In this document: piece after piece, positions 1 to 64,000 of the stretch
Position numbering within the stretch: position 1 is the first letter of the stretch
Layout of the letters: every line of letters starts with the position of its first letter
Assembly: GCA_015832175.1 (NCBI GenBank)
Contig: WJXW01000002.1
Span: 4,278,001-4,342,000 of the forward strand
Direction: 5' to 3'
Source of the DNA: Paraphaeosphaeria minitans
Taxonomy: Eukaryota; Ascomycota; Dothideomycetes; Pleosporales; Didymosphaeriaceae
DNA length: 64,000 nt
The notes under the pieces: generated by a model
Databases searched by the model: none
What the model was told of the DNA's origin: nothing
What the model saw: only the letters and a program-made list of their open reading frames with translations
Made by a program: the position numbers and the translations under genes

Positions 1-2583
1 ATCAACAGAACCTCGCATTCGATCTTCGGTTGTCGGTCGGTCGATCTGATTGCCTAGCACAAAGATCAACTCAAGGTTCTTCGAGAGTCATTTTAACAGT
101 ATCAGTACGCGACAACTTAACAGATCGCTAGGCGCCTATTCAACTAGTATCTTTTCTATATGAAGTAGAGCTCACAAGATGTTGCGCAGTGATCCATGGA
201 GGTTCCTGAAGGCTGAAGCGATAGCGCAGACTAGGTACGGTACGGGTTGGCGCATCGCAAAAGTATAACTACAGCTGTAGGTTCGATAAGTGCGCAACGC
301 CTAGGTAATAGGTAGGCCAAGTTCCGCTGAAAGGCGCCTCTTAATTAGGACTGTAGGGTACATAGCTTATAGTAGGTAGGCTAATTTCACACTAACTTAC
401 AGTAGGTATATATAAACGTTTAGCAGTGCAGGACACCATGGGTATGCCACGCAGCGACAGAGGGTACAGGGCAAAGTATTAAAGCTCGAACAAGAATGTT
501 AAGTACAATTTCTAATCTTTATTTTTCTTAGCGATTTGTCGCAAATCGGTACTGGCGATCAAATGTCTGGAATCACACTACAAATGCTATGGCAGGGAAG
601 AAGAGATGGACAGGCAAAACGGGCTAGACAACTTCCGAGTAGTTAGCGGACGAAAAAATACCTAGGTATGTAATACATTGCTCTCCTAGTGCCGAGCGAC
701 TTCCGACATTTTTCTTTTTATCCATTATTGTGGCGATCACGACAGCTCATAATGGGCAATTAAAGATCCACTCACAATGCTTCAATACTCCATGTCAAAA
801 CCGCTGCGGTCCCTGCTTACACCAACACTCGATCCAGAAATCACCTACTTACAATCAACTACTACATACACCAATCCTGTAGGATATCAGTCGCTACATT
901 TTGCATACCTTTACTCGAAGGGAACTTGGATTCCCCCTTATATTGCGTAGACCGGCGTCGCTGAAATGGTGATACCGGTGTACCATTGCCCCGGGACGCT
1001 GGCCGGGAAAATCCAATTCGCCGTTTAACTCGCTGCGCTTGGGATATGGCTTTACCAGACCGCTGCAAGCTGCCAAATGCAAAAAAGAGCAAGCCGTAAA
1101 CTGCTGGGATAACTGGCGTACGTCTTCCAAGTTCTATTCACATCCACACAGAACCGTAACCGGCCAACCTTACATGCAACTTTACTGTGTCTGGATTGAT
1201 AAGACTACAAAGTTCCTGCGTTAATTGCGTGGATTGGGACACATGCCCTAGTTTTCTCGCTATCATTAGAATATGGGTTCGAAAAGATCAGCGGTTATAG
1301 TATGGCAACTGAGCGTATGGCCCGCTGCCATGTATGATCGCCTGCATCTACCCAAGCGCCAGTTGTGCTTTTTCGATCTAGATATGGCTGTAAACCCATT
1401 CTGCTTCGTGAACACTTGGCAAATGATATCAAAGAGGTAAATACTTTGCTTAGAGCTGCCCACCGATAAAGTTGCAGTTAGACCACTCTCGTGTAGATGA
1501 ACTGACATATCGTCGTGGAGACTTAGCAGGCTCTCTGACATTTGAATCAAGCATGCGGTGCTTGTAAAATTGCTCAATATGTGCTGCAAGCATTGATCTG
1601 CTATGATATGCATGGCACGACTTTTATAATTGCGTGCAGCAGCCCAGGCTGATTGGGGAGCCGCAAGATGATCAGGTTCTTGAGATGCTATCCCAACCAC
1701 CAGGGGAGTTTGATCGAAGATCTGAGAAAAGACAGAAATGCCATGCACGGGTATCGCATGATACGTGCCCCGTCTTGTCGAACCCACTGTCTTGCCTAGC
1801 TGCTTTTTGCGGGGTAAGCCGAGATCTACACTTCTTCTACTGCACCAAGTAGGTGCCTCGATTAACATTGACCGTTGTAACAAGCACTCAGGCCAGCCAA
1901 GGCGGACCACAAAGGGCATCGTGCTTGACTCCTGGCCGCCTGCCCCATGCAGAAGGTCGGAAGCCTCTTTCTACAGCGAGATAAGCTCTCCAAGCATTCG
2001 CCGATGAACACTTGCGTCTGGACAACTCGGGAAATACCACAGGTCCTTCATAAATGTCGCCGCTTTGGGCAGGTGATGTGTTAAGCGACGGTGCCTAACT
2101 CTATGCACCAATAGCGAAAGACTCTCCCCCAGCAAATAACTGATGCCAAGACAATTGTTGCATAGCTCAAACCGCAACTCATGCTATCCAAGAGAGGCTT
2201 ACATTGATTATCACCAACTTGGCAGTAGCATGGTACAAGGACACAATACGATGTCGACAGGATCGAAGTGCCAGGGATCGTTGGGTAATCTATCCCTCGA
2301 CATGCCTATTCGAACCTTGATACTCCGACAAATATGTTTCCAGTGCTGTGGAACACAATCTTAGCGGATGTCTAGAACCGCATGCACCAATAAAGATCTG
2401 CGTAGGCCACGGATATCGACCTCGACACTTCCATTGTCGAGTATTACCCAAAGAAGAACATGGGACCAAACCGTGTATAAAGCTATGGTATTTCCACATG
2501 CTTTGTTGTTGATCAAGGTGCTCATTAGTTTCTTTGACAACTCCATTCACTTCTTCAGTGGCCTCACAGTCCAGTCTTTCAAC
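1..2583. other. Intergenic, no convincing gene
   Basis: No recognisable domain is seen on either strand. The longest ATG-initiated frame is 1266-1919 on the minus strand (217 codons). It matches nothing I know, shows no domain or signal peptide, and is listed separately at low confidence. The first 900 bases are AT-rich with many short stops. Confidence 0.5.
1266..1919 (-). CDS. Doubtful hypothetical ORF, 217 aa
   Basis: This frame opens with a true ATG at 1919 and runs 217 codons without an intron. I do not recognise the protein. It shows no signal peptide, transmembrane pattern or repeated motif, and its composition (many Ser, His, Cys and Arg) resembles translated non-coding DNA. It sits alone in a 2.5 kb gene-poor stretch upstream of the deuterolysin gene. 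It could be a lineage-specific gene, a fragment of a decayed element, or chance; chance is most likely. Confidence 0.15.
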   Translation of the reverse strand: MPFVVRLGWPECLLQRSMLIEAPTWCSRRSVDLGLPRKKQLGKTVGSTRRGTYHAIPVHGISVFSQIFDQTPLVVGIASQEPDHLAAPQSAWAAARNYKSRAMHIIADQCLQHILSNFTSTACLIQMSESLLSLHDDMSVHLHESGLTATLSVGSSKQSIYLFDIICQVFTKQNGFTAISRSKKHNWRLGRCRRSYMAAGHTLSCHTITADLFEPIF

Positions 2584-3677
2584 ATGAAGGTAATCTCATT
2601 CGCTGCTCTTCTGGCTTTGGCCAACGCCTCTGTCGTCATTAAGCGTGTCTCGCTTCTTGACGTTAAGCTTGAGTTGGCTGATAACACGAATGTTAAGGCT
2701 GCCGTCACCAATACGGGCTCCGAGGCTATTAAGGTCTTCAAGATTGGTTCCATCTTCGGGCAACACGCCACCGAGAAGGCCCAGGTCTTCCACGGCAGTA
2801 AGTACAGCTTGCACACGAGTTGCGCGAGCTTTGGTATTCTGACACAATCTCAGGCGTTAAGGTCGATTTTGCGGGTATCAAGGTCCGCGTCACGACTGAG
2901 AACATTCCCGAAGATTCTTTCCAGGTCATCGCCCCTGGCCAGACTGTTGAGACCTCGTTTGACGTAGCTGAACTGCACGATCTCAGTTCAGGTGGTGCTT
3001 TCGACATCGCCTCGGTTGGTGTATTCTCCACCGCTGCGATCGACTCCACTGAGATCACCGGTGCCGTTGAGTACACCAGTAACACTGTCACCGCCAACAT
3101 CGACGGTGCTGAGGCTGAGAAGGTCCGCCGTGAGTTCATCAAGCGATCTGCTGTGCAGACGCACTGCACCAGCAGCAAAAGGACCTCTTCTGTTAACGCT
3201 CTCACCAACTGCGCCACGCTCGCCCGCGCTGCTGCCTCAGCTGCTGCATCTAACACCGCAAAGGTTCAGGAGTACTTCAAGTCGACCACTTCCAACACCA
3301 TTTCCACCCTTCAGAGCGTCTTCAACAAGGTCGCCTCTGAGTGCGCTTCTTCTACTTCCGGTGTCTCCAAGACCTACTGCACTGATGTCTACGGCAATGG
3401 CTGCGCTTCCAACGTCCTGGCTTACACTCTCCCGTCTGGAAGCTACATCGTCAACTGCCCCCTGTACTTCAGCGCTCTCCCCGCTCTTACTAAGTCTTGC
3501 CACGCTCAGGACCAAGCCACCACTACTCTCCACGAGACCACCCATCTCAGCCAGATCAAGGGCACCCAGGACTTGGGTTACGGCTACGCTGCCGCCTCCC
3601 GTCTCTCCACCTCTTCTGCTCTCAACAATGCTGACAGCTACGCTCTTTTCGCTAACGCTATCTACGCTGGCTGCTAA
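2584..3677 (+). CDS. Deuterolysin (M35 neutral zinc metalloprotease)
   Basis: This is a secreted zinc endopeptidase of family M35. Two exons (2584-2797 and 2854-3677) are split by a 56-nt GTAAGT..CAG intron and give 345 residues. Residues 1 to about 15 (MKVISFAALLALANA) form a signal peptide. A propeptide follows and ends at a Kex2-type dibasic pair, K168-R169. The mature enzyme would be about 176 residues, the usual deuterolysin size. The catalytic zinc site is HETTH at 298-302, and GTQD at 308-311 supplies the third ligand Asp (the aspzincin signature). Several paired cysteines lie in the mature part. Nothing is broken. The reading frame continues upstream of the first exon, but only this ATG yields a signal peptide. 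The family serves extracellular protein breakdown. Confidence 0.93.
2798..2853 (+). other. Spliceosomal intron of the deuterolysin gene
   Basis: A 56-nt intron, GTAAGT at the 5' end and CTCAG at the 3' end. Removing it joins A with GC to make a Ser codon and keeps the reading frame into the prodomain. Confidence 0.88.
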
Positions 3678-5342
3678 ATGCATCGCTCCCGGGGCTGGTG
3701 GAAGTAAATGGAATAAATGAGTGATGAAGGAATGAAAGAAGAAGATCAGAACGTTAGGCTCTCTTTATAGCCGCCACATGCTCAGTACATCAATTTGGAC
3801 CGTTCATACTTGATCACATTCAGTGAGGTCGGAAGTAGCTCGATACCGTCAATTGTAGAGTGATTTGTGCTCTTAAACTTATCTAGGTAGATTCATGGGT
3901 TCATGAGCCGCATCTTCCTGTCACTATGCTGCTGACGCGTCACCTATTACGACGTGGTAAACTGTATCACGTGACTCATTGCAGAAATCGCCCAGCGCAT
4001 CTCACGAGATTTAAAATATGATTGGTGTAGACAGCGCATCTTTATGAATGTGTAAAAGTAGAGCGCTGATTGGCTGGTAAGTTTATCACGTGATTGGATA
4101 AAGTATATGCCTCTGCTCTTGTTGGTCCTGGGGCGATTTGGATGTACGTACTATGTGCCATGCTCAGTTTCCGCCTGCAGCATCAGGCAGTGCTGTCGTT
4201 GCACACCTAACGACTATAATATAGAATACGCCCACATCTAACCAAGTCCGCAAAGCCAGAGCCATCCTGTACCACTCTTGTAACAGTCATCTTTCATTCT
4301 ACTGTATCGAAATGGCAACCCAGGCCAAAGCTGCCGCTCGCAGTTGCCACGCATCTTAGTACGGTAACTCTTCCACAAGATGCTAATGGCCATACAGTGG
4401 ACTTGGGTTACGCCAAGTATCGTGGCCACTACGACACCTTCAAGATCCAAGAGTAGGTATCTCGGCCTTCGCTTCGCTGAGCCTCTGGTCGGAGCGTTCC
4501 GCGCACCCAATTCCCGTATGCCAACGAGACATTTTGGACGATGTATTTGGGCTGTATCCTCACAATATGGCAGCGTTTGTGGTTTGGTTACATTTTCATA
4601 TACAGTGAGACCTGTCCGCGTGGCTGACGTATCTTACCGACTCTTCTATAAATTATCCTATGTGCTACATCGCCTCTTCATTCGCATTATTTAATGTTCC
4701 CGTATATAAGCAGGATCTCAATGTTGGCACAGGACTTCATCGAGTCACCAGACCCTATCTAGCTGACCTCGATTACGCTTCTGAGCCTGAGGCAAATGTG
4801 ACTGGTGAATATAGTACGGGACTGTTATGTCTTCTTTATCATTCTCAGTGATCCCAACGAGCAAAGTTGCAGCGGCTTCTCGAAGCCTATCCGGTCAGGT
4901 TATGATGCGAGGGGGGAGATTATGAGAGTTGATTTCACTGAGCTCGGCGCTGTGAACGATAGGTAATGTAATGGCACGAAGAGGAGTAGCTTCTCTAGAG
5001 GAACAAAAAAGAAGAAGAAAAAAACGGTGCAGAACCATAGCCGATCGCCTTGGGCCACAACGGTTCAACATGTATCATATATTACAACAAGACTATCAGA
5101 GTTGAGGAAATTGCCGTCTGAAAATTGAGAGACTCAAGAATTCCATTCTGATCGATATCCGGTAAGCGAGGAAGACATGCTGAAAGTTCTTGCTACGATA
5201 TCTCACTTCTTGGATCTCTCACTTGCGTTTTCAACTTGATAGCCGAGCTTATAAAATCGACAAGATAAGGTATAGCTGCTTCCTACTTCACCACATACCG
5301 CGACCAAACCTTCTCCGTAACCCCCAACACGACTTCGTCACG
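3678..5342. other. Intergenic with paired TCACGTGA palindromes
   Basis: No gene recognised. Two copies of the palindrome TCACGTGA lie at 3967-3974 and 4086-4093, the second followed directly by ATTGG (inverted CCAAT). A purine-rich AAGAAGAAGAAAAAA tract lies near 5010-5025. Confidence 0.5.
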
Positions 5343-6664
5343 ATGTCACCCAAACGCAAGCGCGCCGAGCCCGAGGAATACCAGGACGATGACAGAACGC
5401 CGACGTACGCCTCCGAATTGTTATGGCTAAACTGCCTTACAGACCCATCAAGAGACTTCTTGACCAGTGACGGGATTGCAGAAAAAGAGACCAACACCGC
5501 CCTCATCACCGCAGCCTGCAAACTGACTTACATTCTCTACCACAACGTCCAAGCACAAGAATTTCTAGCAAGGATCCTCAGGCTGCTCAACAAGAGCGGC
5601 ACAGAAGGCGACGCGGAGCTCACTCGCGTGGCAAAGTCCTCTCAGTCTGCCTGGAAAGCACACGTGGTGAACAAGTTCTTGCTGCGACACGTGAAGGAGA
5701 CAGTCCGCAAGTGGTGTGTTGCGCGTCCGTATAAGAGCTTCGGGTCCCTACCGGCGAATGATCGCATCAGAATATGGCTCGAAGCATATGACGCCGACCC
5801 TAAGGGCACCGTCGTTGCGATGTGGAAGCCCGTGATTGGGGTTCTCGACCTGGATCTGATCTTTCGCACAGACCTGCCTGCTGAAGATGATGCAAAGATG
5901 CGGGCTGTGCGGTGGATGTTGAGGCATAAGTATTTCTTCGGGTGCGAGTGCACATACAAGTACAGTGTGGCGGATACGAAAAAGGTGCGCACGATGCGCC
6001 CTTTTATAAAAACTTGAATCCATGCTGATTTATATCATAGATACAAAAGTGGAAGACCTTGGAAGACTGGGTGTCGTACGCCATGTACAGCGACTTTGCC
6101 TCCCACGTCGTTCCATTTACGGATTTACCCATCTCTCCCACGACATTGGCTATCACGTCTTCAGAACGATCAGCGAAGAAGACCAAAATCACGTTGGCTA
6201 ATAATGCTTTGGAGAGCGCTTTCCCAGGCTCCGCAATTAACCCCTCTAACGGAGCCACTGTTGCTTCAGCTACTTCCGACCTCACCTTAGGTGCCTTTCA
6301 GGAATCGAGAGAGGCATCTAACCTCCTATCTAGCTTGTCAAATTCTCGCACTGCATCAGTAGCGCCATCCCTTCCCGCGCCTGGAAAAGAAGAGAACACA
6401 GACCCCAAGACGTTCCTCCAGGAGCTAATCAGCTGGCCTTCCCCTAACTTCGCTAGGACCAAGGATTTGCCAGTCTTCCAGCCTGCGCCCAAGCCGAACC
6501 CGCCTCCAAAGGCCCCAATGACTGAGGATGAGCGACATTTTAATGCGTTCTTTGGCATCCCGGACCAGGCTTCTCTCGCTGCTCCGATGGTTTCGGAGGC
6601 CTCTTCATCTGCGCCTGCGACAGCGACAGCGCCGGAGCCTGAGCTGGATGAGGATTCGCTCTGA
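5343..6664 (+). CDS. Hypothetical protein, basic N-terminus and Pro/Ala-rich tail
   Basis: I do not recognise this family. Exons 5343-5984 and 6041-6664 flank a 56-nt GTGCGC..TAG intron (phase 0, branch-like GCTGATT) and encode 421 residues. The start ATG follows a C-rich leader and opens MSPKRKRAEPEE, a likely nuclear localisation signal. Residues about 20 to 250 look globular and helix-rich with many Trp and Leu (for example LLWLNCL and VRWMLRHKYFFGCECTY). The last 170 residues are low-complexity, rich in Ser, Ala and Pro, and end acidic (EPELDEDSL). This resembles an uncharacterised fungal nuclear protein, which is inference from composition only. An upstream in-frame stretch from 5190 begins at TTG and is not taken as coding. 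Confidence 0.7.
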
Positions 6665-6926
6665 GAATGTTCAGGCGTGACTTACAATTTGAAGGATTCG
6701 ATGAAAGCCAATGACAACCATGTCAATAAAAGAAACGTTTGACCCCACCGGGCTGCACCGTTGGTTTATCCTAGAGTTTACAGCCAATGTTCGTGGATAG
6801 ACTGTGGTAGTCATCAATAATTCATTGAATACTATCTAATCTAATATGCGTGTGTATCTCTAAGAAATCAACCCAACGCCACTAATACATTTTCATCACA
6901 GATGCAGAAATTTCGTAACGCGTCGT

Positions 6927-8033
6927 CTATGCCTGTGCAGACAGGAACTCTTTGCTGAAAGGGTAGTCGGTGTAACCCTCAGCCTTCATAGGAAGATAGA
7001 AAGTATCACGGTTGTAGGGGTTGAGCTCAATGCCCTTCTCGAGACGGAACACAAGATCCGGAGTGCTGATAAAGTAGCGACCAAAGACAACAACGACGTC
7101 TTTATTGGGATACTGCTGGTCGAGGAGGTTGTGCGCGGAGTCCGGCTTGAAGCCGCCAGCAATGAGAACAGGGTTGCGAAACTGATCTACGAAGGGCTGG
7201 AGCTGCTCAGCAGGGTTAGGGTCGGTGTCGGCGCTACCGTCGATGCGAGACTCGACCAGGTGGATGTACGCGAGGTCGTTGAACGCGTCGAGCTTCTTAA
7301 TGATATCGTTGAATTGCGGGTGCGGCTCGTCCATCTTCATGCCTTGGAAGGTACTGAAGGGTGAGAGACGAATACCAGTCTTCTTAGCACCGATAGCGTC
7401 GGCAACAGCCTTGGTGGCCTCAATGGCGAAGCGCGAACGGTTCTCTACGGATCCGCCGTAGGCGTCAGTGCGCTGGTTGACCGTGTCTTGGATGAATTGG
7501 TCGATGAGGTAGCCGTTGGCACCGTGGAGCTCGACACCATCGAATCCGGCTTCAATGGCGTTTTTTGCAGCTTGCGCAAAGTCCCCGATGGTCTCCTGGA
7601 TCTCCTCGATGGTCATTTCTTTCGGTGTTGCGTAGCCCTCGCCAAGTGCGACAGGACTGGAAGTCTTGATGGTTATGCCCTCCTTCTCAGCCTGCGCGGA
7701 ACTTGCAACACGACCGAGCGCCCACAGCTGAAGGTAGATGAAGCTGCCCTTCTTATGGACGGCTTCCGTCACTTTCTTCCATGAATCGATCTGTTCCTGA
7801 GAGTAGATACCCGGCACGTTGGCATAGCCACCCGCCTGCTTGGAGATCAAAGTCGCCTCGCTGATGAGAAGAGTGCCAGGGGCTGATGCGCGCTGGGCGT
7901 AGTATTCTGCGACCATGGGCAGGGGCACGTGATTCTCATCAGTGCGGAATCGCGTCAGTGGGGCCATCGCAACCCGGTTGCTGAGCTGCAGGTCACCCAG
8001 CTTGAGAGGGTTGAAGAGTCTTGAGCTAGACAT
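6927..8033 (-). CDS. Old yellow enzyme-type NADH:flavin oxidoreductase
   Basis: This is an FMN-dependent ene-reductase of the old yellow enzyme family, which reduces activated C=C bonds of enals, enones and nitro compounds with NAD(P)H in the cytosol. It is one intron-free frame of 368 residues, full length for the family. The TIM-barrel start RLFNPLKLGDLQLSNRVAMA binds FMN. LQLWALGR lies at about 101-108. The active-site block HGANGYLIDQF begins at H170; H170 and N173 are the substrate anchors and Y175 the usual proton donor. YGGSVENRSRF (192-202) and the late phosphate-binding VVVFGRYFIS are present. The start ATG opens MSSSRLFNP, as expected. It may serve detoxification or a biosynthetic step; the neighbours do not say which. 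Confidence 0.93.
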   Translation of the reverse strand: MSSSRLFNPLKLGDLQLSNRVAMAPLTRFRTDENHVPLPMVAEYYAQRASAPGTLLISEATLISKQAGGYANVPGIYSQEQIDSWKKVTEAVHKKGSFIYLQLWALGRVASSAQAEKEGITIKTSSPVALGEGYATPKEMTIEEIQETIGDFAQAAKNAIEAGFDGVELHGANGYLIDQFIQDTVNQRTDAYGGSVENRSRFAIEATKAVADAIGAKKTGIRLSPFSTFQGMKMDEPHPQFNDIIKKLDAFNDLAYIHLVESRIDGSADTDPNPAEQLQPFVDQFRNPVLIAGGFKPDSAHNLLDQQYPNKDVVVVFGRYFISTPDLVFRLEKGIELNPYNRDTFYLPMKAEGYTDYPFSKEFLSAQA

Positions 8034-9038
8034 TTTGGACGTCTGGCAATTTTTTTGTGGTTTTGGTCCGAGTTGAAGGGAAGCAGAATATGGGTCGAGT
8101 ATGTTGTGTGCACGAGTTTGCTGCCTGAGGTTGACGTAAAAAAAGATTAAAAAAACCGCGGAGAGATGATAGCAAACTAATATACACGAATGTCTTTTCT
8201 CGATCTACTTGTAGTTCATGCAGGACCATAGACTAAACCGCCGCTTTGGCGCATATATTCGATTTGCAATCCAAATTTCGCCCCGGTCCGAAGAGCAATT
8301 TGATTAGACTAGTGCCGTTTGCTGAAGCCGAGGGATGACGTGATTCTCCACCATTTGTGAACGGTGAAAATCGGCAACCCACCGTCCGTAGGTACCAGAC
8401 GTTCGTGCCACCCGGAGGTGAGCTGGTAAGAGCAAAAGTGCAACAATGGAGCTGACATCAACAAGCAAACCGCTCGAAGACCTTTTGTTTATTGCTTACA
8501 GTCTACAACGCGTACATGGCAATCGCCCATCACTTCATTACTGTCTTATGCCTAATGGCAGCGCCGCGCACCGACGAGCGGTGATACTGGAGCGTGGCGC
8601 CCGAGCACACAAGATATCACGTGATTTCACCTAACGTGCAAGTTGCGGCAGGATTAGGTGTGTACTAAGGTTTGGTTCTTTGTGTCAGCCACTGTGCTGC
8701 AAGACATCAGTGCAGTCTCTAAAAATCGAACTTGGTAGGATACGCAAGACACTCCACCGAGGATCATCATTCTCCCCTGCAATAAAACCATTGGACCAAC
8801 TTCCTGCGAGGTGCAGATACACGGAGTGAAGTCTATCGTCTATTGGCGGAGGATTCTAGGCTGCCCCACTTCTAGCACTGAAGTACAAACACGCCAGACA
8901 TATCCCTTGAGCCGTGTATTCGTGGACATTGAACCGGATGGACTGTTTCCGTATGATAGAAAAGAGGACGGTTCCATTAAAAAGCGCTGCAATGCCGGTA
9001 GCGTTTCACAGCCCTCGCACTCATTTTCGGACATCGCC
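8034..9038. other. Divergent intergenic region between ene-reductase and GDSL esterase
   Basis: A shared upstream region of about 1 kb for two divergent genes. It contains TCACGTGA at 8617-8624. No gene is seen. An open frame runs into the esterase from 8811 but starts at GTG and adds no signal peptide, so it is treated as leader. Confidence 0.5.
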
Positions 9039-9983
9039 ATGACTTCTCTTTTGCGCCCTCTGGCCCTGGTAGCCGCTCTCTACATCTCAGTCTCCTCCGC
9101 CGCCAACGCCCCTGGTGACGGCACAAAGTACATGGTCGTTTTTGGAGACTCGTACTCCAGCACAGGGTTCTGGATCACATCGGGATATCCCTCGGCAAGC
9201 AACCCCATGGGCAATGGGGGATCTACGACCAGCGGTGGACTGAATTGGGCTGGCGTCATAACCGAACAACTTAACACCTCGCTACTTCTCACCTACGACT
9301 TCGCCGTATACGGCGCTACCGTTGATACTTCACTCGTTCGAGGCAACACGCTCGATGTCAAGCAACAAGTAGAATACTTCAATCAATACTTGGCGGACAA
9401 GCCCGATTACGCGCCCTGGGCCTCTGAAAATCTTCTCGTCGCAATATGGATTGGCATCAATGATCTGGGCAACCCGTTCTGGGACAGTATTACCCCGCCG
9501 ACGGACAAGGTATTGGATGAGTACTTCGCATTGGTGCAGAATTTGACGGACTCTGGCGTGAAGCAATTTGCATTCCTCACCGTGCCACCGTTTCAGAATG
9601 CACCGTCTTTCCTGCAGTCAGACACTAGGAAACTTGTGTCCAGCATTTCTTCTTGGAACTCGGCCCTAAAGACGAGAACGAACAGGTTTACCGGCGCCAA
9701 TGCTGGTGTGACAGCACAGGTCATAGAAACCGAGAACTCCTTCACTACGGCTCTGGAGAGCCCATCGAAGTATGGCGCAAAGGATGCGAAGTGCTCAAAC
9801 GCAGACGGTACCACATGCTTGGTAAGTTGCTATTTAGTTACTGGATCCCTAGATACAATGCTAATTTATCTGTTCTCTGTGCTGACTCGCTGGAAGTGGT
9901 ACGACGGATATCATGCTGGGAAGGCTATTCACAAGCTTGTTGCCCAAGCCTTCGTGAATGCACTCAAGAAGTCTTTCTTCTAA
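9039..9983 (+). CDS. Secreted GDSL-family esterase (CE16-like)
   Basis: A probable secreted acetylesterase or lipase of the SGNH/GDSL superfamily, similar in layout to fungal CE16 acetylesterases (family assignment from motifs). Exons 9039-9821 and 9897-9983 give 289 residues. Residues 1 to about 22 are a signal peptide. Block I GDSYS carries the nucleophile Ser38. Block III is GIND (N141, D142). Block V WYDGYH puts catalytic Asp264 and His267 directly after the intron. The 75-nt intron (GTAAGT..GAAG) is a multiple of three and lacks a stop, so a retained form would still read through, with 25 extra residues splitting the C-terminal catalytic block from the rest. The spliced form matches the family. 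The role is likely deacetylation of plant polysaccharide or oligosaccharide. Confidence 0.87.
   Translation: MTSLLRPLALVAALYISVSSAANAPGDGTKYMVVFGDSYSSTGFWITSGYPSASNPMGNGGSTTSGGLNWAGVITEQLNTSLLLTYDFAVYGATVDTSLVRGNTLDVKQQVEYFNQYLADKPDYAPWASENLLVAIWIGINDLGNPFWDSITPPTDKVLDEYFALVQNLTDSGVKQFAFLTVPPFQNAPSFLQSDTRKLVSSISSWNSALKTRTNRFTGANAGVTAQVIETENSFTTALESPSKYGAKDAKCSNADGTTCLVSCYLVTGSLDTMLIYLFSVLTRWKWYDGYHAGKAIHKLVAQAFVNALKKSFF
9822..9896 (+). other. In-frame 75-nt intron in the GDSL esterase
   Basis: It begins GTAAGTTGC and ends TGGAAG, phase 0, length 75 nt (25 codons) with no stop. Without removal the DxxH motif is displaced by 25 residues. Confidence 0.75.
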
Positions 9984-10601
9984 AACATGTCACTATGGTT
10001 TTACCAATCCAAGTCTCGTTCCAAGAAGCTATGTAAGATTTATATATGGCTTGCTGTTCTGGTTATATTAGCCTCGTCGCTCATCAAGACTTCAACGCTT
10101 TTGCAGATGCAAACCTTTGATTGTAGGCTCGCTTGCAGCGCCCAGATGAGAAAGATCGTTCCATTTTGGCGGTCATGGTGGTATCGATGATGAAGAACGT
10201 GGGAAACACAACGATCGACACCAGCAGCAGCGTGCAAAGTGCCGATAGCCGAATTTGACCGCACTACTGCCGTAGCCATCACACCAATCTGCCCGCATAT
10301 CCGTATTTAGCGGATTTGTTCACATTGATCTTTAGGATGGCCCTCTGTCAACACGATGTGAATGCGCAAGGCAAAAATTCACCGACGTCATATTCGACTA
10401 GCTTTGCAACTCCTTCCTGCTCTTGCAAAACCTACTCGAGATAGTCTCGCGACCTAAATGCTATATCCCACTATCTCTGCTATTCTTATAATTATCTCCA
10501 TTCCTAGTTTTCCTATCGCTGTTTGCGGAAGAAAGATCTACCCCACGGCCCGTACCGGTACGGTACCGTGATATTGCGGGGTCGCGCGACGTCCCAACAT
10601 C
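9984..10601. other. Intergenic region upstream of the TDT transporter
   Basis: No gene recognised. A short palindromic run, CCGTACCGGTACGGTACCG, lies at about 10549-10567 just before the transporter start and could fold in DNA or RNA. Confidence 0.4.
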
Positions 10602-12307
10602 ATGAGCTCTACGATCGTACAACAACAAGTCCAACCACAAACTCCATGTCGGCGCTCTTCAATAGAATCTACATCCAGCGCTACAGGAAGACTGAGGTGG
10701 CGCAACCACCCTGAAGTCACATCGCCCGGTCTCGACCAAAGCAACCCGTTCGAAGATGATCACGTGGTGGGGCAGGAGTTCTTTCCAACCATCTCAGACA
10801 AGGATGACTTCGAGAACGAAGATAGCGCAAAAGATTACGATGACGAAAAACAGAGCCCTAGAAGAGATAAAGGAGTGGAGAGGTGTGCACACGAACGGGG
10901 TGCAGGCGACATGGGAGTACTCCGAGGAGCCGAGAAAGAGTCGGATGAGCGACGAAGACTGTGTTGGCGTGAGAGAATACGGCATTTTACTTGGACGTGG
11001 TTTTGTATGACGATGGCTACAGGTGGTATCGCAAATGTGCTATATACGGGTTTGTATGCCTTCTCTCATAGACACAACCTTCAACTGACAGAGCCACAGT
11101 ACCTTTCCGCTTTCGCGGCATCTACACCCTAGGCTGTATTTTCTTCATCCTCAACATAGTTCTCTTTCTCTTCAACACCATCATGATCTCCCTCCGCTTC
11201 TACTGGTTCCCTAAGACTTTCAAAGCATCCTTTCTCCATCCCACAGAAAGTCTCTTCATACCCGCCGCGATCATCAGCTTTGGCACCATCCTCATCAACA
11301 TAAGTCAATATGGCGTCGACCAGACCGGCGCCTGGCTCGAGAGAACAATGGCGATTCTATTTTGGGTCGATTGCGGACTCGCAATCAGCTTCTCCGTTGG
11401 CATCTATCTTATCATGTGGTCCACGCAAACCTTCACCATCTCCCAAATGACGCCAGTTTGGATTTTCCCTGCGTATCCGTTGCTGATCATTGGTCCGCAT
11501 GCAGGGAATCTTGCGCCGAAAATCTCGGATCCGAACCGTGCGTTGCTGGTCATCCTCTCGGGCTACGTGATCCAGGGCATCGGCTTTCTCGTCTCTTTGA
11601 TGATTTACTCCGCCTTCATCTACCGCCTCATGACACAGAAGCTGCCTAAAGAGTCGCTGCGCCCAGGCATGTTCATCAGCGTGGGGCCCTCAGGCTTCAC
11701 CATCGCCGGCATCATCAACATGGGGCAGGAACTACCCAAAGTCGTGCCAGAGGACTTTATGGGCAAGGGCATGGGCGAGCTCGCCGGCAAGGTCGGCATG
11801 ATCAGTGCCAACTTCATGGGACTGTGGCTCTGGGGTCTCGCTTTGTGGTTTTTCCTCGTGAGTGTGGGCGCACATTATAGCTGTGTGCGCAGGGGCAAGA
11901 TGGACTTTGCTATGACGTGGTACTCATTCGTCTTCCCGAACACAGCGCTCACGACGGCGACGTTTGCGATTGCGAAAGCGTTGAATGGGAATAGGCCGAT
12001 CCAGTATGTTGGATGTGCACTAACGATCATGGTCATTGTTACATGGCTGCTGGTATTTGGCATGATGTTCCGCGCTGTGAAGATCCGCCAGATTTTGTGG
12101 CCGCAGAAGCAGGAGGATCGTACCGAGGGTGGCTGGAAGCAGCAGAGCGCGGAGGAGCAGCGGAGGAGGAGGTACGAAGGCGGACTGGACGGCTCTGAAG
12201 AAGGCAGGAGCCGCGGGTGGAGCATGGCAAGGACCTTGAGTAGGCGCGGGAGGCCTGAGGGTGATGTAAGGAAAAGAGGATTCAGCTTTAGGAGGGAACA
12301 GCCCTAA
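10602..12307 (+). CDS. TDT-family transporter (malate/C4-dicarboxylate or sulfite)
   Basis: A plasma-membrane transporter of the tellurite-resistance/dicarboxylate (TDT) family, which includes yeast malate permease Mae1 and the sulfite pump Ssu1. Exons 10602-11049 and 11100-12307 are joined across a 50-nt intron and encode 551 residues. A hydrophilic, acidic N-terminus of about 125 residues precedes the family start HFTWTWFCMTMATGGIANVL, the first membrane span. Later blocks include RGIYTLGC, LFWVDCGLAI, GPSGFTIAGIINMGQ and FPNTALTTATFAI, in total about ten hydrophobic segments. The C-terminus is long, basic and Arg-rich. The sequence (WFPKTFKASFLHPTESLF, VGPSGFT) looks closer to the Mae1 type than Ssu1, but substrate cannot be read from sequence alone. 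Confidence 0.9.
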
Positions 12308-13535
12308 AAGGACTGAAAGAATGATAGGAAGGTTTTCGTTTCTTCTCCACTGGGTACGTATGGCAACTATCGAGCAACTGAACTCGGAAGTGGAAAACCG
12401 GGGTCATGGGCAGAGTACTTTGATCTTGCGGTGCACCGTGCGTTGACTTCGATGCTGCTACCGCCAAAAGCTGCAGGCCCTCCATCCGTGAATCCCAGCA
12501 CCCAGAACAGAAATATTCATCCGGTCGATACACATCTTCGCTAATCTTGATCGCCTCAGAAGCAGTAGGCCTATCCTCAGGCTTACATGCCAACACGGAT
12601 CCAAAGCGCGGCCAACCCCAGTTTATGCGGACATGTTTTCCGAAAGAAAATCCCTTTGTAGCTATTGCCCGGTCAAACTATTCTTCCATAAAACTTTCCG
12701 AAACGCTCGTTGGATTTAGTGTTGCATCATCTTAACGAAAAATACATCCAAGACTGGGAATATCCGACTTTGAATTGCGGCGGTCATGATCGGCGACCTC
12801 GGGTGCGCAATACCTTCTTGTGAAAATATTCGGACGACCTGTCGTTGTGCTGCGTCCCCGTGTACTGTGTTCGCAAGACAAGTCAAAGTCGGTATAGAGC
12901 ACGTTGCCTTGGTGGATAAAGATGTTCTGTGGCTTGGTGTCTTTGTGACGTATAGTTGGCTTGTGTATAAACGCAAGGCAAAAAGTGAGACAGCAATATG
13001 CTGGCCTCAGGGTTCTCAACATTTTTTGAGTCTGTAATTGAGTTAGACGATACGGTGGAGATCGCTCTCATCTGGATATCTGTTCCTAGAGTCTTGCTTC
13101 AAGTCACTTAGCTCTTGTTGTAGTTCACTGAAACCTTGCATGAAGATAGCCAAGTCTCCGCCATCGGCAACAGGATCTAGTACAAGCGCCAACTCTCGAC
13201 CGGCAGAATAAGTTGCATGGAGATTGACGACATGGTGACTAGATGCAAGTCGCCACATGATACCAACTGCGTTTCGACATTGCTCCTTTGCGTCTTTCAG
13301 GTTCCTTGCATTCGCGTTCTTGAACACTTTTCTCGCGTACGTTTTCTGAGTATTCTAGCCCAGGACCATTTCCACGCTGGCACTGACTCCACTCCCGGAG
13401 CAAATTCGAAGCTGGTTGTTTCATCGTTTTGGCAGCCGTTATTTCGTCTCTAAACTTTGTCGACTGTGATTCAACCCAAGCAATATTGCCAAGATCGGAG
13501 TTGGGTGCGGACTTTTCGGGTGTTTCAAACCTCAA
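12288..13535 (-). pseudogene. Decayed serine/threonine protein kinase
   Basis: The minus strand holds ordered but broken pieces of a protein kinase domain. In order: glycine-rich loop GSGVSASVEMV and the invariant Lys in YARKVFK (about 13310-13400); hinge-like ALVLDPVADGGDL; catalytic loop IRHKDTKPQNI (about 12930); activation segment start DFD where DFG is expected; TRRYCAPEVAD in place of the APE motif; SDIPSLGCIF; and the C-lobe end ACKPEDRPTASEA (about 12560-12595). Breaks: TAG at 13355-13357, TAA at 12732-12734 next to a local frame slip, and TAG at 12678-12680. A frame change near 13022-13045 could be a 53-nt GTATCG..CCAG intron. The loss of the DFG glycine argues against activity even if stops were bypassed. 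Upstream frame 13350-13535 may be the old N-terminus. Confidence 0.75.
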
Positions 13536-13540
13536 GACAA

Positions 13541-14100
13541 ACTCCTTATCACCATCTTAATTCTTTGGCGTCGCCGTCTCTGATTCTCCAGGAGTTGCAG
13601 ACAAATCTGGACTGAACCGAAAAGTGTTCGCTGGGCTTGAGAGCCCCCCCCCCCCCCAAAAAAAATAGGATTCGCCCTGGGCGAGTACGTGACAGTAGCA
13701 AGCTGGCGCATTACTATGAAATCTGATTGCTTAGGAGGCTAGGACCATCTACCGCAGCCGTTTAGTTTAAGCAGTCCTGCTCTTAGTCGAATTTGACACG
13801 CATCGGTCAAAAGCAAGTTTTTGATGAGTGTGTTGCAAGGCTAAAGCGAAGTTCAATCCGTGCTCTTCGTGTCTAAGCGATCTTTCTGCAAGTGAGAAAG
13901 CCAGCTCTTCGGTGCAGAGAGAGAAATATAGAGATCGTAAGGAAACGAGCAGGCTGAGTGCACACAGCGCTTGGCCGCGTGTCAATCTTGTCCACGCCCC
14001 CATCAAACGAACCAAGACGCGTCAATTTAACAAGCGAAAGCAATAACACCTCGTTGTCGTATATACTGCGTAACCGTGAACGAGGGCTTTCTCTCCTTTC
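13541..14100. other. Intergenic with C14A8 homopolymer junction
   Basis: No gene recognised. A run of 14 C (13644-13657) is followed immediately by 8 A (13658-13665). Confidence 0.6.
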
Positions 14101-15534
14101 CTACGCACTTGGCTCCCGCCTCACAAGCGGCACCTCACTGCCCACACTACTCACACTCTTCAAGCTCGCATCGCTTTTCATCCCAATCCCACCTACCCCT
14201 CCTCTTTCCCTCCCAGCCCCAAATATACCAAGGTCCGTCATTTCCTCCCCATTTACCAGAACTTTCACATCCCCGGCTCTCGTGCCCACCACCCTCGCCT
14301 CCGCCCTCTCCACGTTACCAAAGCTCACACTTCTTACGCTGTCCACACTCTTCACACTCTGCCCTGAGGATTTTGTAGAGACGGAGCGGGTTGGTATCGG
14401 CACCGGCGCCAAGATAACAATCTCCCTGACCTTCCCTCTCGACCTCGCGCGGAAGAAAAACACCGCGCCGACAACGAGGAAGAGACCTAGGATCACAGCG
14501 GCGATGATGATACCGATCTTGGCCCCGGTCGCGATTTCTCCCCTACCTTCTTCTTGCCCTTCTTGTGGGTTACTGGAAGAAGAGGGTGACGGCGGATTTT
14601 CTGGGCTGTTCAACAGTTTAAGGGATGCTGGGGGGTCGGGCTGTGCGTTTGATGTGCAAGTGACCTTCCCCTTCTCGTCAACCTTAGCCATCTCCGCGCA
14701 AGACTGGTCCATGTCCTCTGTCGACGCGACAGCCAAGGCACCAGTAACCTTGCCCAAAACGGGCATCGATACGTTCTTAAAGCTTCCGTCGAGGCGCACA
14801 TCGCCCTTGACACTCTCCAGCGCCCCAAACTCCAGAGTCACCAAACCCTTATTTGCCTCCACGGTAAAAGACCCCGTGATGCTCTCTATACCCTCCACAT
14901 CCAGCTTTTCCAACTTATCGTTTCCGGTTACTGTCACGGTGCTATCGACGCTATCCCACGGCAAACTGACCGCCGCGAGATCCGCGTTGGTCGAGATGTT
15001 TAACGAGGTAGAGACAGGCCACTTGACCCACTCCACGCTCTCCAGTCCCGTATTGACTACACTAACCACACTCCGCGGCCCCAGACTCGCGCCAAACGTG
15101 ACATTCTCCAGCGCCGGAAGATCCCTCAACTCCAGGGTATCCAGAACACTCAAGGCAGAGAAGTTGAGGCTATGGAGAGCAGGCAGGTCGGCTAGCGCGA
15201 TGGTATCAATCTCAACCAGGGTCGAAGAAGATATCGAGTGCAGCGACTTTGCCGCTGTGGCGTTTAGCTTAGCCAGGGCTTTCAGCCCGTTGAGTTGGAT
15301 GTCGGAGGGCGCGGAGGAAGTGATAGTGAGCGAGGCTGTGATGTTGACGCATTTATTGAGGGCGACTACATCGGAGAGGGAGGATATGGTAACGCCGCGG
15401 GGGTCTTCGCAGTCTGTGACACGGCGCATAAGTCAACGGGTTCTTGTGTGGCGGTGGTGCGAGGGAGACGTACCAAGGGCGTGAGCTACCAAGATGCAGA
15501 CGGCCCAAAGAAAGAAGAAATTGACCCGAAACAT
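14101..15534 (-). CDS. L-domain-like cell-surface membrane protein
   Basis: A type I membrane protein with a leucine-rich, receptor-L-domain-like ectodomain resembling fungal Ecm33/Sps2 cell-wall proteins. Exon 1 (15474-15534) encodes the signal peptide MFRVNFFFLWAVCILVAHAL. A 60-nt GTACGT..ACAG intron (15414-15473) follows, then exon 2 (14101-15413), total 457 residues. The ectodomain has repeats of the type LxxLxSLxFxxLxxLxTLELRDLPALxxV, many N-glycosylation sites (NIT, NAT, NFS, NVT, NIS) and a C-terminal Cys pair. A Pro/Ser linker leads to one membrane span, IGIIIAAVILGLFLVVGAVFFF, then RARSR and a Ser-rich cytoplasmic tail. Ecm33 itself is GPI-anchored, so a true membrane span and tail suggest a sensor or anchor role (inference). 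The long plus-strand frame over the same DNA is antisense shadow. Confidence 0.85.
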
Positions 15535-16738
15535 GGTCGAGCAAGCATAACAAAGGAATGTCTGTGGTAGGGTCTATTCAAATGAATGGCTGGGATATCA
15601 ACGTCCACCTGAAGACATAGCAACAACGACATGTACAGTAGAGCAAGCTTGAAGCATCGCACGCGCAGCGCGGGGCAAGCGACCTCTTGTGCAGCCTGGT
15701 GTTCGCACATCGCCGAATACAGTAGATGCTGTGTTTCACAGAGAAACGGCCAATGACCGAGGTCGTGGGTTGCAGCGTGGGTTGCAAGTCCGGCATTCTC
15801 GACTTCCTAATCGAGCGAGTCCGCCGCGCCCGAACTCCGGCCGCTTGCACGTGTCCTACAACACGATGATCTTTTCGTACGAAGGTCTTGAGAGCGACGG
15901 TAAGTCTGGAATATTGTTTAGTCTAATTGGAGTCTGTGTGGTTTTCGTACTGGATGAGATGGAAGAAATCCTGTGCTTTGGCATGGGCCTAGACGAACGC
16001 TCCTACATATGGAAGACAGACGTTGAAGACGCCTAAAAACCATCATTCCGCCCGGTTAGTGCCACGGACCTAGCGGTCATCGTTCGTCAAGCGCGAAAAG
16101 GCGTACACAACGCCTCCTAGTGCCCGCCATATCCGCTGTCAGTGCCGGCATCTGTTTCAGTGCGGGCCACGCTTGGTATTTTCTAGAAGCTGTGAACTAT
16201 TCACGACCCCGGTCCCATTCTCGTCAGAGTCTATCTTTGGTGAGGACAGGCGTTTGCGATCCTTCACCACATGGCCAGGTGGTCAGCAGCGCTCTTGATG
16301 TTTCATCGTTAATGTGCGAATCACCGCGTACGAACGAGGTAGACAGCAGTGGAAGTCATCGAATCAGATTATTCTATGTATTGGAAACTTTACAAAGTCA
16401 GGAAGTATACCAAAGTTAGAGAAATAGAGCTCTTCGCTTGGGCTCTGAGCGCAGCCGATCGATCGCCGAGGTAGGTATGATCTCAGCCCCTGTCTTTGCG
16501 GTCCCCGTGCTCAAGGATAGAATAGCATCCATGTAGAAACCTCATGCGGGCTACCGTAGGCTCTTTGGCCACTTCTGTTGGGGGCCAGCTGTTGCACTCC
16601 ACTTTGACTGTACACACAACTCAGACGCCAGAACAACAACAATTCCGGTAAACTTCCATTCGCTCCCTGACAAGGCATTAGCGTTAGCAGGAGCCTAGAA
16701 TATGTGCACCTAGTCGTATCTCAAGCCGTTACAAGTTA
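15535..16738. other. Intergenic, no gene recognised
   Basis: About 1.2 kb between the start of the L-domain protein gene and the end of the large minus-strand gene. One plus-strand frame (15689-16036) has no recognisable features. Confidence 0.4.
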
Positions 16739-19700
16739 TCACGTATCGGAGTCAGAAGTGGACTCGTTGGAAGAAAGCAAGATTATCTCCTGCTGAACCT
16801 CTTCGTCATCCTTCGCAGGCTCGTACTCGGTCACTCTATCGATATTCCTCTTTCGAGGAATAAGAGGAGTAGAGGAGGCAGAGGAAAAAACGCATGCATC
16901 GACTCGACCACGTCGCAGAGGGCTATCGTCCTCAAACAGAGGCTTAGGCTGTTTTCCGCCCCTCTTTCGCTTTCCCTTGCTCTTTGTCTCGGGCTGTTCC
17001 TCGTCTGAAGACCTCGACTCTTCCAGCCTTGCCTGCATTTCCGCCACCTTTGCATCGACATATGCATCTGTCGCTTTGATGGCAAGTGCAAGCGCTTCTT
17101 CGTTCACTCCACCTTCGACGTGCCCGTGGCCTTCTTCAACCAACTCCCAGTATTTCCTCGAGCAGAATTGGTTGTGCGTGACGATCTGCTTCGCTTTCTT
17201 GCTCTTCTTCGTCAGCTTGTAAGCCTTTCGAGGCTTGTACTTGACTAGGCCTGGGGCTTCTTGCCGTGCTATTGAACCAGATGGCAAGTAGAAGTCCATT
17301 TGAGGGTGTTGACCAGGGCCGGAACTACAGGATCCACAGCCGGGGCATGATTTCACATCGCTAGCAAGGTAGTAACGTCCAAGTGCGTGGTTGACGTCGC
17401 AGCGCCAAGAAAACTCGTCGTAACGTCCCTGTTTCTTCCAGTAGGCTCCAAAAGGAAGGTCCTGACTATGCTCCATCGTCTTCGAGCCGCTGGGGTGAGG
17501 ACGCAGGAAGACAGGCTTAGGTGTTGGTTCGGGTGTGGGCTCCTTCTTCGCTTTCTTCTCGAGTTTTGCTCGCAGAAAGGCTTCTACAGCTTTGATGCCC
17601 TTCTCCACAGCCTCGCCTGTAGTCGCACCGGCACTGATGGCCTCCCAGTAGGCATCCTTGGCAATGCTATTATGCGACAAATTTCCGCTTCGTCTAGGCT
17701 TTCCTGTCGGTTTACCTGGTATCCAGGTGACCCCGGGAGCAGGCTGAAAGAAGTGCGATCGTGTTGGTAGGTAGAAGTCCATTAATTTTCGCTTTGGGTT
17801 AAACTTTTCACTAGAAGCGGTGAAACAACCCGGGCAGTTCTTCCTGTCACCTGCATTATAATAATAGCCCATAGGGTGTTTGATGCCACACCTCCATACG
17901 GGCTGTTCATCATCGGCGATCTTCTCAAAGTAGGCACCGGGGGGGAGCTGTTGATGGTGTTCTAGCGTTCTAGACGTACCGTGGTTGGGATTCGCTTGGG
18001 CAAGTATACTGCTTGAAGAGGAATTTGCACCAACTGAATGTAAGGTAGCCTCAGGATTTCCCGAGTATTTCGAAAATTTCGAGGACTCTAGATTCTTCGA
18101 GGACTTTATGACCACAGCCTTCGGCGCCCGCTTCTGGCGCTTGTTAGGCCTCCTAAAGATGGCCTGACTGTTTCGTTGTGTAGAGTGGGTGGATTTAACT
18201 GTAGAATCTCCGGCGTCAATGTTCTGCTGCATGACGGGCTCGGCCTGTAGGACACTGATCTTGTTGAAGCCTGGCTTAACTCGATTGGTAGGTGGTACTA
18301 CGTTATGTGGATTAACAAAGTTTGCCATTTTTTGAAGACCCGATCCGAGAAACTTCAAATCACCATTCTTGATAGCTCGGTCGAGGCAGCTCTTGAATTC
18401 CATGGCAGCGTCTGGGCGCCGTTGTGACCGCGGCCGCCTCTCTGTCAAGCGATTCTTGTGGTTTTCTATCAGTGCTTTCTTCCATGATGGTCTCTTACCA
18501 CTATCCCTTGGCGTGTCCTCCGACAAGGGGTACACATTTGACTTTTTTAGGAGTGCGTCAGGCCCATGCAAGGCTACGAGGTTTTTGGGACAAGTGGGCT
18601 GATTAGCTCGAAGTTGGGTAATGCGTACCGAGGTCGCTTTGATGCCATCGCTCTTGCGCATGATGTTTCTACGAGCTGAAAAGAAATCACCAATGTTATC
18701 GCATGAGCTGCTGCTGACGCTCTGCGTGTCGAATGCAACAGCGTCTCTCGCAGGAGTGGCATCCGGGAGCAACACGTCTTGCGAGGTATTGTACAAGGCA
18801 ATTGGGACCTTGGAACTCTCCGGAAACATAAAGCCGCTGCCGCTGCCGCCACCGTACTGCATCATTCCCTGAAGCCAGTTGTTACAAGGTGGCGTTGGGT
18901 TTTCGCGCAGTATGGCGCCTGGAAGATGGCAGTTCTTCGGCATCTTCGTACGGGGAGCGCGCACGACTCGATCGCGGGATGCTGTATGCGCATTGCTTCT
19001 AGCCTCGAAGAGTTTGGTATGTCCAGTGACATCGTCAATCTCCTCGAATGGCGAAGCATCGGGGCCGACCTGGTACTGCGCGGCGCTGTATCGCACCATG
19101 GAAGGATGACTGAAAGCTCTATGCCACGACTGGTTCATCAAACCTACAACAGGAAACACATTGCCAGGGGAGAAATTGGCGAAGGGCTGGTTTTCGAATT
19201 GCTGGAAGTCCCAAAACGGTGTGGTTTCGTTTTCATCGTTCGCCATCAGGTTCACAGTACGCGAATGCGTGTTCCAGATCATCTTGGTAGCAAGCTTGTT
19301 CACATTGTCTGCGATTGACCGGAGATACTGACGTATACGAACACTTTCCTGGGGGTCTTGAGAAGAGAAGCAGACTTCGAACCGATCGGGGTGGAGTGCG
19401 TGAGTCACGAAGTTCTTCACAAAGGTCGCCTCGTAGACTCTCTGGCTGGCTTGATACAGGACGAAGTTGGAGTAATCGTCACGACTGGGCTTGCGACGAT
19501 TCGAATGTACGCCAATCCTGGATCGCTGGGAGCGACTGACGATAGGCTTAAGATGTGCACTTCCGTTCAGGTCTGCCAAGGGTAAGCATGCAGTCGAGTG
19601 TCTCTATGGCAAAACACCTTACAGGGATTGAAAGGTTGCCCAACAGGCAGTTCCATAACATCTTGGCCTGCGTTGGGGTAGCTGTGGTCTCCATGAGGGA

Positions 19701-19839
19701 GACGGGGTTCACCTGCATGGGATAGGGCATTTACGCTGAGCTCAGGAGCCTTGAAGCTCATCGGGATTCCATGGGTATCTGCTGCACGGAGGATCGGTGA
19801 GTTGATGGAGCTGTCACTCCAATGGACTTCGTCCTCCAT
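16739..19839 (-). CDS. Large unknown protein with two tandem Cys/His modules
   Basis: I do not recognise a named family. The long exon (16739-19572) lacks an ATG at its 5' end and starts directly after a CAG acceptor. A 50-nt GTAAGG..GGCAG intron (19573-19622) links it to exon 1 (19623-19839), whose ATG opens MEDEVHWSDSS; the joined protein has 1016 residues. The first 600 residues are mostly disordered and basic. The C-terminal third has two copies of one module, at about residues 605-740 and 770-905. Each contains PxGAYxxK, WRC-xx(x)-H, a Tyr-Tyr pair, then CPGC, MDFYLP, APG, and a helical YWE..A.KA.(D/E)A(F/Y) segment. The spacing suggests a zinc site. The tail is acidic with KRKRGGK, a likely nuclear signal. 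A nuclear or chromatin role is inference only. Confidence 0.75.
19573..19622 (-). other. Intron defining the true 5' exon of the Cys/His-module gene
   Basis: 50 nt, GTAAGG at the donor, CTTGGCAG at the acceptor, with a CTTAC-like branch region. Joining T with AC makes a Tyr codon, giving NPYLNGSAHL across the junction. Confidence 0.72.
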
Positions 19840-21163
19840 GGTGAGTATGGGCTTGTAAACTGCGGGCCGGAGCAACAGTTGATTGATCTAACAGTGGACA
19901 ATGATGCTGCCCAAGTGGATCGTGAAGGTTGAGGTTACAAGCTGGTCGCTGGACAGAGCATGAGGAAAGAACTCTATTGTTACTAGGGTGGGCTGCCGAG
20001 TGGAAACCCGCTTCCCCATGCCAACACATGCTTGGCGAACGGAAATAGTTCGAGTTCAATGACAATGTGTACCGCTCCTGACGCAGGTGGGCCTGAAGCG
20101 TTTGGTCCTCAACCACTCAGACAAGAGCTGCGTCGCGGGCTTTCCCGTTCTTACAGAGCATGGGACACGGCAATCGGTCTCATGAGCTAATCAGAGGTGC
20201 TTTTGGGCCTTGGTTGGTGGATGGCAAGCTTCTGCTGCGGGAATGATACAACCATAGCCACCGCCTGCTTGTAGTAGCGTAACGTAACGAACGCGCAAGG
20301 CAACGTTATTGCTGTGAACAAACGCATTGATTGGGGCGGATGCATCCGAGTTGGCGCGTGAGCAGTCTTTTACTATAGCAGATCAAGGCACAGAGTGGGG
20401 TGACCATAGCTTGTGGGGGGAGCGAATCCCCACGGCGTTTGCAGTTGATTTCGGAGCTGGCCTCTTGGAGATTCAGGTAAGCCGAGCGCATGTGCCATCC
20501 CTGCATATCTTTGTTTTAAACCAAAGGCGGGAAAGTGCATATATTCTGCTTGTGGGTTTGTAGAATCTCGGGGCTGTTGAAGTCAGTATACGCGATGTTC
20601 AGCGCAAAATGAAGAAGCATTGTGAACTGGTATTCAGCCCAGTCCGTGGCATTACAACGTTGGAAGGCCTCGACGAGATTCAGGTTACATGGCCGACAAG
20701 GCGCGTAGGGTGGCTTGTCCATGCAGTTTCTGGCTTATGTCAATTTCTCCTGCATAATATGCCCTTGAACAAGCAAACACCAGTGACTTGGAAGCACCAG
20801 AATCTATAATTAATCTCCGATGCTCCAAAAGTACTCTGCCATCGTGGATGGGAAGTGATGTGCTCGTTTGCGAGGTGTGCAAAGTCCTGCTAGCTGCAGG
20901 TGGCCGTTTGAACATACCACGCATGATCGCGAGTATTGCATCAGGCTTCCCGTCCAACAGTCAACACTTTGACGAGGTTATTGCCGCTGTTCTTCTAGGA
21001 GTACTTTGCTGAGCTGAGGGGGTGAAGTGAGGTCAGGTCGAAGTAACACAAGTCGGTGCCGCCAAGCCCACGCATTCGTCTGATTGGTCGCGATTCGAGG
21101 TGCCACATTTCATGCTGCAACTGTCGCAGCTCAGCGGAGCTCCATTCTCCAGACACTTGCAGA
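19840..21163. other. Divergent intergenic region
   Basis: About 1.3 kb between the Cys/His-module gene (-) and glucosidase II beta (+). Several short open frames overlap on both strands but none shows a domain, signal peptide or clean exon structure. Confidence 0.45.
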
Positions 21164-22981
21164 ATGGGGAGACAGACGCTCCCGTCAATTGCCATTCTCC
21201 TCCCGCTCCTCGCAGCTATCGCAAATGCCGCCTCGGAAGCGCCGCGGCCTCGAGGCGTAGGCCCAGACTGTACGCAGCACCGCGGCAGCCGCAGCCGCCG
21301 CGCACCCAACTGGACGACGTGAGCTCATATGTTGTAGTTGCGAAGTACTATAAAGACGCAACGTCGTTCGCGTGCATCTCCAATCCCGAAATCAAGCTCG
21401 ATGCATCCCGCATCAACGACGACTACTGCGACTGCCCCGACGGCAGCGACGAGCCTGGCACCTCCGCATGCTCGTACATCTCCCCACTCTCGCCAAAGCA
21501 GCCCTCGCGCTACGACCCCACCAAGATCAACGACTCCCAAGCGCTGCCCGGCTTCTACTGCAAGAACAAGGGCCACATCGCGAGCTACGTGCCCTTCACG
21601 AACGTAAACGACGGCGTGTGCGACTACGAGCTATGCTGCGACGGTAGCGACGAGTGGGAGGGCGTTGGCGGCATTAAGTGTGAAGACAAATGCGCGAAGA
21701 TTGGCAAGGAGTGGAAGAAGCACGACGAGGCGCGGCAAAAGAGTCTGGGCAATGCGAACAGGCGGCGGAAAGAGCTCGTTGCCGAGGCGGGGCGGCTGAG
21801 GAAGGAGGTCGAGGATCGAATCCAGACGTTGCAGGCCCAGATCAAGGGCCAGGAGGTCAAGGTTGAGGCACTGACCAAGACTCTGGCGGAAGTGGAGAGG
21901 TCGGAGAAGGGCAAGGTGGTGCAGGGTGCAGGAAAGGGTGGGAAGTTGGGTGTCCTGTCGAGCCTGGCGAAAGACAAGGTGAACGAGTTGACGGACAGCC
22001 TGAGGACCGTCAAGGACGAGAGGGACGCAGCCAAGTCCAAGATCACCGAGCTGGAAGCCATCCTCAGGCGTTTTAAAGAGGAGTACAACCCAAACTTCAA
22101 CGACGAGGGCGTTAAGCGCGCCGTCAAGGCTTGCGAAGACTATGCCGCCTCGCAGCCCATCGCGACGGACAACTCTGCCCGCGACCGCGATCTCGAGGAT
22201 CTCATGGACCCCGCCTCTGAAAGTGCCATCAAGTGGGACGACTTTGAGGACGACGAGGAGTCCGACGTCGAGCTCCGTAGGTACCCCTGGACATATCCCA
22301 CTCGACCTCACTAACCCTCCCACAGTCTACAAGCTCGAAGAATACCTGCCCCGCCCCCTGCGAACCTGGGTCGACGAAAAACTCCGCGCCCTCCGCCTCA
22401 CCCTGATCGAAAACGGCATCCTCGCCGACACCACCGCCTCGGACGCGCCTGAATCCAAGCGCGTCGCCGACGCCCGCGACCAGCTCTCGTCGGCGCAGAG
22501 CGCTCTCGACCACGACCGCAGCGAGCTGACCAAGCACACCGACGACCTCGCTAACGACTACGGCCCCGACGCCATCTTCCGCGCGCTCAAGGGCGTCTGC
22601 GTCAGCCAGGACAGCGGCGAGTACACGTACGAGCACTGCTTCCTGGACAAGACGACGCAGAAGCCGAAAAAGGGCGGCGGGCACACCGCCATGGGCTCCT
22701 TTGCGCGCATCGAGTCCGTCGTCGTCGACGAGGATCTGCCCGCCGACGGCAGGGGCGTGGGGAGCGGGGTCCGCGTCGCCCTCCGGTACGAGAACGGGCA
22801 GCACTGCTGGAACGGGCCCAATCGGAGCACCCTCGTCGTGCTGGCGTGCGCGGACAAGGACGAGATCTGGAAGATTGTCGAGGAGGAGAAGTGCGTGTAT
22901 CGGATGGAGGTGGGGACGCCGGCCGTGTGTGGGATCAAGGAGGGGGCGCACGACGGGGCACCGGCGCACAACGAGCTGTAG
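21164..22981 (+). CDS. Glucosidase II beta subunit (PRKCSH/Gtb1 type)
   Basis: The regulatory subunit of ER glucosidase II, which trims glucose from N-glycans in the calnexin cycle. Three exons: 21164-21269, 21338-22276 and 22326-22981, with introns of 68 and 49 nt, giving 566 residues. The first ATG with a signal peptide is MGRQTLPSIAILLPLLAAIANA. The N-terminal block ISNPEIKLDASRINDDYCDCPDGSDEPGT is followed by VNDGVCDYELCCDGSDEW, the paired LDL-receptor-A-like calcium sites. A coiled coil (about residues 190-310) and an acidic stretch (DDFEDDEESD) precede the C-terminal MRH lectin domain with YEHCFLD, YENGQHCWNGPNR and VCGIKEG. The protein ends HNEL, an HDEL-like ER retrieval signal. The family and cell location are clear. 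Confidence 0.95.
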
Positions 22982-23333
22982 GATATCCTATGAGCGTGAG
23001 TCGGGTGCATGCGAAGAGGTGCTGTTGATGTCGGTGTTGGGGTTGGTGTTATTGTTGTTGCATAGAGGGGAGTCGCATGGCGTTGGTTGGTTCGTCGGTT
23101 GATGCGGGCATTAGCGTACGGGTACAGCAAATTAATTTAGCAAAAAGTTGAGCCAAGTGAACGGCCGCATTGTTGATACATGTTCTTCTTCTTTTAAAAA
23201 AAAAGGCTTCCAGCGGACAACGAAATGGTATCAATCGGACGGACAATCCCCCCCACCGCAGCAGAGCCGAGCGCCCGTGGACTCAGAACATCAGACATCA
23301 TCACATGCCCCCAAACTTCCTTCCTTGCCCTGT

Positions 23334-23901
23334 TTACAACATGGCAGCGGCAAGCCCGAAAATCATGGCGCCGAGTCCAACACCGTGTGCGACGGCGGCG
23401 CCGGTCTCCTGCACAGCACCGCTGGCAGTCGAGGAGGCAGCGCCCGAGGTCGCGCTGGTGCCTCCCGAAGCCGTCTTGGATACGCTGCCCGTGGCGCTGG
23501 CAGTGTTGCTGGCGCCAGACGCAGAAGCGGCGGCGGTGGGCAGGTCGGAGATGGTGATGCCGGCCGAGGCGCAGAGCTTGGAGACGGCGGGGGCGATTTC
23601 TGTTCGACGAGTCAACTCCGAGCGCCAGGCGTGGCTTAAAAACCCAGACATCATGCCTAGGTGGTGGGAACAACGTACTCGCAATGTCAGCGGCGTCGCA
23701 CTTGCCAGGAACACACTTGGTCAGGCTGTCCTGAATCTGGTCCTTGCCGGTGGTGCACTGGCAGTTTGTGTCGGTGAGGGAGCAGCCCGAGGCGGGGACC
23801 GCGACGGCGAAGCAAGAAATCGCGCAGCTGGGGATGTCGCCCAGGTTCTGGGCGGCTGCGAGGGTGGCCGCGGCTGCGAGGGCGAGGACGGAGAAGCGCA
23901 T
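23334..23901 (-). CDS. CFEM-domain secreted protein, probable GPI anchor
   Basis: A small extracellular fungal CFEM protein. Exons 23679-23901 and 23334-23599 flank a 79-nt GTACGT..ACAG intron and give 162 residues. Signal peptide MRFSVLALAAAATLAAAQ. The CFEM domain (about 18-88) has all eight cysteines in order, including SGC-SLTDTNCQC; the Asp in LTDTNC is the residue that ligates heme iron in characterised CFEM proteins. A Ser/Thr/Ala-rich stalk follows, then a short hydrophobic C-terminus (VGLGAMIFGLAAAML) typical of a GPI signal. CFEM proteins act in heme or iron capture, cell-surface adhesion or host interaction; which applies here cannot be told. It is convergent with glucosidase II beta, with about 350 bp between the stops. 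Confidence 0.88.
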
Positions 23902-25852
23902 CTTAATTATGGAGGGTGTATTGGAAGGGAGGGTTGGGTAAAGGTATCAATTAAGCAGGATGGTGGAATTGAAAGTGAAGAGCAGGCGAAGGAGTGAACT
24001 GCTTGGTATGGGAAAGCGTATTGAGCGAGGGGAGGAAGTGCAACGACTTTTGTAGCAGGTTGGAGGGTAAGTTGTAAGCGCTGGTCTGGGCCGGCAGCGC
24101 GGGCTAGCGGCGATCTGGCTAGGTAGACGTGCTGAATTGAATGCATTATTGTGCTACCTACGACGGGATGGCTGTACCTAGTGGAGCCAACTTTGATTCG
24201 GGAGCCAGTACGGTAGTGTTTGATAGAAGCGTGTTGGAGGCCCGGGACAGGATCGACGTGCAAATGCAGAGGGCTACTCGTGGCAAGGGACTCGTGTATG
24301 CACAGAGAGCTTGGGATTGTGTGGTAAGGCTGCGTCGAGTCTGCCTTGTCGAATGAGCGCGGGCGGATACCGCTGCGAGGCATGCGGAGAGATGCTGTTC
24401 GCAGCAAACAACGGCGATGGGACAGGGACTGGGCTGTCGACGTTGTACATCAGCGAGTCGTGGGGTGCCGCTAGGTATCGACTCGAGGTGCTGACGCCCC
24501 GCTGTTAAAAGACTAATGCGTGGGGGTTTGCAGTCGCGTTGATGTGCATCGACAGCTGGTAACTCGCGACGGTACAGTCTTGGTAATGTGAATGCGTTGG
24601 CGACTATGCAGGCGCTTTTCGTGAGGTGCAGAATGCACAATGTGAGGAGACCAGAAGGGCAAGCTGGGCGGGGAGTTGGGATAACGTTTGGGGTGGCTGC
24701 TAGTCTAACACGTCGTAGCTTGGCGCTACTTCCCCACTATCCCTAGTCGATCGAACCTTCCTCATGATCCTCGAAACCTCATCGCAAGGCGACGATGCTG
24801 CACTCCCACCTTGTTTTCAGCTTCACGCAGCAAATACTCCTCGACACTTCTCATTGCACAGCCACCATCCACAAGTTGCGAATCAACCCCTGCCCATGCC
24901 CATCAGAAGCCTCTCATCCCACCCCATTCACTCTAGCCCAAACCAGCACCCCTGCCTTAAGACATACGCGACCCGCGCCCTTGCAGTAGCCCCGCAGATC
25001 AGGGGCGACGACCTGGAGCCTTGCTCTCGGCCCACTCGGGCATGCATCCGCAGTTGCCGCACCAGACCCCAAACTTTAGTCCACCAGTGCCCGTCACCCC
25101 CCAAGCGCGCCTTGCAATGCCTCTATTTCTTTTTCTCCGGTGCTTGCCCCGCACGAAGGGGGTTGGTTGTGTCGACTGTGGGCCAGATGGCCATGGTGAG
25201 CCGTGCCGAGGATGTTCAGGTAAAGAAACGATGCCTGTTGTGTACCATTGTACATATGCATGCATGATCATGTCTTGAAACGTTGCATGCAGGTGCTGGT
25301 TGAGTACAGATGCAAAGTTGGCTCGTATGACGCTGTGTTCATTCCGCCTGCACTACGCGCAAGCATCCCACTTCTACATCCCCTCCACTTCCCAACTAGA
25401 CAGTACGGTGCTAAGTAATGACAATGGTCTGGCCCGCCAATGCGCCCCTGTCCTAGCCAAAGACACCGAAATCATAACCCAGCTATGCACGGTGTCTTGA
25501 TCCCAACATTTGTATGGTTTGCCCATGGAGGTCGCAATCTACAAGGCAACTCCGGAGCCCTACGTGTCTCTCATGACGTGAACAAAAAAAAAGGAAGAAA
25601 AAAAAAAGACCAGGAAATCAGGAAACCAGATCCGAGACCGACCAGGAGGTATATTGCTGAGCTGAGGACAAGTAAAAAGAAAGGGGATAAAAGGCTGCTT
25701 TCGCACATGCTGCAAGTTCAGAAAAGGTAACTACCCAGAGTGAAGGTTAAATTTGGTACGTTGATGCGATGTGTCGGTGTAGTTAGTTGAGCGATTGAGA
25801 AGTAAGAGGTTGCTTTTTGGAGTGCCCATGGTAGGCGAAGTAGGAAGATGCC
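23902..25852. other. Intergenic, no gene recognised
   Basis: About 1.9 kb. Many short frames, none with recognisable content. A-rich tracts occur near 25585-25610. Confidence 0.4.
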
Positions 25853-28800
25853 CTAGAACATCGCACCGTCCATGTTCCGCTGTTCCGCGGGTGCATCATT
25901 GATGGGCCGTGGTGGTGAGGGTTTGCGTGCTCCCAATGGACCGGCGGGCATCGGCGGGCTGTCCAGAGACTGCACCTGCGCGTTTTCGTGTAGACTCTTC
26001 CCCTCGCTCATGGTCTTCCTCAGTGCTGGCCTGGATGATGGACCCGTAAGCCCTTCGTACGAGTTCGTCCTCATCTCGGCAAATGGAGCGTTTGGAGATT
26101 CAAGGCCAGCATGGACTGCTGGATCGCGGTTCTCGGAGCGACCAAAGCCGAACCGCCTTCGTGGGTTGATGGGCGGGACCGGAGGGGGCGCCGTCTCCAT
26201 ACCATTCTTCAGCGACGCTCCTGGTGGCAGGTTGACTAAGTCGATAACTGATGTGGTGGAGACAAACATCGGCTCGCCAATGTCGGCCTTGGCAATGGAC
26301 TTTTTGCGGAGAGTGCCGACCTTTGCCATGGGGGGAGGTCTCGCATCAGGGTTGAAGGCTGCCTTGTCGGGAGTCCCAGGGCTGGACACTGGCGGGGTGT
26401 TTGCTGCCGAGGCTGTGGGAAGAGGTGAGGCTTGAGCACGGAAAGCAGGGCTGGGTCCGCCAGGTGAAGGGCGGGGCGACACAGGAAGTCCACTCGAATT
26501 TTGGGGTAGGCCTCCCGGCAACAAATGAGCCCCTGGCACCCCGGGCATTCCGTTACCCGTTTGGATGGGCTTGAGGTGCTTCTTGCTGTTGCTTCGTGAC
26601 CTAGACTTGCTTCGCTGATCAGGAGACGATCCTTCAGCAGGCAGCGGCTGGGTGGCATTGACCGAATATCCTGGCATCGACGGAGTGGAGTTGGGTGGGT
26701 AGTAAGTTGACCTGGACCCGATACCTTCGCCCATGGCCTGCTGCAGATCATCCCGGTACTGCTGGGGAGGGCGGCTGCGAGAGCGGCCGTTCGATACCTC
26801 GGAGCTGGATCGGTCCCTGCCAGAGCTTCTGCTAGATGTGGGAGGTGATCGGTTCTGCGGAGCTCCACTGCGGTTGCTGTCACCTGTCACCGATCTTTGG
26901 CGCGGTTCACCTTGACCACGGTCGCTATACGGCAGCGATCGCATGTTATGCCGGACTGATGATCCCTCAGGAACCCCAGCAAGGGAAGCACTACTAGCAT
27001 TCACAGAATTTGCGCCCAAACCAAGCACCTTGATTGACTTTAGAGAGCCGTCCGGGTTTCGGTGGCTGTCTACAGTAGCAAATGATTCCCGGCTTGATTT
27101 CGCGCGTAGCATATTGAGAGCAGTTTTAAGACCGCCTTGATGCCCAGCCGGCGTAGGGGCAGGGCTTGTGGATCGGCCTTCAGCACGAGCGCGGAGGCTC
27201 TCCTGGATAGCACGTTGGCGTAGCGCGAGATCCCGCTGGAAAGCTTCGTGCTCCTCCACGCTGCGGCCACGGTGGTGTGCCTTGTCCTCCTCTGGAGCAA
27301 ATGTCAAAGAATCAGGAGACAAAGGTGACATTGGAGAGATGGGGTAAGCCTGCGGTTGAGGTTTCGGCGCGTCTACAGGGCTCACAGAGCTCATGCTTGC
27401 CCTCTCATTGTAGAATGGATTGCTCTCGAGGTCATCTAGATCCCAGGGATTTGAGTGATTGTAAGTGGAGTTGGAGTGCGTATCTGTCTCTTTCTGAGGC
27501 TGACGGCGCTGAAGACCAAGCCCAAGATTCTGCGTCTCGAGCGGCGGGGGGTTCATCATACTTTGGCGATCGTCATCGTAGTTCGATGAGACGTTGCTGA
27601 CGTTGCGCAGATGTTGTCGGATGAGGCCGCTAAGCCCTCCGTTGTTAGGGCCCAGCGTAGGAGAGTCGAGATCGGGATTTTGAGCAGCTTCGGGTCGTGG
27701 CAATGATTGAGGCTCAACCTGAATATGAGGAGAGTTGCTGCGAGAGCGCAATGCGGGATGCTCAGGCTCTTGCGTTGGACGTGAGTTGCTTCGCGAGCGA
27801 AGAGCAGGATGCTCCAGGATGGACGGCGCAGGTCGAGTGGCTACAGGCAGGTTTTCAAGTCGGCGGCCTCGCTCCATTGATTTTGGGCCAGGCTGGGGAG
27901 CCTCGCCCTCATCCTCGCTAGATCCAGCGGAGGCAAAGAAAGTGGCACCTAGTTGAGAATCGGGAGACTGCACATTGTGAGGAGACAGGTTCGGTGTTGA
28001 GGCCATAGCAGGTGCAGTCTTCATCTGAGATGCCGCCTGTTGAAAAACCGAAAATGGCGATGGCACATCCTTGGGCTCCGCTGATGATTCAGACCGCTCC
28101 CGTTCCATTGCTGCACCAGCTGTCGTAACATTGGATATAGCTCGTTTTCGCTTTTCCAACTCGGCACGCTCACGCAGAGATGGCTTCTTTGGGGTCTCCA
28201 CTTCAGCACGCTCCGCGGCGGAGGGTTTCCGCGACACGATTGACTCTACATGGTCCGCAGAGGTCTTGCGAGGGTTGTCAAGCTTTGCAGCGGCGGATGA
28301 TTCGCGTTCCAGTTGCATCTGTCTGAGACGCTCCCGGTACTGCTCCTCGCTGAAAGCAGCCTTGGGTTTGTTGAACGCGCCCATTGCGGTGGCCTTTCCC
28401 CGGTCCTGCGGCTGCAGTGCGGTATTAAGGGTTTGAGCATCCTCACTGTCGCTGACCAATGGGCTCGTCAACAGAGGAGACTGAGGTTGAGAAAGAATAG
28501 GGCTCGAGACGTTTGTCGGCGAATCTTTGCCATTGGGGAAAACGGGGTTGGCCTGGAAAGTGGGACTCTCCATGCGTAGAGGTCCACCTTTGGTGAAGCG
28601 ATCACTCAAGTTCGTCGCTGACCTCGTCTGAGTAAACAGCAGCGGAGGGGTGGCACGTCCGGGCTGTGCCTGTGTGCGTTGAATCGAATTCAAGCGGTTC
28701 ATGGCCGACGATTGTTGCTCATACATTTGCTGGTCCAGACCTTGATCGTACAGCCTCCGCGCCTTGGTTGTCGATCTTGCCATTTCAGTAGGCGATGTAG

Positions 28801-29566
28801 GTCCAGCAGCCACCGAGTGGGCGCCTTGCGATGCCACCGAAGTTGCTGCGGTTGAAATGCGCGCATTGCCTCCCGAGTTCGTTGAGGAAGACGTCTCTCT
28901 TCGGCGATTGAAACCTTCCACAGACGGAGAGTACACATCCTTGGTAGGGCTTGGTGGCTCTTGGGCGGTTTCGCCCTCCTGTTGCGCAGCGAGTCGTTCC
29001 TTCTCTTCCCGGCGCTTCTTCTGGAATGTGGACAGATGCACATCGTCGTCGTACAAGAGCCTACCGCTGGATGTGCCACTGCCTCCAATTTTGTAAATCT
29101 TTTGCCTGCCGCCAAACAAGACGTTGCCCTCTCCTGGCCGCGCTCGACTCATCACGTTTCCGCCTTCCTCGGTGGCCTGGCTGTCGAAAGAACCGGATCG
29201 CTCGGAGGCGAAGGGCAGGCGAGTTGGGCCGTGGGAATTGCTCAGGGAACCTTTGAAAGAACCCTTCAACGAAGAGACTTCGGCAATATCTGTGAGGCCT
29301 CCTGGTGCGAAGCCAAATTCGTGCAAGCGGGACTGTCGTTTCGGGAGGAGCACGCTGTCGTCGCTGGCCTTTCCGAGCTTCGAATTGGGATCATCCTGCT
29401 CCCTCAGCATACTAAAACGGGTCGACAAGCCCGGTAAGATGAGGCTCGTCCGGAAGTTGTCGGCAGCGGGCAGTGCTGCTGCAATATTGAGCTCGGGCTT
29501 GGGTTCTGGCTCTCCCTTCTTCTTGTCCTTTCTCCGGTTGAGAAAGCGGTTCATGGCGCGCTGCAT
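25853..29566 (-). CDS. Large disordered Ser/Pro-rich protein, unknown function
   Basis: One uninterrupted frame of 1237 codons starting at the ATG at 29566 (MQRAMNRFLNRRKDKKKGE); the frame extends 11 codons further 5' but only to a GTG. I do not recognise a named family. The N-terminus is basic, followed by a short conserved-looking block (FRTSLILPGLSTRFSML). The rest is low complexity, rich in Ser, Pro, Arg and Gln, with many SP and TP dipeptides, repeated PALRSRSNS elements, Glu/Arg helices (AERAEVETPKKPSLRERAELEKRKRA) and RS-type stretches (RSKSRSRSNSKKH). Such layout suits a phosphorylated scaffold or polarity protein (inference). The gene follows a gene-poor 5.6 kb region that would form its promoter side. 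Confidence 0.82.
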   Translation of the reverse strand: MQRAMNRFLNRRKDKKKGEPEPKPELNIAAALPAADNFRTSLILPGLSTRFSMLREQDDPNSKLGKASDDSVLLPKRQSRLHEFGFAPGGLTDIAEVSSLKGSFKGSLSNSHGPTRLPFASERSGSFDSQATEEGGNVMSRARPGEGNVLFGGRQKIYKIGGSGTSSGRLLYDDDVHLSTFQKKRREEKERLAAQQEGETAQEPPSPTKDVYSPSVEGFNRRRETSSSTNSGGNARISTAATSVASQGAHSVAAGPTSPTEMARSTTKARRLYDQGLDQQMYEQQSSAMNRLNSIQRTQAQPGRATPPLLFTQTRSATNLSDRFTKGGPLRMESPTFQANPVFPNGKDSPTNVSSPILSQPQSPLLTSPLVSDSEDAQTLNTALQPQDRGKATAMGAFNKPKAAFSEEQYRERLRQMQLERESSAAAKLDNPRKTSADHVESIVSRKPSAAERAEVETPKKPSLRERAELEKRKRAISNVTTAGAAMERERSESSAEPKDVPSPFSVFQQAASQMKTAPAMASTPNLSPHNVQSPDSQLGATFFASAGSSEDEGEAPQPGPKSMERGRRLENLPVATRPAPSILEHPALRSRSNSRPTQEPEHPALRSRSNSPHIQVEPQSLPRPEAAQNPDLDSPTLGPNNGGLSGLIRQHLRNVSNVSSNYDDDRQSMMNPPPLETQNLGLGLQRRQPQKETDTHSNSTYNHSNPWDLDDLESNPFYNERASMSSVSPVDAPKPQPQAYPISPMSPLSPDSLTFAPEEDKAHHRGRSVEEHEAFQRDLALRQRAIQESLRARAEGRSTSPAPTPAGHQGGLKTALNMLRAKSSRESFATVDSHRNPDGSLKSIKVLGLGANSVNASSASLAGVPEGSSVRHNMRSLPYSDRGQGEPRQRSVTGDSNRSGAPQNRSPPTSSRSSGRDRSSSEVSNGRSRSRPPQQYRDDLQQAMGEGIGSRSTYYPPNSTPSMPGYSVNATQPLPAEGSSPDQRSKSRSRSNSKKHLKPIQTGNGMPGVPGAHLLPGGLPQNSSGLPVSPRPSPGGPSPAFRAQASPLPTASAANTPPVSSPGTPDKAAFNPDARPPPMAKVGTLRKKSIAKADIGEPMFVSTTSVIDLVNLPPGASLKNGMETAPPPVPPINPRRRFGFGRSENRDPAVHAGLESPNAPFAEMRTNSYEGLTGPSSRPALRKTMSEGKSLHENAQVQSLDSPPMPAGPLGARKPSPPRPINDAPAEQRNMDGAMF

Positions 29567-29990
29567 CTTGTTAGAAGTGTGTGCGGCACGGTGAGGCACC
29601 GCAGAATGGAGCGATAGCTCGTGTGCACTGGAACGGAGTCCATGTTGCGAGGAGACTCACTGATTTCTGGCACTGCTTATCTGGGCTATGGTGTAATTAC
29701 GCTGCGTTGCATGGAGTTCACCGCCCGTTTGGAGGGCAGGAGCGACGCGGGCGTCCGTCGGATACCAGCACGGCAGGAGCGCGTGGTGGGGTCTATGGCA
29801 GGTGCAATCAGCGAATTTCTCAATTTATTCTCCCATTCCGCGCGTTTCATCCACGCACAACAACACCAGAGGCACGGTTTGGGATGACGTACTCGATTGG
29901 CGCAGCTGCGCTTACTCTCGTTTGGTGAATGGGTCCTGTGAAGGCGTGGTAGAGTCGCTGTGAGCTTTCGGGGCAGATGCACGCTCCATG

Positions 29991-30051
29991 CAGCAGCAAG
30001 TGCAAGTTCAAGTGCAAGAGCAAGAGCAGGTGCAAGAGCAAGAGCAAGAGT
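29991..30051. repeat. CAAGAG/CAAGTG hexamer repeat
   Basis: About ten imperfect hexamer units of GCAAGA/GCAAGT type in the region upstream of the large disordered protein gene. Confidence 0.85.
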
Positions 30052-30282
30052 CGAAAACGAGTGTGGAGAGACAGAAGGCCTCGCAAGTGTGTTTGGATCC
30101 AAGGAATGCGTGTGGCGGATTGAGTCGAGGTGGGTGATGGGCAGGCAGGGCGAACAATTTGGAGGCGGTCCGGCGAGAACGGGAGGCCGACGACGAACAG
30201 AAAAGGCGAGATTGGGGGCGAGGGGGTTCGAAAGGAGCGTGGGTTGCTAAGGAGCGTGTTCGCGGGGAGCGCTGCGAGTGCG

Positions 30283-30390
30283 TGAAGGTGAGGGTGAGGG
30301 TGAGGGTGAGGGCGAGAGCGAGGCCAAGGAGCGGAATGAGGGTGAGGGCGAGGGCGAGGGCGAGGCCAAGGAGCGGAACGAGGGTGAAGG
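30283..30390. repeat. GAGGGT/GAGGGC repeat with duplicated longer unit
   Basis: Hexamer units GAGGGT and GAGGGC, interrupted twice by the same longer segment (GCGAGGCCAAGGAGCGGAA, starting at about 30318 and 30360), so the array is a repeat within a repeat. Confidence 0.85.
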
Positions 30391-31218
30391 CGTCGGCGGG
30401 AAGACTTGAGACCGTGTAGTGGGCACGCTCGCAGAAGTCGACAGCGTGGGCAAGGCGAGGCGACGTGCTGGGGAAAAGTGACCAGGCAAGCACAGGCGTC
30501 AGAGAGTGCAAGGTTTCATTTCCACTAAACCCTCAGAGGTCATCTCCGCGCATGGGCGCCAACGTCGCGCATGGCAGCACCGCATCTGCAGGGAAGGCCT
30601 TCCAGTGGGCCAGCTGCCGGCTGCCGCGACCTCACGACTCTACCTTTCAGGCTTTTGCGATGGCGCACGACGGCGTGTGATGGGGGGTGCGTGGTGGACG
30701 TGCGAACTGCGACATGGAAACGGTGCACCGCCAAAACGGGCGCTAGGCGGTCGCAGCCGGCATGCCGTTGTTTCGAAAGACGGTCGGGCGCGTGCAGACT
30801 GCAGAGGCAATCGAATGCGACTCGGCAGCGAGGAGTTGGATTCTGCGCTGCAGCTGGCTGGTACGAGGCAACTGCAGCGACGGCGAGGGCGTCTGGCATG
30901 GTGACTGGTGAGTCGGAGCAGGAAACCAATTCAGTCGAGCACTGCTGCGCTCAGGGCTCCGGGGAGGGTGCAGGGCTCAGCGCTCAGCGCTCATGACTGG
31001 CCAATTGCACCGTCGCCAGAGCCCGCACTCTAGAAAGAATCCTTTGAGAGCACGGGAACATTGATGCTCTTAATGCTGCGTCCATGCCCCCTCAGCCGGT
31101 CCTGAAACGGTTGCGAGAGACAGGCCCGGAGACGATCCTTTGCCTTGGCCTTGCTTGCCAACGAGCTCGTCGCCATGCCGAGAGACGTTCGTGTCATTAT
31201 CTGAGCGGGCGACGCCCT

Positions 31219-31424
31219 GGTCTAGTAGGCTGGTAGGCTGGTAGCTAGGCTGGTAGCTGGTGGACTGGTGGGTGGGCTGGTAGCTGGTAGCTGGTAGCTG
31301 GTAGATAGCTGGTAGGCTGGAAGGCTGATACCTACCTAGGCTGTAGGCTGTGGGCTGTAGGTAGACTGGTGGGTACCTAGGCTGGGCTGTAGGCTACCTA
31401 CCTGGGCTGGTAGGCTGGTAGGTT
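31219..31424. repeat. CTGGTAG/CTAGGTAG minisatellite
   Basis: About 200 bp of degenerate 7-8 bp units based on GGCTGGTAG, with interspersed ACCTACCTAGG elements. Pure CTGGTAG runs occur in the middle. Confidence 0.9.
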
Positions 31425-34400
31425 CCTTGCAGCTGGCCCGCTACGATAAAGGATCCAATCGTGCTGATCCGCGTACCGAAGACGTGGGCCCCTTTCCACG
31501 ACCCCTGGACGGACCGCCATCACCCGCACCTCGACCACCCCTCAAACGAACAACGCTCGCCGACCATCGTGCTCTGTTGCGACACCACACGCAGTCAGCT
31601 CGACGCTGAGCATATCCCGTGCACAATGGGTACCTCAGGACGGGTGTCGCTCATCTCAGCGAGCTTCCAAGTCAAGCAATACCTAGCCACGACTTAGCGC
31701 CCTGCGTTTGGGTTAATCAAGCACACATCGGCGTGGCTTCCTTTCCCTTGCAGCTGCAGCACACCAACGGAGCACCTCTCGGCCCGAATGCCACCGTGTA
31801 CACTCTACATTTGCTGGAAGAAGATCCGACGAGCTCTCACGTCGGCGACAGCGCCCTTCACGGGAGGACTGCATTGGGCCGCAAACAGCTTATATACCGA
31901 CCGTTACGCACATTCGTGGCTTCTGGCATCTGGAGCGAGAAGCCGCCCATGTCGACCAGCCTTGTTTTTTCTGTTGTGGGTATCCCAGCACAACAGCCGC
32001 TCCCGAAATTGAAACGCGGCCCACAGAGAACGGTTCGGACGTCGCTCCTCGCACGGCTACACCATCATCGCGATGCAATTTCACGACCTGCGAATGTTGA
32101 GGTCATCGAAAATGAGTTGTGCTGACGGAAGCTGTCGAGGCCGGGCTGCGGGCTGGCGATGGCGCTGGGTGCCTGGCCCTCCCGACCCTGTGCGACAAAA
32201 GACAAGATGACGATCTACCCCCGGAGCAGTATTTTACTCCCGATCCCACCGCCTCGATCCCACTGCCCGGATGCGGCAGCCTGCACGCCTCGCGCCTGTT
32301 CGCGTGGCGGTCTGTGGCAAACAAAGCCCACGCGACATGCTGCCCGCCCTGCCGCCGCCGCCTTCATCAAGCGAGCGCCATTCGTATTGCCCCTAAATAT
32401 ACACAGTATATTGCCCTGTGAGGATGACAAATCCAGGCGAGCGCGCTGCTCCATCTGCACTGTTGTTTGTTTACTCTCAAAGAAATTCGAATACTAATTT
32501 GTAGCCTGACTACCTATCGATACCTAGCTTACGATAGCTTCCAACGTGCGCACACTCCACAACCTCGCCATTCGACTCTCCGGCTTACGGTTCACATTGA
32601 TGTAGCTCAGTGTAAGCTGGACAATCCAGCGCAGAACGACCGCGCTCGCATCCAATCGCCTGGTCTACCTAGGGACAGCTTGCGCCATCCCTCAACACGA
32701 GCAGTCTGTCCCCTCCCATCGCCCAGTTACCGTACCCCTCCCGCAGCAATCTGCAATCTGCCGCGAAGGTGGGCTTGCAAAGAGTTCTTTCTAGTGCCTA
32801 CGGTACCATGAACCATGACCAAAAAAAAACTCCTTTCACCCACACCAACTAGGGCTAGAAAAACTCAGTTGTGGGTATCCCTGCTTCGAATCTGGTTCGT
32901 TTCAACACCAGCGGGCTCAAGGGCTTGATTCACCTCTCTTAACGGAGCCGTTCGTTGCTTGCCTCAGCCTCTCATCATTCCACCCCTCTTCAACCAAACT
33001 TACTAGATATGCGCCCGCTGCTACTTTGAACCGTAGCGTTGGCCACTCACCACAAATCGTACGCAAACCCGCATAATATTAAAACGGCTATGCCTCCATC
33101 CTCAACCATCAAATTAGTCTCGGTCCGTATTTCCATCGCGAATGGGAAGTTGTATGCAGTCTCGGTGGATCGTGTCTCGCTTCTCCGAAACGCGGTTCTA
33201 GCCCCAATCTGCCTTGATTGCACGGGCGGGTTTATACTACATTCCGCCGCCACTGTCTCGCTCACGGTTATATAATCCAGTCCTTGAGTTTCCGGCTTTT
33301 CCCACCGTTTGTGGCGTCGTGTCCGGCGAGGTTTCGTCTCCGTACACTGTGCTCGAACCTTTGACGTGGTGCTCCGCGCATCATTGCTCGACGAAGAGAA
33401 ACTGGGTTGTTATTAAAATGTGTATGGCATGCCGGGCATCGGCATTCAAGTATGCTTTCTTCTCTCTACTCTCTTTGCTTACTTTTCTCCCTTTGCGCTT
33501 CCCTAGGTTTCCCTAACGCCACTCGTCGCCTGCATTCGCGGTCGTTGCTTACTACATTGCAGTATAGGACCCCTCGGGCATCTGTCAACCGAGAAAGACA
33601 TTGTTGCAGCGAGGAGAGCTGGAATAGTCCCAACTATGCTCTCGGCTGGAATAGACGGACGGACGGGCATGCGATATATATAGAATCTTGGAGCTCCTTG
33701 AGGCCCGCCAGCACCTAGATCTCAAGCTTGTCCCAAAACTTATGCCTAAGACTGGGAAGTATGGCTTCTCCTTTAAGTTTACCGACCCAACAGGGGAGTT
33801 TTTGTGGAGTAGGGTGTACGACAGCTTCACTGTTATAGAGAGCTACAGCAGGTTCAGATTGATTCCTTATAAGACGATCTTCATGGTAGAACGACGAACA
33901 GTGCCAAGAACCAGCTCTAGTCTACTCGCAACAAAGCTAGCTGATACTCTCTTCCCTTCCCTAAGTACTGCACTTTCTGTCCAAACTTATCGAGTCTAAT
34001 CTCCTGTCCATCTAAGAGACAATTGCTCTTTCGCTATTACAGCTCTTTCAGGGTACATGATATATCCGCATCTACCTTTACAAGATTACATGGTTAGACT
34101 AGCTTCTGTTGCGATTAAAGAGAGTGCACCTCTCACTTATGTGTGGGCTAGAGCTGAGAAAGAGGTTATGATGGTGGACTTGGCAAGTTGTTAATGGTGT
34201 TTGGATAAGTATAGATGCTGACTTATTTCTATCTGTGTGTGAACTGGGGGGAAGGAGCTAGCGGCTTGTCTTTCTATTTGTCTTCCTGTTCTTTGTCCTT
34301 ACGTTTATTATGTGTATCTTAATCGTCTGTAACTAATTAGCTAAAGCCCTTCTGCTCCGCTACACGTATTGTCTATGCAGAACATATCCTCATACATGCG

Positions 34401-35255
34401 ATGGCTTAAAGTAGACGGTAATTTCTCCTCCTCCTCCTTCACTCTCGACTAAAGCGAGTCGATCGCAACCCGCAACGACGCGTTCTCGTGCAAAAGGGCC
34501 ACTTCTTGGTGAGAAGAGGGAAAGGTTTTATATTGTATAACAGGTTGATGACGCGAAGCAATATCGCGTGATTCAACGGACATAATAGACTGCGGCCAAG
34601 GCCCCGTATCGAATAAATAGATGCGCTACTAGGAGTTACATATACTTTGAACCAGCCGCGAACAGACTGCTGTCTGGGTGGACACTGGCGAATGGATTCG
34701 ATGTAATTTCTCTGGAACGTTTTGGTAATGAATCAGTTGAAACAAGGCTTGGACATTTTTCACGGAGCATGGTAGGTTTTGTCAAACAGTTATTGAATTT
34801 GAAATGGGAAAGTTACTGCGGTGTTACTATTTTCGGTGACATGGGCTTCTGTATCAGCTTCAAACGTGCTGGAACACGTACACGGAATCGCAATGGTTTC
34901 ACTTGAAGTGGTGTTATTGTTGTTGTTGTTGAGGGGGATGTCATGTGCACTCTTGAGTCTTCGGAATCTCGTAGGCTCGACTTAAAGTTGGTAGAGGTGG
35001 TGTCAGAGAGGTGGACCTGCCTTTGCTGTGATGGGTGTGAGTGGCGAAGTGTGTTCAAACAACAGTGGGATGCCTCTCGGTAAAAAAGACCCACCAGCAA
35101 CACCTTTTGTTCTAGAGCTCGGTGCCCCACTTGAAGCTTGATGAAGTAGAATTGGAAGATAAGCCCTCAACGCCTACGGCATAATACTCTGTGAGTCATA
35201 TGTTTTCATCCACATATATCCGAAATTTTATAAATTTTCCACCAAATCATCCAAC

Positions 35256-35403
35256 GGTGAGATGGCCGAGTTGGTTATGGGTAAGTTGAATTCCTATTCG
35301 GACATCTCCGCAGTAACTGATATCCACCAAGCGCCAGGTTCAGGATACTGAATCACTATTCCTGGTCACGAAAGTGGCGTGGGTTCGAATCCCACTCTCA
35401 TCA
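35256..35403 (+). tRNA. tRNA-Leu(CAG) with anticodon-loop intron and an extra D-arm insertion
   Basis: A full cloverleaf can be assembled once two insertions are removed (82 nt mature). Acceptor GGTGAGA (35256-35262) pairs with TCTCATC (35396-35402), discriminator A at 35403. The A box TGGCCGAGTTGG and B box GGTTCGAATCC are intact. The anticodon stem CCAGG/CCTGG (35334-35338 with 35361-35365) carries anticodon CAG at 35341-35343. A 15-nt intron (35345-35359) lies one base 3' of the anticodon and contains CTGA, complementary to TCAG, as in canonical tRNA introns. The variable arm CAC-GAAA-GTG is of leucine type. The second insertion, 35281-35331, splits the 3' strand of the D stem. A T9 run at 35440-35448 is a candidate Pol III terminator. 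Confidence 0.85.
35281..35331 (+). other. 51-nt intron-like insertion in the tRNA D arm
   Basis: It starts GTAAGT, contains TAACTGAT 12-15 nt before the end, and ends CCAAG, like a typical short fungal spliceosomal intron. Excising it joins TTATGG to CGCCAGG and restores the D stem GCC/GGC. One G at each border makes the exact cut ambiguous by one base. Confidence 0.7.
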
Positions 35404-35439
35404 CTATCGTCTACTCTAAGAGTTGTCTTCGGGAGATTC

Positions 35440-35448
35440 TTTTTTTTT
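35440..35448 (+). terminator. T9 run, candidate Pol III terminator
   Basis: Nine T residues 36 nt downstream of the tRNA-Leu 3' end. Confidence 0.6.
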
Positions 35449-35664
35449 GCCCAGTCGCGGTGTGCGGCGTGTGGGCTGAGGGAATCGTGGACAGCTTATC
35501 GATAGCGAGCTTCCCCGCCAACATTTTTTGACTCGGGGCCTCTCTGCTCCAACACACTTACCCAACACTTACAACGCACTACTCAGTTTCTCCCTTGACA
35601 CACGGGTCTTCCCCTCCAATACCGAACGACTTGGCGGCTTCTGGTCGTGTTTTCTTTTTCCACC

Positions 35665-36777
35665 ATGCCGCCAAAGCCCGCCTCTTTGCGCGCCCTCCTC
35701 GACCTCACCTCCACAACCCTCACCCTCCTCACGCATTTCCAGTCCTCGCTCGCCCCCACCGCCACAGCTGACGCCTCTGTCCCGCCGCCGCCGAACTCCC
35801 TCCAGGCCCTCAAAGCCTGCACCTCGCTCCTGAAATCGCACACGACGACGCTCTCGCTGCTTCTCCTCACCCCGCCGCTAACACCCAGCGCGATAATCAC
35901 AAAGATTGGGGATGTGAGCTCGGGCCCGTTGGCGGGGCTGGTCGGCGCGGCGGTCGCGGAGGGTGAACTCGGCGACCTCATGCAGGCGGAGGTCAAGATC
36001 CAGGTGCGCAGGTTGCTGGGGGCGTGGGGGGACGTCGTGGGGTGTGTGGCGAGACTTGCGGAGAGGAGGAAGAAGCTTGAAGATGAGAATGGGGGTGGGG
36101 CGGCCAAGGGGAAGAAGGACGAGGGGCCGACCGAGGGCGAGAGGCAGGCCGTGCTTGCTGCAACCGGGGTTGTCTGGGAGGCGTGCGATGCGCTGGTCAA
36201 GCTCTGCGATGGGGGGATTGCGGGGCTGGTGGTTCGCAAGGCGGAGGAGTGGAGGAGCGTGCTGTTGGATGCAGTGCAGGAGTTGAAAGAGTGGGGAGAA
36301 GACGTGGACCAGGAAGATGATGAGGAGGACGGCAGTGGTGGAGAGTTTGGGGATGAAGATGACATGTTTGGGGCGGCGAACAGGCTCGGGAAAGAGGACA
36401 AAGATTTGAAAGAAGTGCTGGACAAGAGCGTGAAGAAGCTCAAGATGGTCGGCGTGCTGTATCTGGCGCTGATCAAGAGACGGCTAAAGACCTTCCCAGC
36501 CGTTCTGCCAGCGGTTGCAGCGACTGCTGTGGGACACAAGAATCCTATGACGACGCTGGAAGAGCTTATGAAGTTCATAAAGTCGATCCCGGAGCAGGTG
36601 GACGACCTGGCGAGCGCATTCTACGACCTCGACGAGGACGAAGCGAAGACGATGCTGGACAAATGTTGCAGAGAAGCGAAGAGTGCTGCTAGTCTGGTCA
36701 AGCAGGATTGGTCGGGCAATGAGGACGAGTTTACGGCATGGTCCACGAAGTGGGAGGACGCTTTCAACGAACAATGA
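35665..36777 (+). CDS. GCIP/CCNDBP1-like (cyclin-D1-interacting) protein
   Basis: A single-exon gene of 370 residues opening at CACCATG (good fungal start context). The helical layout and motifs fit the Grap2/cyclin-D-interacting protein family: an N-terminal helix bundle (LRALLDLTSTTLTLLTHFQ; ALKACTSLLKSHTTTLS), an acidic linker (QEDDEEDGSGGEFGDEDDMF), then a C-terminal bundle (KEVLDKSVKKLKMVGVLYLALIKRR; PEQVDDLASAFYDLDED; LVKQDW). In animals GCIP is a helix-loop-helix-like regulator of cell-cycle transcription; fungal members are largely uncharacterised. The large minus-strand frame over this gene is antisense shadow. The tRNA-Leu lies 260 bp upstream in the same direction. Confidence 0.78.
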   Translation: MPPKPASLRALLDLTSTTLTLLTHFQSSLAPTATADASVPPPPNSLQALKACTSLLKSHTTTLSLLLLTPPLTPSAIITKIGDVSSGPLAGLVGAAVAEGELGDLMQAEVKIQVRRLLGAWGDVVGCVARLAERRKKLEDENGGGAAKGKKDEGPTEGERQAVLAATGVVWEACDALVKLCDGGIAGLVVRKAEEWRSVLLDAVQELKEWGEDVDQEDDEEDGSGGEFGDEDDMFGAANRLGKEDKDLKEVLDKSVKKLKMVGVLYLALIKRRLKTFPAVLPAVAATAVGHKNPMTTLEELMKFIKSIPEQVDDLASAFYDLDEDEAKTMLDKCCREAKSAASLVKQDWSGNEDEFTAWSTKWEDAFNEQ

Positions 36778-37016
36778 AAATAGATTGATTCCATACTAAT
36801 CTCCAACTTTTCATTAACCCAGCCCCAGTGAGTGCGGTACTGCGCGAGCGCATCTATTCGGTTGGCCTTGTCCGGTTTGGCGGAACCGTGGTCCACGTGT
36901 GATCGACCCACCATGCCCGTTTAACTGAACTTTGTTGAGACAAACCAACCAGCTAAAAAAGTGAAGCTTCCTGCCAGTGCGAGTTCTCATTCAAACTTCC
37001 TCAGTCTCCCTTGCAG

Positions 37017-38866
37017 ATGAGTTTTCAAAAAAAACTTCTGCAAGTGTTCCATGGAAAAAAATTGAAAGCTTCGATTCCGAGCCATTACCAACCAACATGT
37101 GGAAACTTGAGACCGATCTTCAGGACCTGAATTTCTCGACGGATTCGAAAGGGCGAGTTTTCAAAAACCCAGAAGTCCAAAAAGCCACTGATCCCGCAGT
37201 TCTATGTGCCAGCATCATGGATTCAGAAGCACAGGAAGACACTCGGATCCTCGCCGTCTGTGGAATTCCGGTCGAAGATTCCAGTTCAACCGAAGACGGT
37301 TGGTTGTACTCGGACTTCTATGCTTTCCAACACTTGCTAGAAGGAGTGGTTGCGAATCAGGTTTGGATCGCGAATGCTTCCAACAGAGAGCTCGTCACCG
37401 GGCACAAAGCATTCTTACATGGGAACCCTTTCCATGATAGAAAAGTTGTTTTGAACTACGACATGGTTCGAAAGGGGTTTGGTGACAAGGTTGTGGTGGT
37501 GCCCACGCTGCAGCTGCGCGAAACTTTCGAAACAAACTTGAACAGGAAGTCCGGGAGGCGAGGGCAAAGAATCAACACCTTTTGGTCTTGAACTTCTCGC
37601 ATGGGTTTGAGTGTGGTGGAGGTTGGTGGTTAGGATGGTCGGGCAATCGTTCATGTCTGCTGTCTCGGAAGCGGTTCGAGGAGCTGGTTGCTGGGGATCT
37701 GGACGTAACGGTAGTATCAACATCATGCTATGGCGGTCAATGGTGCGTTGACCTGGACTCCAGGAGGACCTTTCTGGCAGCAGCTGGAGAGAGTGTGCAG
37801 TCGGAAAGTTGGAATGGCAGCAAGTCCGTTGGCCGGAAGTGCGGCGGGATCTTCGCGTCCAACCTGCTGAATACGTGGAGGGAGGAGGCAGAACTTGCGC
37901 AAAGCCTTCAAAAAGAGGGCAAAGATGCCGGTGCGTCCGAAAGGACTTTCAAAGGTTTTGCCGGGGCAGTATGGGACAACCTGCAAAAGCTTGACCGCTT
38001 TGGCATGTCCCACAAGATTCGCACAGCTGCGCAGGACGAAGATTGGGATTCTGGCTGGAGTAAGAGGCTGGGTCTGCCAGCGAATGCGATCGATTTCGAA
38101 AAGACCTGGGACAGGCTTCCTACAGTCCAGCGAGACCTCACCTTCAAAAAATTCCTTTGCCAACAGAAGTCTAAAATGGACCGACGAGGTAGGAAGCTAT
38201 CAGGAGATGCTAGAATCGAAACTTCATGTAAGCTTCGGCGGAAACCTGAGCGCCGCTCGCAGACAAGCCTGTGCGCTGATCGAGCTCTACATGATGAGCT
38301 TTCCAGGAAGGTCCTCGATGGCATCGAACACTGCCCTACAAGGCCGGATCGATAAGATCAAGAAACCAAGCTTCGAGGCGAACTGGGAAGTGACAACTTC
38401 AGTAATCCAGGGTGTGGCCTTCCGCCTCGAGTTGGCCTATATGGCCACCCAGCTCATGGAGACAATGGGTCTAAAGCTACCAGGAGGACGTACTTGCAAC
38501 GACGTCGACATGAACGAAATCGAGCCACATCTCGAGAAGAAGAACCCGGAAAACTGGGCGTGGATTCTCTCGCAAACGTCGGACCTGCTGCCACAACCCA
38601 TGGCAGAGCTTGGGCAAGGAGTTGGCTGGCCGAAACCTTGGAAGTTCGTCGCAGCCACGTTGTTCATGGCTGACGGATTCAAGACCAGGGCCGAAGTCCT
38701 TTCCGAGATCGCGAAGGCTGAACGAATTCTCTTGGAAAACTTTTCAGAGAAGAGAAAGTGTCTGGAACGCATTCCAGAGGTCCGCGGGCGGAAGAAGGAC
38801 TGGTGCGACGCGTTAAAAAAACGCCTCAGGAGCTTGTCGCCGGAGAAGGTTTCGAAGCGGTGGTAG
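37017..38866 (+). pseudogene. Frameshifted caspase-fold-like fungal protein
   Basis: Three overlapping frames read as one protein. Segment 1 (to about 37520) ends GDKVVVVPTLQLRETF. Segment 2 (about 37520-38165) has HLLVLNFSHGFE and VTVVSTSCYGGQW, a His-Gly after one hydrophobic strand and a Cys after the next, the pattern of clan CD cysteine peptidases (caspase/legumain fold). Segment 3 (about 38170-38866) has KWTDEVGSYQEMLESKL, SFPGRSSMASNTALQGRID and a helical C-terminus. The two frame changes, near 37515-37530 and 38140-38190, offer no credible intron. The 5' end is unclear: an ATG at 37017 opens MSFQKKLLQVFHGK in yet another frame. This is a recently inactivated gene or a gene with sequence errors in A-rich runs. 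Family identity is inferred from motifs. Confidence 0.6.
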
Positions 38867-38969
38867 GTGGATGGTAGGGAGGGTTCCAAAGTGAGGTGGA
38901 TTTTGGGCAATTTGGGCAAAATTAATGTCTTTTCCTCCGACTATTTTAAACATAGAAAGATTCATGCTG

Positions 38970-39690
38970 CCAATCAGCCCAACTCGCGCAGTTCTTCGAG
39001 TTGGGTTCATCGATTTCGTCCAGCATCGTATGTTCCCAGGTTGGTGATGCCAACGCCATGGTAGTCACGGTTCTGCTCGAAGATATTTATGGCAGGGCAC
39101 CCACCCGCGATCAGAACACTCTTGTCTATTTCAACCATCGTGCCGTATGGAGCGACACATTTCCAGTATGCGTGGAGAAGGTCGCCTGAGAGCGAGTTGA
39201 GGACCACGTCCACGCCTTTGCTATCCGTGGCTTTCAGGATATCGTGTTTGAATGATGGGTCGTGCGAGTGGAAGATGTGGTCTCGAGCAATGCCATCAAT
39301 CACTATAGTACATATGACCTTCCGCTCGCAATCTAAATAAGCCAACGATCGCATCTTCATATGCTGAGGCAATGAAGCCATGAAGCACTAGAGTAGCGAG
39401 TTGGATACCTAGCTCGCTGCGGACGACCGGCGCTATGACTAGAATGAGCGCGTAACGCGGGTCGCGAACATTGACTAGGCAAGCCTTAGTAACCCAGAGA
39501 AGCTTTTTGATAAGCTTCTCTGAGTCATCCCTCGTCGCTTTATGCAAGAAAGGCTTCTCCGGGTCTGATAAGAATGCAAGGACATCTGTATCCATGCGTG
39601 GCTCCTCGTCAAGGATATAGTAAATGCGGCGACTCTTGGTCTTGGGGAATGTTGGAGACGTAAAGCTGTCGATAGAACTGGGCAGTCGTA
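38970..39690 (-). pseudogene. Polyketide synthase fossil (region before ER plus ER end)
   Basis: Minus-strand frame 39296-39690 reads SRRIYYILDEEPRM, then LLWVTKACLVNVRDPRYALI and VVRSELGIQLATL, the stretch that precedes the enoyl-reductase domain in fungal highly reducing polyketide synthases. A second frame (39007-39381) reads GIARDHIFHSHDPSF, then KGVDVVLNSLSGDLLHA and YGTMVEIDKS, the characteristic late enoyl-reductase block, ending INIFEQNRDYHGV. The first ER half, normally about 150 residues between these pieces, is missing and the frame changes, so a deletion removed it. No KS, AT or ACP is visible nearby. The fossil implies that a PKS cluster once stood here, or that a fragment was copied here. 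Confidence 0.82.
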
Positions 39691-40094
39691 TCTTCTGAAC
39701 TTGCGGTATTCTTACGTGATCCAGTTAACTTAGGAAGATGCCACAAAAACATTGACCAGGAAACCTTTATCCAGATGTGCCGATAATCGGCTAACCGACT
39801 AAGCAGCACTCCGCTGTTCGATGCACCGGATCCCCATGTCCAAGGTTTTTAGCGCGCCAACCCCGCATACTGGTCGACTAGTGAGCAGGAAGGATCACGC
39901 TAACCCCACTTGTGGCTAAAACATCGGTCATTCGTCGGCAGCTACCCGGGGTATCTACGACTTCCTGGGCCAGTTAAGACCTCCTTGTCCCGCCCCTGCT
40001 CGAAGTTCGTACTTGTCTACTTGCTTTTTCTCGGTCAAGTTTCTTCACTCCTTTCAATTGGCGAGCTGTTGGAAACATCTTGTTATTAGCGACC

Positions 40095-41717
40095 ATGGCG
40101 GCGGACTCGTACACCTTGGGCGTTGCCCTGTTCGCCGCGATAGGCACATTTCTCTTCGTCAGTCTGAGTTCTGGATACAATGGCGTCACCTGACAAAGTA
40201 GGGTTTCGACACTGGCATCGCAACGACCACCATAGCCCATCAATCGTTCCTTGACTACATGGACAATCCGACCAAAGCAATCACTGGAGCCGTGGTCGCA
40301 GTTTACATTGCTGGCGAGGCCGGAGGTGCCATGTTGCAAACGCTTATCGGTGACCAATTGGGACGCATTCGATTTATGCAACTCATGTGCATCATAATCA
40401 CTATAGGTACCGTGGTACAAACAGCTAGCGTCAACATGGGCATGTTTCTAGCTGGTCGTGTTCTGGCGGGTTTCGCAGTCGGGGGCCTGGTCTCGACAGT
40501 GCCTGTTTACTTGAGCGAGATCTCCGCTCCTCAAACACGAGGAATGATAGGTGGAATATCTGGGTGTGGTAAGCATAACCCTACTCTCATGATCCACGGT
40601 GCTGTAGTAGCTGATGCATATTCCCAGGGATATCCTTTGGCACCATGATGTCGAACTGGGTGGGTTTCGCCTGTAGTTATGCTCCATATGGACCACAGCA
40701 GTGGCGTCTACCTCTGGGTATCCAGATTCCATGGGGGATCATAATGTTTGTCGGGCTCTCGACCTTCATGCCCAACTCACCCCGTCAGCTCATCCGGCAG
40801 GGCAAGGTCGAGCTAGCACGTTCGGAATTCGCTCGTATACGGCGTGACCTTTCCTTGCACGAGATGAACGAGGAATTTGCCCTGATGCACGCTCAGATCG
40901 AGTATGAAATGGAGCGCGAGATCACCTCATATCGCGAGGTGTTCAGACTTTATCGTCATCGAGCACTCATCTCTATTGCAGTTCAGACGATGACCAGCTT
41001 GACAGGAGATAAGTCACCAAGATCCTTCTAGTAAACCTACAAGCTGACCAAAATCCACTCAATGTCATTCAGTACTTCCAGACGATCAACTATAAATCAC
41101 TTGGCATCGAAGCGCACATGATCTTGGCGCTAGCCGCCATCTACGGCACGTGCGCCTTTGTATCTAATGCCATCACGACGAGGTATCTGACCGACCAATG
41201 GGGCCGCCGAAAGATGATACTGTGGGGCCTTGGAGGAATCGTCCTTATCGAAATATACAGTGCGGTCATGCAGCGCCAGTTCCAGGACACCAACAACCGC
41301 ATTGGCAAAGGTTTCGCCATTCTCGGTATCTACCTCTTCGTAGTCTGGTACTATGGCCTTCTAAACAGCACCACCTGGCTATATGGCTCGGAAGTGCTCC
41401 CGATGGCTCTCAGGAGTAAGATCATGGGTTGCGCAGCAGCGAGCCATTTCATCGTCAATGTCGCCATAACCGAGGCTGCGCCGACAGCACAGGCGAAGCT
41501 GAGAGAGAACTATTACTATGTGTTCGTGGGATGCTCGTTCTTCTTCTTCATCTTTGCATACTTGTACTTTCCAGAAACGCGGTTGAAGAGCCTTGAAGAG
41601 ATCGCTGCCGCGTTCGGCGATGAGGTGATTGCGGTAGATGAACATATGGTGGAAGCAGAACACCAGAAAATGGCGGAAGAAAGACGCGAGGATGGATTCA
41701 TTGAGCGTACCCCATAG
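40095..41717 (+). CDS. MFS sugar transporter with an AT-AC intron
   Basis: A plasma-membrane major-facilitator sugar/H+ symporter, 489 residues over four exons: 40095-40157, 40202-40568, 40628-41008 and 41059-41717. Introns 1 and 2 (44 and 59 nt) are GT-AG; intron 3 (50 nt) begins ATAAGT and ends CCAC. Motifs in order: GFDTGIA after span 1; GDQLGRIRF; GRVLAGFAVGGLVSTVPVYLSE; QTRGMIGG; MPNSPRQLIRQGK (variant of PESPR); LTG-VNVIQYFQ across intron 3; DQWGRRKM; and YFPETRLKSLEEI near the end. The first exon MAADSYTLGVALFAAIGTFLF is short, with little cytoplasmic tail. Substrate is not clear. It sits next to the PKS fossil and the frameshifted gene, an accessory-looking setting. Confidence 0.88.
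41009..41058 (+). other. Apparent AT-AC intron (U2-like signals)
   Basis: 50 nt starting ATAAGT and ending ATCCAC, with branch-like GCTGAC ending about 11 nt before the 3' end. Joining G with TC gives LTG-V-NVIQYFQ, exactly the conserved sugar-transporter block. No GT-AG pair of plausible length restores the frame. Confidence 0.72.
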
Positions 41718-43629
41718 GATGATACCTAGAGCAAAGCTTTTCCTCTTGGCCAGAGGACGAGCTTTGGATCCGCCGCTGGGGCCCGCGAATGATCGCGAGA
41801 TTACCATAGCAGCCCATATTATGATACTCGCGCACTTTGCATTCGAGATAAACTATATATTCTTGCAGAAAGGACTTCGCACCATAATCCATTCGTATAT
41901 AAGCATTTCCGCATCCGTTCAACATATTGAGTGAACATCGGCGGATTCCTGATATGAATTTAACATCCTCAAGACTGTGTTGAGTTATGCTCGCCCCCTT
42001 GCACATTCGAATTGGAAAGGCTAGGGTTTCAAGGATATTAAGAACATCGACAAAGACAAAGATGATTCCGATGACAGCATCTATAGACCGCTGATGAAGC
42101 CCAATGTTCCCTCGCGGAGTCACCCGAAGGTCAGTCGATGACTGCGAAGTTCCCCAGTACCTTTCTGATTGGTGGGATGGTCTGAGAAATGTCGGCGATG
42201 CATGAATAGATTGCTTGTTCAACATAAGGATCAGCTGGGACGTAAAACCGTCGATTGAATCACGATCGAATGCTCATACAGGAATGATTGGTACTGTCTG
42301 GTATCCCATTGCAAAGAGGCAGGGGTGGAGAAGGTGTATATCAGGGTCGCCAAGGCGAATATTGTTGAGCTGCAGATGGCTGCTTCAAACACGACCTCGA
42401 GGCCGTGGGGTGAATGTTTCATTCGTTGGTTCACGTCCTCGTCCATGTAAAGAAGGTTAGAACGACCTAGCCATGGTTAATATCACAAGTTTATGCGATA
42501 TATGAAGCATGTTCCTCGATGAACTCGCTCTAGATCCAGGTACATAGACCTTCAATGTGTAAGTGTAGAATGAACCGTGTCAATTTATATGACTGTAAAA
42601 ATAATCGCCATCAGTTCGCTCGCCTCTATACCACAGTCCTTCCCGTCCAAAAGTTTCAAAATTCATGACCATTCCGACTACCTTCTTGAGCGCGTAACAT
42701 GCTTTCCCGATACGAAGTGTAGATCACGTGACTATAAGGTAGTGAGGAACTGGAAACTCGGTCCGCTCGGTATCTACGGCTTCCACAGAAATTGTAGTAT
42801 ATTCCATGTCTCTGGATTCCTCCTCCTGTCTTACCAGAGCGGTTGCCCTGCGCAACAGGCAGCGGTCGTCTCGTTTTGCTGTTCTGGGTTGTGGAGTCAT
42901 CGCAATAAGCGTGGTACAGCCGCCATTTTAATCAATATGCAATGCAGCGTGCATGCTGTCGCGCGGAGATGTACGATTTCAGGCTGGATTCGATCAGATT
43001 CCAATGAACCTGGGCTGCGTGTTCAGGTACTGGGCATCGAAGAAGGGTGCAGATGTGAGCTGTCGCTCGAGGTCGGAAGCGACGTGGAGTCGCGCGACGT
43101 CATTGGTCCTTGCCACAACATACGAAGATCAACGCCTTCATCCAAAGAAGCCCAACATGAAGCTATCCGTAGTCTGTGAACTATACGAGACAGAAATGCA
43201 TGGAAATGTCGAGAGGGCTGTGTGTGAGAGAAGTAGTGGTGAGCAGGTGTTGAGGTTGGAAAAGGCGAGTGACCTCCCGTGTCATTGCAGTAAGAGATCT
43301 GAGAAGAAGCCTACAGTATGCAAGTACAAGACGACCACGAGGGCCATCCGAATTGGCGCTTCATGGTACGTTTTTTGACCCGTTTCGGTGCGACGTCTCT
43401 CACTTTAACTCGGGTGTCGGTGATTTCTGCGTTACCGTGTCAACCTCTATCTCACCTTCACTGCACGCTCACTCTCTTTCTTTAGCTTCTTATCTAGCTT
43501 CGTAACCCTTGTACGCTCGACTTTCCCAACTCTCCCTCTTCTTTCCTTCCATCACACAATTGGAACGTCTGCTTCACACATCTCGCACTCCACTTTCTCA
43601 ACAGCACCACCGCCAAACGTTCTTCAAGA
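41718..43629. other. Intergenic, mostly non-coding; CT-rich promoter at the end
   Basis: About 1.9 kb. One TCACGTGA lies at 42724-42731. A 141-codon ATG frame at 42953-43378 is listed separately. From 43430 to 43625 the DNA is pyrimidine-rich, as expected for the promoter and leader of the AT-hook gene. Confidence 0.45.
42953..43378 (+). CDS. Doubtful hypothetical ORF, 141 aa
   Basis: It opens with ATG (MLSRGDVRFQAGFDQIP) and runs 141 codons with seven cysteines, no signal peptide and no recognised domain. Its C-terminal half is Lys- and Cys-rich. It overlaps another open frame and may be chance. Confidence 0.2.
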   Translation: MLSRGDVRFQAGFDQIPMNLGCVFRYWASKKGADVSCRSRSEATWSRATSLVLATTYEDQRLHPKKPNMKLSVVCELYETEMHGNVERAVCERSSGEQVLRLEKASDLPCHCSKRSEKKPTVCKYKTTTRAIRIGASWYVF

Positions 43630-44224
43630 TGCCTATGTCATGTAAGTGATCCGGGTTTGATTTGATGATCCTGTGTTTGCGCACAGTTCGCTGACCCCGC
43701 GTCAAGGGACTCCCGAGAACGATCGTCTTCTGCTGCTCAAGCTCATCGAGACGCATGGTATCTCAGTCGATTCCAGCAAGATTGTGGCAGCATGGCGTAA
43801 GTTACCTGCACGCTTATGTCCTATCATGGGTCAAAGCGTGCTATATTGCCCGAATTGATGGCTAACTGCAACAGCGGACGGCGGCACGAAGCCTACGGCT
43901 CGCGCGATCACTGAACGCTTCGTGAAGCTTCGCCAGTACGATAATCCCCGATACAATGTCGCTATGTATTAGACATAGGCGCGTTGTACATGAACCGACT
44001 TTTGTGACTCGGCTGACTGTGTATCCGCGAGTATAGGCAGGCCGGCATCAAGGTGTCCATTACGCCCGGCGGCGGATCTGGTCGGCGCAAGGCTCCCGTC
44101 GCCAAGTACACAACCCCGAGGAAGCGAAAGAACAAGGACAGCAGCGACGAGTCGGATGCGGACGACTACGCTACTGAGACTGAGAGCCCGACCAAGAAGC
44201 AGTCTGTCCAGCGTTCCAGCGGCG

Positions 44225-44258
<34 letters not shown>

Positions 44259-44933
44259 CGGACGTATGGACACGCAGAATGCTAGATCTCCTGTCGTCCA
44301 GATCAAGTCCGGTATGTGCAATGGTATATTACTATGATAGAAGCCTGGATATCTCGCCCTTGTATCGCCTACGCGAGGGTAACACACGATATCCAGGATT
44401 CTGTCCTGATACCGTGGAGGCTTTGGAAGTACACGGCTGACTCTCGTTTAGAGTATTCGCTCTCCGAGCTCCCGCCCGATCCTTTGGGTGCAGTTGACAC
44501 GTTCGCACGCGACGCTGCCGAGGCTGCGGAGCTTCGCCAGACCTCCCAGCAGAACCCCTTCGCAAGCTTTACATCTGGTGAAATGAACGGCGATTTCCAG
44601 GGCTTCAATGTGTCCAACGCCTATCGTGGCCTGGATGGGCTCGGCATGGCCAATGACTACGCCTTGGAAGACCCGTTCACTGCGCCTACCCATCTCAATC
44701 ATGGCTTGCACAACGATATGCCAGCCTTCGCCAGTCACGTGCAGGCCGCCGATGATGGTGCGACACCCGTCAGCCGCAACAGGCCCGTACGCACTGCATC
44801 GGCTCAAGCTTCCGAGGGCGTTGCCGCCGTCCTTCGTCGCCAGAAGGACCTGGACCAGGCCGACGGCGAGAAGTCGAGCGGCGATGATACTCAGGCCTCA
44901 GAGTACTACGACTTAGATAATGACTACGTCTAG
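43630..44933 (+). CDS. AT-hook/RG-repeat nuclear protein
   Basis: Five exons (43630-43642, 43707-43796, 43875-43935, 44037-44311, 44452-44933) give 306 residues. The tiny first exon encodes MPMS; using the acceptor at 43706 yields MSWTPENDRLLLLKLIETHGISVD, while the nearer CAG at 43686 leads to a stop. The N-terminal 65 residues form a compact helical, Myb/SANT-like start (WTPENDRLLLLKLIE...SKIVAAWP....PTARAITERFVKLR). A basic acidic linker follows with GRRKAPVAKYTTPRKRKN (AT-hook-like and nuclear signal), then RGRGRGRGRGG encoded by a GGTCGT microsatellite. The C-terminal half is polar and unstructured. A chromatin-associated DNA-binding role is inference from composition. Introns are 64, 78, 101 and 140 nt. 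Confidence 0.82.
44226..44258 (+). repeat. GGTCGT microsatellite inside coding sequence
   Basis: About five and a half GGTCGT units encoding alternating Arg-Gly. Length change by whole units would alter the RG tract without a frameshift. Confidence 0.9.
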
Positions 44934-45243
44934 GTTGGTAGGAAAAGCAGGTGGATGACGTCGGTTTCATGGTATCGTGATATAACCTGGCATGAAAACT
45001 TTTTGGCTAAAAGCTGTTCGCTAGCTATGGCTTTGGCGGACTTCTTTAAGAAGTGGGATGAATGCATAGCCTGTTCTTGATGCACAGGCTTGGTCATTTG
45101 GGTACTCCGTGTTACCTCAGAATAGACCAAATTTTGAATCGACAAATCTCTCAATCCGTGCCTGCTAACTCTGCCCCGTAAAGCCCCGAGGGCTCACTCG
45201 GCCTTCTTTGTGTCTCTATCCTTGGAGGGCTTTTATTACCTCC

Positions 45244-46041
45244 TCACCACTTCCCTGTCTTCTTCGACAACTGCACCAATGCCTCTTTCCTCAATGCATC
45301 CTGGTGGTACTTGGCTAGAGTTAGCCTCGACAGCAGCTCCAACAGGCCCTCCTGGTCCATCTCCTGCACGTAATGAGAGCGCTTTTCTGCCGTCATAGTA
45401 GAGCGGTCTTTCTTTGGTGCGAAGTCGGGGCCGGCGGTACTTTGGGAGTGGATGACGTCAATGATGCCTACAGGTATGATCATTCATGAGATAATTTAAG
45501 CTCGTTGGAGGAAACCTCACTCTGCACCTCCTTCATCCGCTTCTCCTTCACCCACTCGGAGAACGTGATTGCGATGTTCTCGAGCGATTCTCTGGGGAAC
45601 AGCGGCATACAAGCGGCGAGAGCGTATCCCAGCTCAACTCGAACCTTGTCCACGTCGTCAAGATCTCCGATGGATGAAATTCGCTCGTACTCAATGTTGG
45701 TCATCAAGAGGTCTAGTCACATGTGAGCTTGCGTACGTAGCTCGTGTTCTACATGCGACATGGTACTAACTGTTGAACGCGCTACGTTGGCCTTTAACTT
45801 CGCTGGAAGCGTTGATAACGAGCTCAGCGAGGGCAATCATTCGGTCGGGGCTCGAGGTATCGCAGAGGATCGCGGTTATCAGCATGTTGGTGGAAGCACC
45901 CTAGGTAAGCATCTTATTTGTGGCGTCGGAGGTTGCGCTGCTGAGGAGGTGCTTGAATTGCTCGACATGGTTGGGGTTAGTAGCGTCAAGATGGACTGCA
46001 TCCATAACGTCGTCGACTTCGATTGGGTTCGGTCCTGCCAT
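45244..46041 (-). CDS. Conserved-looking protein interrupted by an in-frame TAG
   Basis: Three exons (45771-46041, 45521-45712, 45244-45467) with introns of 58 and 53 nt would encode 228 residues, all splice phases agreeing. The frame starts MAGPNPIEVDDVMDAVHLDATN and continues LLSSATSDATNKMLT-stop-GASTNMLITAILCD, then ALAELVINASSEV, NIEYERISSIGDLDDVDKVRVELGYALAACMPLF, and a helical C-terminus ending KKTGKW. The TAG is codon 47, at 45901-45903. Either it is a nonsense mutation, it is recoded, or it is the 3' end of a 66-nt in-phase intron beginning GTCGAG at 45966. I do not recognise the family; composition suggests a small helical cytosolic protein. It shares a 290-bp promoter with the divergent gene at 46335. 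Confidence 0.65.
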
Positions 46042-46334
46042 TGGATGAGTTAGATTGGTTGTTCTCGATGTAGAACAACAGCCACGAGGAACGTTTGCAA
46101 GCGAGAAAGAACACGAGTGTGGAGGCGAAAGGGGTGCAGGTTAACAGCGGCTTGAGAAGTTGAGTTTTCGCTGCCGTTGGTCGTCACTTGTCGCCTGGTC
46201 TACCGATTCTCGGTTGCGCGTTTGCTTTTCACCCAGACACTCGCAAACAACCCATTAGCTCAGAACCCCGCGCGCAAAACTTTGCCCGAATCACTTATCT
46301 CGACTTCGAAAACCACACTGTGCTCCTCGACCAA

Positions 46335-47050
46335 ATGACGCGCAAAGACCTTCTCAAGAAGGCCTTCCGCAACAGTTTCATCCGCAAGTCCGTTGCTGAC
46401 CTGAAGTCGCTCGGCACGGAGAAAACGCACCCAAAGCCTCGCCATGCCAGCTCCACCAGTTTGCGTTCTCGGTATGAGGGCAATGCCCCGGTTCTTACCA
46501 CTCCGCCAATGAGTACGGTGGACGCCGCACAGGAGAACGTTGCCGAGCAAGAGCACAACATCGACGACAGCGATTCAAGTCTGGTGGCTGCTTCCGAAGC
46601 CGCCAAATCTTCGCGCGAGAGCGTCGTGGAGTGGCTCCAGACCGTCCCAAAGGACCCGGCAAAGATGTCGTCCACGGAGATACGGGTAGAGATGGAGAAG
46701 GTTTGTATACAATTTATGTCAAGCTCAAAGGCGCTCCTGATAACACCAATCAGGCCGACGCCGATCACAAAGCTCAGATCTTGCGCAGCCACAAACAGCT
46801 GCTTCGCGACCACCACGATCTCGTCGAGGCGTTCGAGAAGATGATCGCGTCGCACCTCGACACAATTGAGACAGCCTTGGCCTTACTCGAGGTGATGGAG
46901 TCGCTCAGTCCGTTTACAGATTTGCTGAAGCTAGATATGTTGGAGAAACAGCAGTTCTGCGAGGAGAAACTAACAGACTTGTCGACTCTAAGGTCAAGAC
47001 TGGAAACCCTAAGGGCTGGGAAGGGGTACATCTGCCTGGATGCTGATTGA
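46335..47050 (+). CDS. Small coiled-coil protein, unknown function
   Basis: Two exons (46335-46700, 46754-47050) with a 53-nt GTTTGT..TCAG intron, phase 0, give 220 residues. The start MTRKDLLKKAFRNSFIRKS is basic and amphipathic. The middle is Ser-rich and polar. The second exon is almost entirely helical heptads (HKQLLRDHHDLVEAFEKMI, IETALALLEVMESL, FTDLLKLDMLEKQQFCEEKL, LRSRLETLRAG), a good coiled-coil candidate. I cannot name the family. Divergent transcription with the gene ending at 45244 suggests shared regulation. Confidence 0.68.
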
Positions 47051-47467
47051 GAGAGAAGAATTTTGTGGCTGGATGGGGCAGAGGACTTCTTGAAGGAGCG
47101 AACGAAGGGAAATCGGATGGCCTTGGCCCTTTGCACTGGCGTGAAGCCGCGAAAGTTGTTGCGTGCATTTCCACCTCAGTTCCCGGTGGCACTGTAGTAT
47201 CTCGTTAATAAAGTACGTGAACAGAGCGATCCACTTCCCCCTTAGCAGTACAGGTAAAGAGTACATTATTGCTCAGCTGTTTACGCTTAGCGTTTAAACG
47301 GGCTGCTTACTTTCTTACAGCCGCGCCTTCTATTTCCTTTTTACCCAATATAACATTCAATAGCGCAGCGTACTTAACTTAAACTGCTCAAGTACAGCTA
47401 AGCTTAGTAAGACTCTTTATTTGAATGCAGATTCTTTATTCTCATATTATTTGAGGAAGTAAACAAC
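47051..47467. other. Intergenic, AT-rich part
   Basis: No gene recognised. 47280-47460 is AT-rich with CTTAAC/GTTTAAAC-like words, similar in flavour to the relic region near 51 kb. Confidence 0.35.
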
Positions 47468-47987
47468 ATGGCGGCCCATCCGGCGTGTCCCATCGATCCG
47501 ACCGCGTCCAACAGCGCCATTCAAGTTCCAAAAAGAGGAGCCCAGGGACAATTCCGATGTAATTGATCCCGAGAAACTGTTGGACCAACTTAGGGTAAGT
47601 CAAACGTAGATTACCAAAAGCAAGTGGAAGAGCTGAAACGAGAAGATTTATTAGGACGAGGCTGCCGCGAAGCTATCCGCCAGGGAATATGAGTTAATCG
47701 GGAGACAGAGAGACATAGCTATCAATCTCCTGCATACCTCAGCCAAAGCATACGGCATCCGCATGTCGCTTCTCGAGCTGACTACCTGCCCCAAGACTGG
47801 CTTCTTTCGGTATGCGATGATGAAGAATCTTGAGATCGAGGACTTGAAGGCGCAGATTGAAACGCACAACGCCGAAATGGACTTGATAGGACAAGGAAGT
47901 TACGGACTTGGGGCAGAGAAGGAAGGTGACCATGGAGAGGATGCATCGGGTGAGGAGGTGGAAGCCGACCGTGGAGAGGATGCCTGA
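47468..47987 (+). CDS. Partial model: small helical protein, 5' end uncertain
   Basis: Exon 2 (47655-47987) follows a 60-nt GTAAGT..TTAG intron and reads DEAAAKLSAREYELIGRQRD, then LLELTTCPKTGFFRYAMMKN and an acidic tail ending EEVEADRGEDA. Exon 1 in the matching frame reads FKFQKEEPRDNSDVIDPEKLLDQLR up to the donor at 47595. That frame has no ATG before an upstream stop; the ATG at 47468 lies in a different frame and stops at 47565. So there is either an upstream exon, a non-ATG start or a frameshift. Family not recognised. Confidence 0.4.
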
Positions 47988-48665
47988 TTGATGCTGGACG
48001 GCCGTTCGTCTCGGTCGATGCAAGAACTGGAAAGGATACAGTGGCCTGAAAAGCAAGGAAATCACGATAGGTCGTGCCAGGGTGCTTTGGACATGCGCGC
48101 ACTGGTCTCGCGGGTACGTCCCGATGGTCGATGGCTAGGTACCTACCCGCCTCATTGTAGCTCGAGATCGTCAGAGAATTCATTGGAATCATGCCTCCTG
48201 TCTCTTCCGCAAATGTTCGGTCGGTGTAGCTCCAAGTAACTGGACGAAGGAGGGAGTCCGCTGCCTAGGCAGTCCGTATGTGACAATGATATGCGAGTGG
48301 AATGTCAGATGCAGTGTGACAGATGGCGAATAGCGACGAATAACCGCGCTCAGCGCACGGCAATGCGGATCATATTGTCTCGCCCCCGCATAAAGGCCTC
48401 TAATGGCGTATCACTCGCTGAGAGTAGGAGGTCAGTTGCACCGTAAGCCAGCGAGGTCGAGATTGACGCACTGCACACCTGTCGCGCTTGTGCATTCACA
48501 GCTAGGCATGCCCTTGGCGCTGCTCATCGTTCCTTCCCAAGCGGGCTGTGTCAACAAACGCTCGCACCACGACCCCTCTTAAACACTGTCGCCCGCCTGC
48601 AACATGCCCGCTCACTACCTTTTCTCCTGCGCTGCAGCGCTTCCACGCGCGCGCAACCCCCCAGG
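47988..48665. other. Intergenic
   Basis: About 680 bp without a recognisable gene between the helical protein and the alpha/beta hydrolase. Confidence 0.4.
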
Positions 48666-49571
48666 ATGAGGGAGTCCGACTGCCTGACGCTCGAGAATGC
48701 ACGCGTCCTGTCGTTTGCGATATACGGTTCGCCCGTTCCACACACGAGCGTTTTCTACTTCCACTCATTCGCTTCCTCGCGCAAGGAAGCAAAAATTTGG
48801 CACACAGCTGCCGCGAAACTGGGTATACGCCTAGTCGCGCCTGACCGCCCGGGACTCGGCAATGCAAGCTTCCAGCCGGGCCGCACGTTCCTGGACTGGC
48901 CGAAGGATGTCATCGCTCTCGCGAACCACCTCAAAATCCAGACCTTCTATGTCGTGGGTTGGAGCGGCGGCGGGCCCTATGTGCTTGCCTGCGTGAAGAG
49001 CATTCCGAGGGATCGCCTTGCTGGCGCAGCAGTTGTTTCTGGACTATACCCGACCTCTCTTGGAACCGCAGGAATGATGCTCGGCCTGCGACTGATGATG
49101 CTGGCTGGACCGTGGATGAACGGTGTCGTCAGCATGGTAACCGACATCGTGGTGGGCAAGGCAGCGCGCAAACCAGACCCAAAGATCTACGAGGAGACCC
49201 TGGCGAAAGCAATTGACGGCAGGCCCGAGGTCGACAAGCGAGCGATGTTGGATGAGAAGAATTGGCCGGGATTCTGCGAGGGCACAAGAGAAGGACTCCG
49301 ACAAGGCGGCCAAGGCACCGCAGTGGAGAACAAACTTAACGGTAGCGCCTGGGGCTTCGAACTTACGGACTTGAAGGTCGGCGAAGGTGGAATGCCCCTG
49401 ACTCTCTGGCATGGAACGGAGGACATCAACTGCCCGGCTACGATGACGATAAAGGCGAAGGAGCTTCTGCCTGGCGCGAAGCTGAATATGATGAAGGGAG
49501 AGGGTCACGTGAGCGTTGCGTTCAATCACCAGGAAGAGATACTGAGGGAGCTCATTGGATTACTGGATTAA
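48666..49571 (+). CDS. Alpha/beta-fold hydrolase
   Basis: A single-exon gene of 301 residues, complete for a small alpha/beta hydrolase. The oxyanion region HSFASSRKEAKIW (33-45) occupies the HGxP position. Then APDRPGLGNAS (58-68), the nucleophile elbow GWSGGGP with Ser100, the acid WHGTEDINCP with Asp253, and the catalytic GEGHVSV with His281. No signal peptide is seen, so the enzyme is probably intracellular. The family hydrolyses esters, epoxides or other small-molecule bonds; the substrate is unknown. The start ATG directly precedes RESDCLTLENARVLSFAIYG, the expected first strands. Confidence 0.88.
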   Translation: MRESDCLTLENARVLSFAIYGSPVPHTSVFYFHSFASSRKEAKIWHTAAAKLGIRLVAPDRPGLGNASFQPGRTFLDWPKDVIALANHLKIQTFYVVGWSGGGPYVLACVKSIPRDRLAGAAVVSGLYPTSLGTAGMMLGLRLMMLAGPWMNGVVSMVTDIVVGKAARKPDPKIYEETLAKAIDGRPEVDKRAMLDEKNWPGFCEGTREGLRQGGQGTAVENKLNGSAWGFELTDLKVGEGGMPLTLWHGTEDINCPATMTIKAKELLPGAKLNMMKGEGHVSVAFNHQEEILRELIGLLD

Positions 49572-49862
49572 TGGATAATTGAGGTGGACACCGATATGAC
49601 CGATACGTGTCATCTTCAGTTACGACGATAATGATAACGGCATGAGCTTATGGAATTAATTGTTTGTACATCTATAGCAATGTCCTGCGCTAGGCTGCTA
49701 ACGCAGGTTTCAACGTTCTTTGAGTGCAAACTGGCGATTTCAATACTGGTCTATGGTCGTTGGCTTGCAACATAATACCGGCCTACACAACGGTTCCTAC
49801 AGAGCACTCGCCTAGCCCAACATGCCCCATCACCCGCTGACCACGTACGCCCCAACATGCAC

Positions 49863-50612
49863 CTACTCAGAACACGTGGGCATGTTCGCGTCGCCTCCAC
49901 AGTTCCAGATGCAACCGATCAAATTCCCAACACCACCCTGCGCACAGATGTCCTTGCAACGTTTGCCCCAGACACAGCGGCGCTGGACTTTCTCCTCCGT
50001 CTCCTCCTTTGTACCAGCTGGAGTGTACCCAGGGCCCTTTGCAGCATCCGACCCCGAGCCTTCCAGATACTCGTCATGGCTGTGCAGTCTGTATGTGCGG
50101 ACAGGCTTCTCTAGGTAGTCCTCGTGAAAGGGGAGGTGGTGCTTGTTTTCGTCTCCCCCCTCGGCGGGGCCAACGCTCCGATAGAAGAGCTGCAGCCTTG
50201 TCTCGGCGTCAGCCAGTATGGACTTAAGGTTCTTTGAATCGTCGGTTGATGTATCATGGGCGGTGATATCGATTTTCTCTTGGGTGTGGGGAGCCGGACT
50301 AGGCGGTAGGTACGCGTTGTGATCATGTGATCCCCCGCTGGTTCCCGTAGAGGAATGCAGCTGCTGCGACTTCGCTTCTGTAATTTCCCAGGGATCGAAG
50401 TCTCGAATGGAGAGGTAAAGTGTCTTTTTGGCATCGGCCTGGGTTGGCTTGAGGTCGTTTGTGGCAGCAGCGACGCTGCTGGGATAGCCATCGCGGCTTG
50501 GGAGCCGGTGGTAGCTTTGCACGTCGTCGTGGATCCAGGGACGAGGGACGGCCAGGGCAGCGACGACGGAGATAGACGTGGCGGCCACTGCAAAGGCTGC
50601 TGTATGCCGCAT
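49863..50612 (-). CDS. Small secreted protein with six-Cys C-terminal module
   Basis: One exon, 249 residues. MRHTAAFAVAATSISVVAALAVP is a signal peptide. The middle (about 25-205) is polar, rich in His, Asp, Ser and Pro, with no cysteine. The last 40 residues begin after a dibasic RR and hold six cysteines: CVWGKRC, KDIC, GC, WNC and PTC. A Kex2-type cut at QRR would release a disulfide-rich peptide of about 37 residues. I do not recognise the family; secretion, size and Cys pattern make it an effector or antimicrobial-peptide candidate (inference). No function is assigned. Confidence 0.7.
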   Translation of the reverse strand: MRHTAAFAVAATSISVVAALAVPRPWIHDDVQSYHRLPSRDGYPSSVAAATNDLKPTQADAKKTLYLSIRDFDPWEITEAKSQQLHSSTGTSGGSHDHNAYLPPSPAPHTQEKIDITAHDTSTDDSKNLKSILADAETRLQLFYRSVGPAEGGDENKHHLPFHEDYLEKPVRTYRLHSHDEYLEGSGSDAAKGPGYTPAGTKEETEEKVQRRCVWGKRCKDICAQGGVGNLIGCIWNCGGDANMPTCSE

Positions 50613-51189
50613 TTTGGATGTGAGTTCGATTCTGGTCTTGGTGTGGTTACTTGCAGTGTTGTTTACAGTGTGTCTGATATGGGATGGACAGGAAGACCAG
50701 GAATCAGGAAACTTTATACACGACGTGAAGTGGCAGTTTGCTCAACATTGAGCCAACGGGTCGTCAAAAAGTCGTTTTAGGGTGCTCTGGAAAATGGCTT
50801 GTTGGGATGGTACACCACGAGTTATAGTCTAGCGATTCCCAGCACAATGGACTCCGGTGCACAAAGAGATCAAGCTCTAATCTACTACGCTAATAGATAG
50901 AAGAATTTATTAAAATCGCCCCAGAATAATCAACGTCCACCATCAGTACTCTTAAACCAGTCTTGTGTATGCCTGCACAGCTAGGGTGCACCCAGCTAGG
51001 ATCTCTGTGAGCCTATTCCTCTCCAACACAACACTTCCTCTAAGGTCTTCTTCCAATGTCATTGCTATCCAAGCAATCCACAAGTTTGAGAACAGTTTGA
51101 GGCTTTATAAATCTCAGCTCTTTTTCACAGGCATAGTCCAGGGACACGACGCTCGTTCCGCGTTCATCTTCACCCTAAGCTGCTTAGTA

Positions 51190-51600
51190 TCTATCTAACT
51201 TCAAGGCCTCAAGTATTGCTTCTTGATAGCGTCCAAATCAATAAAATACGCTTTCTTCAACTTGTTAACCTCCGCAAAGTACGCAGCTGCCAATGCCTCC
51301 ATAGCAGAGCTTCTAGTGGAGTTAAGTAACTTCATTTGCTCAGCCATCATTACGAAGTATATAAACAAGTCGTTCTCTTCCTATACTCTCATTAGCACCG
51401 CATGTGGGGTACGCATAATACTAACCTTCTGCACCTGTCAAACGTCGTTAAAATCGCGGAGCATCTTATAAGCCGCCATAGCTACAAGCACTATGCTCGC
51501 CCTATTAGGGGCAAGAAGATAGTGCTCTAAGCCGTAGGAGCACGCGGAAAGGGACAAGTGAGTAAGGCGCAACTTCTTCTTTTAAAAAGTACGTTAAACC
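51190..51600 (-). pseudogene. RIP-like degraded relic, unknown element
   Basis: The minus strand reads as protein with stops where Trp would fit: MAAYKMLRDFNDV-stop-QVQ, MRV-stop-EENDLFIYF, MMAEQMKLLNSTRSSAMEAL, KLKKAYFIDLDAIKKQYLRP-stop. The stops are TGA and TAG, as expected from C-to-T change at TGG codons. The region is AT-rich. I cannot name the parent element. Confidence 0.35.
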
Positions 51601-54600
51601 CGACGCATTAACGGCTTGTTAACTCTCACGCTCACCATTAACGACACCATTCTTCAATACTGTATGATTATAATGCTATCAAGGCACTGGTGCTGGTCTT
51701 ACTGTCCACTAACGCCACACTTAACGTTGTTTATCCGCGCTGAATCTGACGCTTCATCATCCTTCCTCTTAATTGTTATGCCGTTCTGGTCGCTTTCGAA
51801 AAGGATGATGCATTTCAAAAGACGTGGAATCGATTTCATAGTTAGCCAAAGTTTTGGATGTACTGTTATACCCCAGGAGGAGTAATACAGTCTCCCTACG
51901 TTGACCCGATGGTGTGACCCATAAGAGTAGCGTGGTCAGGGAGAAGCTATGACAAGCTATTTGTGTTTTCGAGCTCGCGGAGGTGGCGGAGTCAGCCCAC
52001 ATCACTTCAAGACGTTCCACAAGTAGCCCTCGTGGTGCTCCTCGAGTATGTCAAAGAGCAACCACACCATGAATGGCGTGTCCTTGCCGATCGATCGGTA
52101 GGTAGGAGTATGATTTGGGATATGCTCCTCCCATGATATCTCTTTTTAGGGAGTTGCTGTCCCGAGAATTGGAACAGGCATCATATACGGTCGATCCACA
52201 AGCTTTCGAGGTCGACAAGATTCCTATGCGGCAACCAAACAGCGCAGGTCTCATGTATGAAGCTCACCACGTTTTTGATCAAGCGGACAGACTCCATTAA
52301 CACACTTACGGATGATTTGAGATATTTAGATAGTGGGTCAGCAACGCACACACTACAGAAGCACATCATACGATGCATTTCAGTGAAGTTTTCGTGTGCC
52401 GTCTACGCACAAACGCATCAATTTCTGTCGAGCAATTGTTTTAATCTTCAACCAGACACTCCCGTGTTCTCCGAACTGTTTGATTTTGAGTCCACGTCCA
52501 TAAGAATCCCATGAATCTGCTCGATTTTTTTATAAACACCGCAAGGCTAGAGACTTAAATGTGCAAAATCAGAGCGTGGGTTCCATTAGAATACAGCGTA
52601 AAGCCATTTAGTGCGCCAGGCAGCGCACAAAGACATCACTTCCTTTTGAAGACCTTATTTGTACAGTACATCCTCCAGACACAGAGTCGTGAAACTTTTT
52701 CCAGAGACTTCTAGTCTCCGACCCCTGGCACACCTAACATAGCATTTCAAGGATGTGTAGAGCCCCAGAGCGCGGGCACTATAGTACCAAAAGAAAATCG
52801 ATATGGTGTGCGAGGCGCAGACAAACCTAGCATGCTTTGTCGGGCTATGGGTATGTTGTCTTTCTACTAAGCACCTCTATCGAATGACATAAAAATATTT
52901 CAAAGTCAACAGCCTATAGCATCCTCTGTTGCGAGAAGGGATTTTCGATCTTAATGTGCCAGGAATGAAGAACGAATAAAACAGGTTTACCAGGCTTTTT
53001 ATTAATGCCTTCCCTACGTTGGTCACTCCAATTGCCTGGAACCTAGGCTTCCATGTTCACGGTCACGACCCAGGCACACCCCATAAGTGGAAACTGGGCC
53101 ATTCGTAGTGGTCGGATTTCAGGTAACCCCATCACTTCCTGTCCGTAAACATTATCTGTGTCTCTTCTAGATGTCCTCATTTTTCTTGGCTCATCCGATT
53201 TTGAGCGCACGCTCCCGGACGACCCCGGTACGAGACCTAAATATAAATTAGTGGTTCTAAGGCCAGCCAGACAACGCATCGATCGATACCAGAAATTTTG
53301 CCCTTTCCACCAACGAACCACATTAGTCTTTGGCGGCTTTCAACTTGTAGCGCACAGCTTCAAGGGTACACCATTGCGATAGATGGCCATTCTTTGACTT
53401 GTCCAAGGCCAGGGCAAACGCATGATTCTTTTGTCCGGTGATTTTGGTCTGTCTCCTCCTCCTCCCAGACTTCCCGTCAATTGCCTTGAATTTGGTTCCT
53501 GGTCCGCGCCCTCAGCCACCATACGTTGAGCTTGTTGAAAGTTTTTTAAGACACCCCACCTCGGGTCGTAGGAACTGTGCAGAATCTCCAGAGTCGGAGG
53601 AAGATGCTTATATACATGAGATCCAACTGGAGGATGCCGAGACGACTCGGCACACTCTCCATGCTCCTGAATGTAAAAGGTTTGGTGCGACGAACCACAG
53701 ACACACACGTCGAGGCGCCGGTCGACGACTTGTTGCCCATCCTCCAGGAAATCCCATTAATCTCTTCTATGCGTGGTTACTAGGATTCCACCACAATCGA
53801 CACGAGATCGAGGGCGACCTCCCAAGAAGGGGAGGAAATGAATCCGTGCGCCAATGACCGCCCGTTGAGGCATACTTGGAACTAAATGTACTGATCAGGC
53901 CTAAGATGAACCCGTTCGACCCAGATGGTAGCAACAGGGTTCACTCTGTTTTCCAAGCCTCTGAAAACAACGACAGGCGGCGCTCATTCGAACCTTGTCC
54001 TCTTTTCACCACAAGCATGGGTAGGACTTGGAGAAAATGCCCAACGGGAGTCATTCACAATATCAAGGTAGAGTGATTCGGGGATGGGTGTATGCATTGC
54101 CACCATCACTGAGATGGGGATATGTGGACCAGACAGCGTGCCAATCGCGCCATCCGGGTATCTATCCCAAAGAACCCCATTCAGGAGAACCATAAAAGCC
54201 GGTCAGATGACCATGGAATTCACCACCGATACCTGATTGAACCGTTTGGAGCCATCCAGCGCAAAACAATACCACAGAATCCACACCCCAACGCTTCCCA
54301 TACAGCGTTTAAGAAGTGGCTTTGAGACACCCGTCGGCGGTCGAAGAAGAACAGTGAAAATTCCCCAGAGCGCAAGACATACACTTTGTGTGTACGGTGC
54401 TCGGTGGAAGACGTCATGTCGGGTGAGCTAGAATTCCTTGCTGCGCCAGCTCAAATGACAAACACACATAGAGTGATTGGCTTTTGCGAGGATCCTGGTC
54501 TCACCCCAGCACTCCCATGACCCTTCACGATGTCACATTTTAGACCTCCCTCCAGACACGCCTATAGATCCTTCAGACTGCAATTTTCAGTCCACCACAC

Positions 54601-54981
54601 CGCCTACACGCCATGGGCTTCTGCGTTTTCCATCTTAGTCATTTCAGAGCCAGGTCGGACAGTTGGGAAGTTGTGTGCACACCGTTTCGCCGGAGCGACG
54701 GCACAAAGTCGCTATCTATACCTAGTCATCTGCGCAACGCTTTCCATCCTGAACATGGGGAATACGGTAGGTAGGTAGGTAGTCGGTGCGCCAGGCGACA
54801 CGCAAAACCATTCCTCAAAAGCGGAAAGACTTCCACATTCCACCCCGGCCCGCGCAGCACACACAGTTGCGGATTGATTCCAGATCCTGGTCGCCGTTCT
54901 TCCTCCAGACAATCCTGTGAGGAAGTGGTGTTGTGAAGTTTTAGGTAGGTACCTATAGTGCACCACAGACACACCCCGAGC

Positions 54982-55363
54982 CATGTAGGATATCGCGAAA
55001 CTTTGTTCACCGTACCTAATGGGCCTAGGTCGGTCAAGTGGGCAGAGTACCCCGAGCACGAGCGCGAGAGCACCGTCGTGGAAAGACGCTGTTCTACCTA
55101 CTGAACAGACAATGGGTTGACGGCGTACGTGGTAATGCACAGTACGTTCTCAGACACCCCCATGTACCTAGGATATCGCGAAATTTTATTTACCGTAGGT
55201 AGGTACGGTAATGACCCACGTCGTCCAAGCGAACAGAGTAGGTACCTCACCGTACATGTACCGTATGCTAAGTACCTACCCCAAGCGCAATGTCACCGCC
55301 ATAAAAAGACGCCCTTCTACCGCGTTCTACCGAAACCGCGTTCTTCCAAACAGACAATGTAGG
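54982..55363. repeat. Diverged tandem duplication, about 180 bp apart
   Basis: Copy 1 (54982-55116) and copy 2 (55161-55363) share, in order, TAGGATATCGCGAAA, a TTACCGTA/TCACCGTA element, a GTC(G)TCAAG..GCAGAGTA/CGAACAGAGTA element, AAAGACGC..TTCTACC, and ACAGACAATG. Short GTAGGTA insertions separate the shared pieces. Confidence 0.75.
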
Positions 55364-56053
55364 GAACGACGGGCGCGGTAGGTACCGCACAGCACGCCCC
55401 CTCCCATGAGATGAAGGAAGGAAGATATTTCCATGCGAAAGATCCCGCACTGGAAGGTCCTCGGCGGCTTTCTTAGCATTCCCATTTCCCATTGCCCATT
55501 TCCCATTTCCCATCCACAACCCACACGCACGCCCACACCCACCCCACGCCCATCAACGCCTCATGTGTCACTTTTCAAAGGTGAGAGACCCCAGCCAGCC
55601 AGCCAGCCAGACAAAAGAAAAAAAAGAAAAAAAAATCATGTGACAGTCAGAGAGTACGAGAGCAAACGACTTTAGAAGCACCATCTCCCCGCACGAGCCT
55701 TGAAGACGATGCCACAACGACGACGACGACGATCACCACCACCAAAGATTAGCAAAGCATAAAAGTACCACACGAAACGAGACATGCCCCTCAAGGCCAT
55801 CGGCCACATCGATTCCACTCGCCGACTCGCTGACTCGCCACTCTATCGATCGTGCAGCATCGCACTCAATCTACATGCTCGATCCCCGCGAACATGCATG
55901 CCGCACAAGCAAAACGCCCTCTAGATGCCTAGATGCCCAGACCATTCGAAATCCCGTCCCGCAGGGCTCTACTTAACCATAGAAAACAGTTCATTAAAGT
56001 CGTTTCTCCCTCCCTCCCCCCTCCCCCCGCCACATCCTACCCTCCACCGTGGC

Positions 56054-59053
56054 CTACCGGCCCCCAAAGTATTCCGTCCTCCCCTGCCCCGTGTGTTCCG
56101 GACTGTACGGCGTATACGCACTGCTCAGCGGCGTATGCCCACCCATCGGCTGCGCGCCATGCAGCAACATCGCGTCGTCCCTCGCACTGGTGTTGCTGAC
56201 CGTGCGGCCGAAGCCATGACTGTCAGGGCTGGGACTGTACTCGCGCAGGTTGCTCGGCGTGGAGTGGTAGCCCGCGGGGTACGTGACGCCCACGCCGGGC
56301 TCGTCGCGGTCGGAGCCGCGGGACATTGGGCGGCCACGCTCGCCATCCATAACCGTCGACGGTGTACCGGGTCTGCTAATCGTCGAGGGCCCGTAAAGGG
56401 AGCCCGTGTCGCCTCCCGCCTCGTCGGCGAACTCGGGGCGGTCCTTGAAGTTCTCGAAGTCCATGTTGGACTCTGAGACGAATTCGAAGGGGCCGGCCGC
56501 CGCGGCGACCTTGCCTGGGTTCTCTTTCGACATGCGCTTCATGCTGTAGACGTCGCTGTAGCCGGCGGTGACGCCGAGATCGCCGTCCAGGCGACCGCGG
56601 TAGACTTCGGCGAGGAGGTGCTTGCTCTTCTCGTGCACCATGGGTACGGTTAGCTTTTGGTAGAGGGCAGGGTGGCCGAAGCGGACGGCGACGCGGTCGC
56701 GCCTGCGGGATTCCTTGTCAATCGGCGGAGGGGCCTCGACACCCTTGTGTGTTTCGCCCTTGGTGTAGTATTTCATAGCACTGTCGAAGGTAGCCTTGCA
56801 GTAGAATTTGAAACCGATCAGCAAGAACGGGATTGGAGCCATCGCGCCAAGCATCGTTGTTCTGTCACCACCACGAGCGGCGACCATGAGGGCGACGATG
56901 CAATTGGAGAGGAAAGTACCGACAAGCAGGCGATTGAAGATGGTGCGCCAGTAGAGACCTCCAGAATCGTTTTTGGTCGCGAAGACGTATCTAGACATGT
57001 CAGCTGACAGATGCGAACGTAATAAAGGCAACTTACAGTAGAAGGTACTTCTTCATGGAGGAGTCGACGGCGAAGTAGAATGCAGTAACGACCAAGGTAA
57101 TGGGCTGGAGAGACCCGAAACAGAGGGCAACGGTGGAGTAGAAAAGCAAGTAGTTGTAGTAGCCCGCATAGTCGAAAGGCGGAGGAGCAGTCCGCTGGAT
57201 GAGCTCACGCGGCGTCGGGTTCAAGAATTTCCTGGAGAAAGATCCCCATCCGAGGTTGACGGCCTGGGATAAGTCGATCGCAGCACCAAGATTACGCTGA
57301 ATGAGCCAAGTCACCCAGAAAGGGGAAATCCGGCAGAGAGCAATCATGGTGTTTACAAGCGGGTGGACCTCGTTGATGATGTCGTACCACTTCATGTTGT
57401 TCTTGGTTGCGAGATCCACGGTGGTCGCAACCATGCTGAACACGGCACCAAAGAGCGAAAAGATGATGAGATTGTTTATCAAGAAGAAAGAGTAGAGCTT
57501 CGAGATGACGTGTCGTTCACGAGACGTTTTTGAAAGATCGCCTGCTTTGATGGAAAGGCGGCGGAATATGATGGGTAAGAAGTAGTAGATCAGTGAGGTC
57601 AAGGCCGGTGCAGCAATACCTAGAAGAAACAAGTAAGCATGGTTGATACGCTTCAGCGATTCTTGGATATGTACCTTGCACAACGGCCCATGTCTTGGGA
57701 TTGCTCCTGTATTCTTTATCGAATTCAGGCCAAAGAGAAGCAATGTTGTTCAGCTGGGCAAGAAAGACGGCAATAAGGGCGTTAGGAACAAAGTACAAGA
57801 CCGTAAGTAGCGTAATCCACAGACTGTTGACAAACTTCCTCCAGCGTCGGGTCTTTGCGTCCAGGGAGAGGTTCTTCCATATAATGTCCTTGGGCCGCGG
57901 GGCAAGCTGGACAAGTGCACCCTTGGACTTCTTGCTCCGCGCGGCGTACGCTACTGTATGTGCAGATTCAATCGTTTCGTAGCTGGCAAATCCGTAGGAC
58001 ATTGCGTCGCGCTTGTCCACGGTCTCCCTGACATTTTTAATCTCAGCCTCCAACCGCAGAATCCTCGCGGTCAAATAATCAATCGCATCCACCTTTTCTT
58101 GTCTGCCGCCAAATCCCGGATCTTTCTTCGCGGGTTTGCAGAGTGGCCGTGTTGCTGGCAGACTGGCCGGATTCTTCAGGTATTTTGCCAGGACTTGCTC
58201 CAGCTCAATGACGGCCTCCTCGTGGGCTTCGAAGAGATCGGGCAAATCCTTGACGTTTCGACCAACGGATGCACGCGGGACATCGGGCGTCGCCTTGATG
58301 CTGTCGGTGATCTCAACAATGCCCTGATCGGTGCGCAATTTCCTGGCAACATCCGTGATCATCAAAGTCCGCGAATGGAGGCTGTTCTGGTAGTCGGGGC
58401 TCTCCATGAACTTTCTCCGTAGCTGCAGGATGGCGCGATAGGTCCACCACAAAAAACCACAGATGATGATGTCGAAAATGTAGGCACAGACGACGAAAGC
58501 CCAGAAAGGCTGGCCAAACAAGTACATGGGGGTCATGGTAAAGACGATGCCGGAGATGGACGTGTCTTGTCCAACATTGGAGGCTTTGGCCATGTTGACG
58601 GGCAGTATGATGCAACAGGCGACTATGGCGAGGCAGATGAACATGTTGCGCAACATGCGGGCAACGCGCAAAAAGACAGTGCCGTCCAGGCCAATCATGT
58701 GCATGTACTCGAGCTCGTTGGTCTTGAAGACGGGACGGAACCAGGCGAACAGGCTCTTATCCATGGGCGGCGGTTTGTGTCTTTCATCAGCATGGCGGAG
58801 GCGAGGCGCGTACACGACGTCGTTCCATGGCCGGAGGACGCAGAAGGCGAGGAAGATGGCGGCGGTAACGCCCAGCGAGGTGCCCAGGGCAGCGACAATG
58901 GAGTTTCCTGCGACCTTTCCCTGTCAGCATTCGCTCGCGGTTGGCCAGCATCTCGCATACCTGACTGCTGAAGGGATCCTTCATGAGGTCGAAGAGCTTG
59001 TCTCCCAAGCTTTGTTCCTGTCGCGGGAACATGCCCCGCGAGCTCGACCCCAT
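56054..59053 (-). CDS. CSC1/OSCA (TMEM63-type) cation channel
   Basis: A calcium-permeable, stress- or stretch-gated cation channel of the DUF221/CSC1 family, in the plasma or endomembrane. Four exons: 58961-59053, 57675-58914, 57037-57619 and 56054-56990, with introns of 46, 55 and 46 nt, give 950 residues. The N-terminus is short; the first span is SIVAALGTSLGVTAAIFLAF, followed by VLRPWNDVVYAPR. The cytosolic loop has SRTLMITDVARKLR (the LP/RTLM block), an RNM-like fold and the conserved APRPKDIIWKNL. The pore region includes LITSLIYYFLPIIFRRL-type helices, SRERHVISKLYSFFLINN and YYNYLLFYSTVALCFGSLQP, then FDSAMKYYTKGE. About ten to eleven membrane spans in all. The C-terminal 230 residues are hydrophilic, Ser/Pro-rich. 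Confidence 0.92.
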
Positions 59054-60234
59054 TGTGAAGGCTGTGTGTGTGTGATGTTGACTTTCTTGGTGTGGAGGAA
59101 GCAGCGAGCGTATTCGATGGGAAGGTGCGTCCAAGTATGTCGTGTACCGAGGGAGAAGGCGCGAGGGATGATAGCCAGAAGTCAGGGCTGTGTCTAATCA
59201 ATAGCCAGCAGCGTGCCCGGAGCAATTACAAAGATTACGATGTGCGGCGTGGGGACCAAGGGGAAGGCGTCGAGCAGACAAAGGGTCAAACAGATGGGCA
59301 GCGTTCAGCGAGTGTGGGATAACGAGGGTAGAAGGACTTCGCGCGACGGCTTCGTGCACACTGCACGCTGCACGCTGCACCACTGCAGCCCGTTGACACG
59401 ATGACGGCGCATCCCTGCCGCATGCTTGTCGCGCCCAGGAGGGTCCACGCGGAGCTGGCCATTCGCCATTCGTTGGTCGGCGCGCCTACAAGGCGCCGTT
59501 GTCTCTTCGCGACGCGATTAGGTATTTTGGGCCATGGTCGCGACCTGCACCCTTCCATGGCCACGCCAAATGCTACCTACCGGCTACTTACCTACCTACC
59601 CACCCTACGCAACATCCAACAGAACGTTCCTTGTATTGGTGTTCTACACAAAATCGTCATGGCAGCAGCGCCGAACAACTCTCTGAAGGACTGAACGAGT
59701 ACCTACACCGCGTGGTCTCGGCTGCTAGCCGCACTGTGAGACCGCTCGCACAAACGCCACCCGGCGTCTCTCGAAACACCTGGCCTGGAAGATTATTTTT
59801 ATGCGCGACAGCGACCTCTGTCCATTGGCCGCAGCCTCTTGAAACGGCCCGCTTAAACAAGTACGAGGCGTGCCTTTCTTCCGTCCTGAGCATTCCAGGA
59901 ACCCTCTTTTCCGCCGCGCCGGAACAGCGGGTAGGTAGGTACGCATACGGTAGCGGTGCGCTGCGCTCGAGGGCTGACAGGAGACCGGGTCCGCTGTTCG
60001 GACAATTCCCGCCCGTCCACCGTGGACACCGATCCTGCAGCGTCGCGACACGCGATGGCGAGTTACGCTGGGCAGCACGTCGCAGTTTCGTTGATCTTCG
60101 TCGCATGGTGCCGGACGGGGAGGCAATATGTGCGACATCGCCTGCATCGGGCACCGGATGGGATGCACGAGGACACATTCTTCAATGAGGAATGATGGCC
60201 GTCGAGGGTGTACGTCATATGATGGCCTTACCGG

Positions 60235-60290
60235 GTACCGTTCGTTCAGTACCGTTCGTTCAGTACCGTTCGTTCAGTACCGTTCGTTCA
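60235..60290. repeat. Four perfect 14-bp repeats
   Basis: GTACCGTTCGTTCA repeated exactly four times (56 bp). Confidence 0.97.
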
Positions 60291-60347
60291 TGCGACGACT
60301 ACGCCTTCGACTGCGACTAGGGGTCTACGCCGTAGGGCTGCTGCTGG

Positions 60348-60504
60348 ACATGGTCTACATGAGCCGGGACCTATCCAGTAAACGTTAACATGGTCTCCTT
60401 GAGCAGGGACCTGTTCAGTAGCATGGTTTACTTGAGCAGGGACTTGTCCGGTAAACGTTGACATGATCTACTTAAGCAAGAACCTGTCCAGTAAACGTTG
60501 ACAT
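60348..60504. repeat. Four imperfect 34-40 bp repeats
   Basis: Units begin ACATGGTCTAC or a near variant, continue TTGAGCAGGGACCTGTCC, and end AGTAAACGTTG. The second copy lacks the AAACGTTG end. Confidence 0.93.
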
Positions 60505-60823
60505 ATCCCTTCCCTCATCCCACGTATACCCTCTCCCAACACATCTTTCCAACCCGCATCGTAAGAAAAGCGACATTTCAAGCCCCCCACACACGGTAAA
60601 ATAGCGTCGGCATGACAGTCACACGAAGCTTTCCCAATTTCCTCTCCGCCCCTCAAAATCATACAATGTCCATGTAGCGAACCCAGACGCTAGCTATGCA
60701 GTGACACACACGCAACCATTGCGGCGTCAAAAGTCCTGGTATCTATACCTACGGTAATACCGAACCGCGCACCAACCCTTCCAGACCCAAAAGCGCCAGC
60801 AAAACCGAGGGCAGCATGGTAGG

Positions 60824-62664
60824 TCAGATGTCCAGCTGCATACGCACGTCGTCCCCCATTCTCCACTCGTCATCCCTCGCCGTCCTCTCCAGCGGGGTAT
60901 GCACGTCGTTCTCGTCGCTCCTTCGACTCAGGGTACTGCTCGTGCTCGTTGCGATTGTCGCAGCAGTGGTGTCGCTGCCACCCCTGCTGCGGCTCCTCCC
61001 GCTCCTCTTCTTGAACCACCCACGCTTGCTTTTGTTGGCTGTGGCGTCCATGTCTGATGTGTAATGGTCGGGGTTGATGCTTTCGGCGAGATTGGTGTCA
61101 GTGCTGGCGATTGCGCTGGCTGCTAAATTGGGGATGGTGCTGGTGCTGGAGTTGACTTTGGTCAAGGTGTTGGGCGCGGCAGAGACGGAACGGGAGTGAG
61201 TAGATCGTTTTGAAGAGGGTGTCGGTGTGGAAGGCTCTGCGGCATCTGCGATGGGGTCGAGGCGGGGGGTGGGGATGGGGGTGATGTCGGTCGATGGAGT
61301 GACCTCGACGAGTTCGGCGTCGCGATACCACTTGCGTCGGCGGGTGTAGCGGCCCCATCCATCTTGCCCTCTGCGGCCGTCTCGCCACTGTTGCTCGTTA
61401 GTTCTGGTTGAGAAATGTGCTTCGGCGTACGTACTTTGTTGTCGTAGTATATCCACCCAGCTTCCTCTCCGGAGGCAGCTTTGGCACTCTTCACATCTTT
61501 CTCGGCACCGTCAACCTTCCACTCGCTACCCTGTATCCATCGCCACCTAGCCTGCCCTCCTTCCACGTCAGGAAGCTCAAAGTCTTCCTTTGGTGGCACA
61601 GGGTTGAGGTGTTCGTCAGTCCATGCTGCTCGTTCATAAGCCATCATGGAGGATGTCCACCCTATGCCCAGCCATCTCCTTTGATTTTCGTAGATGTTGA
61701 AAGTGAAACGAACTCCTGGTGAATCTGGCCGTCGCTTAGCGGCAAGAGAGGCAGCGACTTCCTGAGCACTCTTTCTCCTTGGTGGCAGGGCCGGGGCACC
61801 GTCCTTGTCCTTCGCTGCAAGATCTATGTCGCCGAAGTTCAACCCAGTGAGGAAGACGCAAGTTTTGCGTACTGTTCGAGACCGCCAAAGGATTGCGCGT
61901 GAGACACGGGCGGGTCGGGAGTGCCAGCTAAGCACAATGGTACCCACGACCAACACAACCCGCTTCGTGGTGAGTATGTAGAACGGTGGCAGTGTCAGGA
62001 TTATCCAGATGGGTAAGACGAAAAGTATCCGAACAAAGAGTAGGGTAAGCGCCGGTCTCGTGGTCGCCGAAGTCGCCGTCCTTTGCGTGGAGAGGAAGTC
62101 TGTTAGTCGCAAAAATGGATCGAGAAGGATGCTGCATCGTGATGTAAACAGTTTGAGGCTGTCTACGATCTCCTCCAAGCTCTTGTGGTGTTTGATAGTG
62201 CTCTCCGATTCGGCCCTGCTGTGTCCTTTCTGGCCTTTCTCGCCCGTAAACGAAGTGGACGAAAGCGGGGAGTATCTTCGAGAATACATGCCCGCGATCA
62301 GACCTAGCACGAGTGCGATCGGTCCTGCATATCTTGTAACTGCGTCACCATATAGCACCAAAGCCCAGAACCCAGCTACTAGAAGGAAGCTTTCCCACGG
62401 ATCCCCGGTCGTCCATGTTAATAGCCCGACAAACTTGTTCAGTGGTAGTATGAACGAATGCGAGTATGCCAACACGCGCGTGATCTGCGGTGGTGTCGCT
62501 GCGAGTAAAGGGCTCTTCTGGTGTACTAATATTGCGGATCGTAGCTTCGTCTGCGGTGTAGCTTGACCTAGGGCGGAGGGAGAGAAGGCAGCGTATGTGG
62601 GCGGGTTCGGGTCGGGCGTAGGCTGCGGAGACGCATCGTTTCCGGGGCGGGATGGAGTGGACAT
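60824..62664 (-). CDS. Pex24/Pex23-family peroxisomal membrane peroxin with DysF domain
   Basis: An integral membrane peroxin that in yeasts acts at ER-peroxisome contact sites and controls peroxisome number and size. Exons 61435-62664 and 60824-61387 with a 47-nt GTACGT..ACAG intron give 597 residues. The first in-frame ATG is at 62664 (MSTPSRPGNDASPQPT); the frame is open 30 codons further but only to TTG. Residues about 45-260 hold the Pex24-type membrane region (LRSAILVHQKSPLLAATPPQ, ITRVLAYSHSFILPLNKFVG, FVRILFVLPIWIILTLPPFYI). The C-terminal half is a dysferlin (DysF) domain: FTFNIYENQRRWLGIGWT, WRWIQGSEW, GWIYYDNK, then after the intron WRDG and GWGRYTRRRKWYRDAELVE. The tail is disordered and Ser/Arg-rich. 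Confidence 0.92.
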
Positions 62665-63400
62665 ACGTTCTAGCCACGGGGTATCTTTGGGTGTATTAGC
62701 ATGGTGTGAGGTTCGCAAGTGTTGGTGTTTGAGTGTGCGGAGTGAACTTGCCAAATGCTGCCATGCATAGAGAGAAGCTGCGTCATAGCCGATAGTGGCT
62801 CGCTCGTATGCGCCAGTGTGTTGAGTGCGATGTTTAGTGCAGCCACGAATCGGATCGACTTGGTATGGCTGAGTTACTTCAAAGATAGTTTAGACGGTTT
62901 AGAGAATACGTTTTCAAGAGGCGCGATGTCGAAGCTTGAAGTGTGGATTCGCACTCGGAACGGCGGGCGGAGAGCTGCTGTAGGTAGCGCATGTGAAGGC
63001 CATAGCCGAAAGTCTTGAGCCGCTATGAATGACAACGAGCAGGACAATCTCAACAAACGCAGAGCTGCGCCGAGGAATCGAAGCCAGCTTTTGGCCATCT
63101 CTTATCTGCGAATTTACAACTGTTGCTTGAAAGCCCTGTTGTGGTTGCTTCCCTTGGTATCCGCCTTTGCGCTCGCGATACGATTGGTTGTTGGCTCCCA
63201 GGACCGAAATGTGGACTGGGGCAAGATCACGGGATCGATTCTGACCCGGAATCGCGCCGAATCTTCAGAAATCCTACGACTCTCCCTTCCGCCGCCGCCG
63301 CCTGCATTCCGGTCGCAGCATCCATCAAGACCCCGACGGCGGTTGCTGTCACTACGTCCTCGTTCGCTTACTGTATTTGAATCGCAAACTATTCATCACA
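62665..63400. other. Divergent intergenic region (peroxin / PAM16)
   Basis: About 740 bp between divergent starts. A plus-strand frame opens at an ATG at 63025 (MNDNEQDNLNKRR), but its 3' part overlaps PAM16 in another frame, so I take it as shadow. Confidence 0.5.
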
Positions 63401-63859
63401 ATGGTAAATATCTTACCTCGTACGGCTGCAACATGCGACTAACTGCTCCAGGCCCACCGCATAATAACACAAGTCATCTTCAGTGGCGCCCGAATCATAG
63501 GCCGCGCCGTTTCCGAGTCGTACCGTCAAGCTGCCGCGTCCCAGAAATATGCCGCCGCAGGCCAGAAATCGGGCGGCGGCTTTTCGTCATCGAACATTAC
63601 CATGGACGAAGCTTGCCAGATTCTGAATGTTGGACCCTCGAAAATGGGACAAATAGACGAAGCATTCGTCACGGAAAGATTCAAGCGGCTATTCGACCTC
63701 AACGATCCTAAGAAGGGTGGCAGCTTCTACCTGCAGAGCAAGATATTGAGAGCGAGAGAGCGCATCGAGCGCGAAGTACAAGGGTTCAAACAGATGGCAG
63801 AGAGGGAACAAGAATTGTCAGAAGGGTTCAAGCCGAAGTGGACGAAGGATTCGAAATGA
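63401..63859 (+). CDS. PAM16: PAM16/TIM16, mitochondrial import motor subunit
   Basis: The J-like regulatory partner of Pam18 in the presequence translocase-associated import motor on the matrix side of the inner membrane. Exon 1 is only the ATG (63401-63403); a 48-nt GTAAAT..CCAG intron follows; exon 2 is 63452-63859. The protein has 136 residues, normal for the family. The N-terminus MAHRIITQVIFSGARIIGRAVSESYRQA is the hydrophobic membrane-associated segment. The J-like domain (from about residue 50) reads NITMDEACQILNV, then FKRLFDLNDPKKGGSFYLQSKILRARERIERE; the HPD motif of true J-proteins is absent, as expected for Pam16. Gene identity is clear from the N-terminal signature and length. 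Confidence 0.95.
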
Positions 63860-64000
63860 GGTGGATAATCCAAAGGTGATGCGACCGCACATACTCGTTC
63901 GATGATGAGCGAGCCATTCGGAATGGCGAGCTCTCGCTCTACGCAGCGGACTGTGTAGTTCTGTTTTCCGGCATTAGATGGCGTTTGGACAGCGACATAG
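63860..64000. other. PAM16 3' flank
   Basis: Only 141 bases to the window end. Nothing recognised. Confidence 0.4.

Follow-up and report, generated by a model that had tools for sequence, protein, structure and literature searches.

The 51-nt insert that splits the D stem of a tRNA-Leu(CAG) gene is very probably a U2-type spliceosomal intron within a Pol III tRNA gene, removed by the spliceosome besides the work of the tRNA endonuclease. The gene would be one of at least 18 of this kind in the genome. The evidence is the anatomy, signals and positions of the inserts, the comparison of paralogous genes and the copy counts, all read from DNA sequence. We use "window" for the whole 64-kb stretch of DNA that was analysed and in which the tRNA-Leu(CAG) gene lies.

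The tRNA-Leu(CAG) Gene and Its Two Insertions

The Rfam model RF00005 matches the window gene end to end (35256-35403, + strand) at 34 bits, with a gathering threshold of 29. The match contains a large insertion in the D arm and another in the anticodon loop. ARAGORN called no tRNA in the whole 64-kb window and missed the unspliced form of the gene; the spliced form is called as tRNA-Leu(cag). The features of the locus are as follows.

35229..35234, + strand: TATA-like element TATAAA, at -27 (read from the sequence)
35256..35403, + strand: tRNA-Leu(CAG) gene, unspliced (Rfam RF00005, 34 bits, model positions 1-71)
35263..35274, + strand: A box TGGCCGAGTTGG, intact, upstream of the 51-nt insert (box test, 0 mismatches)
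35281..35331, + strand: spliceosomal-type intron of 51 nt in the 3' strand of the D stem, GT..AG (GTAAGT...CCAAG)
35281..35286, + strand: 5' splice site GTAAGT, identical in 9/18 introns
35317..35321, + strand: branch-site-like CTGAT, with the A at 35320, 11 nt before the intron end
35329..35331, + strand: 3' splice site AAG (YAG in the remaining 17/18 introns)
35341..35343, + strand: anticodon CAG (ARAGORN on the spliced sequence)
35345..35359, + strand: ordinary tRNA intron of 15 nt at 37/38 (ARAGORN i(39,15) on the spliced sequence)
35382..35392, + strand: B box GGTTCGAATCC (box test, 0 mismatches)
35440..35448, + strand: nine-T run, likely Pol III terminator (read from the sequence)

With its A box, its B box and the T9 at 35440, the gene appears to have the features of a functional nuclear tRNA gene. 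A preliminary description of the locus had proposed a tRNA-Leu cloverleaf with a 15-nt anticodon-loop intron, which the RF00005 match and the ARAGORN call on the spliced form bear out, and a 51-nt D-stem insertion beginning with GTAAGT and ending in AG, which is found exactly at 35281-35331. It had also suggested running tRNA models with and without the insert, and ARAGORN calls Leu(cag) only once the insert is removed. The branch site that it named, TAACTGAT, does contain CTGAT (35317-35321); we have narrowed the site to CTGAT, the motif that also fits the other 17 genes. The splice signals of this intron are weaker than in most of the 18, with CTGAT rather than CTAAC and AAG rather than YAG.

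The insertion site corresponds to tRNA position 24/25, numbered by hand, as are the positions in all genes discussed here. Removal of 35281-35331 creates the junction TTATGG/CGCCAGG, as in three intron-free Leu(AAG) paralogs, and the comparison with these paralogs shows 1 mismatch in 24, which is the anticodon base. The paralogs were recognised through the T arm of the window gene, which recurs at five other places with one mismatch. Three of the five are the Leu(AAG) genes without an insert, and they read TTATGGCGCC, the same as the spliced sequence of the window gene. Exact removal thus rebuilds the D stem, as had been claimed. The sequence shared with these paralogs and the similar inserts in 17 further tRNA genes of the genome show that the feature is not a chance one. 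Another Leu(AAG) gene, on contig C2, carries a different 50-nt GT-AG insert one base earlier than that of the window gene. In the second Leu(CAG) gene, on contig C10, the insert is 50 nt long, lies at 10/11 and has CACTAAC ahead of CCAG.

The Leu tRNA genes share a similar 3' trailer before the T run, CGTCYRCTC and then CGGGA (window 35404-35439; loci L023 and L025-L027). The adjoining gene in the window (ORF 35647-36777) encodes a cyclin-D1-binding-protein-1-like protein. The named relatives that match it best come from Paraphaeosphaeria sporulosa (89% identity) and Karstenula rhodostoma (85%), which points to a Didymosphaeriaceae-like fungus of the Pleosporales.

Interrupted tRNA Genes Across the Genome

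We surveyed the genome (47.45 Mb, 30 contigs) for tRNA genes by an RF00005 search, by patterns that join a B box to a T run, and by direct searches, and then read the loci. The first RF00005 genome search, in which 62 of 1307 candidates were scored, recovered among the 18 interrupted genes the initiator tRNA-Met (iMet) gene of contig C1 and part of the Leu(CAG) gene of C10; the window gene was absent. A bare B-box pattern was no better than its control (160 vs. 158 matches). Patterns requiring a B box and a downstream T run gave 106 vs. 12, 36 vs. 8, 43 vs. 15 and 42 vs. 21 matches, counts in which a single T arm is entered repeatedly where the T run is long. For the 106-match pattern the survey covered 100 places among the matches listed, of which C5:2309075, C11:1376638, C13:1491899, and C14:251608, with a T arm or 3' end that is not tRNA-like, were left out. 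From the three other pattern sets (36, 43, and 42 matches) only places resembling tRNA 3' ends were read.

The resulting catalogue, a hand list checked for distinct places, holds at least 99 distinct tRNA genes, of which 18, at loci on 12 contigs, have inserts outside 37/38. The other 81 have by eye no insert outside the anticodon loop. The count of 99 retains L095, a likely degenerate Ser gene, and was made after dropping mitochondrial-type tRNAs (L058, L061, and the L096 region), the long tRNA-like loci L105, L133, L129, L123, and L146 and two in L118, L073 with its odd anticodon loop, and L164, which has a 3' half only. The catalogue lacks His(GTG), Val(AAC), and Arg(TCT) and is thus incomplete; the missing genes may be interrupted in ways that the patterns miss.

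The long tRNA-like loci (L105/L039, L133, L129, the two in L118, L123, and L146) measure 115-220 nt and have large anticodon-region inserts, anticodons that are hard to assign and, in most, similar D arms; they are possibly orphan tRNAs or tRNA-derived elements. The mitochondrial-type tRNAs (L058, L061, and L096) form a cluster at C3 2839700-2853400 on an otherwise nuclear contig, either a mitochondrial insertion or a joined contig. L164 (C1:3121000-3121230) consists of the 3' half of a tRNA-Ser(AGA) and a terminator, and no 5' half was recognised in the 231 nt. The 5S rRNA genes are dispersed and, unlike the tRNA genes, without introns: 28/28 matches are 120-121 nt long, in a search that scored 47 of 2502 candidates and in which an interrupted 5S gene would score low. 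An intron-bearing iMet was also sought in one viral_contigs scan, with no match.

Insert-bearing genes, as a fraction of those found, number 2/2 for Leu(CAG), 1/4 for Leu(AAG), 1/1 for Leu(TAA), 3/3 for iMet, 2/2 for Trp, 1/1 for Val(TAC), 1/2 for Val(CAC), 2/3 for Pro(AGG), 1/2 for Pro(TGG), 1/2 for Ala(CGC), 1/2 for Arg(TCG), 1/2 for Thr(CGT), and 1/5 for Asp. The insert sites are 5/6, 10/11, 15/16 (two families), 18/19, 20/21 (two), 21/22, 23/24 (two), 24/25, 25/26, 38/39, 46/47, and 52/53. Counted by isoacceptor and site, these make 15 combinations, and the 12 tRNA positions involved are spread over the acceptor stem, D arm, anticodon loop, variable loop, and T arm. None of the 18 inserts is at 37/38, the closest being that of the iMet of C1 at 38/39. 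ARAGORN, applied to the spliced sequences, reports a second intron at or near 37/38 in 13/18 insert-bearing genes, about as often as it reports an intron in the other genes (66/81).

An assembly or sequencing artefact is conceivable for the window case taken alone. The same signals and the exact restoration of a tRNA at 18 separate loci on 12 contigs speak against it, and we regard this explanation as having practically no chance of being right.

Splice Signals

The 18 introns are 49-57 nt long and all are bounded by GT..AG. The 5' sites are GTAAGT in 9, GTGAGT, GTACGT, and GTAAGC in 2 each, and GTAAGA, GTATGT, and GTTAGT in 1 each; 17/18 end in YAG, the window intron being the exception. CTNAY is present in 18/18 with its A 9-13 nt before the end. 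When the A was allowed to lie 9-16 nt from the end, 2000 shuffles had the motif in 2.05 of 18 introns on average and in 7 at most; the stricter CTAAY occurs in 15/18 introns (shuffle mean 0.63, maximum 5). Since the choice of intron boundaries was visual, more weight rests on the comparisons with paralogs below than on the GT-AG counts.

The preliminary description had likened the insert in size and signals to the mRNA introns of the window. An ab initio mRNA-intron scan of the window and larger loci gave 15 candidates vs. 3 in a reversed-sequence control, and 10/15 are 46-59 nt long, near the length of the tRNA inserts. Its criteria were GTNNG, CTNAY close to the 3' end and a length of 42-89 nt, and just 2/15 candidates start with GTAAGT; the scan therefore supports the likeness in length more than that in motifs, the signals being partly built into the scan. 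Taken together, the inserts appear to have what a U2-type intron would need: GT-AG ends with a U1-like 5' site, the branch distance, the length of mRNA introns, and exact restoration of the exons.

Could the inserts instead be cut by a tRNA endonuclease of relaxed specificity, of the bulge-helix-bulge (BHB) type as in archaea or Cyanidioschyzon, and not by the spliceosome? BHB introns outside 37/38 are known in tRNAs of archaea and some algae, red algae included, and resemble the present introns in lying in the D arm, T arm, and variable arm (PMC3978253); the algal and archaeal cases are covered by two reviews (PMC3978253; PMC3400036). BHB introns are defined by RNA structure and cut by an endonuclease, whereas the introns here have GT-AG ends and a branch site. 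That 18/18 have GT-AG ends, with a branch motif at a nearly constant spacing, is something that a BHB mechanism neither requires nor predicts. A BHB test had little power to discriminate and was given no weight: the full 4-bp central helix at the exact boundaries was found in 0/18, but canonical introns were no different from shuffles either, and with shifts allowed a score of 4 was reached by 3/18 inserts vs. 6/66 canonical introns and 11% of shuffles. We judge cutting by a relaxed endonuclease to be very unlikely.

Spliced Sequences and Intron-Free Paralogs

ARAGORN finds a tRNA in 18/18 spliced sequences, with the expected isotype in 16; the spliced Val(TAC) and Thr(CGT) are parsed as other than the expected isotype. 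Of the unspliced sequences, 10 gave no call, 6 were assigned a wrong isotype and 2 were assigned correctly. Ten genes could be compared at the spliced junction with an intron-free paralog, and 7 have 0 mismatches over the 17-24 nt compared. The other 3 are the window gene with 1 mismatch, Arg(TCG) with 2, and the Leu(CAG) of C10 with 4.

The three iMet genes have introns at 38/39 or 46/47, each site is empty in the genes that lack that intron, and splicing of the three yields one identical 72-nt product. The two Trp genes likewise yield one identical 84-nt product. In the Trp, iMet, and Pro(AGG) paralogs the spliced sequences are 100% identical and the introns differ. Identical exons with differing introns are consistent with selection acting on the exons and the splice signals; gene conversion could be an alternative or added source of the exon identity. 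The shared signals of the 18 genes, the intron-free paralogs and the identical spliced iMet and Trp products strongly support the suggestion of the preliminary description that the insert looks spliceosomal.

Are the Interrupted Genes Needed?

A genome search with the iMet gene of C1 returned three loci, all interrupted, and one with a Trp gene returned two, both interrupted. The fungus requires both iMet and tRNA-Trp. Because it does, the introns of these genes must be removed, unless intact copies were missed by the assembly or the search. For Leu(CAG), genome and T-arm searches found no intact gene. A genome DNA search with the C10-type Leu(CAG) gave its own locus alone and no further copy; it also missed the other Leu genes and so is not very sensitive. 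Leu(CAG) alone is no proof of need, since the genome also has a tRNA-Leu(UAG) gene free of such an intron, whose product could read CUG as well.

These results bear on the view that the interrupted genes are pseudogenes killed by insertion while intact copies elsewhere supply the tRNAs; a dead gene was among the options of the preliminary description, which had looked to several intact Leu(CAG) copies elsewhere, together with a lack of spliced RNA, as support for it. Insert-free genes do exist for Leu(AAG), Asp, Ala(CGC), Arg(TCG), Pro(AGG), Pro(TGG), Thr(CGT), and Val(CAC), and four of the interrupted genes have displaced or spoiled A boxes (see below). Against this, no intact iMet, Trp, or Leu(CAG) gene was found in the genome. 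All the genes found for these three tRNAs carry such introns, which makes a dead gene unlikely. The spliced sequences of the iMet, Trp, and Pro(AGG) paralogs are identical, and GT, CTNAY, and AG are kept at similar spacing in 18/18, which is not expected of dead genes. We therefore give the pseudogene explanation very little credence.

Relationships Among the Introns

The introns might also all derive by copying from a single introner-like element with tRNA genes as its target. Introner-like elements have been reported from Dothideomycetes, and this counts in favor of the idea, as do the similar sizes of the introns at varied sites and the shared start, GTAAGTTCAA, of three of them. Among the 150 pairs of introns that are not at the same site, p ≤ 0.01 was obtained in 5 (1.5 expected) and p ≤ 0.05 in 17 (7.5 expected), with p values from shuffles that preserve the splice signals. 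The most alike of these pairs is the intron of the Leu(CAG) of C10 with that of the Trp of C5, at 0.77. No near-identical pair, however, exists among all 153, and the family of near-identical copies that an introner-like insertion (an option in the preliminary description) calls for was not seen. The mean similarity of the 150 pairs is 0.641 vs. 0.613 for fixed-end shuffles and the maximum is 0.774 vs. 0.714. Genome-wide searches, covering three of the 18 introns (those of the window gene, the iMet of C1, and the Trp of C5), are also unfavorable to it: the window locus hit Leu tRNA loci only, and the iMet and Trp genes hit their own gene families only. A single introner-like source is improbable, if somewhat less so than pseudogenes or a relaxed endonuclease.

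Introns at the same site are a separate matter. The pair in Pro(AGG) has a similarity of 0.80 (p 0.003 vs. shuffles), the pair in Trp 0.70 (p 0.02, marginal), and the pair in iMet 0.69 (p 0.33). By sequence, common descent is clear for Pro(AGG) alone, marginal for Trp, and not apparent for iMet. Introns at different sites have little in common except their splice signals, though weak similarity is a little more frequent among them than among shuffles, and a distant common source is possible for a few introns. Pseudogenes, an artefact, and a family of near-identical introners were thus rejected on the iMet, Trp, and Leu(CAG) copies, the 18 loci, and the pair similarities, respectively.

Pol III Promoters and Terminators

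The A box is intact and in place in 14/18 unspliced genes, in a test that searches every unspliced gene over its first 95 nt and reports the best site. In Arg(TCG) the A box is completed by the first G of the intron. The T arm is wholly downstream of the intron in all of the 18 except Asp(GTC), in which the B box GGTTCGATTCC is completed by the last G of the intron. B-box values of the box test must be read with care for iMet, where the test in most cases reported a site other than the true GATCGAAAC, and in the case of Pro(TGG), where the mature value is spurious. T runs of five or more are absent from the 18 introns; one intron has a run of four.

The A boxes of four genes are displaced or imperfect. 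Val(TAC) has 1 mismatch, and Leu(TAA) has 2 as counted by eye (the test reported an unrelated site). In Thr(CGT) and the Leu(CAG) of C10 the intron either precedes the A box or interrupts it, and the best match to an A box lies about 50 nt downstream of the usual place. Pol III initiation at these four genes is uncertain; their transcription may begin from a TATA-like element upstream, or their expression may be low.

Comparison With Known Introns

Spliceosomal introns occur in the rDNA of lichen-forming ascomycetes. These are likewise in a non-mRNA gene, but the product is a Pol I rRNA and not a tRNA. In a full-text search, mainly of the open literature (subscription papers and preprints fall largely outside it), we found no spliceosomal introns in nuclear tRNA genes. 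The nearest precedents are the introns of U6 and U3; a 2017 paper on U3 names these two as the only small, structured RNAs for which frequent interruption was known at that time (PMC5832005). The U6 snRNA of fungi is alike in having a spliceosomal intron within a short structured Pol III RNA, and the mRNA-type U6 intron is reported to be spliced in fission yeast (PMC10484740). The present case differs in its tRNA host, in the many loci and 12 positions, and in the second intron at or near 37/38 in 13/18 genes. Fungal U3 snoRNA introns are described as having GT-AG ends and an RCTRAC branch site and as common in Pezizomycotina (PMC5832005). They cluster in one stem-loop of one RNA, whereas the tRNA introns are at 12 positions. 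Canonical 37/38 introns, like those described here, are in tRNA genes and are removed from pre-tRNA, as we infer for the present introns. None of the 18, however, occupies this position, and spliceosomal signals are present in every one. For eukaryal pre-tRNAs, splicing is described as the work of an endonuclease and a ligase, not of transesterification (PMC3400036).

Proposed Pathway, Origin, and Significance

We propose the following pathway for the window gene, based on its anatomy. The gene would be transcribed by means of its internal A and B boxes and its terminator. In the nucleus, U1 would recognise the pre-tRNA at GTAAGT and U2 at the CTNAY motif, and the 51-nt intron would be excised in two transesterifications, with the D stem restored. 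Removal of the 15-nt intron at 37/38 would come next, by the tRNA-splicing endonuclease and ligase, although the order of the two events could be otherwise. Removal of 37/38 introns by an endonuclease and a ligase is the known pathway. The iMet and Trp tRNAs could not be made without spliceosomal removal, as every gene found has such an intron.

The introns were presumably gained many times, given the 15 isoacceptor-and-site combinations at 12 positions. Most of the genes keep a 37/38 intron, which makes gain in DNA or in unprocessed pre-tRNA the more likely manner of gain. A finished tRNA that took up the intron by reverse splicing and was then copied back would have no 37/38 intron, which makes this route less likely. 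We consider it likely that iMet, Trp, and several other tRNAs of this fungus depend on the spliceosome, that 13 of its tRNA genes are spliced by two unrelated machineries, and that the introns were gained repeatedly and mostly spared the Pol III boxes.

In textbooks, tRNA splicing is the work of an endonuclease and a ligase at 37/38, and spliceosomal splicing is that of mRNA and of U6 and U3. If the present interpretation is true, this boundary between tRNA and spliceosomal splicing would be removed and translation would be tied directly to the spliceosome. In the paper on tRNAscan-SE 2.0, the search for non-canonical introns appears to be described for the archaeal mode only, and the string "spliceosom" is absent from its main text (PMC8450103). 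Genes of this kind could therefore have been missed in other fungi. The presence of intron-bearing and intron-free paralogs in one genome would make intron gain directly testable in short, fully mapped RNAs.
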